A stretch of 47,327 bases of DNA, taken from positions 1-47,327 of the forward strand of contig JAMPAW010000013.1 of the NCBI GenBank assembly GCA_023666975.1. The letters are read 5' to 3'. The translations under genes were made by a program, and so were the position numbers. Positions 1-47,327 of this stretch are shown here, in pieces (positions within the stretch are counted from its first letter, which is position 1; each line of letters starts with the position of its first letter). The notes beneath the pieces are model-generated. The model was not told the origin of the DNA. It saw only the letters and a list, made by a program, of their open reading frames with translations, and made no database searches. Source of the stretch: Clostridium sp. (GTDB lineage Bacteria > Bacillota_A > Clostridia > Lachnospirales > Lachnospiraceae).

Positions 1-734
1 AAAATCAACCCCACAAGAAATGCAAATATGGATTGGATCAGATTCTGGTGCATCACCCCAAAGAGTACAGCCGATACCACAACGGCAAAAGATTCCCCAT
101 ATTTTTCCAGACTACGCATCACAAATCCACGGTAAATCAGTTCCTCAGCGATTGGCCCTATTAAGCTGCTGTAAAAAAACATACTAAGAGTCAGGCTTCC
201 AGCCATTGCCATATCCGCTCCACTCTCCGCTGTATATCCGAACTGATTTAACCCTGCCTCAACCGCCGTATCAAACAATACGATTGGTCCTTGAATGCCC
301 ATAAATATAACGAAACAATAAAAAAACGAATGAACATTCATCGACTGTCTTTTCTGAAAGAGCTGCGCCAAAGGCGCTTTTTTTCTCATAATCAACCATA
401 TAGCTAAAACACCCAATACACTAAATAGGAGATATTCCACACCACTTTCTGCCACACGCTCCCAAAAGGCATTATCTTCTATAATATCATCATAAGCTTT
501 CATAATATCTGAAGAACCAGACTGCAATGCCACAGCGATTGGGCGCACCACCATTCCGATTATGACAATCAATACCATGATAAGGGAATTGACAATAATT
601 GCAATAGATATTCTGTTTACGTCTGATTTTATCTGCTTTTTAAGTGGCACACTTCCGGTTCTGTTCTCTTCCTCCCGTTTGGTTTTCTTTTTACGATTGG
701 AATATTCCATATCTGTAAGTGCTAATTGATTCAT
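1..734 (-). CDS. CPBP family intramembrane metalloprotease, 3' end cut by window edge
   Basis: Reading the minus strand from the ATG at 734 gives 244 codons without a stop before the window edge. After a charged cytoplasmic N-terminus there are several hydrophobic segments. The two CPBP (CAAX protease / bacteriocin-processing) signatures are visible: EELIYRGFVMR, giving the paired Glu and Arg, and further on FGVMHQN, giving the zinc-binding His. CPBP proteins are multi-pass membrane proteases; some process peptides or protect against bacteriocins, but the substrate here cannot be told. Its promoter lies about 140 bp upstream between two palindromes, so expression is probably controlled by a DNA-binding repressor. 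It is divergent from the ABC operon starting at 1131. Family call is firm, substrate unknown. Confidence 0.88.
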   Translation of the reverse strand, partial: MNQLALTDMEYSNRKKKTKREEENRTGSVPLKKQIKSDVNRISIAIIVNSLIMVLIVIIGMVVRPIAVALQSGSSDIMKAYDDIIEDNAFWERVAESGVEYLLFSVLGVLAIWLIMRKKAPLAQLFQKRQSMNVHSFFYCFVIFMGIQGPIVLFDTAVEAGLNQFGYTAESGADMAMAGSLTLSMFFYSSLIGPIAEELIYRGFVMRSLEKYGESFAVVVSAVLFGVMHQNLIQSIFAFLVGLI

Positions 735-853
735 TGGTATCACGCCTTTCATTTGATATCTGTATTTTGCTACAAATCATTTGGAAATGCATTATTTAAT
801 CAGCGTTTCCTTAGGAATTTCGCAATTACCGAACTATTTAGATATGATAAAAA

Positions 854-872
854 TTTAATGTTTATCATTAAA
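854..872. promoter_or_regulatory. Palindromic operator-like site, copy 1
   Basis: TTTAATG and CATTAAA form a perfect 7-bp inverted repeat around TTTAT. The site lies just downstream of the CPBP -10 box and would cover the transcription start. The same motif recurs with one mismatch over 18 bp at 912-929. Confidence 0.6.
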
Positions 873-875
873 TGT

Positions 876-904
876 ACAATACCAGATATATACACATTTG
901 TCAA
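876..904 (-). promoter_or_regulatory. Sigma-A promoter of the CPBP gene
   Basis: On the minus strand a TTGACA box (899-904) is followed after 17 bp by TATTGT (876-881). The predicted transcript has a leader of about 130 nt before the ATG at 734. Confidence 0.7.
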
Positions 905-911
905 TAAAAAA

Positions 912-929
912 TTAATGTTTATCGTTAAA
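912..929. promoter_or_regulatory. Palindromic operator-like site, copy 2
   Basis: TTAATGTTTATCGTTAAA matches copy 1 at 17 of 18 positions and sits directly upstream of the CPBP -35 box. The promoter is thus bracketed by two copies 57 bp apart, as expected for a repressor bound at two sites. Confidence 0.55.
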
Positions 930-1058
930 AAAATATTGATAAAAGTAAATTAGAAGAAAAATTGATAAAGAAAGATTGCGGGAAAATCCGGCATTTTTTC
1001 TTGCTGACAGAATAATATTACAAAAAGAAAAAAATATTAAACTTTATGTAAAATATAA

Positions 1059-1087
1059 TTGACAAAAGAGGAGAGTCAAGGTAAGAT
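1059..1087 (+). promoter_or_regulatory. Promoter of the ABC operon
   Basis: TTGACA (1059-1064), 17-bp spacer, TAAGAT (1082-1087). The first gene starts 44 bp downstream behind a GAGGAGG site at about 1117-1123. Confidence 0.65.
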
Positions 1088-1130
1088 GTTCTCATAGCAG
1101 AATGGATTGCGGATATGAGGAGGTACGAAG

Positions 1131-2051
1131 ATGAAGCTGGAAGTAAAGAATATTACAAAGACGTTTGGCGATAAAGAAATCTTAAAAGGAATTTCTTTGT
1201 CGGCCGAAAGCGGTAAAGCATTAGGTCTGTTAGGGAGAAACGGAGCCGGTAAGACGACGACAATTCGTATTCTAATGGATGTCTTTCATGCAAACAGCGG
1301 GGAGATTCTTCTGGACGGCGAGCAGTTTAATCCGAGAAAAGTGCAGATCGGGTATCTGCCGGAAGAAAGAGGACTGTATCCCAAAAGAGAGGTTATGGAG
1401 CAGATGATATATCTGGCGAGGCTTCGCGGCATGAGCAGGAATCAGGCAGCGGCCAATTCCCAAAAGTGGCTGGAACGGCTGCAGGTCCTTCAGTATGGGA
1501 AAAAATTATTAGAAACGTTGTCGAAAGGAAACCAGCAAAAGGTGCAGCTGGCTTCGACACTGGTATGCGACCCGGATATTGTCATTCTTGATGAGCCGTT
1601 TAGCGGCTTGGACCCGGTAAACTCCCAGATTTTACAGGACGTCGTAAAAGAATTGATTGCGGAGGGGAAAATTGTAATATTCTCCAGTCATCAGATGAGC
1701 TATGTAGAGGAATTTTGTGAAGAGATTGCGATTATTCATCATGGTGACGTGGTGCTGGCAGGAAATCTGCTGGAAATCAAAAAAGAATTTGGCAGAAATC
1801 AGATTGTCATGAGCGGTGAAGGAATGCCGCAGGAGAACATGGAACAGCTTATTGCAAAGCGGCTGGCAGATTATGCAGAAGTGACGGGGAGAACCAGGGA
1901 AGATGTCATTGTAAAACTGTTAGACGGAGTGACAAGAAAGCAGCTGTTTTGCAAACTGGCGGAGATAGAGGAGCTGGAAGTAGAACATTTTGAGACGTAT
2001 AAGCCGTCGTTAAATGATATTTTTGTGGCAAAGGTAGGTGAAGGAGAATGA
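1131..2051 (+). CDS. ABC transporter ATP-binding protein, NatA-like
   Basis: A 306-residue cytoplasmic ATPase of the ABC-2 (NatA/CcmA) type. The Walker A motif is GRNGAGKT near residues 35-42, the signature is LSKGNQQ near 130, Walker B with catalytic Glu is VILDEP near 150, and the H-loop His lies in IFSSHQMS. The last ~80 residues form the extra C-terminal domain seen in many NatA-like proteins. It overlaps the permease by 4 bp (ATGA), so the two are translationally coupled and should form one exporter. The start has a good GAGGAGG site. The substrate is unknown; NatAB systems export sodium or drug-like compounds, but that is family knowledge only. Confidence 0.92.
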   Translation: MKLEVKNITKTFGDKEILKGISLSAESGKALGLLGRNGAGKTTTIRILMDVFHANSGEILLDGEQFNPRKVQIGYLPEERGLYPKREVMEQMIYLARLRGMSRNQAAANSQKWLERLQVLQYGKKLLETLSKGNQQKVQLASTLVCDPDIVILDEPFSGLDPVNSQILQDVVKELIAEGKIVIFSSHQMSYVEEFCEEIAIIHHGDVVLAGNLLEIKKEFGRNQIVMSGEGMPQENMEQLIAKRLADYAEVTGRTREDVIVKLLDGVTRKQLFCKLAEIEELEVEHFETYKPSLNDIFVAKVGEGE

Positions 2052-3307
2052 AACGGTTTTGGACAGTGTTTGAATTTGAGTTATTAAGTTATGTGAAGAA
2101 CAAATCTTTTATGATTACGACAATTTTAGTGGCAGTACTCCTTGGAGGCAGCATGTTTTTACCGAGATTTATTGATATGTCGGATATGCTGGGTATAGAG
2201 CAGACAGAACAAGCGGAGGAAACGGACGAAGATGCCGGGGAGGAAGAGGACAGGAGCAGGCTGGGCATTGTTGATGAGAACGGATATTTTGCGGATAATG
2301 CGGTCTTGGAACAGATGTTTCCCAATGCAGATTTTCTGTTTATGGAAAGTGAGGCGCAGCTGGAGAAGGCGGTTACCGATGAAGAGATTGAGGCGGGGTT
2401 CTATGTGATTGATGATATGCACTATCAATATTATGTCTTAAATCGGGATATGGCTGATGAGAACCAGATGATTTTTCATGAACTGATGTCTGTGGTTCAC
2501 AGGCAGGTGTTTTGCATGGAAAACAATATTGACTACGACACATTTGTGGCGGATTATGAGGCTGCCGTGAACTGTGAGGAGAAAATTCTTGGAAAAGATG
2601 CAGCGGAAAATTTCTGGTATTGTTATATCTTGGTCATTGTTGTTTTTATCGTCATTGTCCTGTATGGCGTGATGATTGCGACAGCCGTGACAACGGAGAA
2701 GAGTAACCGTTCCATTGAGGTGCTGGTCACCAGTATCGATTCCAAGTATCTGTTGTTTGGCAAAGTGTTTGCCGGAGCGGCAGCCGTGGTAGTGCAGCTG
2801 ACGCTGATTCTTGGCGCCGCCTTAATCGGCTATGGGATAAACCATGAGGCATGGGGGGATACACTGGATATTTTGCTGGATATTCCGGAAAACGTGCTGG
2901 CGGCATTTGCCGTATTCGGAATCGGAGGCTTTTTATTCTATGCGTTCCTGTATGGCGCCGTCGGTGCGCTGGTATCCAAAACAGAAGACATCAACAAATC
3001 TGCGGGAACCTTACAGATGATGATCATGCTGGTATATATCGTGGTACTGTGCCAATTGGAAAATCCGGACGGTGTGATGATGAAGGTCTGCTCTTTCCTT
3101 CCATTTTCTTCTTACTCTGCCATGTTTGTCAGAATTGGCATGGGGAAAGTCGAGTTCTGGGAGATTTGCATATCAGCGGTTGTTTTGTTTGTCTCGATTT
3201 TCTTTGTCGGCTGGCTGGCGGCAAAGATTTACCGAATGGGAACTTTGCGCTATGGCAATCCGATTAAATTCAGCAGAGCCATAAAGGATATGAAAGAGGC
3301 GGAGTAG
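2048..3307 (+). CDS. ABC transporter permease, NatB-like (ABC-2 type)
   Basis: A 419-residue membrane protein. One transmembrane segment lies near residues 19-38, followed by an extracytoplasmic domain of about 150 residues with an acidic stretch near 55-75. Five or more hydrophobic segments occupy the second half. This layout is typical of ABC-2 / NatB permeases. It starts inside the stop codon of the ATPase gene and belongs to the same operon. It should form the membrane channel of the exporter with two copies of the ATPase. The substrate cannot be read from the sequence. Confidence 0.88.
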   Translation: MKRFWTVFEFELLSYVKNKSFMITTILVAVLLGGSMFLPRFIDMSDMLGIEQTEQAEETDEDAGEEEDRSRLGIVDENGYFADNAVLEQMFPNADFLFMESEAQLEKAVTDEEIEAGFYVIDDMHYQYYVLNRDMADENQMIFHELMSVVHRQVFCMENNIDYDTFVADYEAAVNCEEKILGKDAAENFWYCYILVIVVFIVIVLYGVMIATAVTTEKSNRSIEVLVTSIDSKYLLFGKVFAGAAAVVVQLTLILGAALIGYGINHEAWGDTLDILLDIPENVLAAFAVFGIGGFLFYAFLYGAVGALVSKTEDINKSAGTLQMMIMLVYIVVLCQLENPDGVMMKVCSFLPFSSYSAMFVRIGMGKVEFWEICISAVVLFVSIFFVGWLAAKIYRMGTLRYGNPIKFSRAIKDMKEAE

Positions 3308-3316
3308 GAGGGCTAT

Positions 3317-3877
3317 ATGGAAAATAGAAGCATATACTATTATCTGGGAGTGGCCGCTGGTTTTTTGTTCGGCATATTACTGGTTGTCTTTGCAAAATGG
3401 CTTGCCGGAAAGCTGGGCGGCAGGGTAGAATGGAAGGTGAAGAATTCCTATGATGAGAGGCAGTTATTGGCAAGGGGAAGAGCATACAAATACGCATTTT
3501 TTACCCTGATTTTCTATGTGGCGGTTGTTTCAATAGCTAAGGAGATTCATGGGATAAAATGGTTTATGTCCTTTGCGGGAATGTGGATTGGCGTATGTCT
3601 GTCTGTTACCGTTTTTGCCGTGATTTGTATTGCAGAAGATGCCTATATGTCTCTTTATGAAAATGCGAAGACGGTAGTCATTACATTTTCGCTGATTGCC
3701 CTGATTAATTTTGGTGCGGCAGTCCCTGCATTGATGGGGACGCATTCCCTGCTGGAAGACGGGGCATTGTCAGCAGACTGTATGTATCTGGTGGTCGGTA
3801 TTACGTTTCTTGTCATTCTTGCCGTTTTTGGCGGAAAAATGATATATAACAAAAAACATGGGGACGAAGAGGAATAG
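3317..3877 (+). CDS. Five-helix membrane protein of unknown function
   Basis: A 186-residue protein with about five hydrophobic segments and a short cytoplasmic stretch after the first helix containing NSYDERQLLARGRAY. I do not recognise a named function. It follows the permease by 9 bp, behind a GGAGG site in the permease stop region, and is separated by 3 bp from the small XRE regulator. Small membrane proteins cotranscribed with short XRE regulators are common in Firmicutes. One reading is that the membrane protein modulates the regulator or is a sensor for the exporter, but this is inference. Confidence 0.75.
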   Translation: MENRSIYYYLGVAAGFLFGILLVVFAKWLAGKLGGRVEWKVKNSYDERQLLARGRAYKYAFFTLIFYVAVVSIAKEIHGIKWFMSFAGMWIGVCLSVTVFAVICIAEDAYMSLYENAKTVVITFSLIALINFGAAVPALMGTHSLLEDGALSADCMYLVVGITFLVILAVFGGKMIYNKKHGDEEE

Positions 3878-3880
3878 CCT

Positions 3881-4075
3881 ATGAAGAATTTGAAAATGAA
3901 ATCGGCGAGAGCGGCACTGGATATGTCCCAGCAGGATTTGGCAGAGGCGGTAAAGGTTTCCCGGCAGACGATTAATGCCATTGAAAAAGGGGATTACAAT
4001 CCGACGATTAAGCTTTGCCGGGAAATCTGCAAGGTGCTGGGAAGGACACTGGATGATTTGTTTTGGGAGGAATAG
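3881..4075 (+). CDS. Small XRE-family HTH regulator
   Basis: A 64-residue protein made almost entirely of one helix-turn-helix domain: SQQDLAEAVKVSRQTINAIEKG is the classic Cro/CI-type HTH, and the C-terminus LGRTLDDLFW is typical of short stand-alone XRE regulators. It has no separate sensor or dimerisation domain. It is the last gene of the operon beginning at 1131 and starts 3 bp after the membrane protein. By context it may regulate its own operon. The palindromes at 854-929 are candidate sites but nothing shows that it binds them. Confidence 0.88.
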   Translation: MKNLKMKSARAALDMSQQDLAEAVKVSRQTINAIEKGDYNPTIKLCREICKVLGRTLDDLFWEE

Positions 4076-4108
4076 AGCAAAACTCTGTTTTCTCAACTGT
4101 CCGTTATA

Positions 4109-4346
4109 CAATATAGACAAATCGCAACTGGGCACGAGTCAAGGCATACCTTTCTACTAAGCTCGGCTAAGCCTCGCTAAGTATTCAGGCATTGCGCTAT
4201 GTGTCGCTCGTAATGGTACATAAGGTGCTAAAATACAGCACCAGCCAAGGCACACTTTCACGCTAAGCTCGGAAATACCTCGCTAAGTGTTCAATGCGAA
4301 GTACCGACGGCTCCCCAATACCCTGTTTGCGATATTGTCTATATTG
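4109..4346. repeat. MITE-like or structured element with terminal inverted repeats
   Basis: CAATATAGACAAATCGCAA at 4109-4127 is repeated in inverted orientation at 4327-4346 with a single inserted base. Inside are two imperfect direct units, beginning near 4139 and 4243, each containing CTAAGCTCGG followed by CCTCGCTAAGT. A hairpin GGTGCT/AGCACC lies between them at 4224-4242. It encodes no protein. It could be a small non-autonomous mobile element or a structured RNA; no target-site duplication is obvious. Confidence 0.5.
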
Positions 4347-4415
4347 CACAACTGGATTTTATAATAATGAGTTTTGCTCATGACTATGCTGCCATTAAAG
4401 GGGTGAAATCTTGCA

Positions 4416-4473
4416 GTGGATATGATATAATATGAACACTTAATGAGCACAAGCGAAGCACTGTGCGAATTTA
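4416..4473 (+). repeat. Dispersed repeat, copy 1
   Basis: The unit contains TATAAT (4426-4431) preceded by TGA, then ATGAACACTTAATGAGC and AAGCGAAGC. Related copies lie at 8833-8882, 13567-13623 and 13670-13725. This copy overlaps an upstream in-frame ATG (4443) of the EAL gene. The TATAAT could serve as an extended -10 promoter for that gene. Confidence 0.65.
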
Positions 4474-4505
4474 AATATAAACATTTCAAGGTGGGGGCAG
4501 TGTAT

Positions 4506-6197
4506 ATGGAAGGCGAATTGAAGATACAGTATCATGAGGAATTTAGAAAATTTATAGACGGAATGAACCATTTACAGGACGAACAGGACCCGAAAATCCA
4601 GACAATCCTGAAAGGTGTGTGCTCATTGCTGGAAGTATCCGAAATCATTGTATGGTTTTATGAGACACCGATGCGGGAGGCAATGGGACAGGGCGATTTT
4701 ATCGAATTATTTGGAACTCTGCCGAGAATGGGCAGGGAAGCCCGTATGCAGTGCCGCCATGTAACCGGCGGTGGTAATGTCGTGAGATATGATGTGTATG
4801 GGCAGGACGGGACCGGTGCGTGGACGCAGTGGCAGGAGACGGAAATCACTGCGCTTATCGATACGATATTTTCTTATCATGGCAAAATCCGGACCGGGCG
4901 CATTGCGGAAAGGCTGACCTTCTGGGACATGGATTTTTCGCTGCCGAATCTGCGCTATTATATGCGGACAATCGCAGAGAAGATTGCCAAAAAGCAATTG
5001 ATCGGGTATGTGGCGTGTGTATATAATCTCAAACGTTTTTCTGTCGTCAATGAACTGGTGGGCAGAGATACCGGAACGCAGATTATGATTCGCTATGCGA
5101 AGGGGCTGGAAGCGATGTATGATGAAGATGAATTGCTATGTCATCTCGGCGGGGATAATTTTCTGACTCTGTTTCGGGCGGATAAACTGGAAATGGTACA
5201 GAATTATTTCAGAGGGGTTCCTGTGGTATATGATGAGTTAAGTGGTGAAAGTGTTTCCGTGAGTGCCACTGCCGGATTTTATGTTATCTCGGACCTTACG
5301 GGGATTCACGGTCCAGATGACGTCATGGAGGGGGCTTACGTTTCCTCCAATATGGCAAGAAAGTCGGACAAAACGGATATTGTATTTTGGAATGAGCAGA
5401 TTCGGGAGAAACAGTTCCAGAAGAAGAAAATTGAAGATATGTTTCCCGGCGCATTGCAAAATGAGGAATTCAAAGTGTATTATCAGCCCAAATTTTCCTT
5501 GGAGGACGAGTACCGGTTAGTTGGGGCAGAGGCACTTTGCAGGTGGGTTCACGACGGAAAAATGATATATCCGGATCAGTTTATTCCGATATTGGAGCAG
5601 TCAATCAACATCTGCAAATTGGATTTTTATATGCTCGACCATGTGTGCCGGGATATCAAACGATGGCTGGATACCGGGGAGAAGGTGGTCAAAGTGTCCG
5701 TGAATTTATCGCGGAAACATTTAACAGACCAGAATTTACTGATACATATTCTGGAGATTATAGACAGCAATGAGGTGCCGCATGAGTATATCGAAATCGA
5801 GCTGACGGAGACAACGACCGATGTGGACTTTAAAGACTTAAAGCGTGTGGCAAGCGGGCTGCATGAATGTGGTATCAGCACTTCCGTAGACGATTTTGGA
5901 ATGGGATATTCTTCGTTGAATTTGATTCGCGACGTTTCGTGGGATGTGCTGAAGGTGGACAAAAGTTTTCTGCCGGAAACGGAGGATTCCAATGATGATA
6001 ATACAAAGAAAGGCATTATGCTGAAATATGTGATCAAAATGGCGCAGGAGTTAGGTCTGCAGTGCATTGTGGAGGGCGTTGAGACCGAAGAGCACATACA
6101 ATTACTGAAAAAGAACAACTGCTATCTGGCGCAGGGGTACTATTTTGACAAACCGCTTCCGGTGGAGATATTTGAGAAACGGCTGAGTGATGATTGA
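4506..6197 (+). CDS. GGDEF-EAL protein, probable cyclic-di-GMP phosphodiesterase
   Basis: 563 residues from the ATG at 4506. The N-terminal ~150 residues match nothing I recognise. A GGDEF-like domain follows with a degenerate active site, GGDNF at 215-219, so diguanylate cyclase activity is doubtful; it may bind GTP as a regulator. The EAL domain looks complete: YYQPKF, AEALCRW with EAL at 342-344, VNLSRKHL, EIELTE, VDDFGMGYSSL, LKVDKSF, IVEGVETEEH and QGYYFDKPLP. It should hydrolyse c-di-GMP in the cytoplasm. An in-frame ATG exists 63 bp upstream at 4443, but it lies in the dispersed repeat and lacks an SD site, whereas AAGGTGGGGG precedes 4506. No transmembrane segment is seen. Confidence 0.88.
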   Translation: MEGELKIQYHEEFRKFIDGMNHLQDEQDPKIQTILKGVCSLLEVSEIIVWFYETPMREAMGQGDFIELFGTLPRMGREARMQCRHVTGGGNVVRYDVYGQDGTGAWTQWQETEITALIDTIFSYHGKIRTGRIAERLTFWDMDFSLPNLRYYMRTIAEKIAKKQLIGYVACVYNLKRFSVVNELVGRDTGTQIMIRYAKGLEAMYDEDELLCHLGGDNFLTLFRADKLEMVQNYFRGVPVVYDELSGESVSVSATAGFYVISDLTGIHGPDDVMEGAYVSSNMARKSDKTDIVFWNEQIREKQFQKKKIEDMFPGALQNEEFKVYYQPKFSLEDEYRLVGAEALCRWVHDGKMIYPDQFIPILEQSINICKLDFYMLDHVCRDIKRWLDTGEKVVKVSVNLSRKHLTDQNLLIHILEIIDSNEVPHEYIEIELTETTTDVDFKDLKRVASGLHECGISTSVDDFGMGYSSLNLIRDVSWDVLKVDKSFLPETEDSNDDNTKKGIMLKYVIKMAQELGLQCIVEGVETEEHIQLLKKNNCYLAQGYYFDKPLPVEIFEKRLSDD

Positions 6198-6260
6198 GAT
6201 GTCTGCAAGAAAAACAATTCCGGTATGTCAGTTGGGAAAAAATCCCTGCACCTGTTTTCA

Positions 6261-6289
6261 TTGTAATTTCACACGGTTTATGTTATGTT
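6261..6289 (+). promoter_or_regulatory. Possible promoter of the secreted Fn3 protein gene
   Basis: TTGTAA (6261-6266), 17-bp spacer, TATGTT (6284-6289), 54 bp before the start at 6344. Both boxes are only partial matches. Confidence 0.4.
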
Positions 6290-6343
6290 AAACACAGACG
6301 TTTTGTTACTGGAGAGTGGGTTCAAAGAGAAAGGAGTATTCTT

Positions 6344-7531
6344 ATGAAAAATTTATTTAAGACGTCGGTTACTGTGTTCATGGTAGTAATGGCATTTATC
6401 GTAACCGGAATTACTTCCGAGGCAGCGGTAAGCGGTCTTGCGCAGACAAGAGATACAATATCCTCGGTAAGAGTGGATTGGCCGGCGGTAGCCGGTGCGA
6501 AATATTACGGCTATCAGGTATCCACAGATGCGGCATTCAGTAATATTGTGAATAGTGGTTCTGTTGCGAATACATATTGTTTAGCTACAGGATTGAATGC
6601 CGGGTCCACATACTATATCAGAGTGGGACATGGCACGACCAATAAGAATTGCTATGCAAACTACAGTCAGCCGTTAGAAGTGGTAACTACACCGGAGGCT
6701 TTGGCGAGTGTAGCGTTTGTCGGCGCAAATGATAACAGTGCAACGATTCAGTATGCGGCAGCGGGAGCGAATATGTATTACATTTATGAGAGTTCTTCAA
6801 ACGCATTGGTTGCGTCAACGCCGGGTACCAGTTATGCGATTGCAATGAATAATGCATCGAGCAATTCTTACAAAGTGGCAGCTGCAAGAGTATCCGCATC
6901 AGGTTACAGTGCCAATACATCAACCAAGTCCGTAACCGTTAATCTATTGACTACTAAAATTGCCACGCAGAATTTTGCAGTCAACAGTGTGCTTTCTGCT
7001 TCGAATAAGGTTAGTGTTGATGTGCTCTATTCGGGCAGCGGTGTGGAGGTTGAATTGACGAATGCCGGCGGTTCGGCTTATAAGTCGACAACGGAAAGCA
7101 AGAAAGCCTATTCCTCACTCGGTTCTTCAACCAACTATTTTCCTTATAAAGAGAACCGTTTCCTGAAATACCGCGTAAGGGCATTTGTGGATACGGATGC
7201 AGGAAGGATATATGGTTCGTGGAGTGATTACAGGGCATTTTGCGAAATGAATGGAAAATACAGCAAGGCAAAGGGGAAGGTCAACCTGAAATGGACAAAA
7301 TTAAAAGGAAGCGGCAAGGTCAAAGTATCCGTTTCCACGAAAAAGTCTTCCGGTTTTAAAACGTTCAAGACGTTGAAGGGAAGTGCAACAAAGGTTACCG
7401 TCAACAAATATGGAAAGCAATCCTTGAAGAGTAACAAAAAATATTATATCCGTGTTACTCCAATGGTAAAGATTAACGGTAAATATGTTGCCAGTGACTA
7501 TGGTATACAGCAAGAGATTAAGATAAAATAA
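6344..7531 (+). CDS. Secreted Fn3-like surface protein
   Basis: 395 residues from the ATG at 6344, chosen because AAAGGAG lies just upstream and a signal peptide begins there (KNLFKTS, then a hydrophobic core, ending near SEAA). An in-frame upstream extension has no SD site. Domain 1 (about 27-115) is fibronectin-III-like, with WPAVAGAKYYGYQVS and GLNAGSTYYIRVG. Two weaker beta-sandwich repeats follow. The last ~80 residues are lysine-rich (VNLKWTKLKGSGKVKVSVS, KSNKKYYIRV), a style common in Lachnospiraceae exported proteins. No LPXTG motif or catalytic site is seen. Likely a cell-surface or adhesive protein; function is unknown. A strong terminator follows. Confidence 0.8.
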   Translation: MKNLFKTSVTVFMVVMAFIVTGITSEAAVSGLAQTRDTISSVRVDWPAVAGAKYYGYQVSTDAAFSNIVNSGSVANTYCLATGLNAGSTYYIRVGHGTTNKNCYANYSQPLEVVTTPEALASVAFVGANDNSATIQYAAAGANMYYIYESSSNALVASTPGTSYAIAMNNASSNSYKVAAARVSASGYSANTSTKSVTVNLLTTKIATQNFAVNSVLSASNKVSVDVLYSGSGVEVELTNAGGSAYKSTTESKKAYSSLGSSTNYFPYKENRFLKYRVRAFVDTDAGRIYGSWSDYRAFCEMNGKYSKAKGKVNLKWTKLKGSGKVKVSVSTKKSSGFKTFKTLKGSATKVTVNKYGKQSLKSNKKYYIRVTPMVKINGKYVASDYGIQQEIKIK

Positions 7532-7546
7532 AACGGGTAAAGCGAA

Positions 7547-7588
7547 GGGTGTTCATTTGCTGTCAGACAGCTTTTGAACACCCTTTTT
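7547..7588 (+). terminator. Rho-independent terminator
   Basis: GGGTGTTCA pairs with TGAACACCC, an inner GCTGTC/GACAGC stem extends the hairpin, and TTTTT follows at 7584-7588. It ends transcription of the Fn3 protein gene. Confidence 0.85.
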
Positions 7589-7627
7589 GCTGGAGGAAGA
7601 AAGATATCCTGTCGAACAGGGGAAAAT

Positions 7628-7656
7628 ATGACAGAATGGGATTTTCATGGTAATAT
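7628..7656 (+). promoter_or_regulatory. Duplicated promoter, copy 1
   Basis: ATGACA (7628-7633), 17-bp spacer, TAATAT (7651-7656). It lies in a 41-bp stretch (7623-7663) that is identical to 9001-9041 upstream of the LemA operon. Confidence 0.7.
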
Positions 7657-7666
7657 AGTGTAGGTA

Positions 7667-7690
7667 ATTGCGAAATGTAAGTTTCGCAAT
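7667..7690 (+). promoter_or_regulatory. 5'-terminal mRNA hairpin, copy 1
   Basis: ATTGCGAAA pairs with TTTCGCAAT (9 bp, 6-nt loop) and begins within a few bases of the predicted transcription start. A longer version of the same hairpin follows promoter copy 2. Confidence 0.6.
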
Positions 7691-7727
7691 CGCCGGACTA
7701 TACAGAAAGAGGAAGGGAGAGAGACAG

Positions 7728-8750
7728 ATGAAAAAAAGGATGGTTTTATGGATGCTGTTACTGCTTATAGTATGCGGCGGGAATGCACGGGCAGCAGACC
7801 TTGCGGCAAATGAAATTTTGGACAGGGCAGAAGCGGCAATGAAAGAGGTAAATGTGGTTGTGATCTGCACAAAAGAGGGGGAAGAGACGGCCATGGACCG
7901 GAATACGGGCGTGATGCATATTGAGTATGGGGCATATGGTGATACGTGGCTGGATACGAAGGCGAAGGTATCGTATATTGCAGATGGGGAGCGGTATTAT
8001 TTTTTGCCGGAAACCGATGTACAGGAAATCAACAAGGAGAATGTGGATTTGTTTGCGGATGTTGACCGTACATTGAATTATACCTGTGACGGGATTCAAA
8101 ACTATGCAATAAAGGGGGAGGACATAGCCTGTTACAAGCTTTCCGCATCCCATTCCCAGACAGGATTCCGGCGGATCGTTTATTATATTAACCGGGATAC
8201 ATACCGGATCGTGGCGGTGGAGGAATCTGTGAATAATGTTGTAACAGCCGCTTCGTGGTATGACTACCCGAAAGAAGCACTGACTGTTCCGAAAGAGATA
8301 AAGGATACGGCACTGCTTATGCCGGGCTACATGTTTTTGAAGAAAAAGATTGTCTATACAGTGGTAGAGGAAAATAACACCCGCATGCTTTATGTTGCGG
8401 ATGGCAGCCTGGCAAAGGGAAATGTTAAGATTCCCGATACCGTTAAGCTGTTTGGAGAAAGCTATGAGGTAAGATACGTAGACGAAGATGCTTTTTATAA
8501 TAACCGTAAAATAAAATCCGTTACGCTTGGCAGAAATATCCGTGGCATTGGGGAGACGGCATTTTATGGCTGCAAAAAATTAAGCAAAGTCACGATTCAG
8601 TCGAAGAAGCTTACGAAAATTGGCAAAAAGGCATTTTATAAAAATGCAAAAACCCTGCGCTTTAAGGTGCCAAAGGGGAAGAAGGTAAAATATAAGAAGA
8701 TGATTCAAAAATCAGGGATTGGTGTCAATTATGTGCTGGAACTGCTGTAA
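7728..8750 (+). CDS. Secreted protein with C-terminal BspA-type leucine-rich repeats
   Basis: 340 residues from the ATG at 7728, which follows a purine-rich GGAAGGGAGAG site. An in-frame TTG at 7668 lies inside the 5' hairpin and is not credible. The signal peptide runs to about residue 23 (KKRMVLWMLLLLIV, then ARA-AD). The middle region (about 25-220) resembles outer-layer lipoprotein-carrier-like beta folds but I cannot assign it. The last ~100 residues hold LRR_5 / BspA-type repeats: VDEDAFYNNRKIKSVTLG, IGETAFYGCKKLSKVTI and IGKKAFYKNAKTLRF. BspA-type repeats occur in surface proteins that bind host or matrix molecules. Function here is unknown. Confidence 0.8.
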   Translation: MKKRMVLWMLLLLIVCGGNARAADLAANEILDRAEAAMKEVNVVVICTKEGEETAMDRNTGVMHIEYGAYGDTWLDTKAKVSYIADGERYYFLPETDVQEINKENVDLFADVDRTLNYTCDGIQNYAIKGEDIACYKLSASHSQTGFRRIVYYINRDTYRIVAVEESVNNVVTAASWYDYPKEALTVPKEIKDTALLMPGYMFLKKKIVYTVVEENNTRMLYVADGSLAKGNVKIPDTVKLFGESYEVRYVDEDAFYNNRKIKSVTLGRNIRGIGETAFYGCKKLSKVTIQSKKLTKIGKKAFYKNAKTLRFKVPKGKKVKYKKMIQKSGIGVNYVLELL

Positions 8751-8818
8751 AAATGCGTTCTTTGTTTGGCACTTTCTTTGATGCCATCTACTTTTACATC
8801 GATTCTCTCATGCAGCAT
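8729..8818 (-). pseudogene. Remnant of a minus-strand gene (5' end only)
   Basis: On the minus strand a perfect AGGAGG (about 8825-8830) is followed by an ATG at 8818 and 29 codons beginning MLHERIDVKVDGIKES, ending at TAA 8729-8731. The last codons run antisense into the end of the preceding secreted protein gene. A strong ribosome binding site on such a short frame suggests the start of a longer gene whose remainder was lost. I do not recognise the family. It could instead be a real small peptide. Confidence 0.35.
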
Positions 8819-8832
8819 ACGATACCTCCTGA

Positions 8833-8882
8833 TATGGTTTGTAATATACTATGAACACTTAATGAGCGCAAGTGAAGCGCAG
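8833..8882 (+). repeat. Dispersed repeat, copy 2
   Basis: TATACT (8845-8850) followed by ATGAACACTTAATGAGCGC and AAGTGAAGCGC. It matches copy 1 from the -10-like box through the GAAGC motif. Confidence 0.6.
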
Positions 8883-9005
8883 ACAAGCCACTGCCTTTAT
8901 AGTACCATAATTTTCGGTTATGTTCCATATTATTTCGCGTTCTTCTTTGATTTCTTTTTCCTGCCACAAAATCTTACAGAAAAATTCACACAGAACATAA
9001 AAAAT

Positions 9006-9034
9006 ATGACAGAATGGGATTTTCATGGTAATAT
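9006..9034 (+). promoter_or_regulatory. Duplicated promoter, copy 2 (LemA operon)
   Basis: ATGACA (9006-9011), 17-bp spacer, TAATAT (9029-9034), within the 41-bp block 9001-9041 identical to 7623-7663. Confidence 0.7.
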
Positions 9035-9043
9035 AGTGTAGAC

Positions 9044-9075
9044 GATTGCGAAACTCGAAAAAGAGTTTCGCAATC
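9044..9075 (+). promoter_or_regulatory. 5'-terminal mRNA hairpin, copy 2
   Basis: GATTGCGAAACTC pairs perfectly with GAGTTTCGCAATC (13 bp, 6-nt loop), starting a few bases after the predicted transcription start. No T-tract follows, so it is not a terminator. It may stabilise the mRNA 5' end or act as an operator. Confidence 0.65.
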
Positions 9076-9106
9076 AACTAGCTTATATTCCATAAAGGAG
9101 AAAGAG

Positions 9107-10231
9107 ATGAAGAAAACGAAAATATACAGGAGCCGGGCGCTCAACACGGTATGCCTGCTCGACCGTGCCCTTTGGCTGATTCTGGTGCTGGTCTTTGCAT
9201 GCACGGTAGCCTGGGACGGACATCTTCCAGAGGTCATACAGGCAAAACCAAAGCTGTGCACATGGATACTATACATAGCATTATATGTGCTGCGGGCATT
9301 GCTGGGATCGCTGATTCCGTTGATGATATGCAAGGTGGTTTTGTATCAGATCAAAAAGCAGCTTTTGCGAAATGCCCGGTTTATTACCGTTGAGGATTTT
9401 GACTATTACCGTGACAAGCTTACCGGCCTGTCTCCGGGGATCATCAGTATTCTGGCAGACTTAAATATCGAGCGCAAAAAGGACATTTCAGCTTCCATAT
9501 TGAAGTATCGGGAAATGGGTATCCTGCAATATGAGAATAATCGGTATATGCTTGTCGGAGATGTTGAAAATGCTGCACTTCGGGAAAGTGACCGGTATCT
9601 GATCGAGGAGCTTGTTAATCCGGCCTTTGATGAAAAGGATGACGGGAAATGGGCAAAGCTTGTGGAGCAGGAAGCCATGAAGGAGGGCTATATCACAAAT
9701 CCCAATGATCCGGCCTGGCGGGAGAAAAACTACAAAAAAAGCCTGATGGGCTGCCTTAGCGGCTGTCTGGGCGGCTGTCTGACACCGATGATTCTGTTTT
9801 TTGTCGTGGGGGCACTCCTGAACAATGTCGATTTGGATAGTATGGATGCGATGATCGCGGCATTGCCGGTGGGTGCAACGGTGGGGCAGTCCATTGCATT
9901 TCTCAACCAGACACCCCGGTTTTGCATCGGGATGCTGACGGCGGTTGTGGCAATTATTATTTTTCTCGTATCGCTGGTTTTTCCGGTACTGGTTATCGCG
10001 GGTAAAATAGCGGGAGCAGTGAATAAAAAGCCTTACCAGCGGACAGAGTACGGAAACCAGATGGCGGAATATGTATTCGGAATGAAAAATTTTATCCATG
10101 ATTTTTCCAATTTGAGCGAGGCGAATCAGGAGCACATTGTCCTGTGGGACGATTATCTGATTTATGCGGTTGTTCTGGAAGAAAACCAGCAGATTATTGA
10201 TGAAATTACGAAAAGGAGAAAGAAGAGATGA
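9107..10231 (+). CDS. DUF2207-like membrane protein paired with LemA
   Basis: 374 residues with two N-terminal hydrophobic segments (about 22-38 and 54-80), a cytoplasmic region, a Gly/Cys-rich hydrophobic segment (LSGCLGGCLTPMILFFVVG, near 215-240), and another membrane segment near 285-310. The C-terminus FSNLSEANQEHIVLWDDYLIYAVVL matches the end of DUF2207 (YciQ-like) proteins, where a Trp-x-x-Tyr-Leu-x-Tyr-Ala motif is conserved. The extracytoplasmic N-terminal domain of full-length DUF2207 proteins is missing. It overlaps lemA by 4 bp, and DUF2207 genes commonly neighbour lemA. The biochemical role of the pair is not known. Confidence 0.7.
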   Translation: MKKTKIYRSRALNTVCLLDRALWLILVLVFACTVAWDGHLPEVIQAKPKLCTWILYIALYVLRALLGSLIPLMICKVVLYQIKKQLLRNARFITVEDFDYYRDKLTGLSPGIISILADLNIERKKDISASILKYREMGILQYENNRYMLVGDVENAALRESDRYLIEELVNPAFDEKDDGKWAKLVEQEAMKEGYITNPNDPAWREKNYKKSLMGCLSGCLGGCLTPMILFFVVGALLNNVDLDSMDAMIAALPVGATVGQSIAFLNQTPRFCIGMLTAVVAIIIFLVSLVFPVLVIAGKIAGAVNKKPYQRTEYGNQMAEYVFGMKNFIHDFSNLSEANQEHIVLWDDYLIYAVVLEENQQIIDEITKRRKKR

Positions 10232-10800
10232 GTACAGTTGGTATGATATTGGTGGTTGTGGCAGTAGTGCTTGTCATTTATGCGATAGCGGTTTATAACA
10301 GCCTTACTGTGCTGAAAAACCGCGTGGAAAACCAGGGCGCGCAGATAGAGGTTCAGCTTACGCGCAGGGCGGATTTGATTCCCAACCTGCTGGAAATCGC
10401 AAAGGGCTATGCCAAATTTGAAAAGAGCACGCTGGAAAATATTACAAGGCTGAGGAGCAATGTGGTAAATGCCGCAAATATGAAGGAATCTTATATGGCA
10501 AACGATGCGCTGGGAAAGGAAGTCGGACGTATTCTGGCGGTTAGCGAAAATTATCCCGAATTGAAGGCGAACAGCAATTTTATGAAGCTGCAGGAGGAGC
10601 TTGCCGAGACCGAGGACAAGATTGCCAAATCACGCCAGTTTTATAATGATGTCGTGACAAAATACAATACGGCAGTCATGTTGTTTCCCAAATCACTTTT
10701 TGCCGGACTGTTTGGATTTCAGAAGCATGAATTATTAGAAGCCTCCTCCGAGAAGAAGAAAAGTGTAGAAATTGATTCTTCGGATTTTCATCTGGACTAG
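10228..10800 (+). CDS. lemA: LemA family protein
   Basis: 190 residues. One N-terminal transmembrane helix (about 5-22) is followed by YNSLTVLKNRVENQGAQIEVQLTRRADLIPNLLEIAKGYAKFE, the diagnostic LemA region with its invariant RRADLIPNL. The rest is an extended helical bundle ending in a charged tail. LemA proteins are membrane-anchored helical proteins, N-terminus out, of unsettled function. The ATGA overlap with the upstream gene shows tight coupling. Transcription should come from the promoter at 9006-9034. Confidence 0.93.
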   Translation: MSTVGMILVVVAVVLVIYAIAVYNSLTVLKNRVENQGAQIEVQLTRRADLIPNLLEIAKGYAKFEKSTLENITRLRSNVVNAANMKESYMANDALGKEVGRILAVSENYPELKANSNFMKLQEELAETEDKIAKSRQFYNDVVTKYNTAVMLFPKSLFAGLFGFQKHELLEASSEKKKSVEIDSSDFHLD

Positions 10801-10812
10801 TGGGGAAAAGCT

Positions 10813-11313
10813 ATGAAAGCACAACGAAAGAAAAAAATCTGGCTTGGACTGTTTGCTGTTTTCGCTCTGGGATTTTTCCTTATTTCCATGTTTCCGAATC
10901 AAAGATTTCACCTGATTGGGAGCAACCTGACCGGCACAATTACGGTAACCGTGAATGGACAGCCGGTGATGCCATATCATATCACTTGTGCAGCAGGGGG
11001 AGACAGGGAAGAAAAATTAACGATCCGAAACGGGGAGGACAGTACAAGGGTTCGATGTACAGCGGCTGCCTATCATGGTTATGTTTTTGACTATGAGGTG
11101 GACACCGAAGACGGCACGAAGCATTTTCAATTTATGGTGATGAAAACCCATGATTTTGGGCCGAGGGTAAATTTTGTTTATCAGATGAACCTGAATAAAG
11201 AAGAAGAGGAATGGATTGCGTATGTCCTGCTGGACAATGAGGGTGCAAAAGGAGAGGTTTACCGGATTTTGCTTCGGGAAGACGAAACGGCGTATATACA
11301 GATGGGGCCGTAA
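10813..11313 (+). CDS. Membrane-anchored protein of unknown function
   Basis: 166 residues starting 12 bp after lemA. A basic N-terminus (KAQRKKK) and a hydrophobic segment (about 9-26) indicate a membrane anchor or uncleaved signal; the remainder is beta-rich and predicted extracellular. There is no recognised domain. Its position suggests it is the third member of the LemA operon. No terminator separates it from lemA. Confidence 0.65.
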   Translation: MKAQRKKKIWLGLFAVFALGFFLISMFPNQRFHLIGSNLTGTITVTVNGQPVMPYHITCAAGGDREEKLTIRNGEDSTRVRCTAAAYHGYVFDYEVDTEDGTKHFQFMVMKTHDFGPRVNFVYQMNLNKEEEEWIAYVLLDNEGAKGEVYRILLREDETAYIQMGP

Positions 11314-11432
11314 TGTTAGAAAACGGATATGGCAAAGAAAGGTAAAATAAGATGCCGATACGATAGTGTGGAGAATTTAAGAAGGGTGAGCAAAAAACAA
11401 AGATAAATGAAAGAAGGCAGATAATATATAGT

Positions 11433-11957
11433 ATGAAAAGAAATATAAGTGTTATTGAAGATGTAAATGGAAATCGGATTGTGATGATAAATGATATATT
11501 ATTTAAAGGACGACAAAATATTGATTGGGGCGAAGTAGAACAGTATTTAAAACAATATGTTGGGAATTTTGTTCAAATTGCTGAAAATAAGGAAATTGTA
11601 TACTTTGGAAATGATTTGCCTGATGAATATACAGGTTCTAATTATACAGCAAAGTTAAAGGGAGCGTTGGCAAAAGCAAAAGCGAATGCAGTACAGGGGC
11701 TTCCCGAAATGATAGAAATCGCAGGGAATAAAAGATTTAAGGAAAATTTGGCAAAAAAGCATGATAAAAATGCAAAACTGGGGTGGTATCGATTTAATTC
11801 TAGGTTTGCACTTCCAGTTTTTGATGATTATGGGCAAGTCTTACGTTATAATGTATTTTATGCAGAAATGGTCATAAGACATGCAGAAGATAGGAAGTTG
11901 TATTTATATGATATTATAAACATAAAAAAAGAAACGGGTACCCCGCTTGAGCCATAA
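11433..11957 (+). CDS. Orphan LPD3/PBECR-like protein (phage or conjugative polyvalent-protein nuclease domain)
   Basis: 174 residues, markedly more AT-rich than its neighbours and with a weak ribosome binding site. The C-terminal half has the pattern I associate with BECR-fold nuclease-like domains of large polyvalent proteins in phages and conjugative elements: LPDEYTGSNYT, ARAK-type helix, WYRFNSRFALPVF, then AEMVIRHAEDRKLYLYDI and NIKKETGTPL. In those elements such domains are thought to be RNase-like effectors or protective factors. Here it stands alone between the LemA operon and miaB, with no phage genes around. The family assignment is from pattern memory and should be treated as tentative. 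Confidence 0.5.
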   Translation: MKRNISVIEDVNGNRIVMINDILFKGRQNIDWGEVEQYLKQYVGNFVQIAENKEIVYFGNDLPDEYTGSNYTAKLKGALAKAKANAVQGLPEMIEIAGNKRFKENLAKKHDKNAKLGWYRFNSRFALPVFDDYGQVLRYNVFYAEMVIRHAEDRKLYLYDIINIKKETGTPLEP

Positions 11958-12025
11958 AGCTGTACGGTAAAAAACTCGCTTCTTTTAGGAAATTATATGA
12001 CAGAAAGGAAAAAAAGTCAAGAAAA

Positions 12026-13474
12026 ATGTATAATGAAATGAACTTAAGCCAAATCGATTTGAATATGGCCCCACCAGCAGAAGAACCGACCAGACAATAT
12101 TACTACATGGCAAAATGCCGGAAATGGGTGGAAGACTTTAAACGAAGAAATGGGCGCTCCCCCAGCTTCCATGTGATTAATTTCGGTTGCCAGATGAACG
12201 CCAAGGACAGCGAAAAGCTGGAAGGGATTCTGGAAACCGTAGGCTATGTCAAAACCGACAGTGAGGATGCGGATTTCGTGCTGATTAACACCTGTACGGT
12301 CCGTGAAAATGCAAACTTACGTGTCTATGGCCGATTAGGGCAGTTGAAAAAATATAAGAAAAAGAACCCGGATATGCTGATTGCCCTTTGCGGCTGCATG
12401 ATGCAGGAGAGCCTTGTAGTAGAAAAAATCAAACAGAGCTACCGCCATGTGGACATTATTTTCGGTACGCATAATGTATTTAAACTGGCAGAATTGATCG
12501 AGAACAAATTAAATTCCAAAGGCATGGTCATTGATATCTGGGAGGGTACTTCCGAGATCGTTGAGGATTTGCCCAGCGACCGCAAATATGACTTTAAATG
12601 CGGTGTCAATATTATGTTTGGTTGTAATAATTTTTGCAGTTACTGCATCGTGCCGTATGTCCGGGGGCGGGAGCGGTCCAGAAAGCCGGAAGATATCCTG
12701 GGGGAAATCCGTGATTTGGTTGCGGACGGTGTCGTGGAAGTCATGCTCTTAGGACAAAATGTCAATTCCTATGGCAAAAATCTGGAAGAACCGATTACCT
12801 TTGCACAATTGCTGGAGCAGGTGGAACAGATCGAGGGATTAAAGCGGATTCGTTTCATGACTTCCCACCCGAAGGATTTATCCGATGAGTTGATTGAAGT
12901 GATGGCGAAGTCAAAAAAAATCTGCCGGCATCTTCATTTGCCGGTGCAGTCGGGAAGCACGAAGGTGCTTGCGGATATGAACCGCCGTTATACGAAAGAG
13001 GATTACCTCACATTAGTCGATAAGATCAAAAATGCGATACCGGACATTTCCCTGACGACGGATATTATCGTGGGATTCCCGACGGAGACGGAGGCGGATT
13101 TCCAGGATACTCTGGATGTGGTAAGACGTGTGCGCTTCGATTCCGCATTTACATTCATTTATTCCAGGCGTACCGGAACACCGGCTGCGGATATGAAATT
13201 TCAGGCAACGGAGGAACAGATTAAGGAACGCTTTGACCGGCTGCTTCAGGAGGTACAGGATATTGCAAAGGAAACCTGCGGCAGGGATCAGGGAAAGGTC
13301 ATGGAGGTTTTGGTGGAAGGACTTGATGAGCAGGACGAGAATCTGCTGACCGGAAGGATGTCCAATAATTTGCTGGTACATTTTCCGGGACAGCAGTCGT
13401 TGATTGGGACTTTTCAGAACGTGAGGCTTACAGAGGCGAAAGGGTTTTATTATATCGGGGAATTGGCGGATTAA
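12026..13474 (+). CDS. miaB: tRNA-2-methylthio-N6-dimethylallyladenosine synthase MiaB
   Basis: 482 residues. It methylthiolates i6A37 of tRNAs reading UNN codons, using two [4Fe-4S] clusters and SAM. The N-terminal UPF0004 domain has Cys55 (NFGCQMN), Cys90 (NTCTVREN) and Cys124 (CGCMMQ). The radical-SAM motif is Cys200-x3-Cys204-x2-Cys207 (FGCNNFCSYC), followed by VPYVRGRERSR. The C-terminus is a TRAM domain (VLVEGLD... LTGRMSNN). The protein ends GELAD. A 64-bp copy of its 3' end lies 3.2 kb downstream at 16591-16654, where the frame would end GELADDS. An upstream SD-like GAAAGGA lies rather far from the ATG, so the start is less certain. Confidence 0.96.
   Translation: MYNEMNLSQIDLNMAPPAEEPTRQYYYMAKCRKWVEDFKRRNGRSPSFHVINFGCQMNAKDSEKLEGILETVGYVKTDSEDADFVLINTCTVRENANLRVYGRLGQLKKYKKKNPDMLIALCGCMMQESLVVEKIKQSYRHVDIIFGTHNVFKLAELIENKLNSKGMVIDIWEGTSEIVEDLPSDRKYDFKCGVNIMFGCNNFCSYCIVPYVRGRERSRKPEDILGEIRDLVADGVVEVMLLGQNVNSYGKNLEEPITFAQLLEQVEQIEGLKRIRFMTSHPKDLSDELIEVMAKSKKICRHLHLPVQSGSTKVLADMNRRYTKEDYLTLVDKIKNAIPDISLTTDIIVGFPTETEADFQDTLDVVRRVRFDSAFTFIYSRRTGTPAADMKFQATEEQIKERFDRLLQEVQDIAKETCGRDQGKVMEVLVEGLDEQDENLLTGRMSNNLLVHFPGQQSLIGTFQNVRLTEAKGFYYIGELAD
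13407..13470 (+). repeat. 64-bp direct repeat, copy 1 (inside miaB 3' end)
   Basis: Identical at 63 of 64 positions to 16591-16654 (A versus G within CTTAC[A/G]GAGG). The two copies bound a 3.1-kb block holding the surface protein gene. Confidence 0.95.
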
Positions 13475-13566
13475 CCCTGTGGGGATTTGGCTGTTTTTAC
13501 AGGGGAAATTCCGGCAGGGATAAAAAGGGATGCATAAAATGAGATTTTGCTTTTATACTGGTAAAA

Positions 13567-13623
13567 TATGTGATATAATATGAACACTTAGTGAGCACAA
13601 GTGAAGCGCAGTGCGAGCTTAGT
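13567..13623 (+). repeat. Dispersed repeat, copy 3
   Basis: TGA-TATAAT (TATAAT 13574-13579) followed by ATGAACACTTAGTGAGC and AAGTGAAGCGC, ending in GAGCTTAGTG. About 100 bp upstream of copy 4 in the same orientation. Confidence 0.7.
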
Positions 13624-13669
13624 GTGAATATATATCTATCCACTTAGCAAGGTGTTTTCGAACTTAGTG

Positions 13670-13725
13670 GATATGATATAATAGGAATACTTAGTGAGCA
13701 CAGGCGAAGCGCAGTGCGAATTTAG
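13670..13725 (+). repeat. Dispersed repeat, copy 4
   Basis: TGA-TATAAT (TATAAT 13677-13682), then GGAATACTTAGTGAGCAC and GGCGAAGCGCAGTGCG. It lies 80-135 bp before the surface protein start and could supply its promoter. Confidence 0.7.
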
Positions 13726-13804
13726 GAAAAAACCTGATAATTGTTTTTCAACGTAGGAATGCAATATCGGGTTTTATTAATTTAAGCATTGAAAGGAGAA
13801 GAGT

Positions 13805-16483
13805 ATGATGAAAACGAAGAAGAAACGATGGGCAGGCCTGCTGGCTCTGGTGATGGTATTTTCCCTGCTGTACCTGCCGGGTGGGATGGTTGCCAGGGCG
13901 GCAGAGGATGATAGTGGACAGGTCGATTATATTTTCTATTTTGATGCAGATGAGGGAAAGATTTATAAGGCGACGGAGTTTACTTATGAGAATGCTGCTT
14001 CATGGACACCGGAGAAGACGGAGGTATATGAGGGAGATGATTCCATTTCATGCAATGGGAAGGAATTGGTTCTGCATGATTTTTCGATAGTTGCTGCAAA
14101 TACGGCAATTGTTATCAAGGGAGATGCAGTGTTAAGATTGGAGGGTGAGAATGCCATAAAAGGCAATGTCACTCTGGCGGCTGATCTCACGATTTCCCAA
14201 TGTGGTGTGTATGCATTTGATAACCTGTCCATTACCGGAGGGGGAAGCCTGCGCATAGATGTAGTGAAACAGGCGGGGATTTATGCAAGGAAAGATTTAA
14301 CGGTAACGGATGCCACTATTTCTTCAAAAAGCGGATATGCAGGCATGGATATTGAAGGGAAGCTTACTGTAGAAGAAGCTTCTGTCACAGCAGAACAGTC
14401 GTCTGTGGTTTTGGGTATAATAGATGGCGGATTGATTAGTAATGCATATGGCGTTCGGGTTGGCGGTGACATCACCCTGAAAAGCGGGGAGCTGCGGGGG
14501 CTTCCGAACAGCGGCAGTGCCCATGGAATTTTGGCTGGAGGGGATATAGAAATTGAAAGCGGAACTTTGGAGGGAAATGCGCCGGCAAGCTTGAGTTCGC
14601 AGGGGGTTAGTGCGGTCGGCAGCATAAAAATGAAGGCTGGTATACTAAAGGCTTCTGCGGCTGCGGCAAAAGGCACAGGTGCAGACGATAGTTTGGCGGT
14701 TGCGATATATGCCGATAAGGCCATACAGATAGAAGGCGGAGCCGTAGAAGGCACAGTGCAGGGAATGTACCGTGAGGACATACGGGTTGATGTAAGGGCA
14801 GTATATGCGGGTGCAGACATAGTGATGAACGGAGGAAGCCTGAAAGCGGAAGCGAGCATGGTTGACGGTAAGGCACCTGGATATACGAGGGCGGTTTATG
14901 CCAAAGGCGATATAGTGGTAAATGGAGGGACTTTGGAAAGCCGTGCATCTTCGGAGGGCAGTACGGTCGGTGATACTACACGGGCTTTTTTGGCAGACGG
15001 CAATATTGAGGTAAACGGGGGAATCGTAGAGGGTACGGCTTACACAGGAAGAAGTGCCCAATATGCCCAAACACAGGCTTTTTATGCTACACAGGCGATA
15101 CTGCCCGGTGATAATGAAAAGGTGGTTGGCGGTTCAGCTAAGGATGCGCTATATGCGGCAGTTCAGCTTGAGGCTGGCAGGAAATATTATATAGACAGCG
15201 CAACGGCAGAAGCATGTGGCTATATCAAATTTACCACACCCGTTTCCGGCATCGAAAGCACCTCGCCGACGAACCCCAATATTGTCATTGGCGGCTCGAC
15301 GGATTTAGATGTAACGGTGGTACCGGATAATGCATCCAATCCGAAAGTGGACTGGACATCCAGTGATGACACGGTTGCTTCGGTGGATGAGGACGGAAAA
15401 GTGACCGGCCATAAGCCGGGAACCGTAACGATTACGGCAACAACAGAAGACGGCGGACTGAAGAAGGAATTTACGGTCACGGTATCCAAAAAAGACGGTG
15501 CGGCAGCGCCAACCGGCATTACCGGGGTTGCCCCGACTGCGCCGGGAGGAAGTGACGGGAAGCTTACCGGTGTGGCTCCGACGATGGAATACAGCACGAA
15601 CAAAGATTTTACGGCTGCGAAGCCCTGTACCGGCAGCGAGATAACCGGTTTGCCGGCAGGTACCTACTATGTACGTGTCAAAGAAACGGATACGACCAAG
15701 GCAAGTGCCGGAGCCGAGGTGACTGTTCCGGATGGCAAGACGGGCGGCACAGGTTCCGGGGATGCCAATACAGACCAGGCCGTTGCCGACAGCCTGGGGG
15801 TATCGGTAGATACCGCAAAGCAGATTATTGACGAGGCAGCCAAATTGGGCGTTTCAACCGATACGCTTTTGATTACCGATGCGAGCATTAAGAACCAGAA
15901 ATCGGATGCGGACTTAAAGGGCTCCACCTTTGGAATGCTGAAAGCAAGAGCCACGAATTTAAAGAAGAATGCCATCACCATTAAATGGGACAAGGTAAAG
16001 GATGCAGACGGCTATATCCTTTACGGCAACAAATGCGGCAAGAAAAATACCTATAAGCATATTAAGACCTTTACGAAAAACAGTACCGTAAAGTATACGC
16101 AGAAGAAGTTAAAGAAAGGGACTTATTATAAATATCTGGTAATTGCCTATAAAAATATCAATGGTGCAAAGGTGACCATTGCGGCAGCAAAGACCGTTCA
16201 TGCAACGACGAAGGGCGGCAAGTACGGTGTGGCAAAATCCGTAAAGGTCAATAAAACAAGCAAGACACTGGCTGTTTCAAAAACCTTTAAGATCAAAGCA
16301 TCAGAAGTAAAGCAGGATAAGAAAATCCGCCAGCACCGTGAGATAAAATTTGAGTCGGACAACAGCGAAATTGCTACGGTAAGCAGCAAGGGTGTTGTAA
16401 CGGCGAAGAAAAAAGGAACATGCTCCATTTATGCCTATGCGCAAAATGGTGTTTATAAAAAGATAAAGATTACGGTAAAATAA
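13805..16483 (+). CDS. Large secreted surface protein with beta-helix-like repeats, Big_2 and Fn3-like domains
   Basis: 892 residues, start chosen for AGGAGA 6 bp upstream. The signal peptide is KKKRW plus a hydrophobic core, cleaved near ARA-AED (about 33). Residues ~215-420 carry seven imperfect repeats of the type GGDI-x4-GGxLxx, at about 219, 244, 270, 303, 334, 366 and 397, as in right-handed beta-helices or carbohydrate-binding surface proteins. A Big_2 domain lies at ~478-562 (DNASNPKVDWTSSDD, GKVTGHKPGTVTITA), a GTYYVRVKETDTTKAS repeat at ~568-648, an Fn3-like domain at ~715-800 (ITIKWDKVKDADGYILYG) and a second Big_2 at ~808-892. No sortase motif is seen. Likely a cell-surface or matrix protein; ligand unknown. 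It sits inside the block bounded by the miaB repeat. Confidence 0.85.
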   Translation: MMKTKKKRWAGLLALVMVFSLLYLPGGMVARAAEDDSGQVDYIFYFDADEGKIYKATEFTYENAASWTPEKTEVYEGDDSISCNGKELVLHDFSIVAANTAIVIKGDAVLRLEGENAIKGNVTLAADLTISQCGVYAFDNLSITGGGSLRIDVVKQAGIYARKDLTVTDATISSKSGYAGMDIEGKLTVEEASVTAEQSSVVLGIIDGGLISNAYGVRVGGDITLKSGELRGLPNSGSAHGILAGGDIEIESGTLEGNAPASLSSQGVSAVGSIKMKAGILKASAAAAKGTGADDSLAVAIYADKAIQIEGGAVEGTVQGMYREDIRVDVRAVYAGADIVMNGGSLKAEASMVDGKAPGYTRAVYAKGDIVVNGGTLESRASSEGSTVGDTTRAFLADGNIEVNGGIVEGTAYTGRSAQYAQTQAFYATQAILPGDNEKVVGGSAKDALYAAVQLEAGRKYYIDSATAEACGYIKFTTPVSGIESTSPTNPNIVIGGSTDLDVTVVPDNASNPKVDWTSSDDTVASVDEDGKVTGHKPGTVTITATTEDGGLKKEFTVTVSKKDGAAAPTGITGVAPTAPGGSDGKLTGVAPTMEYSTNKDFTAAKPCTGSEITGLPAGTYYVRVKETDTTKASAGAEVTVPDGKTGGTGSGDANTDQAVADSLGVSVDTAKQIIDEAAKLGVSTDTLLITDASIKNQKSDADLKGSTFGMLKARATNLKKNAITIKWDKVKDADGYILYGNKCGKKNTYKHIKTFTKNSTVKYTQKKLKKGTYYKYLVIAYKNINGAKVTIAAAKTVHATTKGGKYGVAKSVKVNKTSKTLAVSKTFKIKASEVKQDKKIRQHREIKFESDNSEIATVSSKGVVTAKKKGTCSIYAYAQNGVYKKIKITVK

Positions 16484-16484
16484 T

Positions 16485-16586
16485 ATGGCATTATCCCAGA
16501 ACAAAATTTATGAAATTGCAATGCAGCAGTCAGCCTATGACTGCTGCTGCCATGTGGAGGATTTTACAAAAGATTATTGGGAGTAA
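16485..16586 (+). pseudogene. N-terminal fragment of a truncated gene (possibly GNAT-like)
   Basis: A 33-codon frame starts 2 bp after the surface protein stop: MALSQNKIYEIAMQQSA, then DCCCHVEDFTKD, and stops at 16584-16586. This resembles the start of GNAT-type acetyltransferases of Clostridia, where a Q-S-A-x-D-x-x-C-x-x-E-D-F pattern is common; this is from memory. It has no ribosome binding site and is cut 5 bp before the second miaB repeat, so it looks like debris from the rearrangement. It also contains a 10-bp GCAGCAGTCA hairpin. Confidence 0.4.
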
Positions 16587-16590
16587 TTTA

Positions 16591-16654
16591 GGACTTTTCA
16601 GAACGTGAGGCTTACGGAGGCGAAAGGGTTTTATTATATCGGGGAATTGGCGGA
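16591..16654 (+). repeat. 64-bp direct repeat, copy 2 (miaB 3'-end remnant)
   Basis: Matches 13407-13470 at 63 of 64 bases. In the miaB frame it would read on as GELADDS and stop at 16662-16664. An in-frame TAA at 16584 just upstream shows the remnant is not expressed. Confidence 0.95.
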
Positions 16655-16660
16655 CGATTC

Positions 16661-16688
16661 TTGACAAACATTGCGCTTATGGTAAAAT
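16661..16688 (+). promoter_or_regulatory. Promoter of leuS
   Basis: TTGACA (16661-16666), 16-bp spacer, TAAAAT (16683-16688). The -35 box overlaps the stop codon of the miaB remnant. Confidence 0.6.
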
Positions 16689-16788
16689 AAACAGGTTAGG
16701 AAAAGCATGTATTTTTCAATGATGAATAACTGATAACAAGGAAAATATACGGGGCAGGCCCTGATGATATAATGAGGAGGACATAATC

Positions 16789-19218
16789 ATGGCAACAGCA
16801 TATAATCACAAGCTGATTGAAGGCAAATGGCGTAAGAAGTGGGAAGAGAATCCGATTAACGTGGAGGACGGAACAAAGCAGAAATATTACTGTCTGGATA
16901 TGTTTCCGTATCCGTCAGGTAACGGACTCCATGTAGGACATTGGAGAGGATACGTGATATCGGACGTTTGGAGCCGTTATAAAATGATGCAGGGATATTA
17001 TCTGATTCATCCGATGGGCTGGGACGCATTTGGTCTTCCGGCGGAGAACTATGCGATTAAGAACGGCGTACATCCGGCAATTTCCACTGCGGAAAACGTG
17101 AAGAATATTAAGAAGCAGATTAACGAGATTGCGGCAATTTATGACTGGGACAGAGAGGTAAATACTACGGACCCGGACTACTATAAATGGACACAATGGA
17201 TTTTTGTCAAAATGTTTAAGGAGGGGCTTGCCTATGAGAAGGAGATGCCGATTAACTGGTGTCCGTCCTGTAAGACCGGTCTCGCTAATGAAGAGGTTGT
17301 CGACGGTAAGTGTGAGCGCTGCCACTCTGAAGTGACAAAGAAAAATCTGCGCCAGTGGATGTTGAAGATTACGGCTTATGCGGACAGGCTGCTCGCCGAT
17401 TTGGATAAACTGGACTGGCCGGAAAAGGTTAAGAAAATGCAGTCGGACTGGATTGGAAAATCCTATGGTGCTGAAGTTGATTTCAAGGTGGATGGAAGTG
17501 ACGAGAGCATTACCGTATATACGACCAGACCGGATACATTGTGGGGAGCAACTTTTATGGTACTGGCACCTGAGCACGAGCTTGCAGCCAAGCTGGCAAC
17601 GGAGGAGACGAAGGAAGCCGTAACGCAGTATATTTATGATGCTTCGATGAAGTCCAATGTTGACCGTATGCAGGATAAGGAAAAGACAGGTGTGTTCACC
17701 GGTTCCTATGCGATTAATCCGTTAAATGGCAAGAAGACACCGATCTGGCTTTCTGATTATGTTCTGGCGGATTATGGTACCGGAGCAATTATGTGTGTGC
17801 CGGCTCACGATGACCGTGATTTTGCTTTTGCCAAAAAATTTGATTTGCCGATTATACAGGTTATCGCCAAAGACGGAAAAGAGATAGAAAACATGGAGGA
17901 GGCCTATACGGAGGCGAACGGAACCATGATTAATTCCGGTGATTGGAACGGAATGGAGTCGGCTGTGTTAAAGCAGGAAGCTCCTGCGATGATCGAGAAA
18001 AAAGGCTACGGGAAAAAGACGGTCAATTATAAGCTGCGTGACTGGGTATTTTCCCGTCAGCGTTATTGGGGCGAGCCGATTCCGATTGTCCACTGCCCGG
18101 AATGCGGTGCTGTGCCGGTTCCTGAGGAGGAACTGCCGGTGCTGCTTCCTGATGTTGAGAAATATGAACCGACCGGAACAGGGGAATCGCCGCTGGCAGC
18201 AATAGACGCATGGGTAAATACGGCTTGTCCCTGTTGCGGAAAGCCGGCAAAGCGAGAAACCAATACGATGCCGCAGTGGGCAGGCTCGTCATGGTATTTC
18301 CTTCGCTATGTAGATAATAAGAATGAGAAGGAACTGGTAAATAAGGAGAAGGCGGATAAATATCTGCCTGTGGATATGTATATCGGTGGTGTAGAGCATG
18401 CAGTACTGCATTTGCTATATGCCCGTTTCTATACCAAGTTTTTACATGATATCGGTGTGGTGGATTTTGACGAGCCGTTTAAGAAGCTGTTTAATCAGGG
18501 TATGGTCTGCGGACGCGATAAGGAAACCGGTGCCGCAACTAAAATGAGTAAGTCATTAGGAAATATTGTTTCGCCGGACGAAATGGTTCGTGATTACGGT
18601 TGCGATGCCCTGCGGATGTATGAACTGTTTATCGGACCGCCTGAGCTTGATTCCATCTGGGATGACAGAGGAATAGACGGGGTATATCGTTTCCTGTCGA
18701 GATTTTACAATATGGTCATCGGTAATATTGAAAATCCGGGCAAGGAAACAAAGGAGCTTTTAAAGCTTCGGAACAGAATGGTATATGATATTACCACCCG
18801 TTTGGAGAGTTTTTCTCTGAATACCGTGGTTTCCGGTTTTATGGAATACAATAACAAATTTGTAGAACTGAGCAAAAAGGGTGGTGTCGATACGGAGACG
18901 CTTAAGACAGCAGTGCGGTTGATCGCTCCATTTGCACCGCATATCGGTGAGGAACTCTGGGAACAATTGGGAGGAACGGGTACTGTGTTTGCCACAGGAT
19001 GGCCGGCCTATGAAGAAACGGCGATGAAAGATGACGAGATTACCATTCCGGTCCAGATTAACGGCAGAACAAGAGCAACGATTGATATTGTTGCAGAAGA
19101 GGAAAAAGATTCGGTTCTGGCAAAGGGAAAAGAAGCTGTTGCAGATAAACTGACCGGGCTTAATATTGTCAAAGAGATATATGTACCGGGCAAAATTGTC
19201 AATATTGTTGCAAAATAG
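16789..19218 (+). CDS. leuS: Leucyl-tRNA synthetase
   Basis: 809 residues, the usual bacterial length. Class I synthetase that charges tRNA-Leu and edits mischarged products. The HIGH motif is HVGH at 48-51 within FPYPSGNGLHVGH, and KMSKS begins at 585. A zinc-binding insertion (CPSC... CERC near 160-190), the CP1 editing domain (TTRPDTLWGATF and the DYGTGAIMCVPAHDDRD stretch) and the C-terminal anticodon-binding region (VQINGRTRATI) are all present. A GAGGAGG site precedes the ATG. No T-box is found in its short leader, unlike leuA in this window. Confidence 0.98.
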   Translation: MATAYNHKLIEGKWRKKWEENPINVEDGTKQKYYCLDMFPYPSGNGLHVGHWRGYVISDVWSRYKMMQGYYLIHPMGWDAFGLPAENYAIKNGVHPAISTAENVKNIKKQINEIAAIYDWDREVNTTDPDYYKWTQWIFVKMFKEGLAYEKEMPINWCPSCKTGLANEEVVDGKCERCHSEVTKKNLRQWMLKITAYADRLLADLDKLDWPEKVKKMQSDWIGKSYGAEVDFKVDGSDESITVYTTRPDTLWGATFMVLAPEHELAAKLATEETKEAVTQYIYDASMKSNVDRMQDKEKTGVFTGSYAINPLNGKKTPIWLSDYVLADYGTGAIMCVPAHDDRDFAFAKKFDLPIIQVIAKDGKEIENMEEAYTEANGTMINSGDWNGMESAVLKQEAPAMIEKKGYGKKTVNYKLRDWVFSRQRYWGEPIPIVHCPECGAVPVPEEELPVLLPDVEKYEPTGTGESPLAAIDAWVNTACPCCGKPAKRETNTMPQWAGSSWYFLRYVDNKNEKELVNKEKADKYLPVDMYIGGVEHAVLHLLYARFYTKFLHDIGVVDFDEPFKKLFNQGMVCGRDKETGAATKMSKSLGNIVSPDEMVRDYGCDALRMYELFIGPPELDSIWDDRGIDGVYRFLSRFYNMVIGNIENPGKETKELLKLRNRMVYDITTRLESFSLNTVVSGFMEYNNKFVELSKKGGVDTETLKTAVRLIAPFAPHIGEELWEQLGGTGTVFATGWPAYEETAMKDDEITIPVQINGRTRATIDIVAEEEKDSVLAKGKEAVADKLTGLNIVKEIYVPGKIVNIVAK

Positions 19219-19274
19219 AAAGATGAAAAGTAAGTAAGATACAGTTTTTTCGGTTTAATCAAACGGAGGACACT

Positions 19275-19799
19275 ATGGAATTATTACACAGGAGATTTCG
19301 TGTGCTGATACCGTTTCTCATTATTGTATTATTACTTGGAAACGGTCAGAAAGCAGAAGCGAAAAAATATTATTCATTGAAAAATATCGGATTGGCCGGG
19401 TGTACAACAGACTGCACGGATTACGGCATTATATCCTTGCGGGGAAATAAAATGAAATATGTTATCTATAAGAGAAGCGATAATAGCTGTGAGTGGGAGC
19501 AGGTTGGCGGTGTGAAGACGGCAAAGCTTACCTCGGCTACCCGGTACTATATGGGAGATGCCCAAAAAGTATCACCTTCTCTTAAGAACGGCCAGCAAAA
19601 AGACTGGGACAATGGCAGAACACGGACAAGGCAAAATGACAGGAAGAATCGACATATTACGCCTAAGAGTATAGACACGGAGCAATGGATATGCAGAGTT
19701 CGGAAGGGAATCGTGAAAAAAAATATATCCGGCAGAAATAATGAAATCAGGGTAGCCAGGGGAAAGGCAACCAAGGTGGTTATCAGGCTTTCGTATTAG
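19275..19799 (+). CDS. Small secreted protein of unknown function
   Basis: 174 residues behind a good GGAGGA site. A signal peptide is visible: HRRFRVLIPFLIIVLLLG ending near AEA-KK (about 30). The mature part is basic, has CTTDCTDYG and a C-terminal RGKATKVVIRL, and no known domain. Between about residues 105 and 145 the composition is Arg/Asn/Asp-rich (WDNGRTRTRQNDRKNR), while another frame there reads more protein-like, so a pair of compensating frameshifts in the gene's history is possible. It lies between leuS and prfC in the same direction. Confidence 0.6.
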   Translation: MELLHRRFRVLIPFLIIVLLLGNGQKAEAKKYYSLKNIGLAGCTTDCTDYGIISLRGNKMKYVIYKRSDNSCEWEQVGGVKTAKLTSATRYYMGDAQKVSPSLKNGQQKDWDNGRTRTRQNDRKNRHITPKSIDTEQWICRVRKGIVKKNISGRNNEIRVARGKATKVVIRLSY

Positions 19800-19823
19800 G
19801 TACCGGATACTGAGGAGTAGACA

Positions 19824-21416
19824 ATGGCAGATTTGAAAAAAGAAATAGAAAAGAGGAGAACCTTTGCGATCATTTCCCATCCGGATGCGGGAAAAACGAC
19901 ATTGACTGAAAAGTTTCTGCTGTTTGGCGGAGCAATTAATACGGCAGGTTCGGTGAAGGGGAAAGCGAATGCAAAGTATGCGGTTTCTGACTGGATGGAC
20001 ATTGAAAAGGAGAGAGGAATTTCGGTTACCTCATCAGTGCTTCAGTTTGAATATGACGGATATTGCATTAATATTTTGGATACACCGGGACATCAGGATT
20101 TTTCGGAGGACACCTACCGTACATTGATGGCAGCGGACTCGGCAGTAATGGTTATCGATGCATCCAAGGGCGTGGAGGCACAGACAATTAAATTGTTTAA
20201 GGTCTGTGTCATGCGGCATATTCCTATTTTTACGTTTATCAATAAGCTGGACAGAGATGCCAGAGATACTTTTGAACTGCTGGATGATATTGAAACCGTG
20301 CTGGGGATAAGTACCTGTCCGGTAAACTGGCCGATTGGTTCGGGGAAAGAGTTTAAGGGGGTTTATGACAGAGAGTCGCGGAAGGTATCACGGTTTCAGG
20401 CTGTTTCCACAGGTGGGGCAAAGAAAGCGCAGGAAACGGATTATTCCATTGAAGATGATAATCTCAAGCAGGATATCGGAGATATGCTTTATCACCAGTT
20501 GGTCGAAGAGGTGGAACTGTTGGACGGCGCAAGTGAGCCGATGGATTTGGATAAGGTAAGTAAAGGGGAATTAACGCCGGTTTTCTTTGGTTCAGCGTTA
20601 AATACTTTTGGCATTGAAACCTTTTTGAATCATTTTCTGAATATGACAAGCCCGCCATTGCCGAGAATGTCCAATGAGGGATTGATTGACCCGATAGAAG
20701 AAGATTTTTCTGCTTTTGTATTTAAGATTCAGGCGAACATGAACAAATCCCACAGGGACAGAATTGCGTTTATGAGGATATGTTCGGGACGGTTCGATGC
20801 CGGCAAGGAAATTTATCATGTGCAAAGCAAGCGCAAAATGAAACTTTCGCAGCCGCAGCAGCTTATGGCACAGGATCGGAAAATTGTGGAAGAGGCATAT
20901 GCCGGAGATGTAATCGGCGTGTTTGATCCGGGGATTTTTTCGATTGGGGATACGCTGTGCAAGCCGGGGAAAAAATTTGAATACGAGGGTATCCCGACTT
21001 TTGCGCCAGAGCATTTTTGCAGGATATTGCAGATGAATACGATGAAGCGGAAGCAGTTTGTCCAAGGGGTTACCCAGATTGCTCAGGAGGGCGCCATACA
21101 GATTTTTCAGGAGTACACTGCGGGAATGGCAGAGATCATTGTGGGCGTGGTGGGAGTATTGCAGTTTGAAGTGTTGAAGTACAGATTAGAGAATGAGTAT
21201 GGCTGTGATATTAAGCTGGAGCCGCTGCCCTATAATTTTATCCGCTGGATTAAGGACCCGTATACCGACGTAAATTCATTAAAGCGGGTAAATGAAGTAA
21301 AAAAAGTAAAAGATATGAAGGGGAATCCATTACTGCTCTTTACGAATCAATGGACGATTAATTCTGTACTGGAGCATAATGAGGGACTGGAGCTTCTCGA
21401 ATTTAGAAAAAATTGA
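19824..21416 (+). CDS. prfC: Peptide chain release factor 3
   Basis: 530 residues, normal length. A translational GTPase that recycles RF1/RF2 after termination. The G1 motif is HPDAGKTT (about 19-26), the switch I region ends in ERGISVTSS, G3 is DTPGHQDF and G4 is NKLDRD, followed by DDIETVLGI, typical of RF3 rather than EF-G. Domains 2 and 3 are present (YRLENEYGCDIKLEPLPY near the end). It starts 24 bp after the upstream gene and ends at a strong terminator. Confidence 0.97.
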   Translation: MADLKKEIEKRRTFAIISHPDAGKTTLTEKFLLFGGAINTAGSVKGKANAKYAVSDWMDIEKERGISVTSSVLQFEYDGYCINILDTPGHQDFSEDTYRTLMAADSAVMVIDASKGVEAQTIKLFKVCVMRHIPIFTFINKLDRDARDTFELLDDIETVLGISTCPVNWPIGSGKEFKGVYDRESRKVSRFQAVSTGGAKKAQETDYSIEDDNLKQDIGDMLYHQLVEEVELLDGASEPMDLDKVSKGELTPVFFGSALNTFGIETFLNHFLNMTSPPLPRMSNEGLIDPIEEDFSAFVFKIQANMNKSHRDRIAFMRICSGRFDAGKEIYHVQSKRKMKLSQPQQLMAQDRKIVEEAYAGDVIGVFDPGIFSIGDTLCKPGKKFEYEGIPTFAPEHFCRILQMNTMKRKQFVQGVTQIAQEGAIQIFQEYTAGMAEIIVGVVGVLQFEVLKYRLENEYGCDIKLEPLPYNFIRWIKDPYTDVNSLKRVNEVKKVKDMKGNPLLLFTNQWTINSVLEHNEGLELLEFRKN

Positions 21417-21460
21417 AAAATTGCCGGTTATCGACAGGTGTCCGATATCCGGCAATTTTT
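21416..21460 (+). terminator. Rho-independent terminator of prfC
   Basis: AAATTGCCGG pairs with CCGGCAATTT, with an inner TATCG/CGATA stem and a run of T at 21456-21460. Confidence 0.85.
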
Positions 21461-21513
21461 ATACCCACGAACGAAATTGATTGCCGGATTCAACATTTCA
21501 CCGCGGTATATGC

Positions 21514-21556
21514 GGTTAAACTAAGCATTTGCCTTCGGCAAATACTAAGGTTAACC
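21514..21556. repeat. Long imperfect palindrome between convergent genes
   Basis: Two 20-bp arms, ATTTGCC and GGCAAAT at the centre around TTC, match at 17 of 20 positions and end in GGTTAA and TTAACC. There is no T-tract on either strand. It lies 15 bp past the end of the minus-strand pair and may act as a terminator or be a dispersed palindromic unit. Confidence 0.6.
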
Positions 21557-21570
21557 AGTATAACTGTCTG

Positions 21571-21840
21571 TCAGCGCTGAAACAGCCCCATCAGCATATC
21601 TACTTTGCGCTGTTCATCGGGTGTCATATTTGCCTTCATGATATTAATCAATAAAGCGGTTTCCTCATTGGTAAAACTTAAGTTGCGCCTGGAAAGCTCT
21701 GTGTTAATTGATAACAGTTTGGACAGGATGGCCTCCGGAGAGGCGTGCATATTGTTGTTGATCACTTCCTGCAAAATTTTCTGTTTTACCGGGTGAAGAG
21801 ATTTGAATTCTTTTGTTGAAGTAAAGGAATCATAATTCAT
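21571..21840 (-). CDS. Small protein of unknown function
   Basis: 89 residues from the ATG at 21840, chosen because AGGAGG lies 8 bp upstream; a longer frame upstream has no such site. Sequence starts MNYDSFTSTKEFKSLHPVKQ and is predicted all-helical and charged, with TNEETALLINIMKANMTPDEQRKVD near the end. No membrane segment or known domain. Its 5' end overlaps the end of the upstream gene by 11 bp, so the two are coupled. Function unknown. Confidence 0.72.
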   Translation of the reverse strand: MNYDSFTSTKEFKSLHPVKQKILQEVINNNMHASPEAILSKLLSINTELSRRNLSFTNEETALLINIMKANMTPDEQRKVDMLMGLFQR

Positions 21841-22369
21841 TGGATACCTCCTGATTTGCAGTATGTTCCGATATGTTCTGAGCAAAGTTTTCTGCCTGAG
21901 CCATATCATACTCGGACAGGATATTTTGAATGGCTTCGTCAAAGGAAGCCGATGTTTGTCTGTTGTCGGTACTGGTTTCTGCGCTGTTTGTACCGAACCG
22001 GTTTAAGATGCCGGAAAGATCAGAGAAATCCATGCCATTTTTACCGGATAGGCCGGAGAGAATTTCCTGAGAAAGACCGCTACTGGTATTTTCCGACAGC
22101 GACATCAGCATCCTGAGCATTTCAGGCTGCATGCCGGTGAGGGCACACAGCATATCGATCGGGTCGGAGGAAGCGATATTCAATCCTATGCGGGATATTG
22201 TATCGACAGAGCGGAAGGCATTGATGATTAGCCGGATTTCGATAAATTTGATAAAAAGAGCAAGAGGAAGTTTCATCGGATAATCCACAAAAGGAATCAG
22301 TGATTCCAACATGGAGAGACCTTCACTGTGAGTGATGCATTCTAAGGGATGACGTTTTTTGGATTCCAT
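21830..22369 (-). CDS. Protein of unknown function, coupled to the downstream small gene
   Basis: 179 residues, start at 22369 with a GAGG-like site upstream. The first half is helical with a weakly hydrophobic stretch (DYPMKLPLALFIKFIEIRLI). The second half has a methionine-rich helical segment (MLCALTGMQPEMLRMLMSL) and a low-complexity Ser/Gly/Asn/Thr linker, then a helix EAIQNILSEYDMAQAENFAQN. I recognise no domain. With the 89-residue gene it forms a two-gene minus-strand unit divergent from glgB. Not secreted, by lack of a signal peptide. Confidence 0.65.
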   Translation of the reverse strand: MESKKRHPLECITHSEGLSMLESLIPFVDYPMKLPLALFIKFIEIRLIINAFRSVDTISRIGLNIASSDPIDMLCALTGMQPEMLRMLMSLSENTSSGLSQEILSGLSGKNGMDFSDLSGILNRFGTNSAETSTDNRQTSASFDEAIQNILSEYDMAQAENFAQNISEHTANQEVSNEL

Positions 22370-22410
22370 TTGACTGCCTCAAGCCTTTTCTATTAAATAT
22401 ATGCGTCAAG

Positions 22411-22440
22411 TTGACGGTTATGAAAAAAAAGTGTTATACT
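22411..22440 (+). promoter_or_regulatory. Promoter of glgB
   Basis: TTGACG (22411-22416), 18-bp spacer, TATACT (22435-22440). The -35 box is half of a CGTCAA-G-TTGACG palindrome (22404-22416), so a TTGACG also faces the divergent genes. Confidence 0.6.
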
Positions 22441-22499
22441 GTGCTAAATGAAAGCGGGACAATGACGGACGTATTTTGTGCGGCTGTCAGGGTGATTTT

Positions 22500-24278
22500 A
22501 TGGATTTAGAACAGTTTTACAATGGTAATGAGTGGTATGCATATCGATATTTCGGTGCACATATGCTGGAACAGGGGGCTATATTCAGAGTATATGCGCC
22601 GAGAGCCAAAAAGGTGACTCTGATCGGAGAGTTCAATGATTGGTATGACCAGGAAATGGAATTGAACGGGCGTGGTGGTATCTATAGCCTGACCGTCCCG
22701 GAGGCGAAGCCGGGGCAGATGTATAAATATCGGATTTACCACCATGACGGTACGGTGACGGATAAGGCTGACCCCTATGGCTTTGCCATGGAATTGAGAC
22801 CGGCTTCCGCTTCTGTTATCACAGAAGAAAGTGATGTATTTACAGACGGGGAGTGGATGAGGAACAGAGAGAAAATGTATAACCGTCCGTTTCATCTTTA
22901 TGAGATTCATTTTGGTTCATGGCGGGCAAACGGGGACCGTTGGTACCGCTATGAGGAGCTTGCCGGAGAATTGATACCGTATCTGCGGGAAATGGGGTAT
23001 ACCCATGTGGAAATTATGCCGTTAAATGAACATCCGATGGATGAGTCATGGGGATATCAGAGCACAGGCTTTTTTGCCCCAACTTCCAGATATGGAACAA
23101 AGGAGGGACTCAAACGGTTTGTCAATCAATGTCATATGGCCGGCATAGGGGTGATACTGGATTTTGTTCCGGTACATTTTGCAGTGGATGATTACGGATT
23201 ATCCATGTTTGACGGTATGCCGCTCTATGAAATCCCTTTTGCGGATGTGGAGCGGAGTGAATGGGGTTCTTATAATTTTGCTCATGGCAGAGGTGAGGTG
23301 GCGAGCTTTTTGAAATCCTGTGCCAACTATTGGCTTACGGAGTATCATTTTGACGGATTGCGTATGGATGCCATAGCAAATATTATCTATTGGGGAGGCG
23401 ATGAGAGCCGCGGTGCCAATGCGCAGTCGGTACAATTTGTACAGTCCATGAATGAAGGGTTACATCGTATTCATCCAACGGCTGTTCTGATGGCAGAGGA
23501 TTCTACGAGTTATCTGAAAGTTACGGCACCAGTGCAATATGGCGGTCTTGGTTTTGACTACAAATGGGATTTGGGCTTCATGCACGATACACTGCAATTT
23601 TTTACCTATTCTGTGGAGGAACGGAGAAAGCATTATCATGATTTATTGTTTTCCATGCACTATTTTTATAACGAGTTATATCTGCTGGCCTTTTCACATG
23701 ACGAGGTGGTTCATGGTAAGAAAACACTGGTGGATAAAATGTACGGGTGTTATGAGGATAAATTTTCCCAGTGCCGGGCATTATTTATCTATATGATAAG
23801 CCACCCCGGTAAAAAGCTCAATTTTATGGGAAATGAAATCGGTCAGTTCAGGGAATGGGCAGAGTATCGTCCGCAGGATTTTGAGGAACTTGCACCCTTT
23901 CCGATACATAACGCTTTCCGGCGGTTCTGCCATGACTTGAATCAAATATATCTGCATCATCCGGCTTTATATGAAGGAGAATACAATGCGGCATGTTTTT
24001 CTTATGTCATCAATGACAGGGATTGGGATTTGGTTTACGCTTATAGAAGGAGTGCAGGGGGAGAACAGATTCTGGCCGTGTTTAATTTCAGCGATATGCG
24101 CTATACCGATTATTTGGTGAGGATAGAGGGGAACCATATGCTGAAAGAGCTGATTCATAGTGCCGGCAATATTTATGGCGGCAAAGTCGCCGATGAAGGG
24201 GTGGAGATTGTCGTGAGCAACGGACAGTGTTTTATGGATTTGGAGCCTTATTCCGGCAGATTATTTCAAGTGCGATAG
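22500..24278 (+). CDS. glgB: 1,4-alpha-glucan branching enzyme
   Basis: 592 residues from the ATG at 22500; a GTG 24 bp upstream is a less likely start. It makes alpha-1,6 branches in glycogen. An N-terminal CBM48 domain (FRVYAPRAKKVTLIGEFNDW) precedes a GH13 barrel: YTHVEIMPLNEHP, VILDFVPVHF, FDGLRMDAIANI with the nucleophile Asp, LMAEDST with the catalytic Glu, and FSHDEVVHGK with the third acidic residue. It is at the short end for the family. No other glycogen gene (glgA, glgC, glgP) is in the window. Its stop is followed by AGGAGA for the next gene. Confidence 0.95.
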   Translation: MDLEQFYNGNEWYAYRYFGAHMLEQGAIFRVYAPRAKKVTLIGEFNDWYDQEMELNGRGGIYSLTVPEAKPGQMYKYRIYHHDGTVTDKADPYGFAMELRPASASVITEESDVFTDGEWMRNREKMYNRPFHLYEIHFGSWRANGDRWYRYEELAGELIPYLREMGYTHVEIMPLNEHPMDESWGYQSTGFFAPTSRYGTKEGLKRFVNQCHMAGIGVILDFVPVHFAVDDYGLSMFDGMPLYEIPFADVERSEWGSYNFAHGRGEVASFLKSCANYWLTEYHFDGLRMDAIANIIYWGGDESRGANAQSVQFVQSMNEGLHRIHPTAVLMAEDSTSYLKVTAPVQYGGLGFDYKWDLGFMHDTLQFFTYSVEERRKHYHDLLFSMHYFYNELYLLAFSHDEVVHGKKTLVDKMYGCYEDKFSQCRALFIYMISHPGKKLNFMGNEIGQFREWAEYRPQDFEELAPFPIHNAFRRFCHDLNQIYLHHPALYEGEYNAACFSYVINDRDWDLVYAYRRSAGGEQILAVFNFSDMRYTDYLVRIEGNHMLKELIHSAGNIYGGKVADEGVEIVVSNGQCFMDLEPYSGRLFQVR

Positions 24279-24286
24279 GAGATATT

Positions 24287-24850
24287 ATGTTAACCAATGC
24301 GATTACCGACCTGGACATATGGATTCTGAATTGGATACAGGAGAATTTCAGATGCGATGTACTGGATAAAGTTGTTCCTGCGATTACCTTTTTGGGGAAT
24401 AAAGGGTGGTTTTTTATTGCTGTGGCAGTGATACTTATTGCGGTTCCCCGATACCGTAAGTGGGGGTCGGCAATGGCAGCCAGTCTGGGTCTGGGATTTG
24501 TTTTTGGCAATATGGTGTTGAAAAATACAGTTGCCCGCATAAGACCATATGATTATGTCGGAGGAATAGAACTGTTAATTGCAAAGTTAAGTGATTATTC
24601 GTTTCCTTCGGGCCATACACTTGCTGCTGTGGAGTTTTGTACCGTGGTGTGCATGATGCCAATCGGAAAAGGATATAAGCTATTGGCTGCTTTGCTGGCA
24701 GCGGCAATGGCATTTTCAAGGTTATATCTCTATGTGCATTTTCCGTCAGATGTGCTTGCCAGTGTCTTGCTTGGAAGCATTTTCGGCGTGATGGGAGTGC
24801 GCATTGTGGAAATGGTTACTGCTGATAACCAATCGGGAAAGCAATTCTAA
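24287..24850 (+). CDS. PAP2-family membrane phosphatase
   Basis: 187 residues from the ATG at 24287, which has AGGAGA upstream; an in-frame upstream start lies within glgB. All three PAP2 motifs are visible: KNTVARIRPYD, SFPSGHTLAA and SRLYLYVHFPSDVL, supplying Lys, Arg, Ser, Gly, His and the catalytic His-Asp pair. Four to five transmembrane segments surround them. Bacterial members dephosphorylate undecaprenyl pyrophosphate or other lipid phosphates at the membrane. It follows glgB by 8 bp and is probably cotranscribed, though no functional link is evident. Confidence 0.9.
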   Translation: MLTNAITDLDIWILNWIQENFRCDVLDKVVPAITFLGNKGWFFIAVAVILIAVPRYRKWGSAMAASLGLGFVFGNMVLKNTVARIRPYDYVGGIELLIAKLSDYSFPSGHTLAAVEFCTVVCMMPIGKGYKLLAALLAAAMAFSRLYLYVHFPSDVLASVLLGSIFGVMGVRIVEMVTADNQSGKQF

Positions 24851-24910
24851 TCGGCTCTGTGTTGAGGGAGCTAGTCAAAAAATTTCTGTGTAGTCTGCGT
24901 ATTTCACCTG

Positions 24911-24939
24911 TTGACATAGTGGTAGATGTGTGATATAAT
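24911..24939 (+). promoter_or_regulatory. Consensus promoter of the YtrA-like operon
   Basis: TTGACA (24911-24916), exact 17-bp spacer, TATAAT (24934-24939). The start codon follows about 75 bp downstream. Confidence 0.85.
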
Positions 24940-24950
24940 TGTATTATATC
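24932..24950. promoter_or_regulatory. Palindromic operator over the -10 box
   Basis: GATATAAT-TGT-ATTATATC is a perfect 8-bp inverted repeat covering the -10 box and the start of transcription. It is a natural repressor site, most simply for the GntR-type protein encoded next. Confidence 0.6.
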
Positions 24951-25015
24951 GAGTGGTACAGTTGATACAGATAGTAATAGTTATGAGCAAAGTAAAGAGG
25001 TGAAAGGAGGAGCCT

Positions 25016-25396
25016 ATGATTCAGTTGGATTACAAGAGCAATAAGCCAATTTATGAGCAAATTGTGGAGCAGGTGAAATTTAATGTGATGAAGAACTATT
25101 TAAATCCTGGGGATTCCATTCCGTCTGTCAGGAAACTGGCATTGGAACTGAAAATTACACCGGGAACGGTCTCGAAGGCATATCAGGAATTAGAGCGGCA
25201 GCAGATAATTGAGACAATCCGCGGAAAGGGAACATTTATTGCAGGAACGGTGGTTTTAAAACCTGATGAGGCAAGGCTTACATCGGTCAAAAAGAAGCTG
25301 GTCAGTGAAATAATGGAGTTAAAGCTAATGGGATTTGACAAGAAAATGGTTGTTGACCTGGTGAAGGGGATTTATGAGGAGATGAGCGTATGTTAG
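25016..25396 (+). CDS. GntR-family transcriptional regulator, YtrA type
   Basis: 126 residues. The winged-helix GntR DNA-binding domain fills residues ~10-75: KPIYEQIVEQVKFNVMKNYL, GDSIPSVRKLALELKITPGTVSKAYQELE and IIETIRGKGTFIAG. The C-terminal part is short, as in the YtrA subfamily, which has only a small dimerisation helix. YtrA-type regulators repress their own ABC transporter operons, often induced by cell-wall-active peptides. It overlaps the ATPase gene by 7 bp. The palindrome at 24932-24950 is the likely target. Confidence 0.9.
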   Translation: MIQLDYKSNKPIYEQIVEQVKFNVMKNYLNPGDSIPSVRKLALELKITPGTVSKAYQELERQQIIETIRGKGTFIAGTVVLKPDEARLTSVKKKLVSEIMELKLMGFDKKMVVDLVKGIYEEMSVC

Positions 25397-26313
25397 AAGT
25401 GAAAAATATTGATAAAGGATATAACAAAGAAAAAGTTCTTAAAGATATCAGCCTGACGGTAATGCCGGGGGAAATCCATGGTCTCATCGGTGAGAACAGT
25501 GCCGGCAAGACGACGTTGATTAAATGTATTACGGGAGTATACAAAGTGGACGGGGGCAGTGTTACCTATGACGGCGAGGAAGTCTATGACAATCCTCCGG
25601 TAAAGGAGAGGATTGGCTACGTGGCAGATTACAACGATTACATTAAATATTACACTGTGTCGAGAATGGTATATATGTATGAAAATTTTTATCCCAAATT
25701 CAGCAAAGAAAAGTTTAACGAGTGGAACCGGATTTTTCAACTGCCGGTAGACAAGCGCATTATGTCACTGTCCAAAGGGCAGAAAATGCGGCTGGCCTTT
25801 ATGCTGGAAACGGCAAAACAGCCGGATTATCTGATTCTGGACGAACCGACCTCCGGCCTCGATCCCGTGGCAAAGGCAAAGTTTTACGAAATGCTGATTA
25901 ATGAGGTGGAGCAGCAGGAAATTGGTGTTTTAATCAGTTCCCACAATCTTGATGGCTTGGAACGGATTTGTGATACGGTAACGATGCTGGAGCAGGGGAC
26001 TGTGGTACGGCAGATGTCGATGGAGGAGATGAAGGGTGAGCTGACAAGGCTGAATGTTGTGTTTGAAGGAGGCGCCGGCAAAGCGGTTTATGATCTGCCG
26101 GAGGTTCTGCGTATCAGCAATGTGGGAAGCATCTATAACATGGTGGTTAAGGAATACAGTGAAAAATTTGCTAAGAAATTATATAAGCTGGGAGCCAGTC
26201 TCGTAGAGCCTGTGGATATTTCCCTTGAGGAGTTGTTTGTCGTGTTAGAGGAATCTAAGGATAAAGAAAGTGGACAGTCTGACGGAAACAGCACAGAGGA
26301 GGTCAAAAAGTAG
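25390..26313 (+). CDS. ABC transporter ATP-binding protein (YtrB-like)
   Basis: 307 residues. Walker A is GENSAGKTT (about 37-45), the signature is LSKGQKMR, Walker B with Glu is LILDEP followed by the D-loop TSGLDP, and SSHNLDG carries the H-loop His. A C-terminal extension of ~90 residues ends in a charged Ser/Glu/Lys tail. It begins inside the regulator gene and is followed 13 bp later by a permease. The set regulator-ATPase-permease-permease matches the YtrABC-like arrangement. Substrate unknown. Confidence 0.9.
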   Translation: MLEVKNIDKGYNKEKVLKDISLTVMPGEIHGLIGENSAGKTTLIKCITGVYKVDGGSVTYDGEEVYDNPPVKERIGYVADYNDYIKYYTVSRMVYMYENFYPKFSKEKFNEWNRIFQLPVDKRIMSLSKGQKMRLAFMLETAKQPDYLILDEPTSGLDPVAKAKFYEMLINEVEQQEIGVLISSHNLDGLERICDTVTMLEQGTVVRQMSMEEMKGELTRLNVVFEGGAGKAVYDLPEVLRISNVGSIYNMVVKEYSEKFAKKLYKLGASLVEPVDISLEELFVVLEESKDKESGQSDGNSTEEVKK

Positions 26314-26326
26314 GGAGGGATAAGAT

Positions 26327-27463
26327 ATGAGTGCATTTTGGAAACTGACAAGGGAATCGAGGAAGTTTTATCTCGCTGCACTGGGACTGATGCTCTTTTT
26401 TGTCATCAGTGATACCGTGTACATCTGCCGGGATAGTGGAATTGCTTTTACCGGCAGCAGTATAGAGCAAAAAATCGGGCAGGAAATTAAGCAGATTGAG
26501 GACAGTGGCGGAAAGGCGGAAATTTCTAACCACATAAAGAACCTGACCATCGTGTTTGAGGACAAAGCCAATAATGTGCAGTTGATCGGATTTATCACAA
26601 CAATAATCGGCGTGATTTTGCTGCTGATAATCAGAAAATTCCATTATACGGATGTGCGGACGAGAGAGTTTTATAGAATGCTGCCGGTAAAAGAGAGTGC
26701 CGTGGTCCTGTATGACTATATTGCTGTCCTTTTGCTGATTGTCATCGGAGCGTTGGTACAGGGCGGGGTTTTGCTGGCAGCCCTGACAAACTATAATCGG
26801 ACTTTGGCGGCGTTGATCGGTGCGGGCAGTGCTTCTGCCAAGGAAATGATCGATACGGCAAATGAATATACACTGATTTATCTGCTGTGCTATCTGTTGT
26901 TCATTGTCACTGCTTATACCTGGATTTATCTGGGAGTAACCGTGACCAAGAATCCGATTGCCGGGACGTTTGTCTCTGTGGCTGTGTGGTATATACTTTA
27001 TACGTCTCAAAATTGGTATGGTGTGTATGATATATACTGCTTAGATAGAGGTATTGCTCTTGAAGAGTCAAATTGGGATAATATCATCAGTTTTAGCGAA
27101 GCCTGTTTATCTCCGACTGATTTTTTTGATTATCTGAATGTGGGAAGCAGGACGATGACAGCTTATGGTGGCAGGGTAGGATATAGTATGTGGATAAATA
27201 TAGGAGCACTGCTGGTTTTTCTTCTTCTTTCGGCCATATGTATTTTTGCTGCGGCCGCTAAGCGGGAACTGACAAAAGGAAAACTGTTCTACTTTCCGTT
27301 ACTTGATTTTCCTTTTTCCGTTTTGTGCGGTATTGGGATTTGTATGACTTTTGCGGAGTGGGGCGCTTTTGCGCTGGTGGCAGGTTTTGTATCCGCATTT
27401 TGCCTGAGCCTGCTCATCCATCCGTTTTACAAGCAAAAATCGGTTAATTGGGAGGTGAAGTAG
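26327..27463 (+). CDS. ABC transporter permease subunit 1
   Basis: 378 residues with about six to seven hydrophobic segments, starting with one at ~15-33, then pairs near 85-100, 130-155, 190-215 and 285-350. No sequence motif identifies it, but its place directly after the ATPase and before a second integral membrane protein marks it as a permease. An extracytoplasmic loop follows the first segment. It ends 1 bp before the next start, so the two are coupled. Confidence 0.75.
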   Translation: MSAFWKLTRESRKFYLAALGLMLFFVISDTVYICRDSGIAFTGSSIEQKIGQEIKQIEDSGGKAEISNHIKNLTIVFEDKANNVQLIGFITTIIGVILLLIIRKFHYTDVRTREFYRMLPVKESAVVLYDYIAVLLLIVIGALVQGGVLLAALTNYNRTLAALIGAGSASAKEMIDTANEYTLIYLLCYLLFIVTAYTWIYLGVTVTKNPIAGTFVSVAVWYILYTSQNWYGVYDIYCLDRGIALEESNWDNIISFSEACLSPTDFFDYLNVGSRTMTAYGGRVGYSMWINIGALLVFLLLSAICIFAAAAKRELTKGKLFYFPLLDFPFSVLCGIGICMTFAEWGAFALVAGFVSAFCLSLLIHPFYKQKSVNWEVK

Positions 27464-27464
27464 T

Positions 27465-28613
27465 ATGAAGAAACTGTTTAAACAGGAATGGAAATATTAT
27501 CTCTTTTTCCTGCTCGTGCTGACCGGACTGCTGATTGTGCGGGACGGGGGCTGCTATTGGCTGAAGCAGATGGTGGGATGGGAGGATCCTATCGTTGCGC
27601 AGCGGGAACATTATTGGGTTGTGGAGGATGCGCTATATGGGCTTAGAGGCATTATCCTCTATGGCTTTTTTGAGGGAATATTGGTAAATGTGCTGGCAGG
27701 CATTTTGCTTGTTAAATCTGTTTTTTTCTGGCTGGAGAAGGAGCGCAGTGAACGAGAGTTCATCTGCACACTTCCGGTAAAGCGAATCGACCGTATGGCA
27801 TTTCATCTGCTTATGGACAGTCTGCTGGTGATCATTTCCGTATCCGTATATGCAGTATATCTCTATTATCGGCTGCACGGATTGTTAGGGCAGCTGGAGA
27901 TTGGCATACCATGGCTTGCTTCGTCGATATTTGGAATCGCATTTACGTGTATAACCTATCTGCTATTCCTGCTCGGTTTAATCAATGTATTGGAATCTCT
28001 GTTTGCCAGTGGCTTTGTGCGCATTATCGGAACCGTGGGAGGTATCTGTGCAGGCAATAGCATAATCGAGTTGGCATTTACACTGAACGAGAGGGTAAAA
28101 TGGCTGCAGAAGTTATATGGGTATTTGAAATTCAAGAGTGCAGGCGGCAGTTATTATCAGCCGGAGTCTGTGTATGATGCGTGGCAGCACAAACCTTTAG
28201 ATTATATGGTGTATTATCAGGGAGAACTTGTGGAAGGCATAAATGACAAACTAGCTGTGATAGATGGGTCATTAAACAGCGACATCAGCCGGCTGATGGT
28301 TGCTTTTACCCATGTGGATTCCTATATTGGATATGTGCTGAGTTATCTGGTGCTGGCAGTGCTTTTCGCATTGGCTGCAGCTTATCTGGTAAAGCGGCAG
28401 GAAAATTCAAAATCAGAATTCTACTTTAAAGCGGGCAGGTATATGGTGTGTGCCGAATTAAGCGGCCTGCTCACGCTGGTCATGCTGATGAATGCGGTTG
28501 CCGCCTGGCATAAATGCCTGATTGTGTTTGCGGGGGTTATATTGTATATCTTATTAAATTACGCCATCAATACCGATAGAAAGAAATATTTTAAGAGTGG
28601 TAAAATGGTTTGA
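27465..28613 (+). CDS. ABC transporter permease subunit 2
   Basis: 382 residues, basic N-terminus (KKLFKQEWKYYLFFLLVL), then about six hydrophobic segments, the last two near 290-312 and 335-370 as a tight pair. A large extracytoplasmic loop lies at roughly 200-280. It has GGAGGTG as ribosome binding site inside the end of the upstream gene. Same architecture as its neighbour although the sequences differ; together they probably form a heteromeric channel with the ATPase. No terminator is seen after it. Confidence 0.75.
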   Translation: MKKLFKQEWKYYLFFLLVLTGLLIVRDGGCYWLKQMVGWEDPIVAQREHYWVVEDALYGLRGIILYGFFEGILVNVLAGILLVKSVFFWLEKERSEREFICTLPVKRIDRMAFHLLMDSLLVIISVSVYAVYLYYRLHGLLGQLEIGIPWLASSIFGIAFTCITYLLFLLGLINVLESLFASGFVRIIGTVGGICAGNSIIELAFTLNERVKWLQKLYGYLKFKSAGGSYYQPESVYDAWQHKPLDYMVYYQGELVEGINDKLAVIDGSLNSDISRLMVAFTHVDSYIGYVLSYLVLAVLFALAAAYLVKRQENSKSEFYFKAGRYMVCAELSGLLTLVMLMNAVAAWHKCLIVFAGVILYILLNYAINTDRKKYFKSGKMV

Positions 28614-28617
28614 CATT

Positions 28618-28626
28618 TGCTATAAT
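28618..28626 (+). promoter_or_regulatory. Extended -10 promoter of the hydrogenase-like gene
   Basis: TGC followed by TATAAT (28621-28626). A TTGACA five bases upstream is too close to act as its -35 box. GGAGGAGG precedes the GTG start. Confidence 0.5.
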
Positions 28627-28657
28627 GGAAGCATAATTTTGGAGGAGGAAGATTATT

Positions 28658-30166
28658 GTGCGGGATATTGTAACAAATGTAAAGCGACTGAGAAAGCAGG
28701 TATTTACGGAGATTGCCAATGTTGCCTACGAATCGGAGAATATCAATGACGATATTGAGGCAATCCCATATAAGATTACACCGGGAGATACGCCGCAGTA
28801 TTGTGAGAGTATTTACCGGGAACGTGCGATAACAAGAGAGCGTATCCGGCTTGCCATGGGTATGTCGCTGCGTCCTGAGGATAAACCAGTGCATTTAACT
28901 CAGGGCATTGAAGAGAGTAACATTGATGAGAAGTATTATGAGCCTCCGCTTATGCAGGTGATTCCGGCTGCCTGTAATGCCTGTGAGCACAATGTATATG
29001 AGGTCAGCAATCAGTGCAAAGGCTGTGTGGCGCACCCCTGCATGGAGGTATGCCCGGTTGGCGCTATTCGTATGGAAAACGGCAGGTCCGTGATTGATAA
29101 AAATATTTGTATCAAATGCGGCAAGTGCAAAAGCAATTGTCCGTATGATGCAATTTCCCACAAACGCCGTCCCTGTGCCGGTGCCTGCGGAGCCAATGCC
29201 ATTGTCAGCGATGAGCTGGGACGGGCTAAGATTGATGAGAAGAAATGTGTTTCCTGCGGCATGTGTATGGTGAATTGTCCATTTGGGGCTATTGCAGACA
29301 AATCCCAGATTTTTCAGCTAATTCGTGCTCTGCGCTCAGGCAGGACAATCTATGCGGCTATTGCACCTGCATTTGTAGGGCAGTTTGGAGACTATGCGAC
29401 ACCGGATAAGATTAAAGCGGCTTTGATGAAGCTGGGGTTTGCCGGAGTATTTGAAGTGGCAATGGGAGCGGATATGGGTGCCATGACAGAGGCGGAGCAC
29501 TATGTAAAAGAAGTGGCGACCGGAGAGGTGCCGTTCCTGCTCACCTCCTGCTGTCCGTCATGGGCGATGCTTTCCAAGAAGCATTTTCCGGAAACAATCG
29601 ATAAGATTTCCAATGCCTTGACCCCTATGGTGGCTACGGCACGAATGATTAAGAAGGAACACCCTGATTCTTCTGTGGTGTTTATCGGTCCCTGTGCGGC
29701 GAAGAAGCTGGAGGCTATGCGGAGGACGGTTCGCAGTGATGTGGATTTTGTCATCACGTTTGAAGAGCTGGATGCCATATTTATTTCCAGAGATATTGAG
29801 TTTGATGATTTTAGGGTGGGCGTTCCCGTTGAGGATGCAACCGGTGCCGGGCGCGGCTATGCAGTTGCCGGCGGTGTCGCAAAGGCAGTGGAGGAATGTA
29901 TCAACCAGTATTACCCTGGAACGGAGGTCAATATTGAGCATGCAGAGGGGCTGGATGAATGCCGCAAAATGCTAATGCTTGCCAAAGCGGGTAAAAAGAA
30001 TGGCTGCCTGATTGAAGGAATGGCATGCCCCGGCGGCTGTGTTGCAGGAGCAGGAACGAATATTCCGATTAATAAGGCTGTGGTACAGGTTCGTAATTTT
30101 GTGAATTCTACTAAAAAAGCTCTTCCGGACCCGGAAGTAGTGAAGGATTACCACCCGGAGGATTGA
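28658..30166 (+). CDS. [FeFe]-hydrogenase-like protein, resembles group B
   Basis: 502 residues from a GTG start behind GGAGGAGG. Several Cys clusters in residues ~105-215 (QCKGCVAHPCMEVCP, ICIKCGKCKSNCP, CVSCGMCMVNCP) bind two or more [4Fe-4S] clusters. The H-cluster domain has TSCCPSW (296-302), GPCAAKK (344-350) and EGMACPGGCVAG (from 453). The second motif starts with Gly-Pro-Cys instead of the Met-Pro-Cys of well-studied enzymes, and the third ends GAG rather than GGG, as I recall for group B enzymes. No [2Fe-2S] N-terminal domain and no C-terminal small-subunit motif is apparent. Maturases HydEFG are not in the window. It may oxidise or evolve H2, or be a sensor. Confidence 0.85.
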   Translation: MRDIVTNVKRLRKQVFTEIANVAYESENINDDIEAIPYKITPGDTPQYCESIYRERAITRERIRLAMGMSLRPEDKPVHLTQGIEESNIDEKYYEPPLMQVIPAACNACEHNVYEVSNQCKGCVAHPCMEVCPVGAIRMENGRSVIDKNICIKCGKCKSNCPYDAISHKRRPCAGACGANAIVSDELGRAKIDEKKCVSCGMCMVNCPFGAIADKSQIFQLIRALRSGRTIYAAIAPAFVGQFGDYATPDKIKAALMKLGFAGVFEVAMGADMGAMTEAEHYVKEVATGEVPFLLTSCCPSWAMLSKKHFPETIDKISNALTPMVATARMIKKEHPDSSVVFIGPCAAKKLEAMRRTVRSDVDFVITFEELDAIFISRDIEFDDFRVGVPVEDATGAGRGYAVAGGVAKAVEECINQYYPGTEVNIEHAEGLDECRKMLMLAKAGKKNGCLIEGMACPGGCVAGAGTNIPINKAVVQVRNFVNSTKKALPDPEVVKDYHPED

Positions 30167-30178
30167 GGAGGCATATAA

Positions 30179-32401
30179 ATGGGTTGGAAAAAGCATATGC
30201 TGTTCTTCCTGGCAGCATGCGCCGTGCTTGGCATGGCAGGCTGCGGGGAGAGTTTTGGCGACGGGGAGTCGCAGGGCAAAAACAGTCACATGGAGTTTGC
30301 CAAAGAACGTCTGTATCAGGAGCAGATCATGAAACTTGATGGAAGAGAAGTGGTAAACTATACGGCGGGCGGCGGCTGCCTCTATGTGGTCACGGATGAG
30401 ATCGGGGAAGACGGCAGAATGAGCGGAAAACAGCATTTGTATTCCGTTAATCCGGACGGAACCGACCGCAGGGAAATCAGCCTGGAGAATCTTCCCGGCA
30501 ATTATACCGAGGAGATTGTATATGGCGCAGACGGTAATCTGGTTCTGCGGCGGGAGCAGCTTGATGAGGATTGGCGGAGCGAAGAACAATGGCTTGTACG
30601 CATCGACACGGCTGGAAATTTGCTCGCGCAGCAGGATATTACAGACAGCCTGCATGAAAGCTATGCCATGTATAATATGACGGCGGACAAAGAGGGCAGG
30701 GTGTATTTTTGTTATATGGAGTACCTGTATCTGTTTCATGCGGATTTAACGTTTGCCAGGGAAGTGAAGCCGAATTTTACCATGGACAGTGTCGGATACA
30801 CGAAGGATGGAACGGTGATTTGTGCGGGGGCGGACTCTGCGGAAAAGTTTGTATGTACATTGGATTTTGAGACGGGGGAATTTGGAAAGCGGTACCGGAC
30901 AGGAACCGACGAGGTTCAGATTTCTGCCGGCTGTCCGGAAACAGCTGCCTATGACTTTTATTTTACAAACAGCTATGGCGGTTACGGATATGATCTGGAA
31001 CAGGAAAAATCCACATATCTGTTTGACTATCAGATGTCCGCTTTGTACCAAGGGGATTTTGTCAAATTGCAGGCTTTGGGAGACGGGCAGTTTGCCGCAA
31101 TTGAGAGTGCGGGAGACTGGCAGCTTGCCGTTTTGTCGCAGGGGGATATGGCAGAATGGGAAAATAAAACCGTCCTCACGTATGGTCTGGCAAGCTCCAT
31201 GGCAAGAGAGCATGTAGAACAGATGGTTACGGAATTTAACCGGAAAAATGATACATGCCGGATTGAGATTAAGGATTATTCGGAGGAGGAAGATCCGCAG
31301 ACAGCGTTTAATCTGGATATCATATCCGGGAATATACCGGATATTATTGCGCTCGATGATTTGCCGGCAGACCAGTATATTGCAAAAGGGCTGCTGGAGG
31401 ATTTGACGCCTTATTACGAAAAGGATACCGATGTCAGCACGGAGGATTTGCTTGATTCCGTAGTGGAGGCAACGAAGGTAGATGGCAAAATTTATTATGT
31501 AACGCCGAGCTTTATGGTATACAGCATGCTTGCCAGGAAGTCCGATGTCGGGGAGCGGGACGGAATTACCTTTGGCGAGATAAAAGACATTCTGGCTCAG
31601 AAAGAGGAAAAAGTCCAGCCGTTTCATGCGGGCGGCGAAAAGGTAAATATGCTTTTTGCCTTTTTGAGTACTGGCTATTCGGATTTTATTGACTGGGAGA
31701 CGGGGACATGCCGCTTTGACAGCCAGGATTTTAAGGATATTTTGGAGATATGCAACCGTGACAGTTCCCTTACGGAATACGAGTACAGCGATGGATGGGG
31801 ACTGCCTGCGCTTTTGCGGCAGGGTATCGTGCTGTTTTCCGGTACATCCGTTAATCTGGAGGAGCTTCAGCTTTACCGCGGCCTGTATCAGGACGAGATT
31901 GCCGTGGTGGGGTATCCCTGTGAGACACGGGACGGCTCCTATTTTGAATGCTCCACCCGTATGGGCATCAGTGCCGATTCGGAAAATAAGGAGGCTGCAT
32001 GGGAGTTTTTGAAGGAATTTCAGAAAAAGGAATTTCAGGAAAGCATCGATATGGTGCGGGGAGAATATCTGCCAGTCCGCAAAGATGCGTTTGAATTATA
32101 TATCCAGACTTGCACGGCGAGCGAAGACTTTACCGATGAAACGGGAAGGTCGTGGGCGGCAGCATGGTCCGCGCGCGGTATTGATGGTGTGGAGGTGGAG
32201 ATTGGCCCTGCCCCGGAGGAGGATGTGGAGCTGTTTCGGAACCTGATTGCCGGCACACATAGGACAGTCGAGCGGAATCCGGCGGTTGATGAGATTATTG
32301 AGGATGCGGTTAAAGCCTATTTTGCAGGGTTTCAGTCATTGGATAAGACAGCCGGGGAAATCCAGACCAGAGTGACGACTTATGTAAATGAAAGCCGGTA
32401 A
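30179..32401 (+). CDS. Extracellular solute-binding lipoprotein with N-terminal beta-propeller-like region
   Basis: 740 residues. A lipoprotein signal peptide ends in the lipobox LGMAGC, with the acylated Cys at 22. Residues ~40-330 are beta-rich with repeated VNPDGTD / LVRIDTAGN / TKDGTV motifs, suggesting a propeller-like fold. Residues ~340-740 look like a family 1 ABC solute-binding protein: VEQMVTEFNRKNDTCRIEI, GNIPDIIALDDLPADQYIAKGLLEDL, WEFLKEFQKKEFQ and YLPVRKD. This fusion is known in Lachnospiraceae and may bind sugars or oligosaccharides. No ABC permease genes for it are nearby, so its transporter partner is elsewhere. It starts 12 bp after the hydrogenase-like gene. Confidence 0.8.
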   Translation: MGWKKHMLFFLAACAVLGMAGCGESFGDGESQGKNSHMEFAKERLYQEQIMKLDGREVVNYTAGGGCLYVVTDEIGEDGRMSGKQHLYSVNPDGTDRREISLENLPGNYTEEIVYGADGNLVLRREQLDEDWRSEEQWLVRIDTAGNLLAQQDITDSLHESYAMYNMTADKEGRVYFCYMEYLYLFHADLTFAREVKPNFTMDSVGYTKDGTVICAGADSAEKFVCTLDFETGEFGKRYRTGTDEVQISAGCPETAAYDFYFTNSYGGYGYDLEQEKSTYLFDYQMSALYQGDFVKLQALGDGQFAAIESAGDWQLAVLSQGDMAEWENKTVLTYGLASSMAREHVEQMVTEFNRKNDTCRIEIKDYSEEEDPQTAFNLDIISGNIPDIIALDDLPADQYIAKGLLEDLTPYYEKDTDVSTEDLLDSVVEATKVDGKIYYVTPSFMVYSMLARKSDVGERDGITFGEIKDILAQKEEKVQPFHAGGEKVNMLFAFLSTGYSDFIDWETGTCRFDSQDFKDILEICNRDSSLTEYEYSDGWGLPALLRQGIVLFSGTSVNLEELQLYRGLYQDEIAVVGYPCETRDGSYFECSTRMGISADSENKEAAWEFLKEFQKKEFQESIDMVRGEYLPVRKDAFELYIQTCTASEDFTDETGRSWAAAWSARGIDGVEVEIGPAPEEDVELFRNLIAGTHRTVERNPAVDEIIEDAVKAYFAGFQSLDKTAGEIQTRVTTYVNESR

Positions 32402-32449
32402 CCATATCGGTTTATGCTTACTAAAAGTTAGAGAAAAGAGGGAGTAAAC

Positions 32450-32602
32450 ATGTTGAATTGGCTAATTGGAATGGTAAATACGGGAGATACATCAAAGCCA
32501 TGGCTGATTGCAGTTTGTATGATTGTATCCATTGTTGTTGTTGTGGCACTCTTTATTATCGGTCAAAGGGACAGGAATGATGATGAAGATGTGGAGGAAT
32601 AG
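32450..32602 (+). CDS. 50-residue single-pass membrane protein
   Basis: A small frame with a good GAGGGAG site 5 bp upstream of the ATG. It reads MLNWLIGMVNTGDTSKPWLI, then a strongly hydrophobic helix (VCMIVSIVVVVALFIIG), a short basic QRDR and an acidic tail DDEDVEE. The stop is 8 bp before the AEC transporter start. The TGD-x-S before a helix and charged tail is reminiscent of a sortase-type anchor, but an LPXTG-like motif is lacking, so it is probably just a small membrane protein. It may be translationally coupled to the transporter. Function unknown. Confidence 0.65.
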   Translation: MLNWLIGMVNTGDTSKPWLIAVCMIVSIVVVVALFIIGQRDRNDDEDVEE

Positions 32603-32610
32603 GATAGGAA

Positions 32611-33558
32611 ATGAGTAATTTTATATACAGCCTCAATGCGACTATGCCTGTTTTTTTGGTGATGATTCTCGGCTGGTGGCTGAAAAAAATCGGTTTTTTA
32701 ACAGATGAATTTGTCTCTGTGGCAGATAAGCTGGTATTTAAGGTGGCGCTGCCGGTAATGGTGTTTAAAGATATTGCAGCGGCAGATTTGTCCGATGATT
32801 TCAATCTCCGGTTTGTTTTGTTCTGCTTTTTTGGCACCTGCGTATTCTTCGGAGCAGTCTGGCTGCTGGCGGAGCTTTTTATCAAAGATAAACGGATGAT
32901 TGGAAGCTTTGTACAGGGAAGCTTCCGGGGAAGTGCGGCAATTCTCGGCATTGCCTTTGCGCAGAATATATATGGCAGCAGCGGTCTTGTGCCGATGATG
33001 ATTGTAGCCTCTATTCCGCTGTTCAATATTTTTTCCGTCATCGTACTGATACGGAGTGCAAATGCAGGGGAAACCGATAAAGCGGCAGTGGTGAAAAAAA
33101 CATTAAAAGGCATTGTGACGAATCCGATTATTATCGGAATTTTTGCCGGGATTCCCTTTGCTTTATTAAAAGTCAACTTTCCGGTTATTCTGGAAAAGAG
33201 CATTCAGAGTGTGGCAAGCCTGTCGACCCCGCTTGCTTTAATTGCGATTGGAGCAGGGTTTGTGGCGGATTCGGCGGTTGATAAGTGGAAGCCTGTGTTT
33301 GTGGCTTCGATGATAAAACTGGTTATCATTCCCGGAATTTTTCTTCCGGTTGCCGCATGGATGGGATTCCGCAATGAGGAGATGGTGGCACTTTTGATTC
33401 TGACCGGTGCCCCGACTACGGTAAGTTCCTATATCATGGCGAAGAATATGGGTAATGACAGTGCATTGGCATCGGGAATTGTAGTGGTTACTACGCTGTT
33501 GTCATCGGTAACATTGACGGTGATTATTTTTATCCTGAAAAGTCTGGCATACATATAG
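32611..33558 (+). CDS. AEC-family transporter
   Basis: 315 residues with eight to ten hydrophobic segments. Features of the auxin efflux carrier / malate permease family are seen: PVFLVMILGWWLKKIGFL near the start, a central break, SLSTPLALIAIGAGF in the second half, and GAPTTVSSYIMAKNMG near the end. Bacterial members move small organic acids such as malate, but the substrate is not known here. It is followed by isocitrate dehydrogenase with its own promoter, a loose metabolic link only. Confidence 0.9.
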   Translation: MSNFIYSLNATMPVFLVMILGWWLKKIGFLTDEFVSVADKLVFKVALPVMVFKDIAAADLSDDFNLRFVLFCFFGTCVFFGAVWLLAELFIKDKRMIGSFVQGSFRGSAAILGIAFAQNIYGSSGLVPMMIVASIPLFNIFSVIVLIRSANAGETDKAAVVKKTLKGIVTNPIIIGIFAGIPFALLKVNFPVILEKSIQSVASLSTPLALIAIGAGFVADSAVDKWKPVFVASMIKLVIIPGIFLPVAAWMGFRNEEMVALLILTGAPTTVSSYIMAKNMGNDSALASGIVVVTTLLSSVTLTVIIFILKSLAYI

Positions 33559-33593
33559 AATCCTAAGAAAATACAAAAAATCAAAATGTTAAG

Positions 33594-33622
33594 TTGCCAG
33601 AAACGGTATTTTCTGTTATTCT
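33594..33622 (+). promoter_or_regulatory. Promoter upstream of icd
   Basis: TTGCCA (33594-33599), 17-bp spacer, TATTCT (33617-33622), about 100 bp before the start. Confidence 0.5.
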
Positions 33623-33729
33623 ATAAAGGAAATAGAAAAGAACATTTTGGACAAAGGAGTCATATGTGAATACTTATGGCTTATTTTTCTGAAAAGGGAT
33701 AATCAGGATAGTACGAGGAGGACATGATG

Positions 33730-34938
33730 ATGGACAAAATCAAAATGACAACACCGTTAGTGGAGATGGACGGAGATGAAATGACAAGAATTCTCTGGAA
33801 GATGATTAAGGAAGAGCTTTTATTTCCATTTATTGATTTAAAGACAGAGTATTATGATCTGGGTCTGGAATACCGAAATGAGACCAATGATCAGGTGACC
33901 ATTGATTCCGCAGAGGCAACAAAGAAATATGGTGTAGCGGTGAAATGTGCGACAATCACGCCCAATGCTGCCCGTATGACGGAGTATAATTTAAAGGAAA
34001 TGTGGAAATCACCGAATGGAACGATTCGTGCGGCCTTGGACGGTACAGTGTTCCGTGCACCGATTGTCGTAAAGGGAATTGAACCCTGTGTAAAGAACTG
34101 GGTTAAGCCGATTACGCTGGCAAGACATGCCTATGGTGACGTATATAAGAATACGGAAATCCGTGTTCCCGGCGCCGGCAGGGCAGAGCTGGTATTTACA
34201 GCAGAGGATGGGACGGAGATTCGGGAAACGATTCATGAGTTTAAGGGTTCCGGTGTGATTCAGGGTATGCACAATTTAGATGAATCCATTGAAAGCTTTG
34301 CAAGGGCATGTTTTAACTACGCATTGGATACAAAGCAGTCTGTCTGGTTTGCAACCAAGGATACAATTTCCAAGAAGTACGACCATAGATTCAAGGATAT
34401 TTTTCAGGAGATTTACAATGCAGAATATGACGAGAAATTTAAAGCGGCTGGGATTGAATATTTTTATACGCTGATTGATGATGCGGTTGCCCGCGTAATG
34501 AAGGCGGAAGGCGGATTTATCTGGGCCTGCAAGAATTATGACGGAGATGTGATGTCCGATATGGTTTCCTCTGCGTTCGGTTCTCTGGCCATGATGACCT
34601 CTGTACTGGTTTCGCCTTCCGGAGTATATGAATATGAGGCGGCACACGGTACGGTTCAGCGGCACTACTACAAGCATTTGGCAGGGGAGGAAACCTCGAC
34701 CAATTCTGTGGCAACGATTTTCGCCTGGACAGGAGCGTTAAGAAAACGTGGTGAGCTTGACAATATTCCGGAGTTGATGGCCTTTGCAGATAAATTGGAG
34801 TCCGCTACGCTTGGCACGATTGAGGCAGGAAAAATGACAAAGGACCTGGCACTGATTACGACGATAGAGAATCCTACTGTGCTCAATTCCGAGAATTTCA
34901 TCAAAGAAATCCGCACGACATTGGAGCAAAGTCTTTAG
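33730..34938 (+). CDS. icd: NADP-dependent isocitrate dehydrogenase
   Basis: 402 residues. Three ATG codons stand in a row (33724, 33727, 33730); AGGAGG at 33716-33721 is best spaced for the third. The enzyme oxidises isocitrate to 2-oxoglutarate with NADP. The sequence is of the eukaryote-like subfamily: [53 protein letters not shown], the Asp-rich metal site [10 protein letters not shown] and the cofactor segment [11 protein letters not shown]. No other TCA gene is adjacent. A terminator follows at 34996. Confidence 0.96.
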
Positions 34939-34995
34939 TACAGTGAAAATTAAGTTTTGGATAGTTTGACGTAGCAATATTATTTTGAATGATTG

Positions 34996-35027
34996 AAAAC
35001 CACGGGGTATCTGCCCTGTGGTTTTTT
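34996..35027 (+). terminator. Rho-independent terminator of icd
   Basis: AAAACCACGGGG pairs with CCCTGTGGTTTT around a short loop and runs into TTTTTT (35022-35027). Confidence 0.85.
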
Positions 35028-35045
35028 GGAAGAGAGTGGTATTTC

Positions 35046-35101
35046 GATACAAAAATGATACAAACAAGATGTATTTTTACAGAGATGATTGCGAGTATAA
35101 T
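35046..35101 (+). promoter_or_regulatory. Phased GATAC boxes and -10 box upstream of the response regulator
   Basis: GATACAAAAAT at 35046 and GATACAAACAA at 35057 are exactly 11 bp apart, with a third GAT at 35068. A perfect TATAAT follows at 35096-35101, with no proper -35 box. This is the layout of a promoter activated by an OmpR-family regulator, probably the gene's own product. Confidence 0.6.
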
Positions 35102-35121
35102 ATAAGGGAAGGGAAAGTGTT

Positions 35122-35775
35122 ATGGTAAAGATTTTGATTGTAGAAGATGAAGAGCCGATTTCTGATTTGATAAGAATGAACCTTGTAAAAACAGGTCATC
35201 ACTGTAAATGTGCTTTTGACGGCAACACGGCCGCAGATATTTTAAGCCAGGAGCGTTTTGATTTGATTTTGTTAGATATTATGCTTCCGGGAATTAACGG
35301 TTATGAACTGCTGGATTATATTAAGACACTTGATATGCCCGTGATTTTTATTACGGCTATGGGAGAGCTGGATGACCGGGTAAAGGGATTGCGGGCAGGT
35401 GCAGACGATTATATTACGAAGCCGTTTGAAATCGTTGAACTGCTGGCAAGGGTGGATACCGTGCTGCGCAGGTACCACAAAACCGATGACACGCTCAGTG
35501 TGTTAGATGTGAATATCGACATTCCGTCAAGAACCGTGATAAAAAACGGAAAACAGATTATGCTGACATGGAAGGAATTTGAACTGCTGCTTTTGTTTGT
35601 GAGGAATAAAAATATTGCCCTTTACCGGGAAACCATATATGAAAATGTGTGGGAGAGCAGTTATATGGGTGACAGCAGAACCGTAGATTTGCATGTGCAG
35701 CGTCTTAGAAGAAAGCTGGAGTGGGAAGATGTGATTAAGTCGGTTTACAAGGTGGGATACCGGCTTGAGGTATAG
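35122..35775 (+). CDS. OmpR-family response regulator (VanR-like)
   Basis: 217 residues. Receiver domain: acidic pocket VEDEE (7-11), phosphoacceptor Asp52 in LLLDIMLPG, Thr in FITA and Lys in DDYITKPF. The C-terminal winged-helix effector (about 125-217) includes LTWKEFELLLLFVRNKN and SRTVDLHVQRLRRKLEW... VYKVGYRLEV. It is followed 9 bp later by the histidine kinase. Together with the VanY-like gene downstream it resembles the VanRS regulatory pair, although no vanHAX-type genes are present. Phased boxes upstream suggest autoregulation. Confidence 0.93.
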   Translation: MVKILIVEDEEPISDLIRMNLVKTGHHCKCAFDGNTAADILSQERFDLILLDIMLPGINGYELLDYIKTLDMPVIFITAMGELDDRVKGLRAGADDYITKPFEIVELLARVDTVLRRYHKTDDTLSVLDVNIDIPSRTVIKNGKQIMLTWKEFELLLLFVRNKNIALYRETIYENVWESSYMGDSRTVDLHVQRLRRKLEWEDVIKSVYKVGYRLEV

Positions 35776-35784
35776 GAGCATGCC

Positions 35785-37239
35785 ATGAGATTATTTGGGA
35801 AGGTTTTTTTGAGTATATTTATCTTAATCATGTTATCCTTTGGCATATGCGGGACTTGGATGATTCACGCCGCATTTACTTCTGCATATAACCGTGAGGT
35901 GGAAATGCGCAATACAGAAAATGAAATGTATAGCATTACCTTTAAGAATACGGTGGAAGCACTGCCGGTTTCTTATCTGGAAAAGCATCCGGATGTGATT
36001 TGGGAGATAGCGCAGTCCGTTAGTGAGCGTATGGTGGGCAATGAGCTAAGGGTATGGGGAGAAGACGGAAACATGATTTATCCGAACGGGGAAGGGACTG
36101 ACTCCGGGCTGTTGGAATATGTAGAGGAAACAGTCAGTGGATATGAGATATATAAAGAACAGGATCGCTATATGCTGCGAAGCGCAAGTAAGGTAGAGAT
36201 TCAGTTTGTTGATTCGGGTTATTATATTGAAACGGTTTCCGATATTAGCAGTGTTTACGGGCAAAGAGCTTCGATGACAAGAGCTTATCGGATTATTATT
36301 GTGATTCTGCTGATTGGAACAGGACTGGTTTCCCTGCTGCTTTCTTATTTGCTGACCTTTCGGATTCAAAAGCTTTCTCATATTACAAAGCGCTTTGCAA
36401 AAGGGGATTATGGCATTCGGGCAGATGAGAGCGGGCGGGATGAAATCAGTATGCTGGCAAAGAATTTTAATTATATGGCAGATAGTCTGATGGAAAAAAT
36501 GGAAGAGCTTACGGTACACGCCAAAAATCAGGAGGCTTTTACCTCTGCATTTGCCCACGAGCTGAAAACACCGTTGACTGCGATTATCGGTTATGCCGAT
36601 ATGATTCGTTCGATGGAGCTTTCTACGCTGGAGAAGATAAAAGCAGCGGGATATGTGTATTCCCAGGGAAAGCGCTTAGAGGCACTTTCCTTGAGGTTAA
36701 TGGAGCTTTTTGTTCTTAGAAAGCAGGAGTTTGAATATCATTTTATTGATGCGGATTATTTGTTGGAGAGCGTTTTTGATTTGGCGGAGGTAGCCGTATT
36801 AGAAAAAGATATGAGGCTCAAACGGCAGGTGGAAAAAGGAAAGATATACGGGGAAAAGGATTTGCTGATATCTCTGTTTGCCAATCTTACCGACAATGCC
36901 AGAAAAGCATCGGAGGCTGGCGATACGATCTGGATTAAGGGAAGAAATGTCGAAGCGGGCTATGAGGTATCTATTGTTGATGAAGGAAAAGGAATGCCAA
37001 AGGAAGAGCTTACCCATATTACCCAGGCATTTTATATGATTGATAAGTCAAGGTCCCGAAAGGAAGGGGGAGCAGGGCTTGGCATGACACTCTGCTATGA
37101 AATTGTTAAGCTGCATCATGCGGAATGGAGAATTGAGAGTGAAGAAGGCAGAGGAACCACGGTAACGGTTGTGCTGCCTGCAGCGGAGGAACATGAGGAG
37201 GAAACGGAAGCAAATGAAGAAGAATGGGAAGATGAATAG
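35785..37239 (+). CDS. Sensor histidine kinase (VanS-like)
   Basis: 484 residues. Two transmembrane segments (about 7-30 and 170-192) flank an extracellular sensor region of about 140 residues. A HAMP domain follows (LTFRIQKLSHITKRFAKGDYGIRA), then HisKA with phosphoacceptor His258 in FAHELKTPLTAIIGYADM. The HATPase_c domain has the N box NLTDNARKAS, VDEGKGMPKEEL and GGAGLGMTLCYEIVKLH. The C-terminus is an acidic Glu-rich tail. It should phosphorylate the adjacent regulator in response to a cell-envelope signal. The end overlaps the next gene. Confidence 0.94.
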   Translation: MRLFGKVFLSIFILIMLSFGICGTWMIHAAFTSAYNREVEMRNTENEMYSITFKNTVEALPVSYLEKHPDVIWEIAQSVSERMVGNELRVWGEDGNMIYPNGEGTDSGLLEYVEETVSGYEIYKEQDRYMLRSASKVEIQFVDSGYYIETVSDISSVYGQRASMTRAYRIIIVILLIGTGLVSLLLSYLLTFRIQKLSHITKRFAKGDYGIRADESGRDEISMLAKNFNYMADSLMEKMEELTVHAKNQEAFTSAFAHELKTPLTAIIGYADMIRSMELSTLEKIKAAGYVYSQGKRLEALSLRLMELFVLRKQEFEYHFIDADYLLESVFDLAEVAVLEKDMRLKRQVEKGKIYGEKDLLISLFANLTDNARKASEAGDTIWIKGRNVEAGYEVSIVDEGKGMPKEELTHITQAFYMIDKSRSRKEGGAGLGMTLCYEIVKLHHAEWRIESEEGRGTTVTVVLPAAEEHEEETEANEEEWEDE

Positions 37240-38125
37240 TGCGGTGTGGATTATTGTGCTTGTAGCGTCGCTTTTTTTGCTGGTGGAATACATGCCGGAC
37301 GCAGTCGCTGCAGTTTTTGAGCGCAGAAGCCTGAATCAATATCAGACATCTAAGCGCATTGCTTCTGGTGATGAAGTTCGGTTTTCCCTGTCAACAGCAG
37401 AGAAAATGCAGGTGCTGAGTGCAGATGATTTGCGGATGTCGCAGTTGTTTTCCATTACGGACGAGCAGGAATTGAATGCGCAGGCACCAGATTTGCTGAA
37501 TAAAGTGAAGGGGGAGCTTAAGAAATGGAGAACGTCCGATTTAATTTTTGGAAAGAGTGAAATGATAGATGCATTGGATTTTCAGGGCGCTGAGTATTAT
37601 ACAATGTGCAATGCCGAAAATACCAATCTGACCGTGAATGCATGGTTTTTGCAGCTTATCGCCGATGGCAGTCCGGTTAACATGGTTATTGATGCAGAAA
37701 GTTATATGATCTATGGATTGTCTTTACCCAATACAGGAGTGAGTGATTACCTGGAAAGGCTTTGGGAAGAGTTTTATGCAGAGAACGAAGATACAGATGG
37801 GGGACAGGCAGAGAGAAAAGAGCCGGATTCTTATGGTCTGGAGCAGGACAGACTGCTGGAGTATTGGGCGGATCGATATGCGGAACAGCTTAGACGCTAC
37901 TATGCTGCAGATAATCTGGGTTCTTCTTATGTTTTAAGTGAGTTTAGTATTGTAGATTTTGCTATCTTTTATTATACGGCAGAAAACGAGGAGATAAAGG
38001 TTCCTTACTATGTTACCCTGCATGCAGATGTGGCGGACATCGGGGAAAATAACATGAAAATGAGTGTGTCGGTATCTCGTCTGATGGAACCCTTTTTTTC
38101 TGATGTATATACGTCGGGGAAATAG
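37193..38125 (+). CDS. Membrane-anchored protein of unknown function in the VanRSY-like cluster
   Basis: 310 residues. A basic start (RRKRKQMKKNGK) precedes one transmembrane helix (WIIVLVASLFLLVEYMP). The rest is extracellular, mixed alpha/beta, with EKMQVLSADDLRMSQLF, MVIDAESYMIYGLSLP and YVTLHADVADIG; no known domain. Two starts are possible: 37193 (GGAGGA very close) or 37214 (AGGAGG 12 bp upstream). Both overlap the kinase gene, so expression is coupled. It may be an accessory signalling or envelope protein for the two-component system; this rests on position alone. Confidence 0.7.
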   Translation: MRRKRKQMKKNGKMNSAVWIIVLVASLFLLVEYMPDAVAAVFERRSLNQYQTSKRIASGDEVRFSLSTAEKMQVLSADDLRMSQLFSITDEQELNAQAPDLLNKVKGELKKWRTSDLIFGKSEMIDALDFQGAEYYTMCNAENTNLTVNAWFLQLIADGSPVNMVIDAESYMIYGLSLPNTGVSDYLERLWEEFYAENEDTDGGQAERKEPDSYGLEQDRLLEYWADRYAEQLRRYYAADNLGSSYVLSEFSIVDFAIFYYTAENEEIKVPYYVTLHADVADIGENNMKMSVSVSRLMEPFFSDVYTSGK

Positions 38126-38139
38126 AAAGGCGGATAAAA

Positions 38140-38198
38140 GATACAAAAAAGATACTTCTTTTCATCGAAAATGATACAAAATAGATTTAACCTATTCT
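38140..38198 (+). promoter_or_regulatory. Phased GATAC boxes and promoter upstream of the VanY-like gene
   Basis: GATAC-like boxes begin at 38140, 38151, 38173 and (weaker, GATTT) 38184, so spacing is 11, 22 and 11 bp. TATTCT at 38193-38198 is a candidate -10 box with no proper -35. The same box in the same phase occurs upstream of the response regulator. Confidence 0.55.
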
Positions 38199-38228
38199 TG
38201 TACAGCGATGAAAGGAGGCAGACAGGCA

Positions 38229-39104
38229 TTGAAGCATAAACGGTATAGCCGAAGAAGAAGACGGCTGTGGAGAATGATTAGGTGGCTATGGGCTTGGTCC
38301 GTGGTGATTTCAGGTGTTTTTCTGCTGGGGTTTATCTCCTTTGCAGCGGTACAGGGAATCAGAGAGGTTTGTGAAGATTACATAAAGAAGGATTCCCGTC
38401 CGCAAATATCCGGGCAAAGCCTGCCGGCAGATGACGGCAGGAAGACTGAGGAGCAGACAGATGACGGCCGCAAGGCCGGGGAACAGGCAGATGTACGGGG
38501 GTCGGAAGACCGGGAAAACACTAATGAGGTGCCGGAGGAGGTGTCTGTGCGTTTAGTCAATAAGTCGCAGTATCTGCCGACTGATTATCAAGTGCCGCTG
38601 ACAACATTGAAAAACGGACAGCAGGTTGCGTCAGTTATTTATCCGGATTTGTGCAATATGCTGTCTGACGGGGAAAATGAGCAAAGCGGGCTGTCTTTTC
38701 TCGTTTGCAGTGGATATCGAAATGCCGAAGAGCAGCAAAGGCTGTTAGAGGATGAGATTGCAAAAAATGCAGCGGCAGGAATGGACGAAAAAGAGGCGAG
38801 GGCCGATGCGCTGCTGACCGTTGCTCCGGCGCATTACAGTGAACATGAAACGGGTCTGGCAGTGGATATTGTGGCGGTAAGCAACCAGAGAATGGACGAA
38901 ACGCAGGAGTATACGGCAGAAAATATCTGGCTTAGGGAAAACTGTTACCAGTATGGTTTTATCCTGCGGTATCCGCAGGATAAGGAGGAGATAACCGGCT
39001 TTTCTTACGAATCATGGCATTTTCGCTATGTCGGAAAAGAGGCAGCAAAAACGATTACGGAGCAGGGAATAACTTTGGAGGAATATTTGCAGCAGGAGCA
39101 ATAA
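38229..39104 (+). CDS. vanY: VanY-like D-alanyl-D-alanine carboxypeptidase (M15B)
   Basis: 291 residues from a TTG start at 38229. The AAAGGAGG site at 38211-38218 decides this: an in-frame ATG at 38208 would place the site inside the gene. A basic N-terminus (KRYSRRRRRLWRM) and a transmembrane helix (about 22-45) anchor it; a hydrophilic Asp/Glu/Lys linker with two DDGRK repeats follows. The peptidase domain has VCSGYRNAEEQQRLL, then SEHETGLAVDIVA and SYESWHFRYVG, which supply the zinc-binding His-Asp-His set. It trims the last D-Ala from peptidoglycan stem peptides outside the membrane. Likely controlled by the adjacent two-component system. Confidence 0.92.
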   Translation: MKHKRYSRRRRRLWRMIRWLWAWSVVISGVFLLGFISFAAVQGIREVCEDYIKKDSRPQISGQSLPADDGRKTEEQTDDGRKAGEQADVRGSEDRENTNEVPEEVSVRLVNKSQYLPTDYQVPLTTLKNGQQVASVIYPDLCNMLSDGENEQSGLSFLVCSGYRNAEEQQRLLEDEIAKNAAAGMDEKEARADALLTVAPAHYSEHETGLAVDIVAVSNQRMDETQEYTAENIWLRENCYQYGFILRYPQDKEEITGFSYESWHFRYVGKEAAKTITEQGITLEEYLQQEQ

Positions 39105-39114
39105 TGTACGATAG

Positions 39115-41016
39115 TCAGTCGGATAGCGCCTCCCACTGCTCATACAGCATTTCCAGCTCGTGATTGGCCTCTTCCTGTTTTTGGGACAGCTCCGTGAGCT
39201 TTGCCGCATCGGTGGCGTTTTGGGGAAGTGATATTTCCTGTTCAAGAGAAGAAATAAGTGCTTCCAGCTTCTCGATGTTGTCTTCGATTTTCTTTAAGTC
39301 ATTTATCCTTTTGCGCTCTTTGGCCTGTTCTTCCTTTGTGCGCTTCCAATCCTTTTTCGTCTCGGTTTCTTTCCGGACTGTGGTGTCTTTTTCCTCCGCA
39401 GCGGCAGTGGAAATTATCTGCTGCTCGATGTAGTAATCGTAATTGCCGATGTAGGAGGTGACAGTTCCGCCGTGCAAATCCACAATCCTTGTGGCCGTCT
39501 GGTTGATAAAATAGCGGTCGTGGGATACATACAGAATCGTTCCGCTATAATTTTTCAACGCATTTTCCAATATCTCTTTGGAGGTGATGTCCAAATGGTT
39601 TGTCGGCTCGTCCAGAATCAGAAAATTGGCGTTGGACAGCATAAGCTTTGCCAGGCTGACCCTGCCGCGCTCGCCGCCGCTTAAATCATGAATTGCCTTG
39701 AACACGTCATCTCCTGTAAAAAGAAAAGCAGCTAAAACATTGCGGATTTTGGTGTTCGTCATATCCGGACAGGCGTCGTGCAGTTCGTCAAAAATCGTTT
39801 TGTCGGGGTGAAGCACCTGATGCTCCTGGTCATAGTAACCGATATGCACCTGTGAGCCAAAAACAATTTTGCCGGAGTCGGCCGGAGTCAGCTGGTTGAT
39901 GATTTTGAGGATAGTCGTCTTGCCGGTTCCGTTATTGCCAATTAGTGCGACGTGCTCACCCCGTTTGATATCAAGGTGGAGATCCGCAAACAAAAGATTG
40001 CCGCCGTAGGATTTGGAAAGGCCGTCAATGAACAGTACATCATTACCGCTCTCAATATCCGGTGTCAGGGTAAGGCGCATTTCGTCATGTACAGCCTGTG
40101 GTTTTTCCAATCTTTCCAGCTTGTCCAGCATTTTTTCCCTGCTCTCTGCCCGCTTTATGGATTTTTCACGGTTAAACTGTTTGAGTTTGGTAATCACGGC
40201 TTCCTGATGTTTGATTTCCGCCTGCTGGTTCATATAGGCGCGGTACCGGGAGAGCCGGACCTCTTCGCGTTTTTTGGCATAGTAGCTGTAGTTACCGTGG
40301 TAAACGGTTCCCTTTGTATTCTCCAGCTCAATAATTTTCGTGACAATTTTGTCGAGAAAATACCGGTCATGGGATACGATGATAACAGCGCCGTCATAGG
40401 ATTTCAGATACCCTTCCAGCCAGGCAATGCTTTGCAGGTCTAAGTGGTTGGTTGGCTCGTCTAACAAAATCACGTCCGGGCGGGAGAGCAGTAATCTTCC
40501 CAGTGAAACCCTGGTCTTTTGACCGCCGGAAAGCTCAGCAACAGGACGGTGAAAATCATTTTCCGAGAACCCTAATCCCTTTAATATTCCGGTAATCTGG
40601 CTTTCAAAAGCATAACCGTCCTGCTGTTCAAACGTATGGTTTATTCTGGTATACCGTTCAAGGGCTTCTTGCAGCTCATTACCCTCCAGATGTTTCATGT
40701 CCCGTTCCAACTGCCTGATCTGTTCCTGCAAATCAATAATATTCTGTTTGACACTCTGCAGCTCTTCATAAATGGTCCGGTTAAAACTGGTGTCCTGGTG
40801 CTGTGCCAGATATCCGACGGTTACCTCTTTACCGATGACGACCTGTCCGTTGTCAGCTTCTTCCTCTCCGATAATAATCTTTAATAACGTAGATTTGCCG
40901 GCACCGTTGATGCCGACAATCGCAATCTTTTCCCTGGCTTCAATATGAAAGCTAATATTGTTTAATATCTCGGCAATGCCGTAGGCTTTGGAGATATTTT
41001 GACATGCTAATACCAT
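39115..41016 (-). CDS. ABC-F family ATPase
   Basis: 633 residues with two ABC domains and no membrane segments. First half: Walker A GINGAGKST, signature LSGGQKTR, Walker B ILLDEPTNHLD. Second half: GNNGTGKTT, LSGGERGR and LILDEPTNHLD. Between them is the helical linker rich in Lys/Arg/Glu (RYRAYMNQQAEIKHQEAVITKL). The C-terminus is a coiled coil (about 540-633). ABC-F proteins act on ribosomes, some giving antibiotic resistance; this one is closest in look to the housekeeping YdiF/Uup type. It is convergent with vanY, 10 bp apart, and downstream of cysE on the same strand. Confidence 0.93.
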   Translation of the reverse strand: MVLACQNISKAYGIAEILNNISFHIEAREKIAIVGINGAGKSTLLKIIIGEEEADNGQVVIGKEVTVGYLAQHQDTSFNRTIYEELQSVKQNIIDLQEQIRQLERDMKHLEGNELQEALERYTRINHTFEQQDGYAFESQITGILKGLGFSENDFHRPVAELSGGQKTRVSLGRLLLSRPDVILLDEPTNHLDLQSIAWLEGYLKSYDGAVIIVSHDRYFLDKIVTKIIELENTKGTVYHGNYSYYAKKREEVRLSRYRAYMNQQAEIKHQEAVITKLKQFNREKSIKRAESREKMLDKLERLEKPQAVHDEMRLTLTPDIESGNDVLFIDGLSKSYGGNLLFADLHLDIKRGEHVALIGNNGTGKTTILKIINQLTPADSGKIVFGSQVHIGYYDQEHQVLHPDKTIFDELHDACPDMTNTKIRNVLAAFLFTGDDVFKAIHDLSGGERGRVSLAKLMLSNANFLILDEPTNHLDITSKEILENALKNYSGTILYVSHDRYFINQTATRIVDLHGGTVTSYIGNYDYYIEQQIISTAAAEEKDTTVRKETETKKDWKRTKEEQAKERKRINDLKKIEDNIEKLEALISSLEQEISLPQNATDAAKLTELSQKQEEANHELEMLYEQWEALSD

Positions 41017-41037
41017 TGTTCCTATATTCCTTCCTGC

Positions 41038-41982
41038 CTAAATCTCGTATATATAGCTGGTTGCTGACAAATCCGGGATGCTGTCATTTTTGATGGATAA
41101 ATCCGGTGGATTGACCGATACCCTTGTCTTTTCCGGAATGGAGCTGGTGATAAAAGCGCCGCCGCCGATTACAGAATCCCTGCCGATTATCGTTTCGCCG
41201 CCTAAAATCGTGGCATTTGAGTAAATGGTCACCCGGTCCTCAATCGTAGGATGGCGCTTGACACCGGCCAGATGCTGTCCACCGCGGGTACTCAGCGCAC
41301 CCAGCGTAACGCCTTGATACAGCTTGACATAATCGCCGATAACGGTAGTTTCACCGATGACGATACCGGTTCCGTGGTCCATGAAGAAATATTTGCCTAT
41401 GGCAGCACCAGAGTTGATATCAATACCGGTTTTGCCGTGTGCATGCTCTGTCATGATACGGGGAATAAAAGGAACCTGCATCAGATAAAGCTCATGCGCA
41501 AAGCGGTATACAAATACGGCATAAAAACCCGGATAAGAAAAAATAATCTGTTCTCTGCTGCTGGCAGCGGGGTCGCCGTCATAGCCTGCCTGTACGTCTA
41601 GGAGCAGCATTTCCTGAATTTGTGGAAGTTTTTCCAGAAAAGCACAGCAGATTTCCTCGGCTTCCTTTTGGATTTGGGGCGTATTTGCCGTGGCACATTC
41701 TTCCCTGTCGCAGGCGAGTGCCAGAGCAATCTGTTTTTTCATTTTGCAATGCAGATTAGACAGCAGATGTCCGGTGTAATATTCGGCATTGTTGATATCT
41801 ACATGCTCCGAACTAAAATAACCGGGGAAAAGAAGCTGTCTTAAATCGTTGATGATATCGATAATTATGCTGCGGTCAGGGAGCTGTTTGTCTGATTTGC
41901 CTAAAAGCAGGTCGGAATCTTTGTAGTTGTGGGTAATGGCATTTACAATGTCTGGTAAGGCTTCGTTAAATTGTTTGCTCAT
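41038..41982 (-). CDS. cysE: Serine O-acetyltransferase (EpsC-type)
   Basis: 314 residues from the ATG at 41982, which has GGAGAG upstream; a longer frame has no SD site. It acetylates L-serine for cysteine synthesis. The N-terminal helical domain is the long form. The C-terminal left-handed beta-helix shows hexapeptide repeats: GKTGIDINSGAAIGKYFFMDHGTG, IVIGETTVIGDYVKLYQGVTLGA, and the catalytic His in MDHGTG. KRHPTIEDRVTIYSNATILGG follows. No cysK is adjacent. No T-box or other leader was recognised upstream. Confidence 0.93.
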   Translation of the reverse strand: MSKQFNEALPDIVNAITHNYKDSDLLLGKSDKQLPDRSIIIDIINDLRQLLFPGYFSSEHVDINNAEYYTGHLLSNLHCKMKKQIALALACDREECATANTPQIQKEAEEICCAFLEKLPQIQEMLLLDVQAGYDGDPAASSREQIIFSYPGFYAVFVYRFAHELYLMQVPFIPRIMTEHAHGKTGIDINSGAAIGKYFFMDHGTGIVIGETTVIGDYVKLYQGVTLGALSTRGGQHLAGVKRHPTIEDRVTIYSNATILGGETIIGRDSVIGGGAFITSSIPEKTRVSVNPPDLSIKNDSIPDLSATSYIYEI

Positions 41983-42179
41983 GATAATCTCTCCGTAGTT
42001 TTCTATTCTATTATATGTGTATATTGTCAATTCATCTACAAAAAAATATATGTGTCTAGTATAACACAAGTCGCAGGAAGAAAAAATAGATAAATTCTCA
42101 CAAAAAAGACTTGCAAATTCGATAATAGGTGTTACAATGATAAAAATATAAATTTATCGGCAAAATTTCAAGAAAAAGT

Positions 42180-42208
42180 TTGCGAAGAAATATAGTTTTG
42201 TGTATAAT
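42180..42208 (+). promoter_or_regulatory. Promoter of cheX
   Basis: TTGCGA (42180-42185), 17-bp spacer, TATAAT (42203-42208), 44 bp before the start. Confidence 0.6.
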
Positions 42209-42252
42209 AAAAATACTAATTTGAAGATAAAGATAAAGGAAGAGGAGAAGCA

Positions 42253-42729
42253 ATGAGAAAAACAATAGATGTCAATAATATTAATCCGTTTTTGCAATCT
42301 ACGATCAGCGTATTTGAAAGTGTTACCCAGATGAAACTAGGTGTGGGTAAACCGGTAATTGCTAACTTTTCTTTTTCTAATCCGGTATATACGATTACCG
42401 TGGGAGTTGTAGGACAGATGAAGGGACAGGCGATGCTGGCTATGGAAGTGGATAATGCCAAGACGATTGCCAGCCGGATGATGATGGGAATGCCGGTCAA
42501 TGAGTTAGACGATATGGCATGCTCTGCGCTTAATGAGCTTAGCAACATGATTATGGGTAATACGGCGACGATGTTTTCCACTCAGGGAAAGATTATCGAT
42601 ATTACACCGCCATTTTCTACAATGGGCAATAATCTGAGGGTTCAGTCAGACATTGATCCGATAGCAGTGCCGTTATTGTATGACGGGACAGAATTTCTGA
42701 AACTTTACATATGTGTGTATGAAGAGTAG
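42253..42729 (+). CDS. cheX: CheX-type chemotaxis phosphatase
   Basis: 158 residues, the normal length for CheX. The phosphatase motif E-x-x-N is present at Glu95 and Asn98 (ALNELSNMIMG). Other CheC/CheX features include VNNINPFLQSTISVFESVTQ at the start and VGVVGQMKGQAMLAM. CheX dephosphorylates CheY-P and is active as a dimer. No flagellar or other chemotaxis gene is in the window. Unlike CheC it has a single E-x-x-N site. It is separated from guaB by 85 bp without an evident terminator. Confidence 0.85.
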   Translation: MRKTIDVNNINPFLQSTISVFESVTQMKLGVGKPVIANFSFSNPVYTITVGVVGQMKGQAMLAMEVDNAKTIASRMMMGMPVNELDDMACSALNELSNMIMGNTATMFSTQGKIIDITPPFSTMGNNLRVQSDIDPIAVPLLYDGTEFLKLYICVYEE

Positions 42730-42796
42730 TATAACGACAAGAGTATAATTTGGGGCAACACCACGGTGGATTGACTGATTTTACTATATCAATTAA

Positions 42797-44266
<1,470 letters not shown>

Positions 44267-44293
44267 CTGCTTTCGTGCCAGATGATTTTTATC

Positions 44294-44345
44294 GGGCTCT
44301 ATACAAGACAAAATGGTTTTTGTCTGTATAGAGCCCGTTTTTTTT
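44294..44345 (+). terminator. Strong Rho-independent terminator of guaB
   Basis: GGGCTCTATACA pairs with TGTATAGAGCCC, continued inward by GACAAAA/TTTTGTC, and a T-run follows at about 44338-44345. Confidence 0.9.
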
Positions 44346-44388
44346 GGTCATTCTTATAGAGAAATAATTGTATTACAGGAGGACCGAT

Positions 44389-45000
44389 ATGGCAGTTGAA
44401 TTTAAGAACAGTAAAACAAAGGAAAATCTAATGCGGGCATTTGCAGGTGAATCTCAGGCGAGAAACCGCTATAACATCGCAGCACAAAAGGCACATGAGA
44501 AAAAGCTACATGTGTTAGAGGAGGTATTCAAATATACTGCGGAGCAGGAGAGAGCCCATGCAAAAGTTTTCTATGAATTTCTGACTGAATGTTCCGGAGA
44601 AAATATTCAGATTGACGGAGCCTATCCGGTAGATATCAGTGAATCGTTAGAAGAACTTTTAGGCATGGCGGAGCATAATGAGAATGAGGAGCATGATCAG
44701 GTTTATAAGGATTTTGAAGCTGTGGCAAGGCAGGAGGGGTTCCAAAAAATTGCAGGGGCTTTCCATATGATTGGCAGAGTGGAGAAAGTGCATGCCGACC
44801 GGTTTGCACAATTTAAAAAGTGGATGCAGGATAATCAATTGTTCATCTCAGATGTTTCTACAACGTGGATGTGCCTGAATTGCGGACATATTATGGAGGG
44901 CAAGGAAGCACCGCAGGTTTGTCCGGTTTGTAAAGAGGAGCAGGGATATTTTGTACGGGTAACGTTTGCCCCGTACACGGCAGAGGTCAGCGTGGAATAA
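44389..45000 (+). CDS. rbr: Rubrerythrin
   Basis: 203 residues from the ATG at 44389, which has AGGAGG upstream; an in-frame TTG-type start 21 bp earlier is unlikely. The N-terminal ferritin-like domain carries the diiron ligands: FAGESQARNRYNIAA, FKYTAEQERAHAKVFYEFL and RQEGFQKIAGAFHMIGRVEKVHADRF. The C-terminal rubredoxin domain (about 165-203) has CLNCGH and CPVC for the Fe(SCys)4 site. It reduces hydrogen peroxide in anaerobes using NAD(P)H via other redox proteins. Expressed alone, between two terminators. Confidence 0.96.
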   Translation: MAVEFKNSKTKENLMRAFAGESQARNRYNIAAQKAHEKKLHVLEEVFKYTAEQERAHAKVFYEFLTECSGENIQIDGAYPVDISESLEELLGMAEHNENEEHDQVYKDFEAVARQEGFQKIAGAFHMIGRVEKVHADRFAQFKKWMQDNQLFISDVSTTWMCLNCGHIMEGKEAPQVCPVCKEEQGYFVRVTFAPYTAEVSVE

Positions 45001-45011
45001 CAGCAGGAAAC

Positions 45012-45054
45012 AAGCCCCATAATGGTCCGGATTATCGGTGCCATTATGGGGCTT
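45012..45054. terminator. Hairpin between convergent rubrerythrin and leuA
   Basis: AAGCCCCATAATGG and CCATTATGGGGCTT form a perfect 14-bp stem. T-tracts are poor on both strands, but its position between convergent genes fits a bidirectional terminator. Confidence 0.65.
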
Positions 45055-45084
45055 AAGTTAAGATATTCTCAGAAATGCTTTGTA

Positions 45085-46764
45085 CTATTTGATTTGTTCT
45101 TTATCCAGTACTTTATTCACTGCAGACAGTAAGGCACATACGGACGCATCAATGATATCATTTTTGATGCCGCACCCCCATACCGTTTCTCCGTCTACAA
45201 AGTCAATTCCGACATAGGCACAGGCCTGTGAGTTAGAGCCGTGCTGTAAAGCGTGCTCTTCATAGGTAGTCAACTTGAAGGTGATACCAAAGTGTTTCTT
45301 AATGGCATTGGAAACAGCGTCCAAGCGTCCATTACCCGTTCCGTGGTAGATTTTTGGCGTGTTATCACGCTTAATGGTGAGCTCAGTAGAGATGATACCG
45401 TTACCCTCCTGAACAAAATGACATTCGTCTAATTTGATGGCTGTTTTAATATTTACATATTGGCTGTTAAAGATACCCAAAATTTCTTCCGGTGACAATT
45501 CCTTATGCAGATGATCAGATACGTTCTTTACTGCATATCCCAAATCCTCCCGCATTTTTGCAGGCAGATTAAAGCCGTAGCGCTGTTCCAAAATATATCC
45601 GATACCGCCTTTGCCGGATTGGGAGTTGATACGGATAACGTCTCCGTCGTATTCCCGTCCGACGTCGTGGGGGTCCAGTGGAAGATATGGTACGGTCCAG
45701 TCCTTTAAATTCCTGTCTTCTCTGTAGTGCATACCCTTTGCGATGGCGTCCTGATGAGAGCCGGAGAATGCGGCAAATACCAGTTTGCCGGTGTAAGGTG
45801 AACGTTCATATACATGCATTCCGGTCACGCGCTCGTACAGCTCGGTAATCTGGGGAATGTCGGAAAAGTCCAGCTGCGGGTCGATACCATGGGTGTACAT
45901 ATTCATTGCCAGTGTAATGATGTCTACATTACCGGTGCGTTCCCCGTTTCCGAACAGTGTACCCTCTATGCGGTCTGCACCTGCCAATATGCCTAACTCG
46001 GCGTCCGCCACGCCACAGCCGCGGTCATTGTGTGGGTGTAATGACAGAATAATGTTATCCCGCATGATAAGGTTTTTGCTCATATATTCAATCTGGCTGG
46101 CATAGACATGCGGAAGAGACATTTCCACAGTGGCAGGCAGATTGATAATGACCTTGTTATCTGCGGTAGGTTTCCATACATCGATAACGGCATTACAAAC
46201 CTCCAAAGCATAGTCGACCTCTGTACCGGTAAAGGATTCCGGGGAATATTCAAACTGATAATTTCCACCGTCCTGCTTGGTTAAGTCCAACAACATCTGT
46301 GCGCCGTCTACGGCAATCTGCTTAATCTCTTCACGGGATTTTTGGAATACCTGTTCCCGCTGGGCCAGAGAAGTAGAGTTGTATAAATGAATTACCGCAT
46401 GCCGGCAGCCTTTTACCGCTTCAAAAGTTTTCCGAATGATATGCGGCCTTGCCTGTGTGAGCACCTGCACAGTGACATCTTCCGGAATCAGGTTCTGTTC
46501 AATTAATGCCCTTAAAAAGTCATACTCGGTTTCGGAAGCAGCAGGAAAACCAACTTCAATTTCCTTAAAGCCTACCTGAACCAGCATGTTAAAAAACTCT
46601 ATTTTTTCTTCCAAATTCATCGGCACAATCAGTGCCTGATTGCCGTCGCGCAGGTCCACAGAGCACCATGCGGGTGCCTTATCAATATATTCCTTTTTCG
46701 TCCAGTCCAAAGACTCTGACGGTGGCATAAAATAGTTTCTCTTATACTTTGTTGCGTCCATCAT
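45085..46764 (-). CDS. leuA: 2-isopropylmalate synthase, LeuA type 2
   Basis: 559 residues from the ATG at 46764. An ATG at 46770 is only 1 bp from the AGGAGGG site, so the later one is better spaced. It condenses 2-oxoisovalerate and acetyl-CoA as first step of leucine synthesis. The catalytic barrel has WCSVDLRDGNQAL (DRDGNQ-type motif), FKEIEVGFPAASETEYDF, LSLHPHNDRGCGVADAELG and EGTLFGNGERTGNVD with the metal ligands. The C-terminal part is the LeuA dimer regulatory domain for leucine feedback. The form is the alpha-IPMS type 2 (longer, fungal-like). It is controlled by the upstream T-box leader. Confidence 0.96.
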   Translation of the reverse strand: MMDATKYKRNYFMPPSESLDWTKKEYIDKAPAWCSVDLRDGNQALIVPMNLEEKIEFFNMLVQVGFKEIEVGFPAASETEYDFLRALIEQNLIPEDVTVQVLTQARPHIIRKTFEAVKGCRHAVIHLYNSTSLAQREQVFQKSREEIKQIAVDGAQMLLDLTKQDGGNYQFEYSPESFTGTEVDYALEVCNAVIDVWKPTADNKVIINLPATVEMSLPHVYASQIEYMSKNLIMRDNIILSLHPHNDRGCGVADAELGILAGADRIEGTLFGNGERTGNVDIITLAMNMYTHGIDPQLDFSDIPQITELYERVTGMHVYERSPYTGKLVFAAFSGSHQDAIAKGMHYREDRNLKDWTVPYLPLDPHDVGREYDGDVIRINSQSGKGGIGYILEQRYGFNLPAKMREDLGYAVKNVSDHLHKELSPEEILGIFNSQYVNIKTAIKLDECHFVQEGNGIISTELTIKRDNTPKIYHGTGNGRLDAVSNAIKKHFGITFKLTTYEEHALQHGSNSQACAYVGIDFVDGETVWGCGIKNDIIDASVCALLSAVNKVLDKEQIK

Positions 46765-46800
46765 AATCATTCCCTCCTACTAATAAATATGTTGCCGTGC

Positions 46801-47085
46801 AAAAAAAATGCCTTACGTCTCCTTTGCTTAGAGACGTAAAGCAATGCTTACGCGGTACCACTCTAATTCATACATAATTGTATGCACTCATTGCAGATAC
46901 GGACAGATATTCTGTCGTATATCCTCCCTCAGATAACGGTTGGGCTCCGACCCTGCCTACTCACCGCACACGATGTGTTCAGCGGGCTACTCAGAGGTGA
47001 GTTCAAATCTCTTTTGTAACTGTCTCGCACCGGCCGACAGCTCTCTTGATACTCCGGAAATTCTACTATTCCTCATCGCAGTATT
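46801..47085 (-). promoter_or_regulatory. T-box leader, leucine-specific, upstream of leuA
   Basis: Minus strand. Stem I begins near 47080 with GATGAGGAATAGTAGAA. The specifier region reads GAA-CTC-ACC; CTC (46999-47001) is a leucine codon, matching leuA. The T-box sequence AGAGTGGTACCGCG is at 46851-46864. The terminator follows: TTACGTCTC and GAGACGTAA (46813-46839) and then a T-run (46801-46808). Uncharged tRNA-Leu should bind, favour the antiterminator and switch leuA on. Confidence 0.92.
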
Positions 47086-47122
47086 TAAAAATACAATATA
47101 AAATTGTTTTAAACAAGAAAAG

Positions 47123-47150
47123 AGTATCACATGGGAGATAAAGTTGTCAA
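47123..47150 (-). promoter_or_regulatory. Promoter of the leuA T-box transcript
   Basis: Minus strand: TTGACA (47145-47150), 16-bp spacer, GATACT (47123-47128), about 40 bp before stem I. Confidence 0.6.
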
Positions 47151-47327
47151 CCCCCAATATTCACAAAATAGGGCAATCGCTTAATATTTTTTATCGCCAT
47201 GATTCTGAAAAGCAAATTTCTGCGCTCTGGCTCGTAATGTAAGTCTGCCTGCCATGAGAAATATCTGCCGGATTTATCTTTGCGAATTGTCCGAAACCAG
47301 AATGTCTCTGCCTCTGCTCGTAACCTA
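47148..47327 (-). other. Edge region, possible 3' end of a minus-strand gene or a repeat
   Basis: One minus-strand frame is open from the edge and reads AETFWFRTIRKDKSGRYF and later NLLFRIMAIKNIKRLPYF, ending in a TGA (47148-47150) that overlaps the leuA promoter -35 box. A second frame is also open for most of the stretch. The motif GCTCGTAA occurs twice, near 47230 and at the edge (47317), so tandem non-coding repeats are an alternative. I cannot decide from this length. Confidence 0.25.

Follow-up and report, generated by a model that had tools for sequence, protein, structure and literature searches.

The window, by which we mean the whole stretch of DNA analysed, is an entire contig of 47,327 bases. 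The nearest relative found was G001, a metagenome bin (contig CAMWYM010000027.1, G001:C27 below), with MiaB and LeuS at 89% and 96%, respectively. From miaB to leuS, we annotated the following features, with the evidence in brackets:

12026..13474, + strand: miaB, 482 aa (Radical_SAM, UPF0004 and TRAM; 89% to G001)
13407..13470, + strand: copy 1 of a 64-base repeat, the in-place 3' end of miaB (sequence match, blastn)
13471..16590, + strand: block between the two copies, absent from this place in G001 (G001:C27 aligns collinearly over window 11993-13467 and again from 16656, with unrelated DNA in between)
13568..13622, + strand: dispersed intergenic hairpin repeat, unit 1 (87% to unit 2; relatives elsewhere in the genus)
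13671..13725, + strand: dispersed intergenic hairpin repeat, unit 2 (87% to unit 1; relatives elsewhere in the genus)
13805..16483, + strand: gene for a surface-type protein, 892 aa, with a Cthe_2159-like stretch (87-352), Big_2 and a C-terminal module common in the genus (Pfam, protein comparisons)
16485..16586, + strand: 33-codon stub, codons 2-30 of which resemble the N-termini of 255-277-aa GNAT-type proteins before the likeness stops (protein comparison)
16591..16654, + strand: copy 2, the miaB 3' end in its displaced position, joined to the promoter region of leuS (sequence match, blastn, reading frame)
16656..16788, + strand: leuS upstream region homologous to G001 (-35 TTGACA at 16661, -10 TAAAAT ending at 16688)
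16789..19218, + strand: leuS, 809 aa (Pfam; 96% to G001)

The two copies, 13407-13470 and 16591-16654, were identical at 63 of 64 bases, the sole difference being an A at 13432 in copy 1 and a G in copy 2; a longer alignment of 67 bases gave 97% identity. Using the 64-mer as a blastn query against the window, we obtained full-length matches at the two copies only (E 1e-32 and 3e-30), far above the next-best match of 11 bases (E 0.49), which excludes a chance origin of the repeat. The miaB stop codon (13472-13474) lies outside the sequence common to copy 2. In the miaB frame, copy 1 reads to GELAD and copy 2 to GELADDS, each followed by a stop codon. Copy 2 ends at 16654, 134 bases ahead of the leuS start codon and with a good leuS promoter behind it, and the leuS-upstream DNA homologous to G001 starts at 16656, one base farther on. 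The match, the two endings and the abutment on the leuS promoter had been described in a sequence-only reading of this DNA, and the alignment, the blastn search and the reading of the frame bear out each of them. The same reading took GELADDS for the ancestral end of MiaB, which did not hold. The final DS is encoded by promoter DNA of the leuS side, so that GELADDS is a fusion end and offers no evidence for an old, longer MiaB. Among the best 120 of 7,990 MiaB proteins (representatives of 90% clusters, including the MiaB of the window), none ended in GELADDS or DDS; the G001 protein ends in GELA.

In G001, miaB and leuS also lie on one contig, in the order and on the strand seen in the window, approximately 11.3 kb apart. 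The window and G001:C27 were collinear over 6279-7598 and 11993-13467 (81% at the DNA level), and then through leuS from 16656 onward (86%, with further blocks to 33543). The left limit of homology, at 13467, falls within the last miaB codons, four bases before the stop codon, and the right limit, at 16656, falls five bases ahead of the leuS -35 box. The DNA between these limits, 3,188 bases in the window versus 11,344 in G001, is unrelated. In G001 it encodes methylguanine methyltransferases, BlaI/BlaR1-type proteins, isochorismatase, HxlR, and leucine-rich and solute-binding proteins. The two limits correspond to the two halves of the copy-2 junction, and copy 2 is the sole sequence seen where they meet. 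Limits at these positions, with unrelated DNA between them, indicate that in copy 2 the end of miaB has been attached to the promoter of leuS. From copy 2 and the homology limits in G001, we infer that miaB and leuS were once in contact, and copy 2 with the leuS promoter appears to be the best candidate for the empty site.

Other variable DNA was noted in both genomes. In the miaB-leuS interval of G001:C27, an HxlR-type regulator lies between two ORFs of 169 and 87 aa that each gave a match to the isochorismatase family; these ORFs are perhaps an intact and a broken gene. A relative of window 6194-7531 lies close to miaB in G001:C27. Window 7668-11313 contains more variable genes, mostly absent from G001:C27 (encoding an LRR_5 protein, a DUF2207-type protein and a LemA protein), and window 4077-4377 is a further repeat of the dispersed intergenic kind, matched dozens of times across many G001 contigs.

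The neighbourhood of miaB and leuS is rare among relatives. A MiaB genome scan, from which the best 80 loci were kept (most titled Lachnospiraceae or other Clostridia), placed leuS within the flank of miaB (up to 10 kb) at 0 of the 80. The genus of G001 comprised 26 draft genomes, 23 of which gave miaB, 25 leuS and 22 both; the two genes shared a contig in one of these 22, namely G001, although in drafts their presence on different contigs does not disprove linkage. Downstream of miaB, mutS was found within 1 kb at 34 of the best 80 loci and farther on at 12; the examined flank contained none at 26, and 8 loci have less than 1.5 kb of flank. Within the genus, 12 of 23 miaB loci had mutS in the downstream flank (up to 1.5 kb). 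Given this rare linkage and the frequent mutS, the miaB-leuS junction looks lineage-specific and derived in the G001/window lineage. The sequence-only reading had proposed, as the simplest history, an ancestral junction into which a block was placed. The neighbourhood with different DNA placed into it is upheld by the shared order and strand, the unrelated G001 filler and the coinciding limits, whereas the counts give no support to a junction that is old or common. On the same counts, a miaB-leuS operon common to the family was rejected. A reciprocal exchange shifting the former leuS neighbours to mutS was rejected as well: in G001, mutS is located on a separate contig, and the regions upstream of leuS in G017, G014 and G003 gave no shared sequence in tblastx at 1e-10.

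At 21 of the 25 genus loci, the DNA ahead of leuS was readable for approximately 1.5 kb; three others were shorter, and G002 was read separately. Neither the block nor a direct miaB-leuS junction was seen in the genus loci compared (one genome per species). The comparison of relatives that had been suggested for finding an empty site with a GELADDS-type MiaB yielded neither, and no donor allele, parent allele or second example emerged from the 26 genus genomes, the best 80 miaB loci and the best 120 of 7,990 MiaB proteins.

The copying was recent. An alignment of 61 bases to G001 showed 10 differences for copy 1 and 9 for copy 2. Each of the nine also occurs in copy 1, and a single base sets the two copies apart from each other. 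The copies would therefore have parted late, in the lineage of the window itself, unless their likeness is maintained by conversion. The A/G difference at 13432 is synonymous (Thr codon), and copy 2 has the base of G001. Across eight relatives, this base is G in four (G001 included), A in two and T in two, a spread that does not clearly polarise the change.

The cargo described in the sequence-only reading, an 892-residue surface ORF, two dispersed repeats and a gene fragment, is all present, the repeats measuring 55 nt each and the fragment being the GNAT-like stub. A protein search returned eight relatives of the surface protein, the top three 54-66% identical and the G001 protein among them. 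Partial matches occurred in 22 of the 26 genus genomes, mostly via the C-terminal module; among the matches listed, only G001 and G017 had near-complete relatives. In G001, the related gene lies elsewhere, at G001:C3:65865-68346, matching window 13770-15486 (73%) and 15800-16482 (80%) and leaving 15487-15799 unmatched. The GNAT-type likeness of the stub stops approximately 16 bases short of copy 2, and those bases have no recognised origin. The surface gene and the GNAT-type gene were rejected as a conserved pair: the surface gene of G001 has a different gene behind it, and the GNAT-type gene of that genome lies on a separate contig. At the left of the block, the repeat units (13568-13725) form CACTTAGTGAG...CGAGCTTAGTG hairpins adjoining TATAAT. 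Their RNA fold had a z-score of -4.2, with 0 of 200 shuffles equally stable, and no match in Rfam at E 0.1. DNA from 13471-13800 used as a query matched 11 of the 26 genus genomes, and in G026 the copies stood in tandem. The units were rejected as block ends, since both sit in the left part. To judge from its matches, the block appears to be resident-type DNA.

Genomic islands and ICEs that enter gene 3' ends regenerate the gene end and leave the displaced copy as a direct repeat. The anatomy here is alike: miaB is open to its end, and the direct repeats at both block ends restore the gene. The block could accordingly be pictured as a decayed or trans-mobilised integrative element with the miaB 3' end as its attachment site and copies 1 and 2 as its ends, the regenerated end on the element side and the displaced end beside the old neighbour; the unlike filler that G001 has at this position would suit this picture. 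However, no integrase, conjugation or phage genes were found here, and one end is a broken gene. Pfam detected no integrase, transposase or other mobility domain in the block ORFs of 80 aa or longer, seven in total: the surface protein had Ig-like/Cthe_2159 domains only, and the six antisense ORFs had none. The earlier statement that no integrase is present was thus confirmed, and the earlier likening to integrative elements holds for the anatomy but finds no gene or end in its support. Inverted pairs of at least 18 were absent from 11000-19000 (0 found), where a transposon or IS would show terminal inverted repeats and a transposase. In the G001 filler, nine of the 11 ORFs (at least 60 aa) were scanned with Pfam, the 492-aa and 76-aa ORFs being outside the scan, and no mobility domain was detected in those nine. 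The genus leuS loci compared had no miaB-end copy beside leuS, and the cargo is one long resident-type gene with a broken stub. A literature search found no report of miaB as an attachment site; the portion of PMC4482086 on rare insertion targets among tRNA-modification genes names mnmE, the MiaB-like rimO and rluA, and miaB does not appear in that portion. We regard an integrative element as very unlikely, and the repeat is most likely a scar of common DNA recombination, not a new mobile element.

Our favoured explanation, to which we give slightly better than even weight on the sequence comparisons, is an insertion-duplication by ordinary recombination at a direct miaB-leuS junction. The parent chromosome would have had its last miaB codons running straight into the leuS -35 region, of which copy 2 and the leuS promoter would be the remnant. 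The donor would have been an ordinary chromosomal fragment from an allele or strain having the surface-protein gene and the beginning of a GNAT-type gene downstream of miaB. On its recent entry at the junction, one end of the fragment would have been joined via homology in miaB, and the other, in the broken GNAT-type gene, would have attached just within the 3' end of miaB with no real homology. Two routes may be envisaged: a circularised fragment could have integrated by one crossover within the 64 shared bases, or the fragment could have entered by homology-facilitated illegitimate recombination (HFIR). Either would produce an intact miaB, the block, a second 64-base miaB end and an untouched leuS promoter, and would make an integrase unnecessary.

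Homology at one end only is what we observed: the left join lies inside miaB, and on the right the broken GNAT-type stub stands against miaB 3' DNA. According to passages of PMC3240628, HFIR combines homologous joining at one end with illegitimate joining at the other, mostly at 3-10 bp of micro-homology; linear DNA also circularises and integrates by single crossover; and the products of HFIR usually come with a deletion of comparable size. The likeness to these processes (PMC3240628) lies in one homologous and one non-homologous end and no dedicated enzyme; the difference is that the products described there mostly carry a deletion, whereas here 64 bases are duplicated and the donor and parent were not found. 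ATTGGGA is a candidate micro-homology near the join, yet a shared 7-mer also turned up in 638 of 20,000 pairs of stretches drawn at random from the window. The duplication fits single-crossover integration better than HFIR, yet 64 bases is a short homology.

The main rival is a deletion sealed by a 64-base templated filler. In such an in-cis rearrangement, the surface gene and an entire GNAT-type gene would already have stood behind miaB, and a later deletion between that GNAT-type gene and the leuS promoter would have been sealed through template switching, with 64 bases taken from the miaB end approximately 3.1 kb upstream; alternatively, a tandem duplication would have been followed by deletion. 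The stub, copy 2 and the leuS junction would then stem from one complex event that requires no donor or empty site, and GELAD would be the native end, comparable to the short, varied ends of relatives (GELA, GELV, GTLM). However, the copied stretch must stop by luck at the miaB end, where homology to G001 also stops, and the identical limits of the G001 filler are left unexplained. Under insertion at a direct junction, copy 2 would be expected to stop at the miaB end with leuS upstream DNA one base later, while a randomly copied stretch need not end there. We consider the in-cis rearrangement rather unlikely, though worth serious weight.

The window has been seen once, its MiaB cluster having one member on one contig, and the join might therefore have been made by the assembly. 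In that case, two real strain alleles from a mixed sample, miaB-leuS and miaB-surface gene-GNAT-type gene, would have been merged, and the exact duplication would exist in no cell. The single-base difference between the copies, as two strains might show, and the stub breaking off at the join are consistent with this. On the other hand, miaB and leuS are also neighbours in G001, so that the contig does not join distant places, and the match runs 25 bases to the left and 38 to the right of the single difference, which does not suggest a simple overlap pattern. We judge an assembly join improbable.

The 5' end of miaB also bears a trace of change. Just upstream of it lies a 174-aa gene of no known family (11433-11957), present in 61 of 299 family genomes, with 2,069 proteins at E 0.001. 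The protein model (pLDDT 91.7) resembles phage polyvalent-protein domains. In window 11433-12030, a conserved opposite-strand promoter just behind the gene was detected at 33 of 35 loci versus 92 of 5,000 controls, and a conserved stretch (...AAACCCATTTCTT) at 30 of 30 loci versus 19 of 5,000 controls; the AAACCCATTTCTT motif and promoter patterns were chosen after viewing the sequences, so the controls show strength and are not a blind test, and among the 35 loci at least one pair, L007 and L210, seems to represent a single place. The gene looks like one for a toxin-like protein with a predicted antisense RNA on the minus strand at 11950-12010. Compared with five genus relatives, the MiaB of the window is unlike them before GCQMN (0.11-0.21) and alike after it (0.85-0.95). 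A remnant of the 174-aa gene is retained in G001, and at three other loci, L027 and L031 (9100-10230) and L211, a broken miaB 5' end lies upstream of the module. From these comparisons, the module seems to have replaced the miaB 5' end (window 11433-12190), the first ~53 codons, in an ancestor that the window shares with G001. These two genomes are also the pair in which miaB seems to have come to lie beside leuS. The 3'-end scar might then be a second trace of a selfish module living on miaB: breakage of miaB by such a module, or the joint transfer of miaB with it, would have led to the move beside leuS, the direct join and the later 3' duplication. We hold this chain of events to be very doubtful.

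Returning to insertion-duplication, a further parallel is found in the type VI secretion (T6SS) clusters of Vibrio cholerae, in which, as part of PMC5361080 describes, older gene parts are displaced behind new modules, with HFIR-like entry via a conserved upstream anchor proposed. Both cases have an old downstream part shifted behind new DNA and no integrase; there, whole immunity genes are kept (PMC5361080), whereas here a 64-base gene end is retained and the cargo is a surface-protein gene. The displaced miaB end by itself opens no long-standing question. The locus indicates that a surface-protein gene can enter between two housekeeping genes of a gut-type Clostridia bacterium with neither harmed and no mobile element in sight. 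The scar lets the order of events be read, providing a worked case for separating recombination scars from integrative elements.
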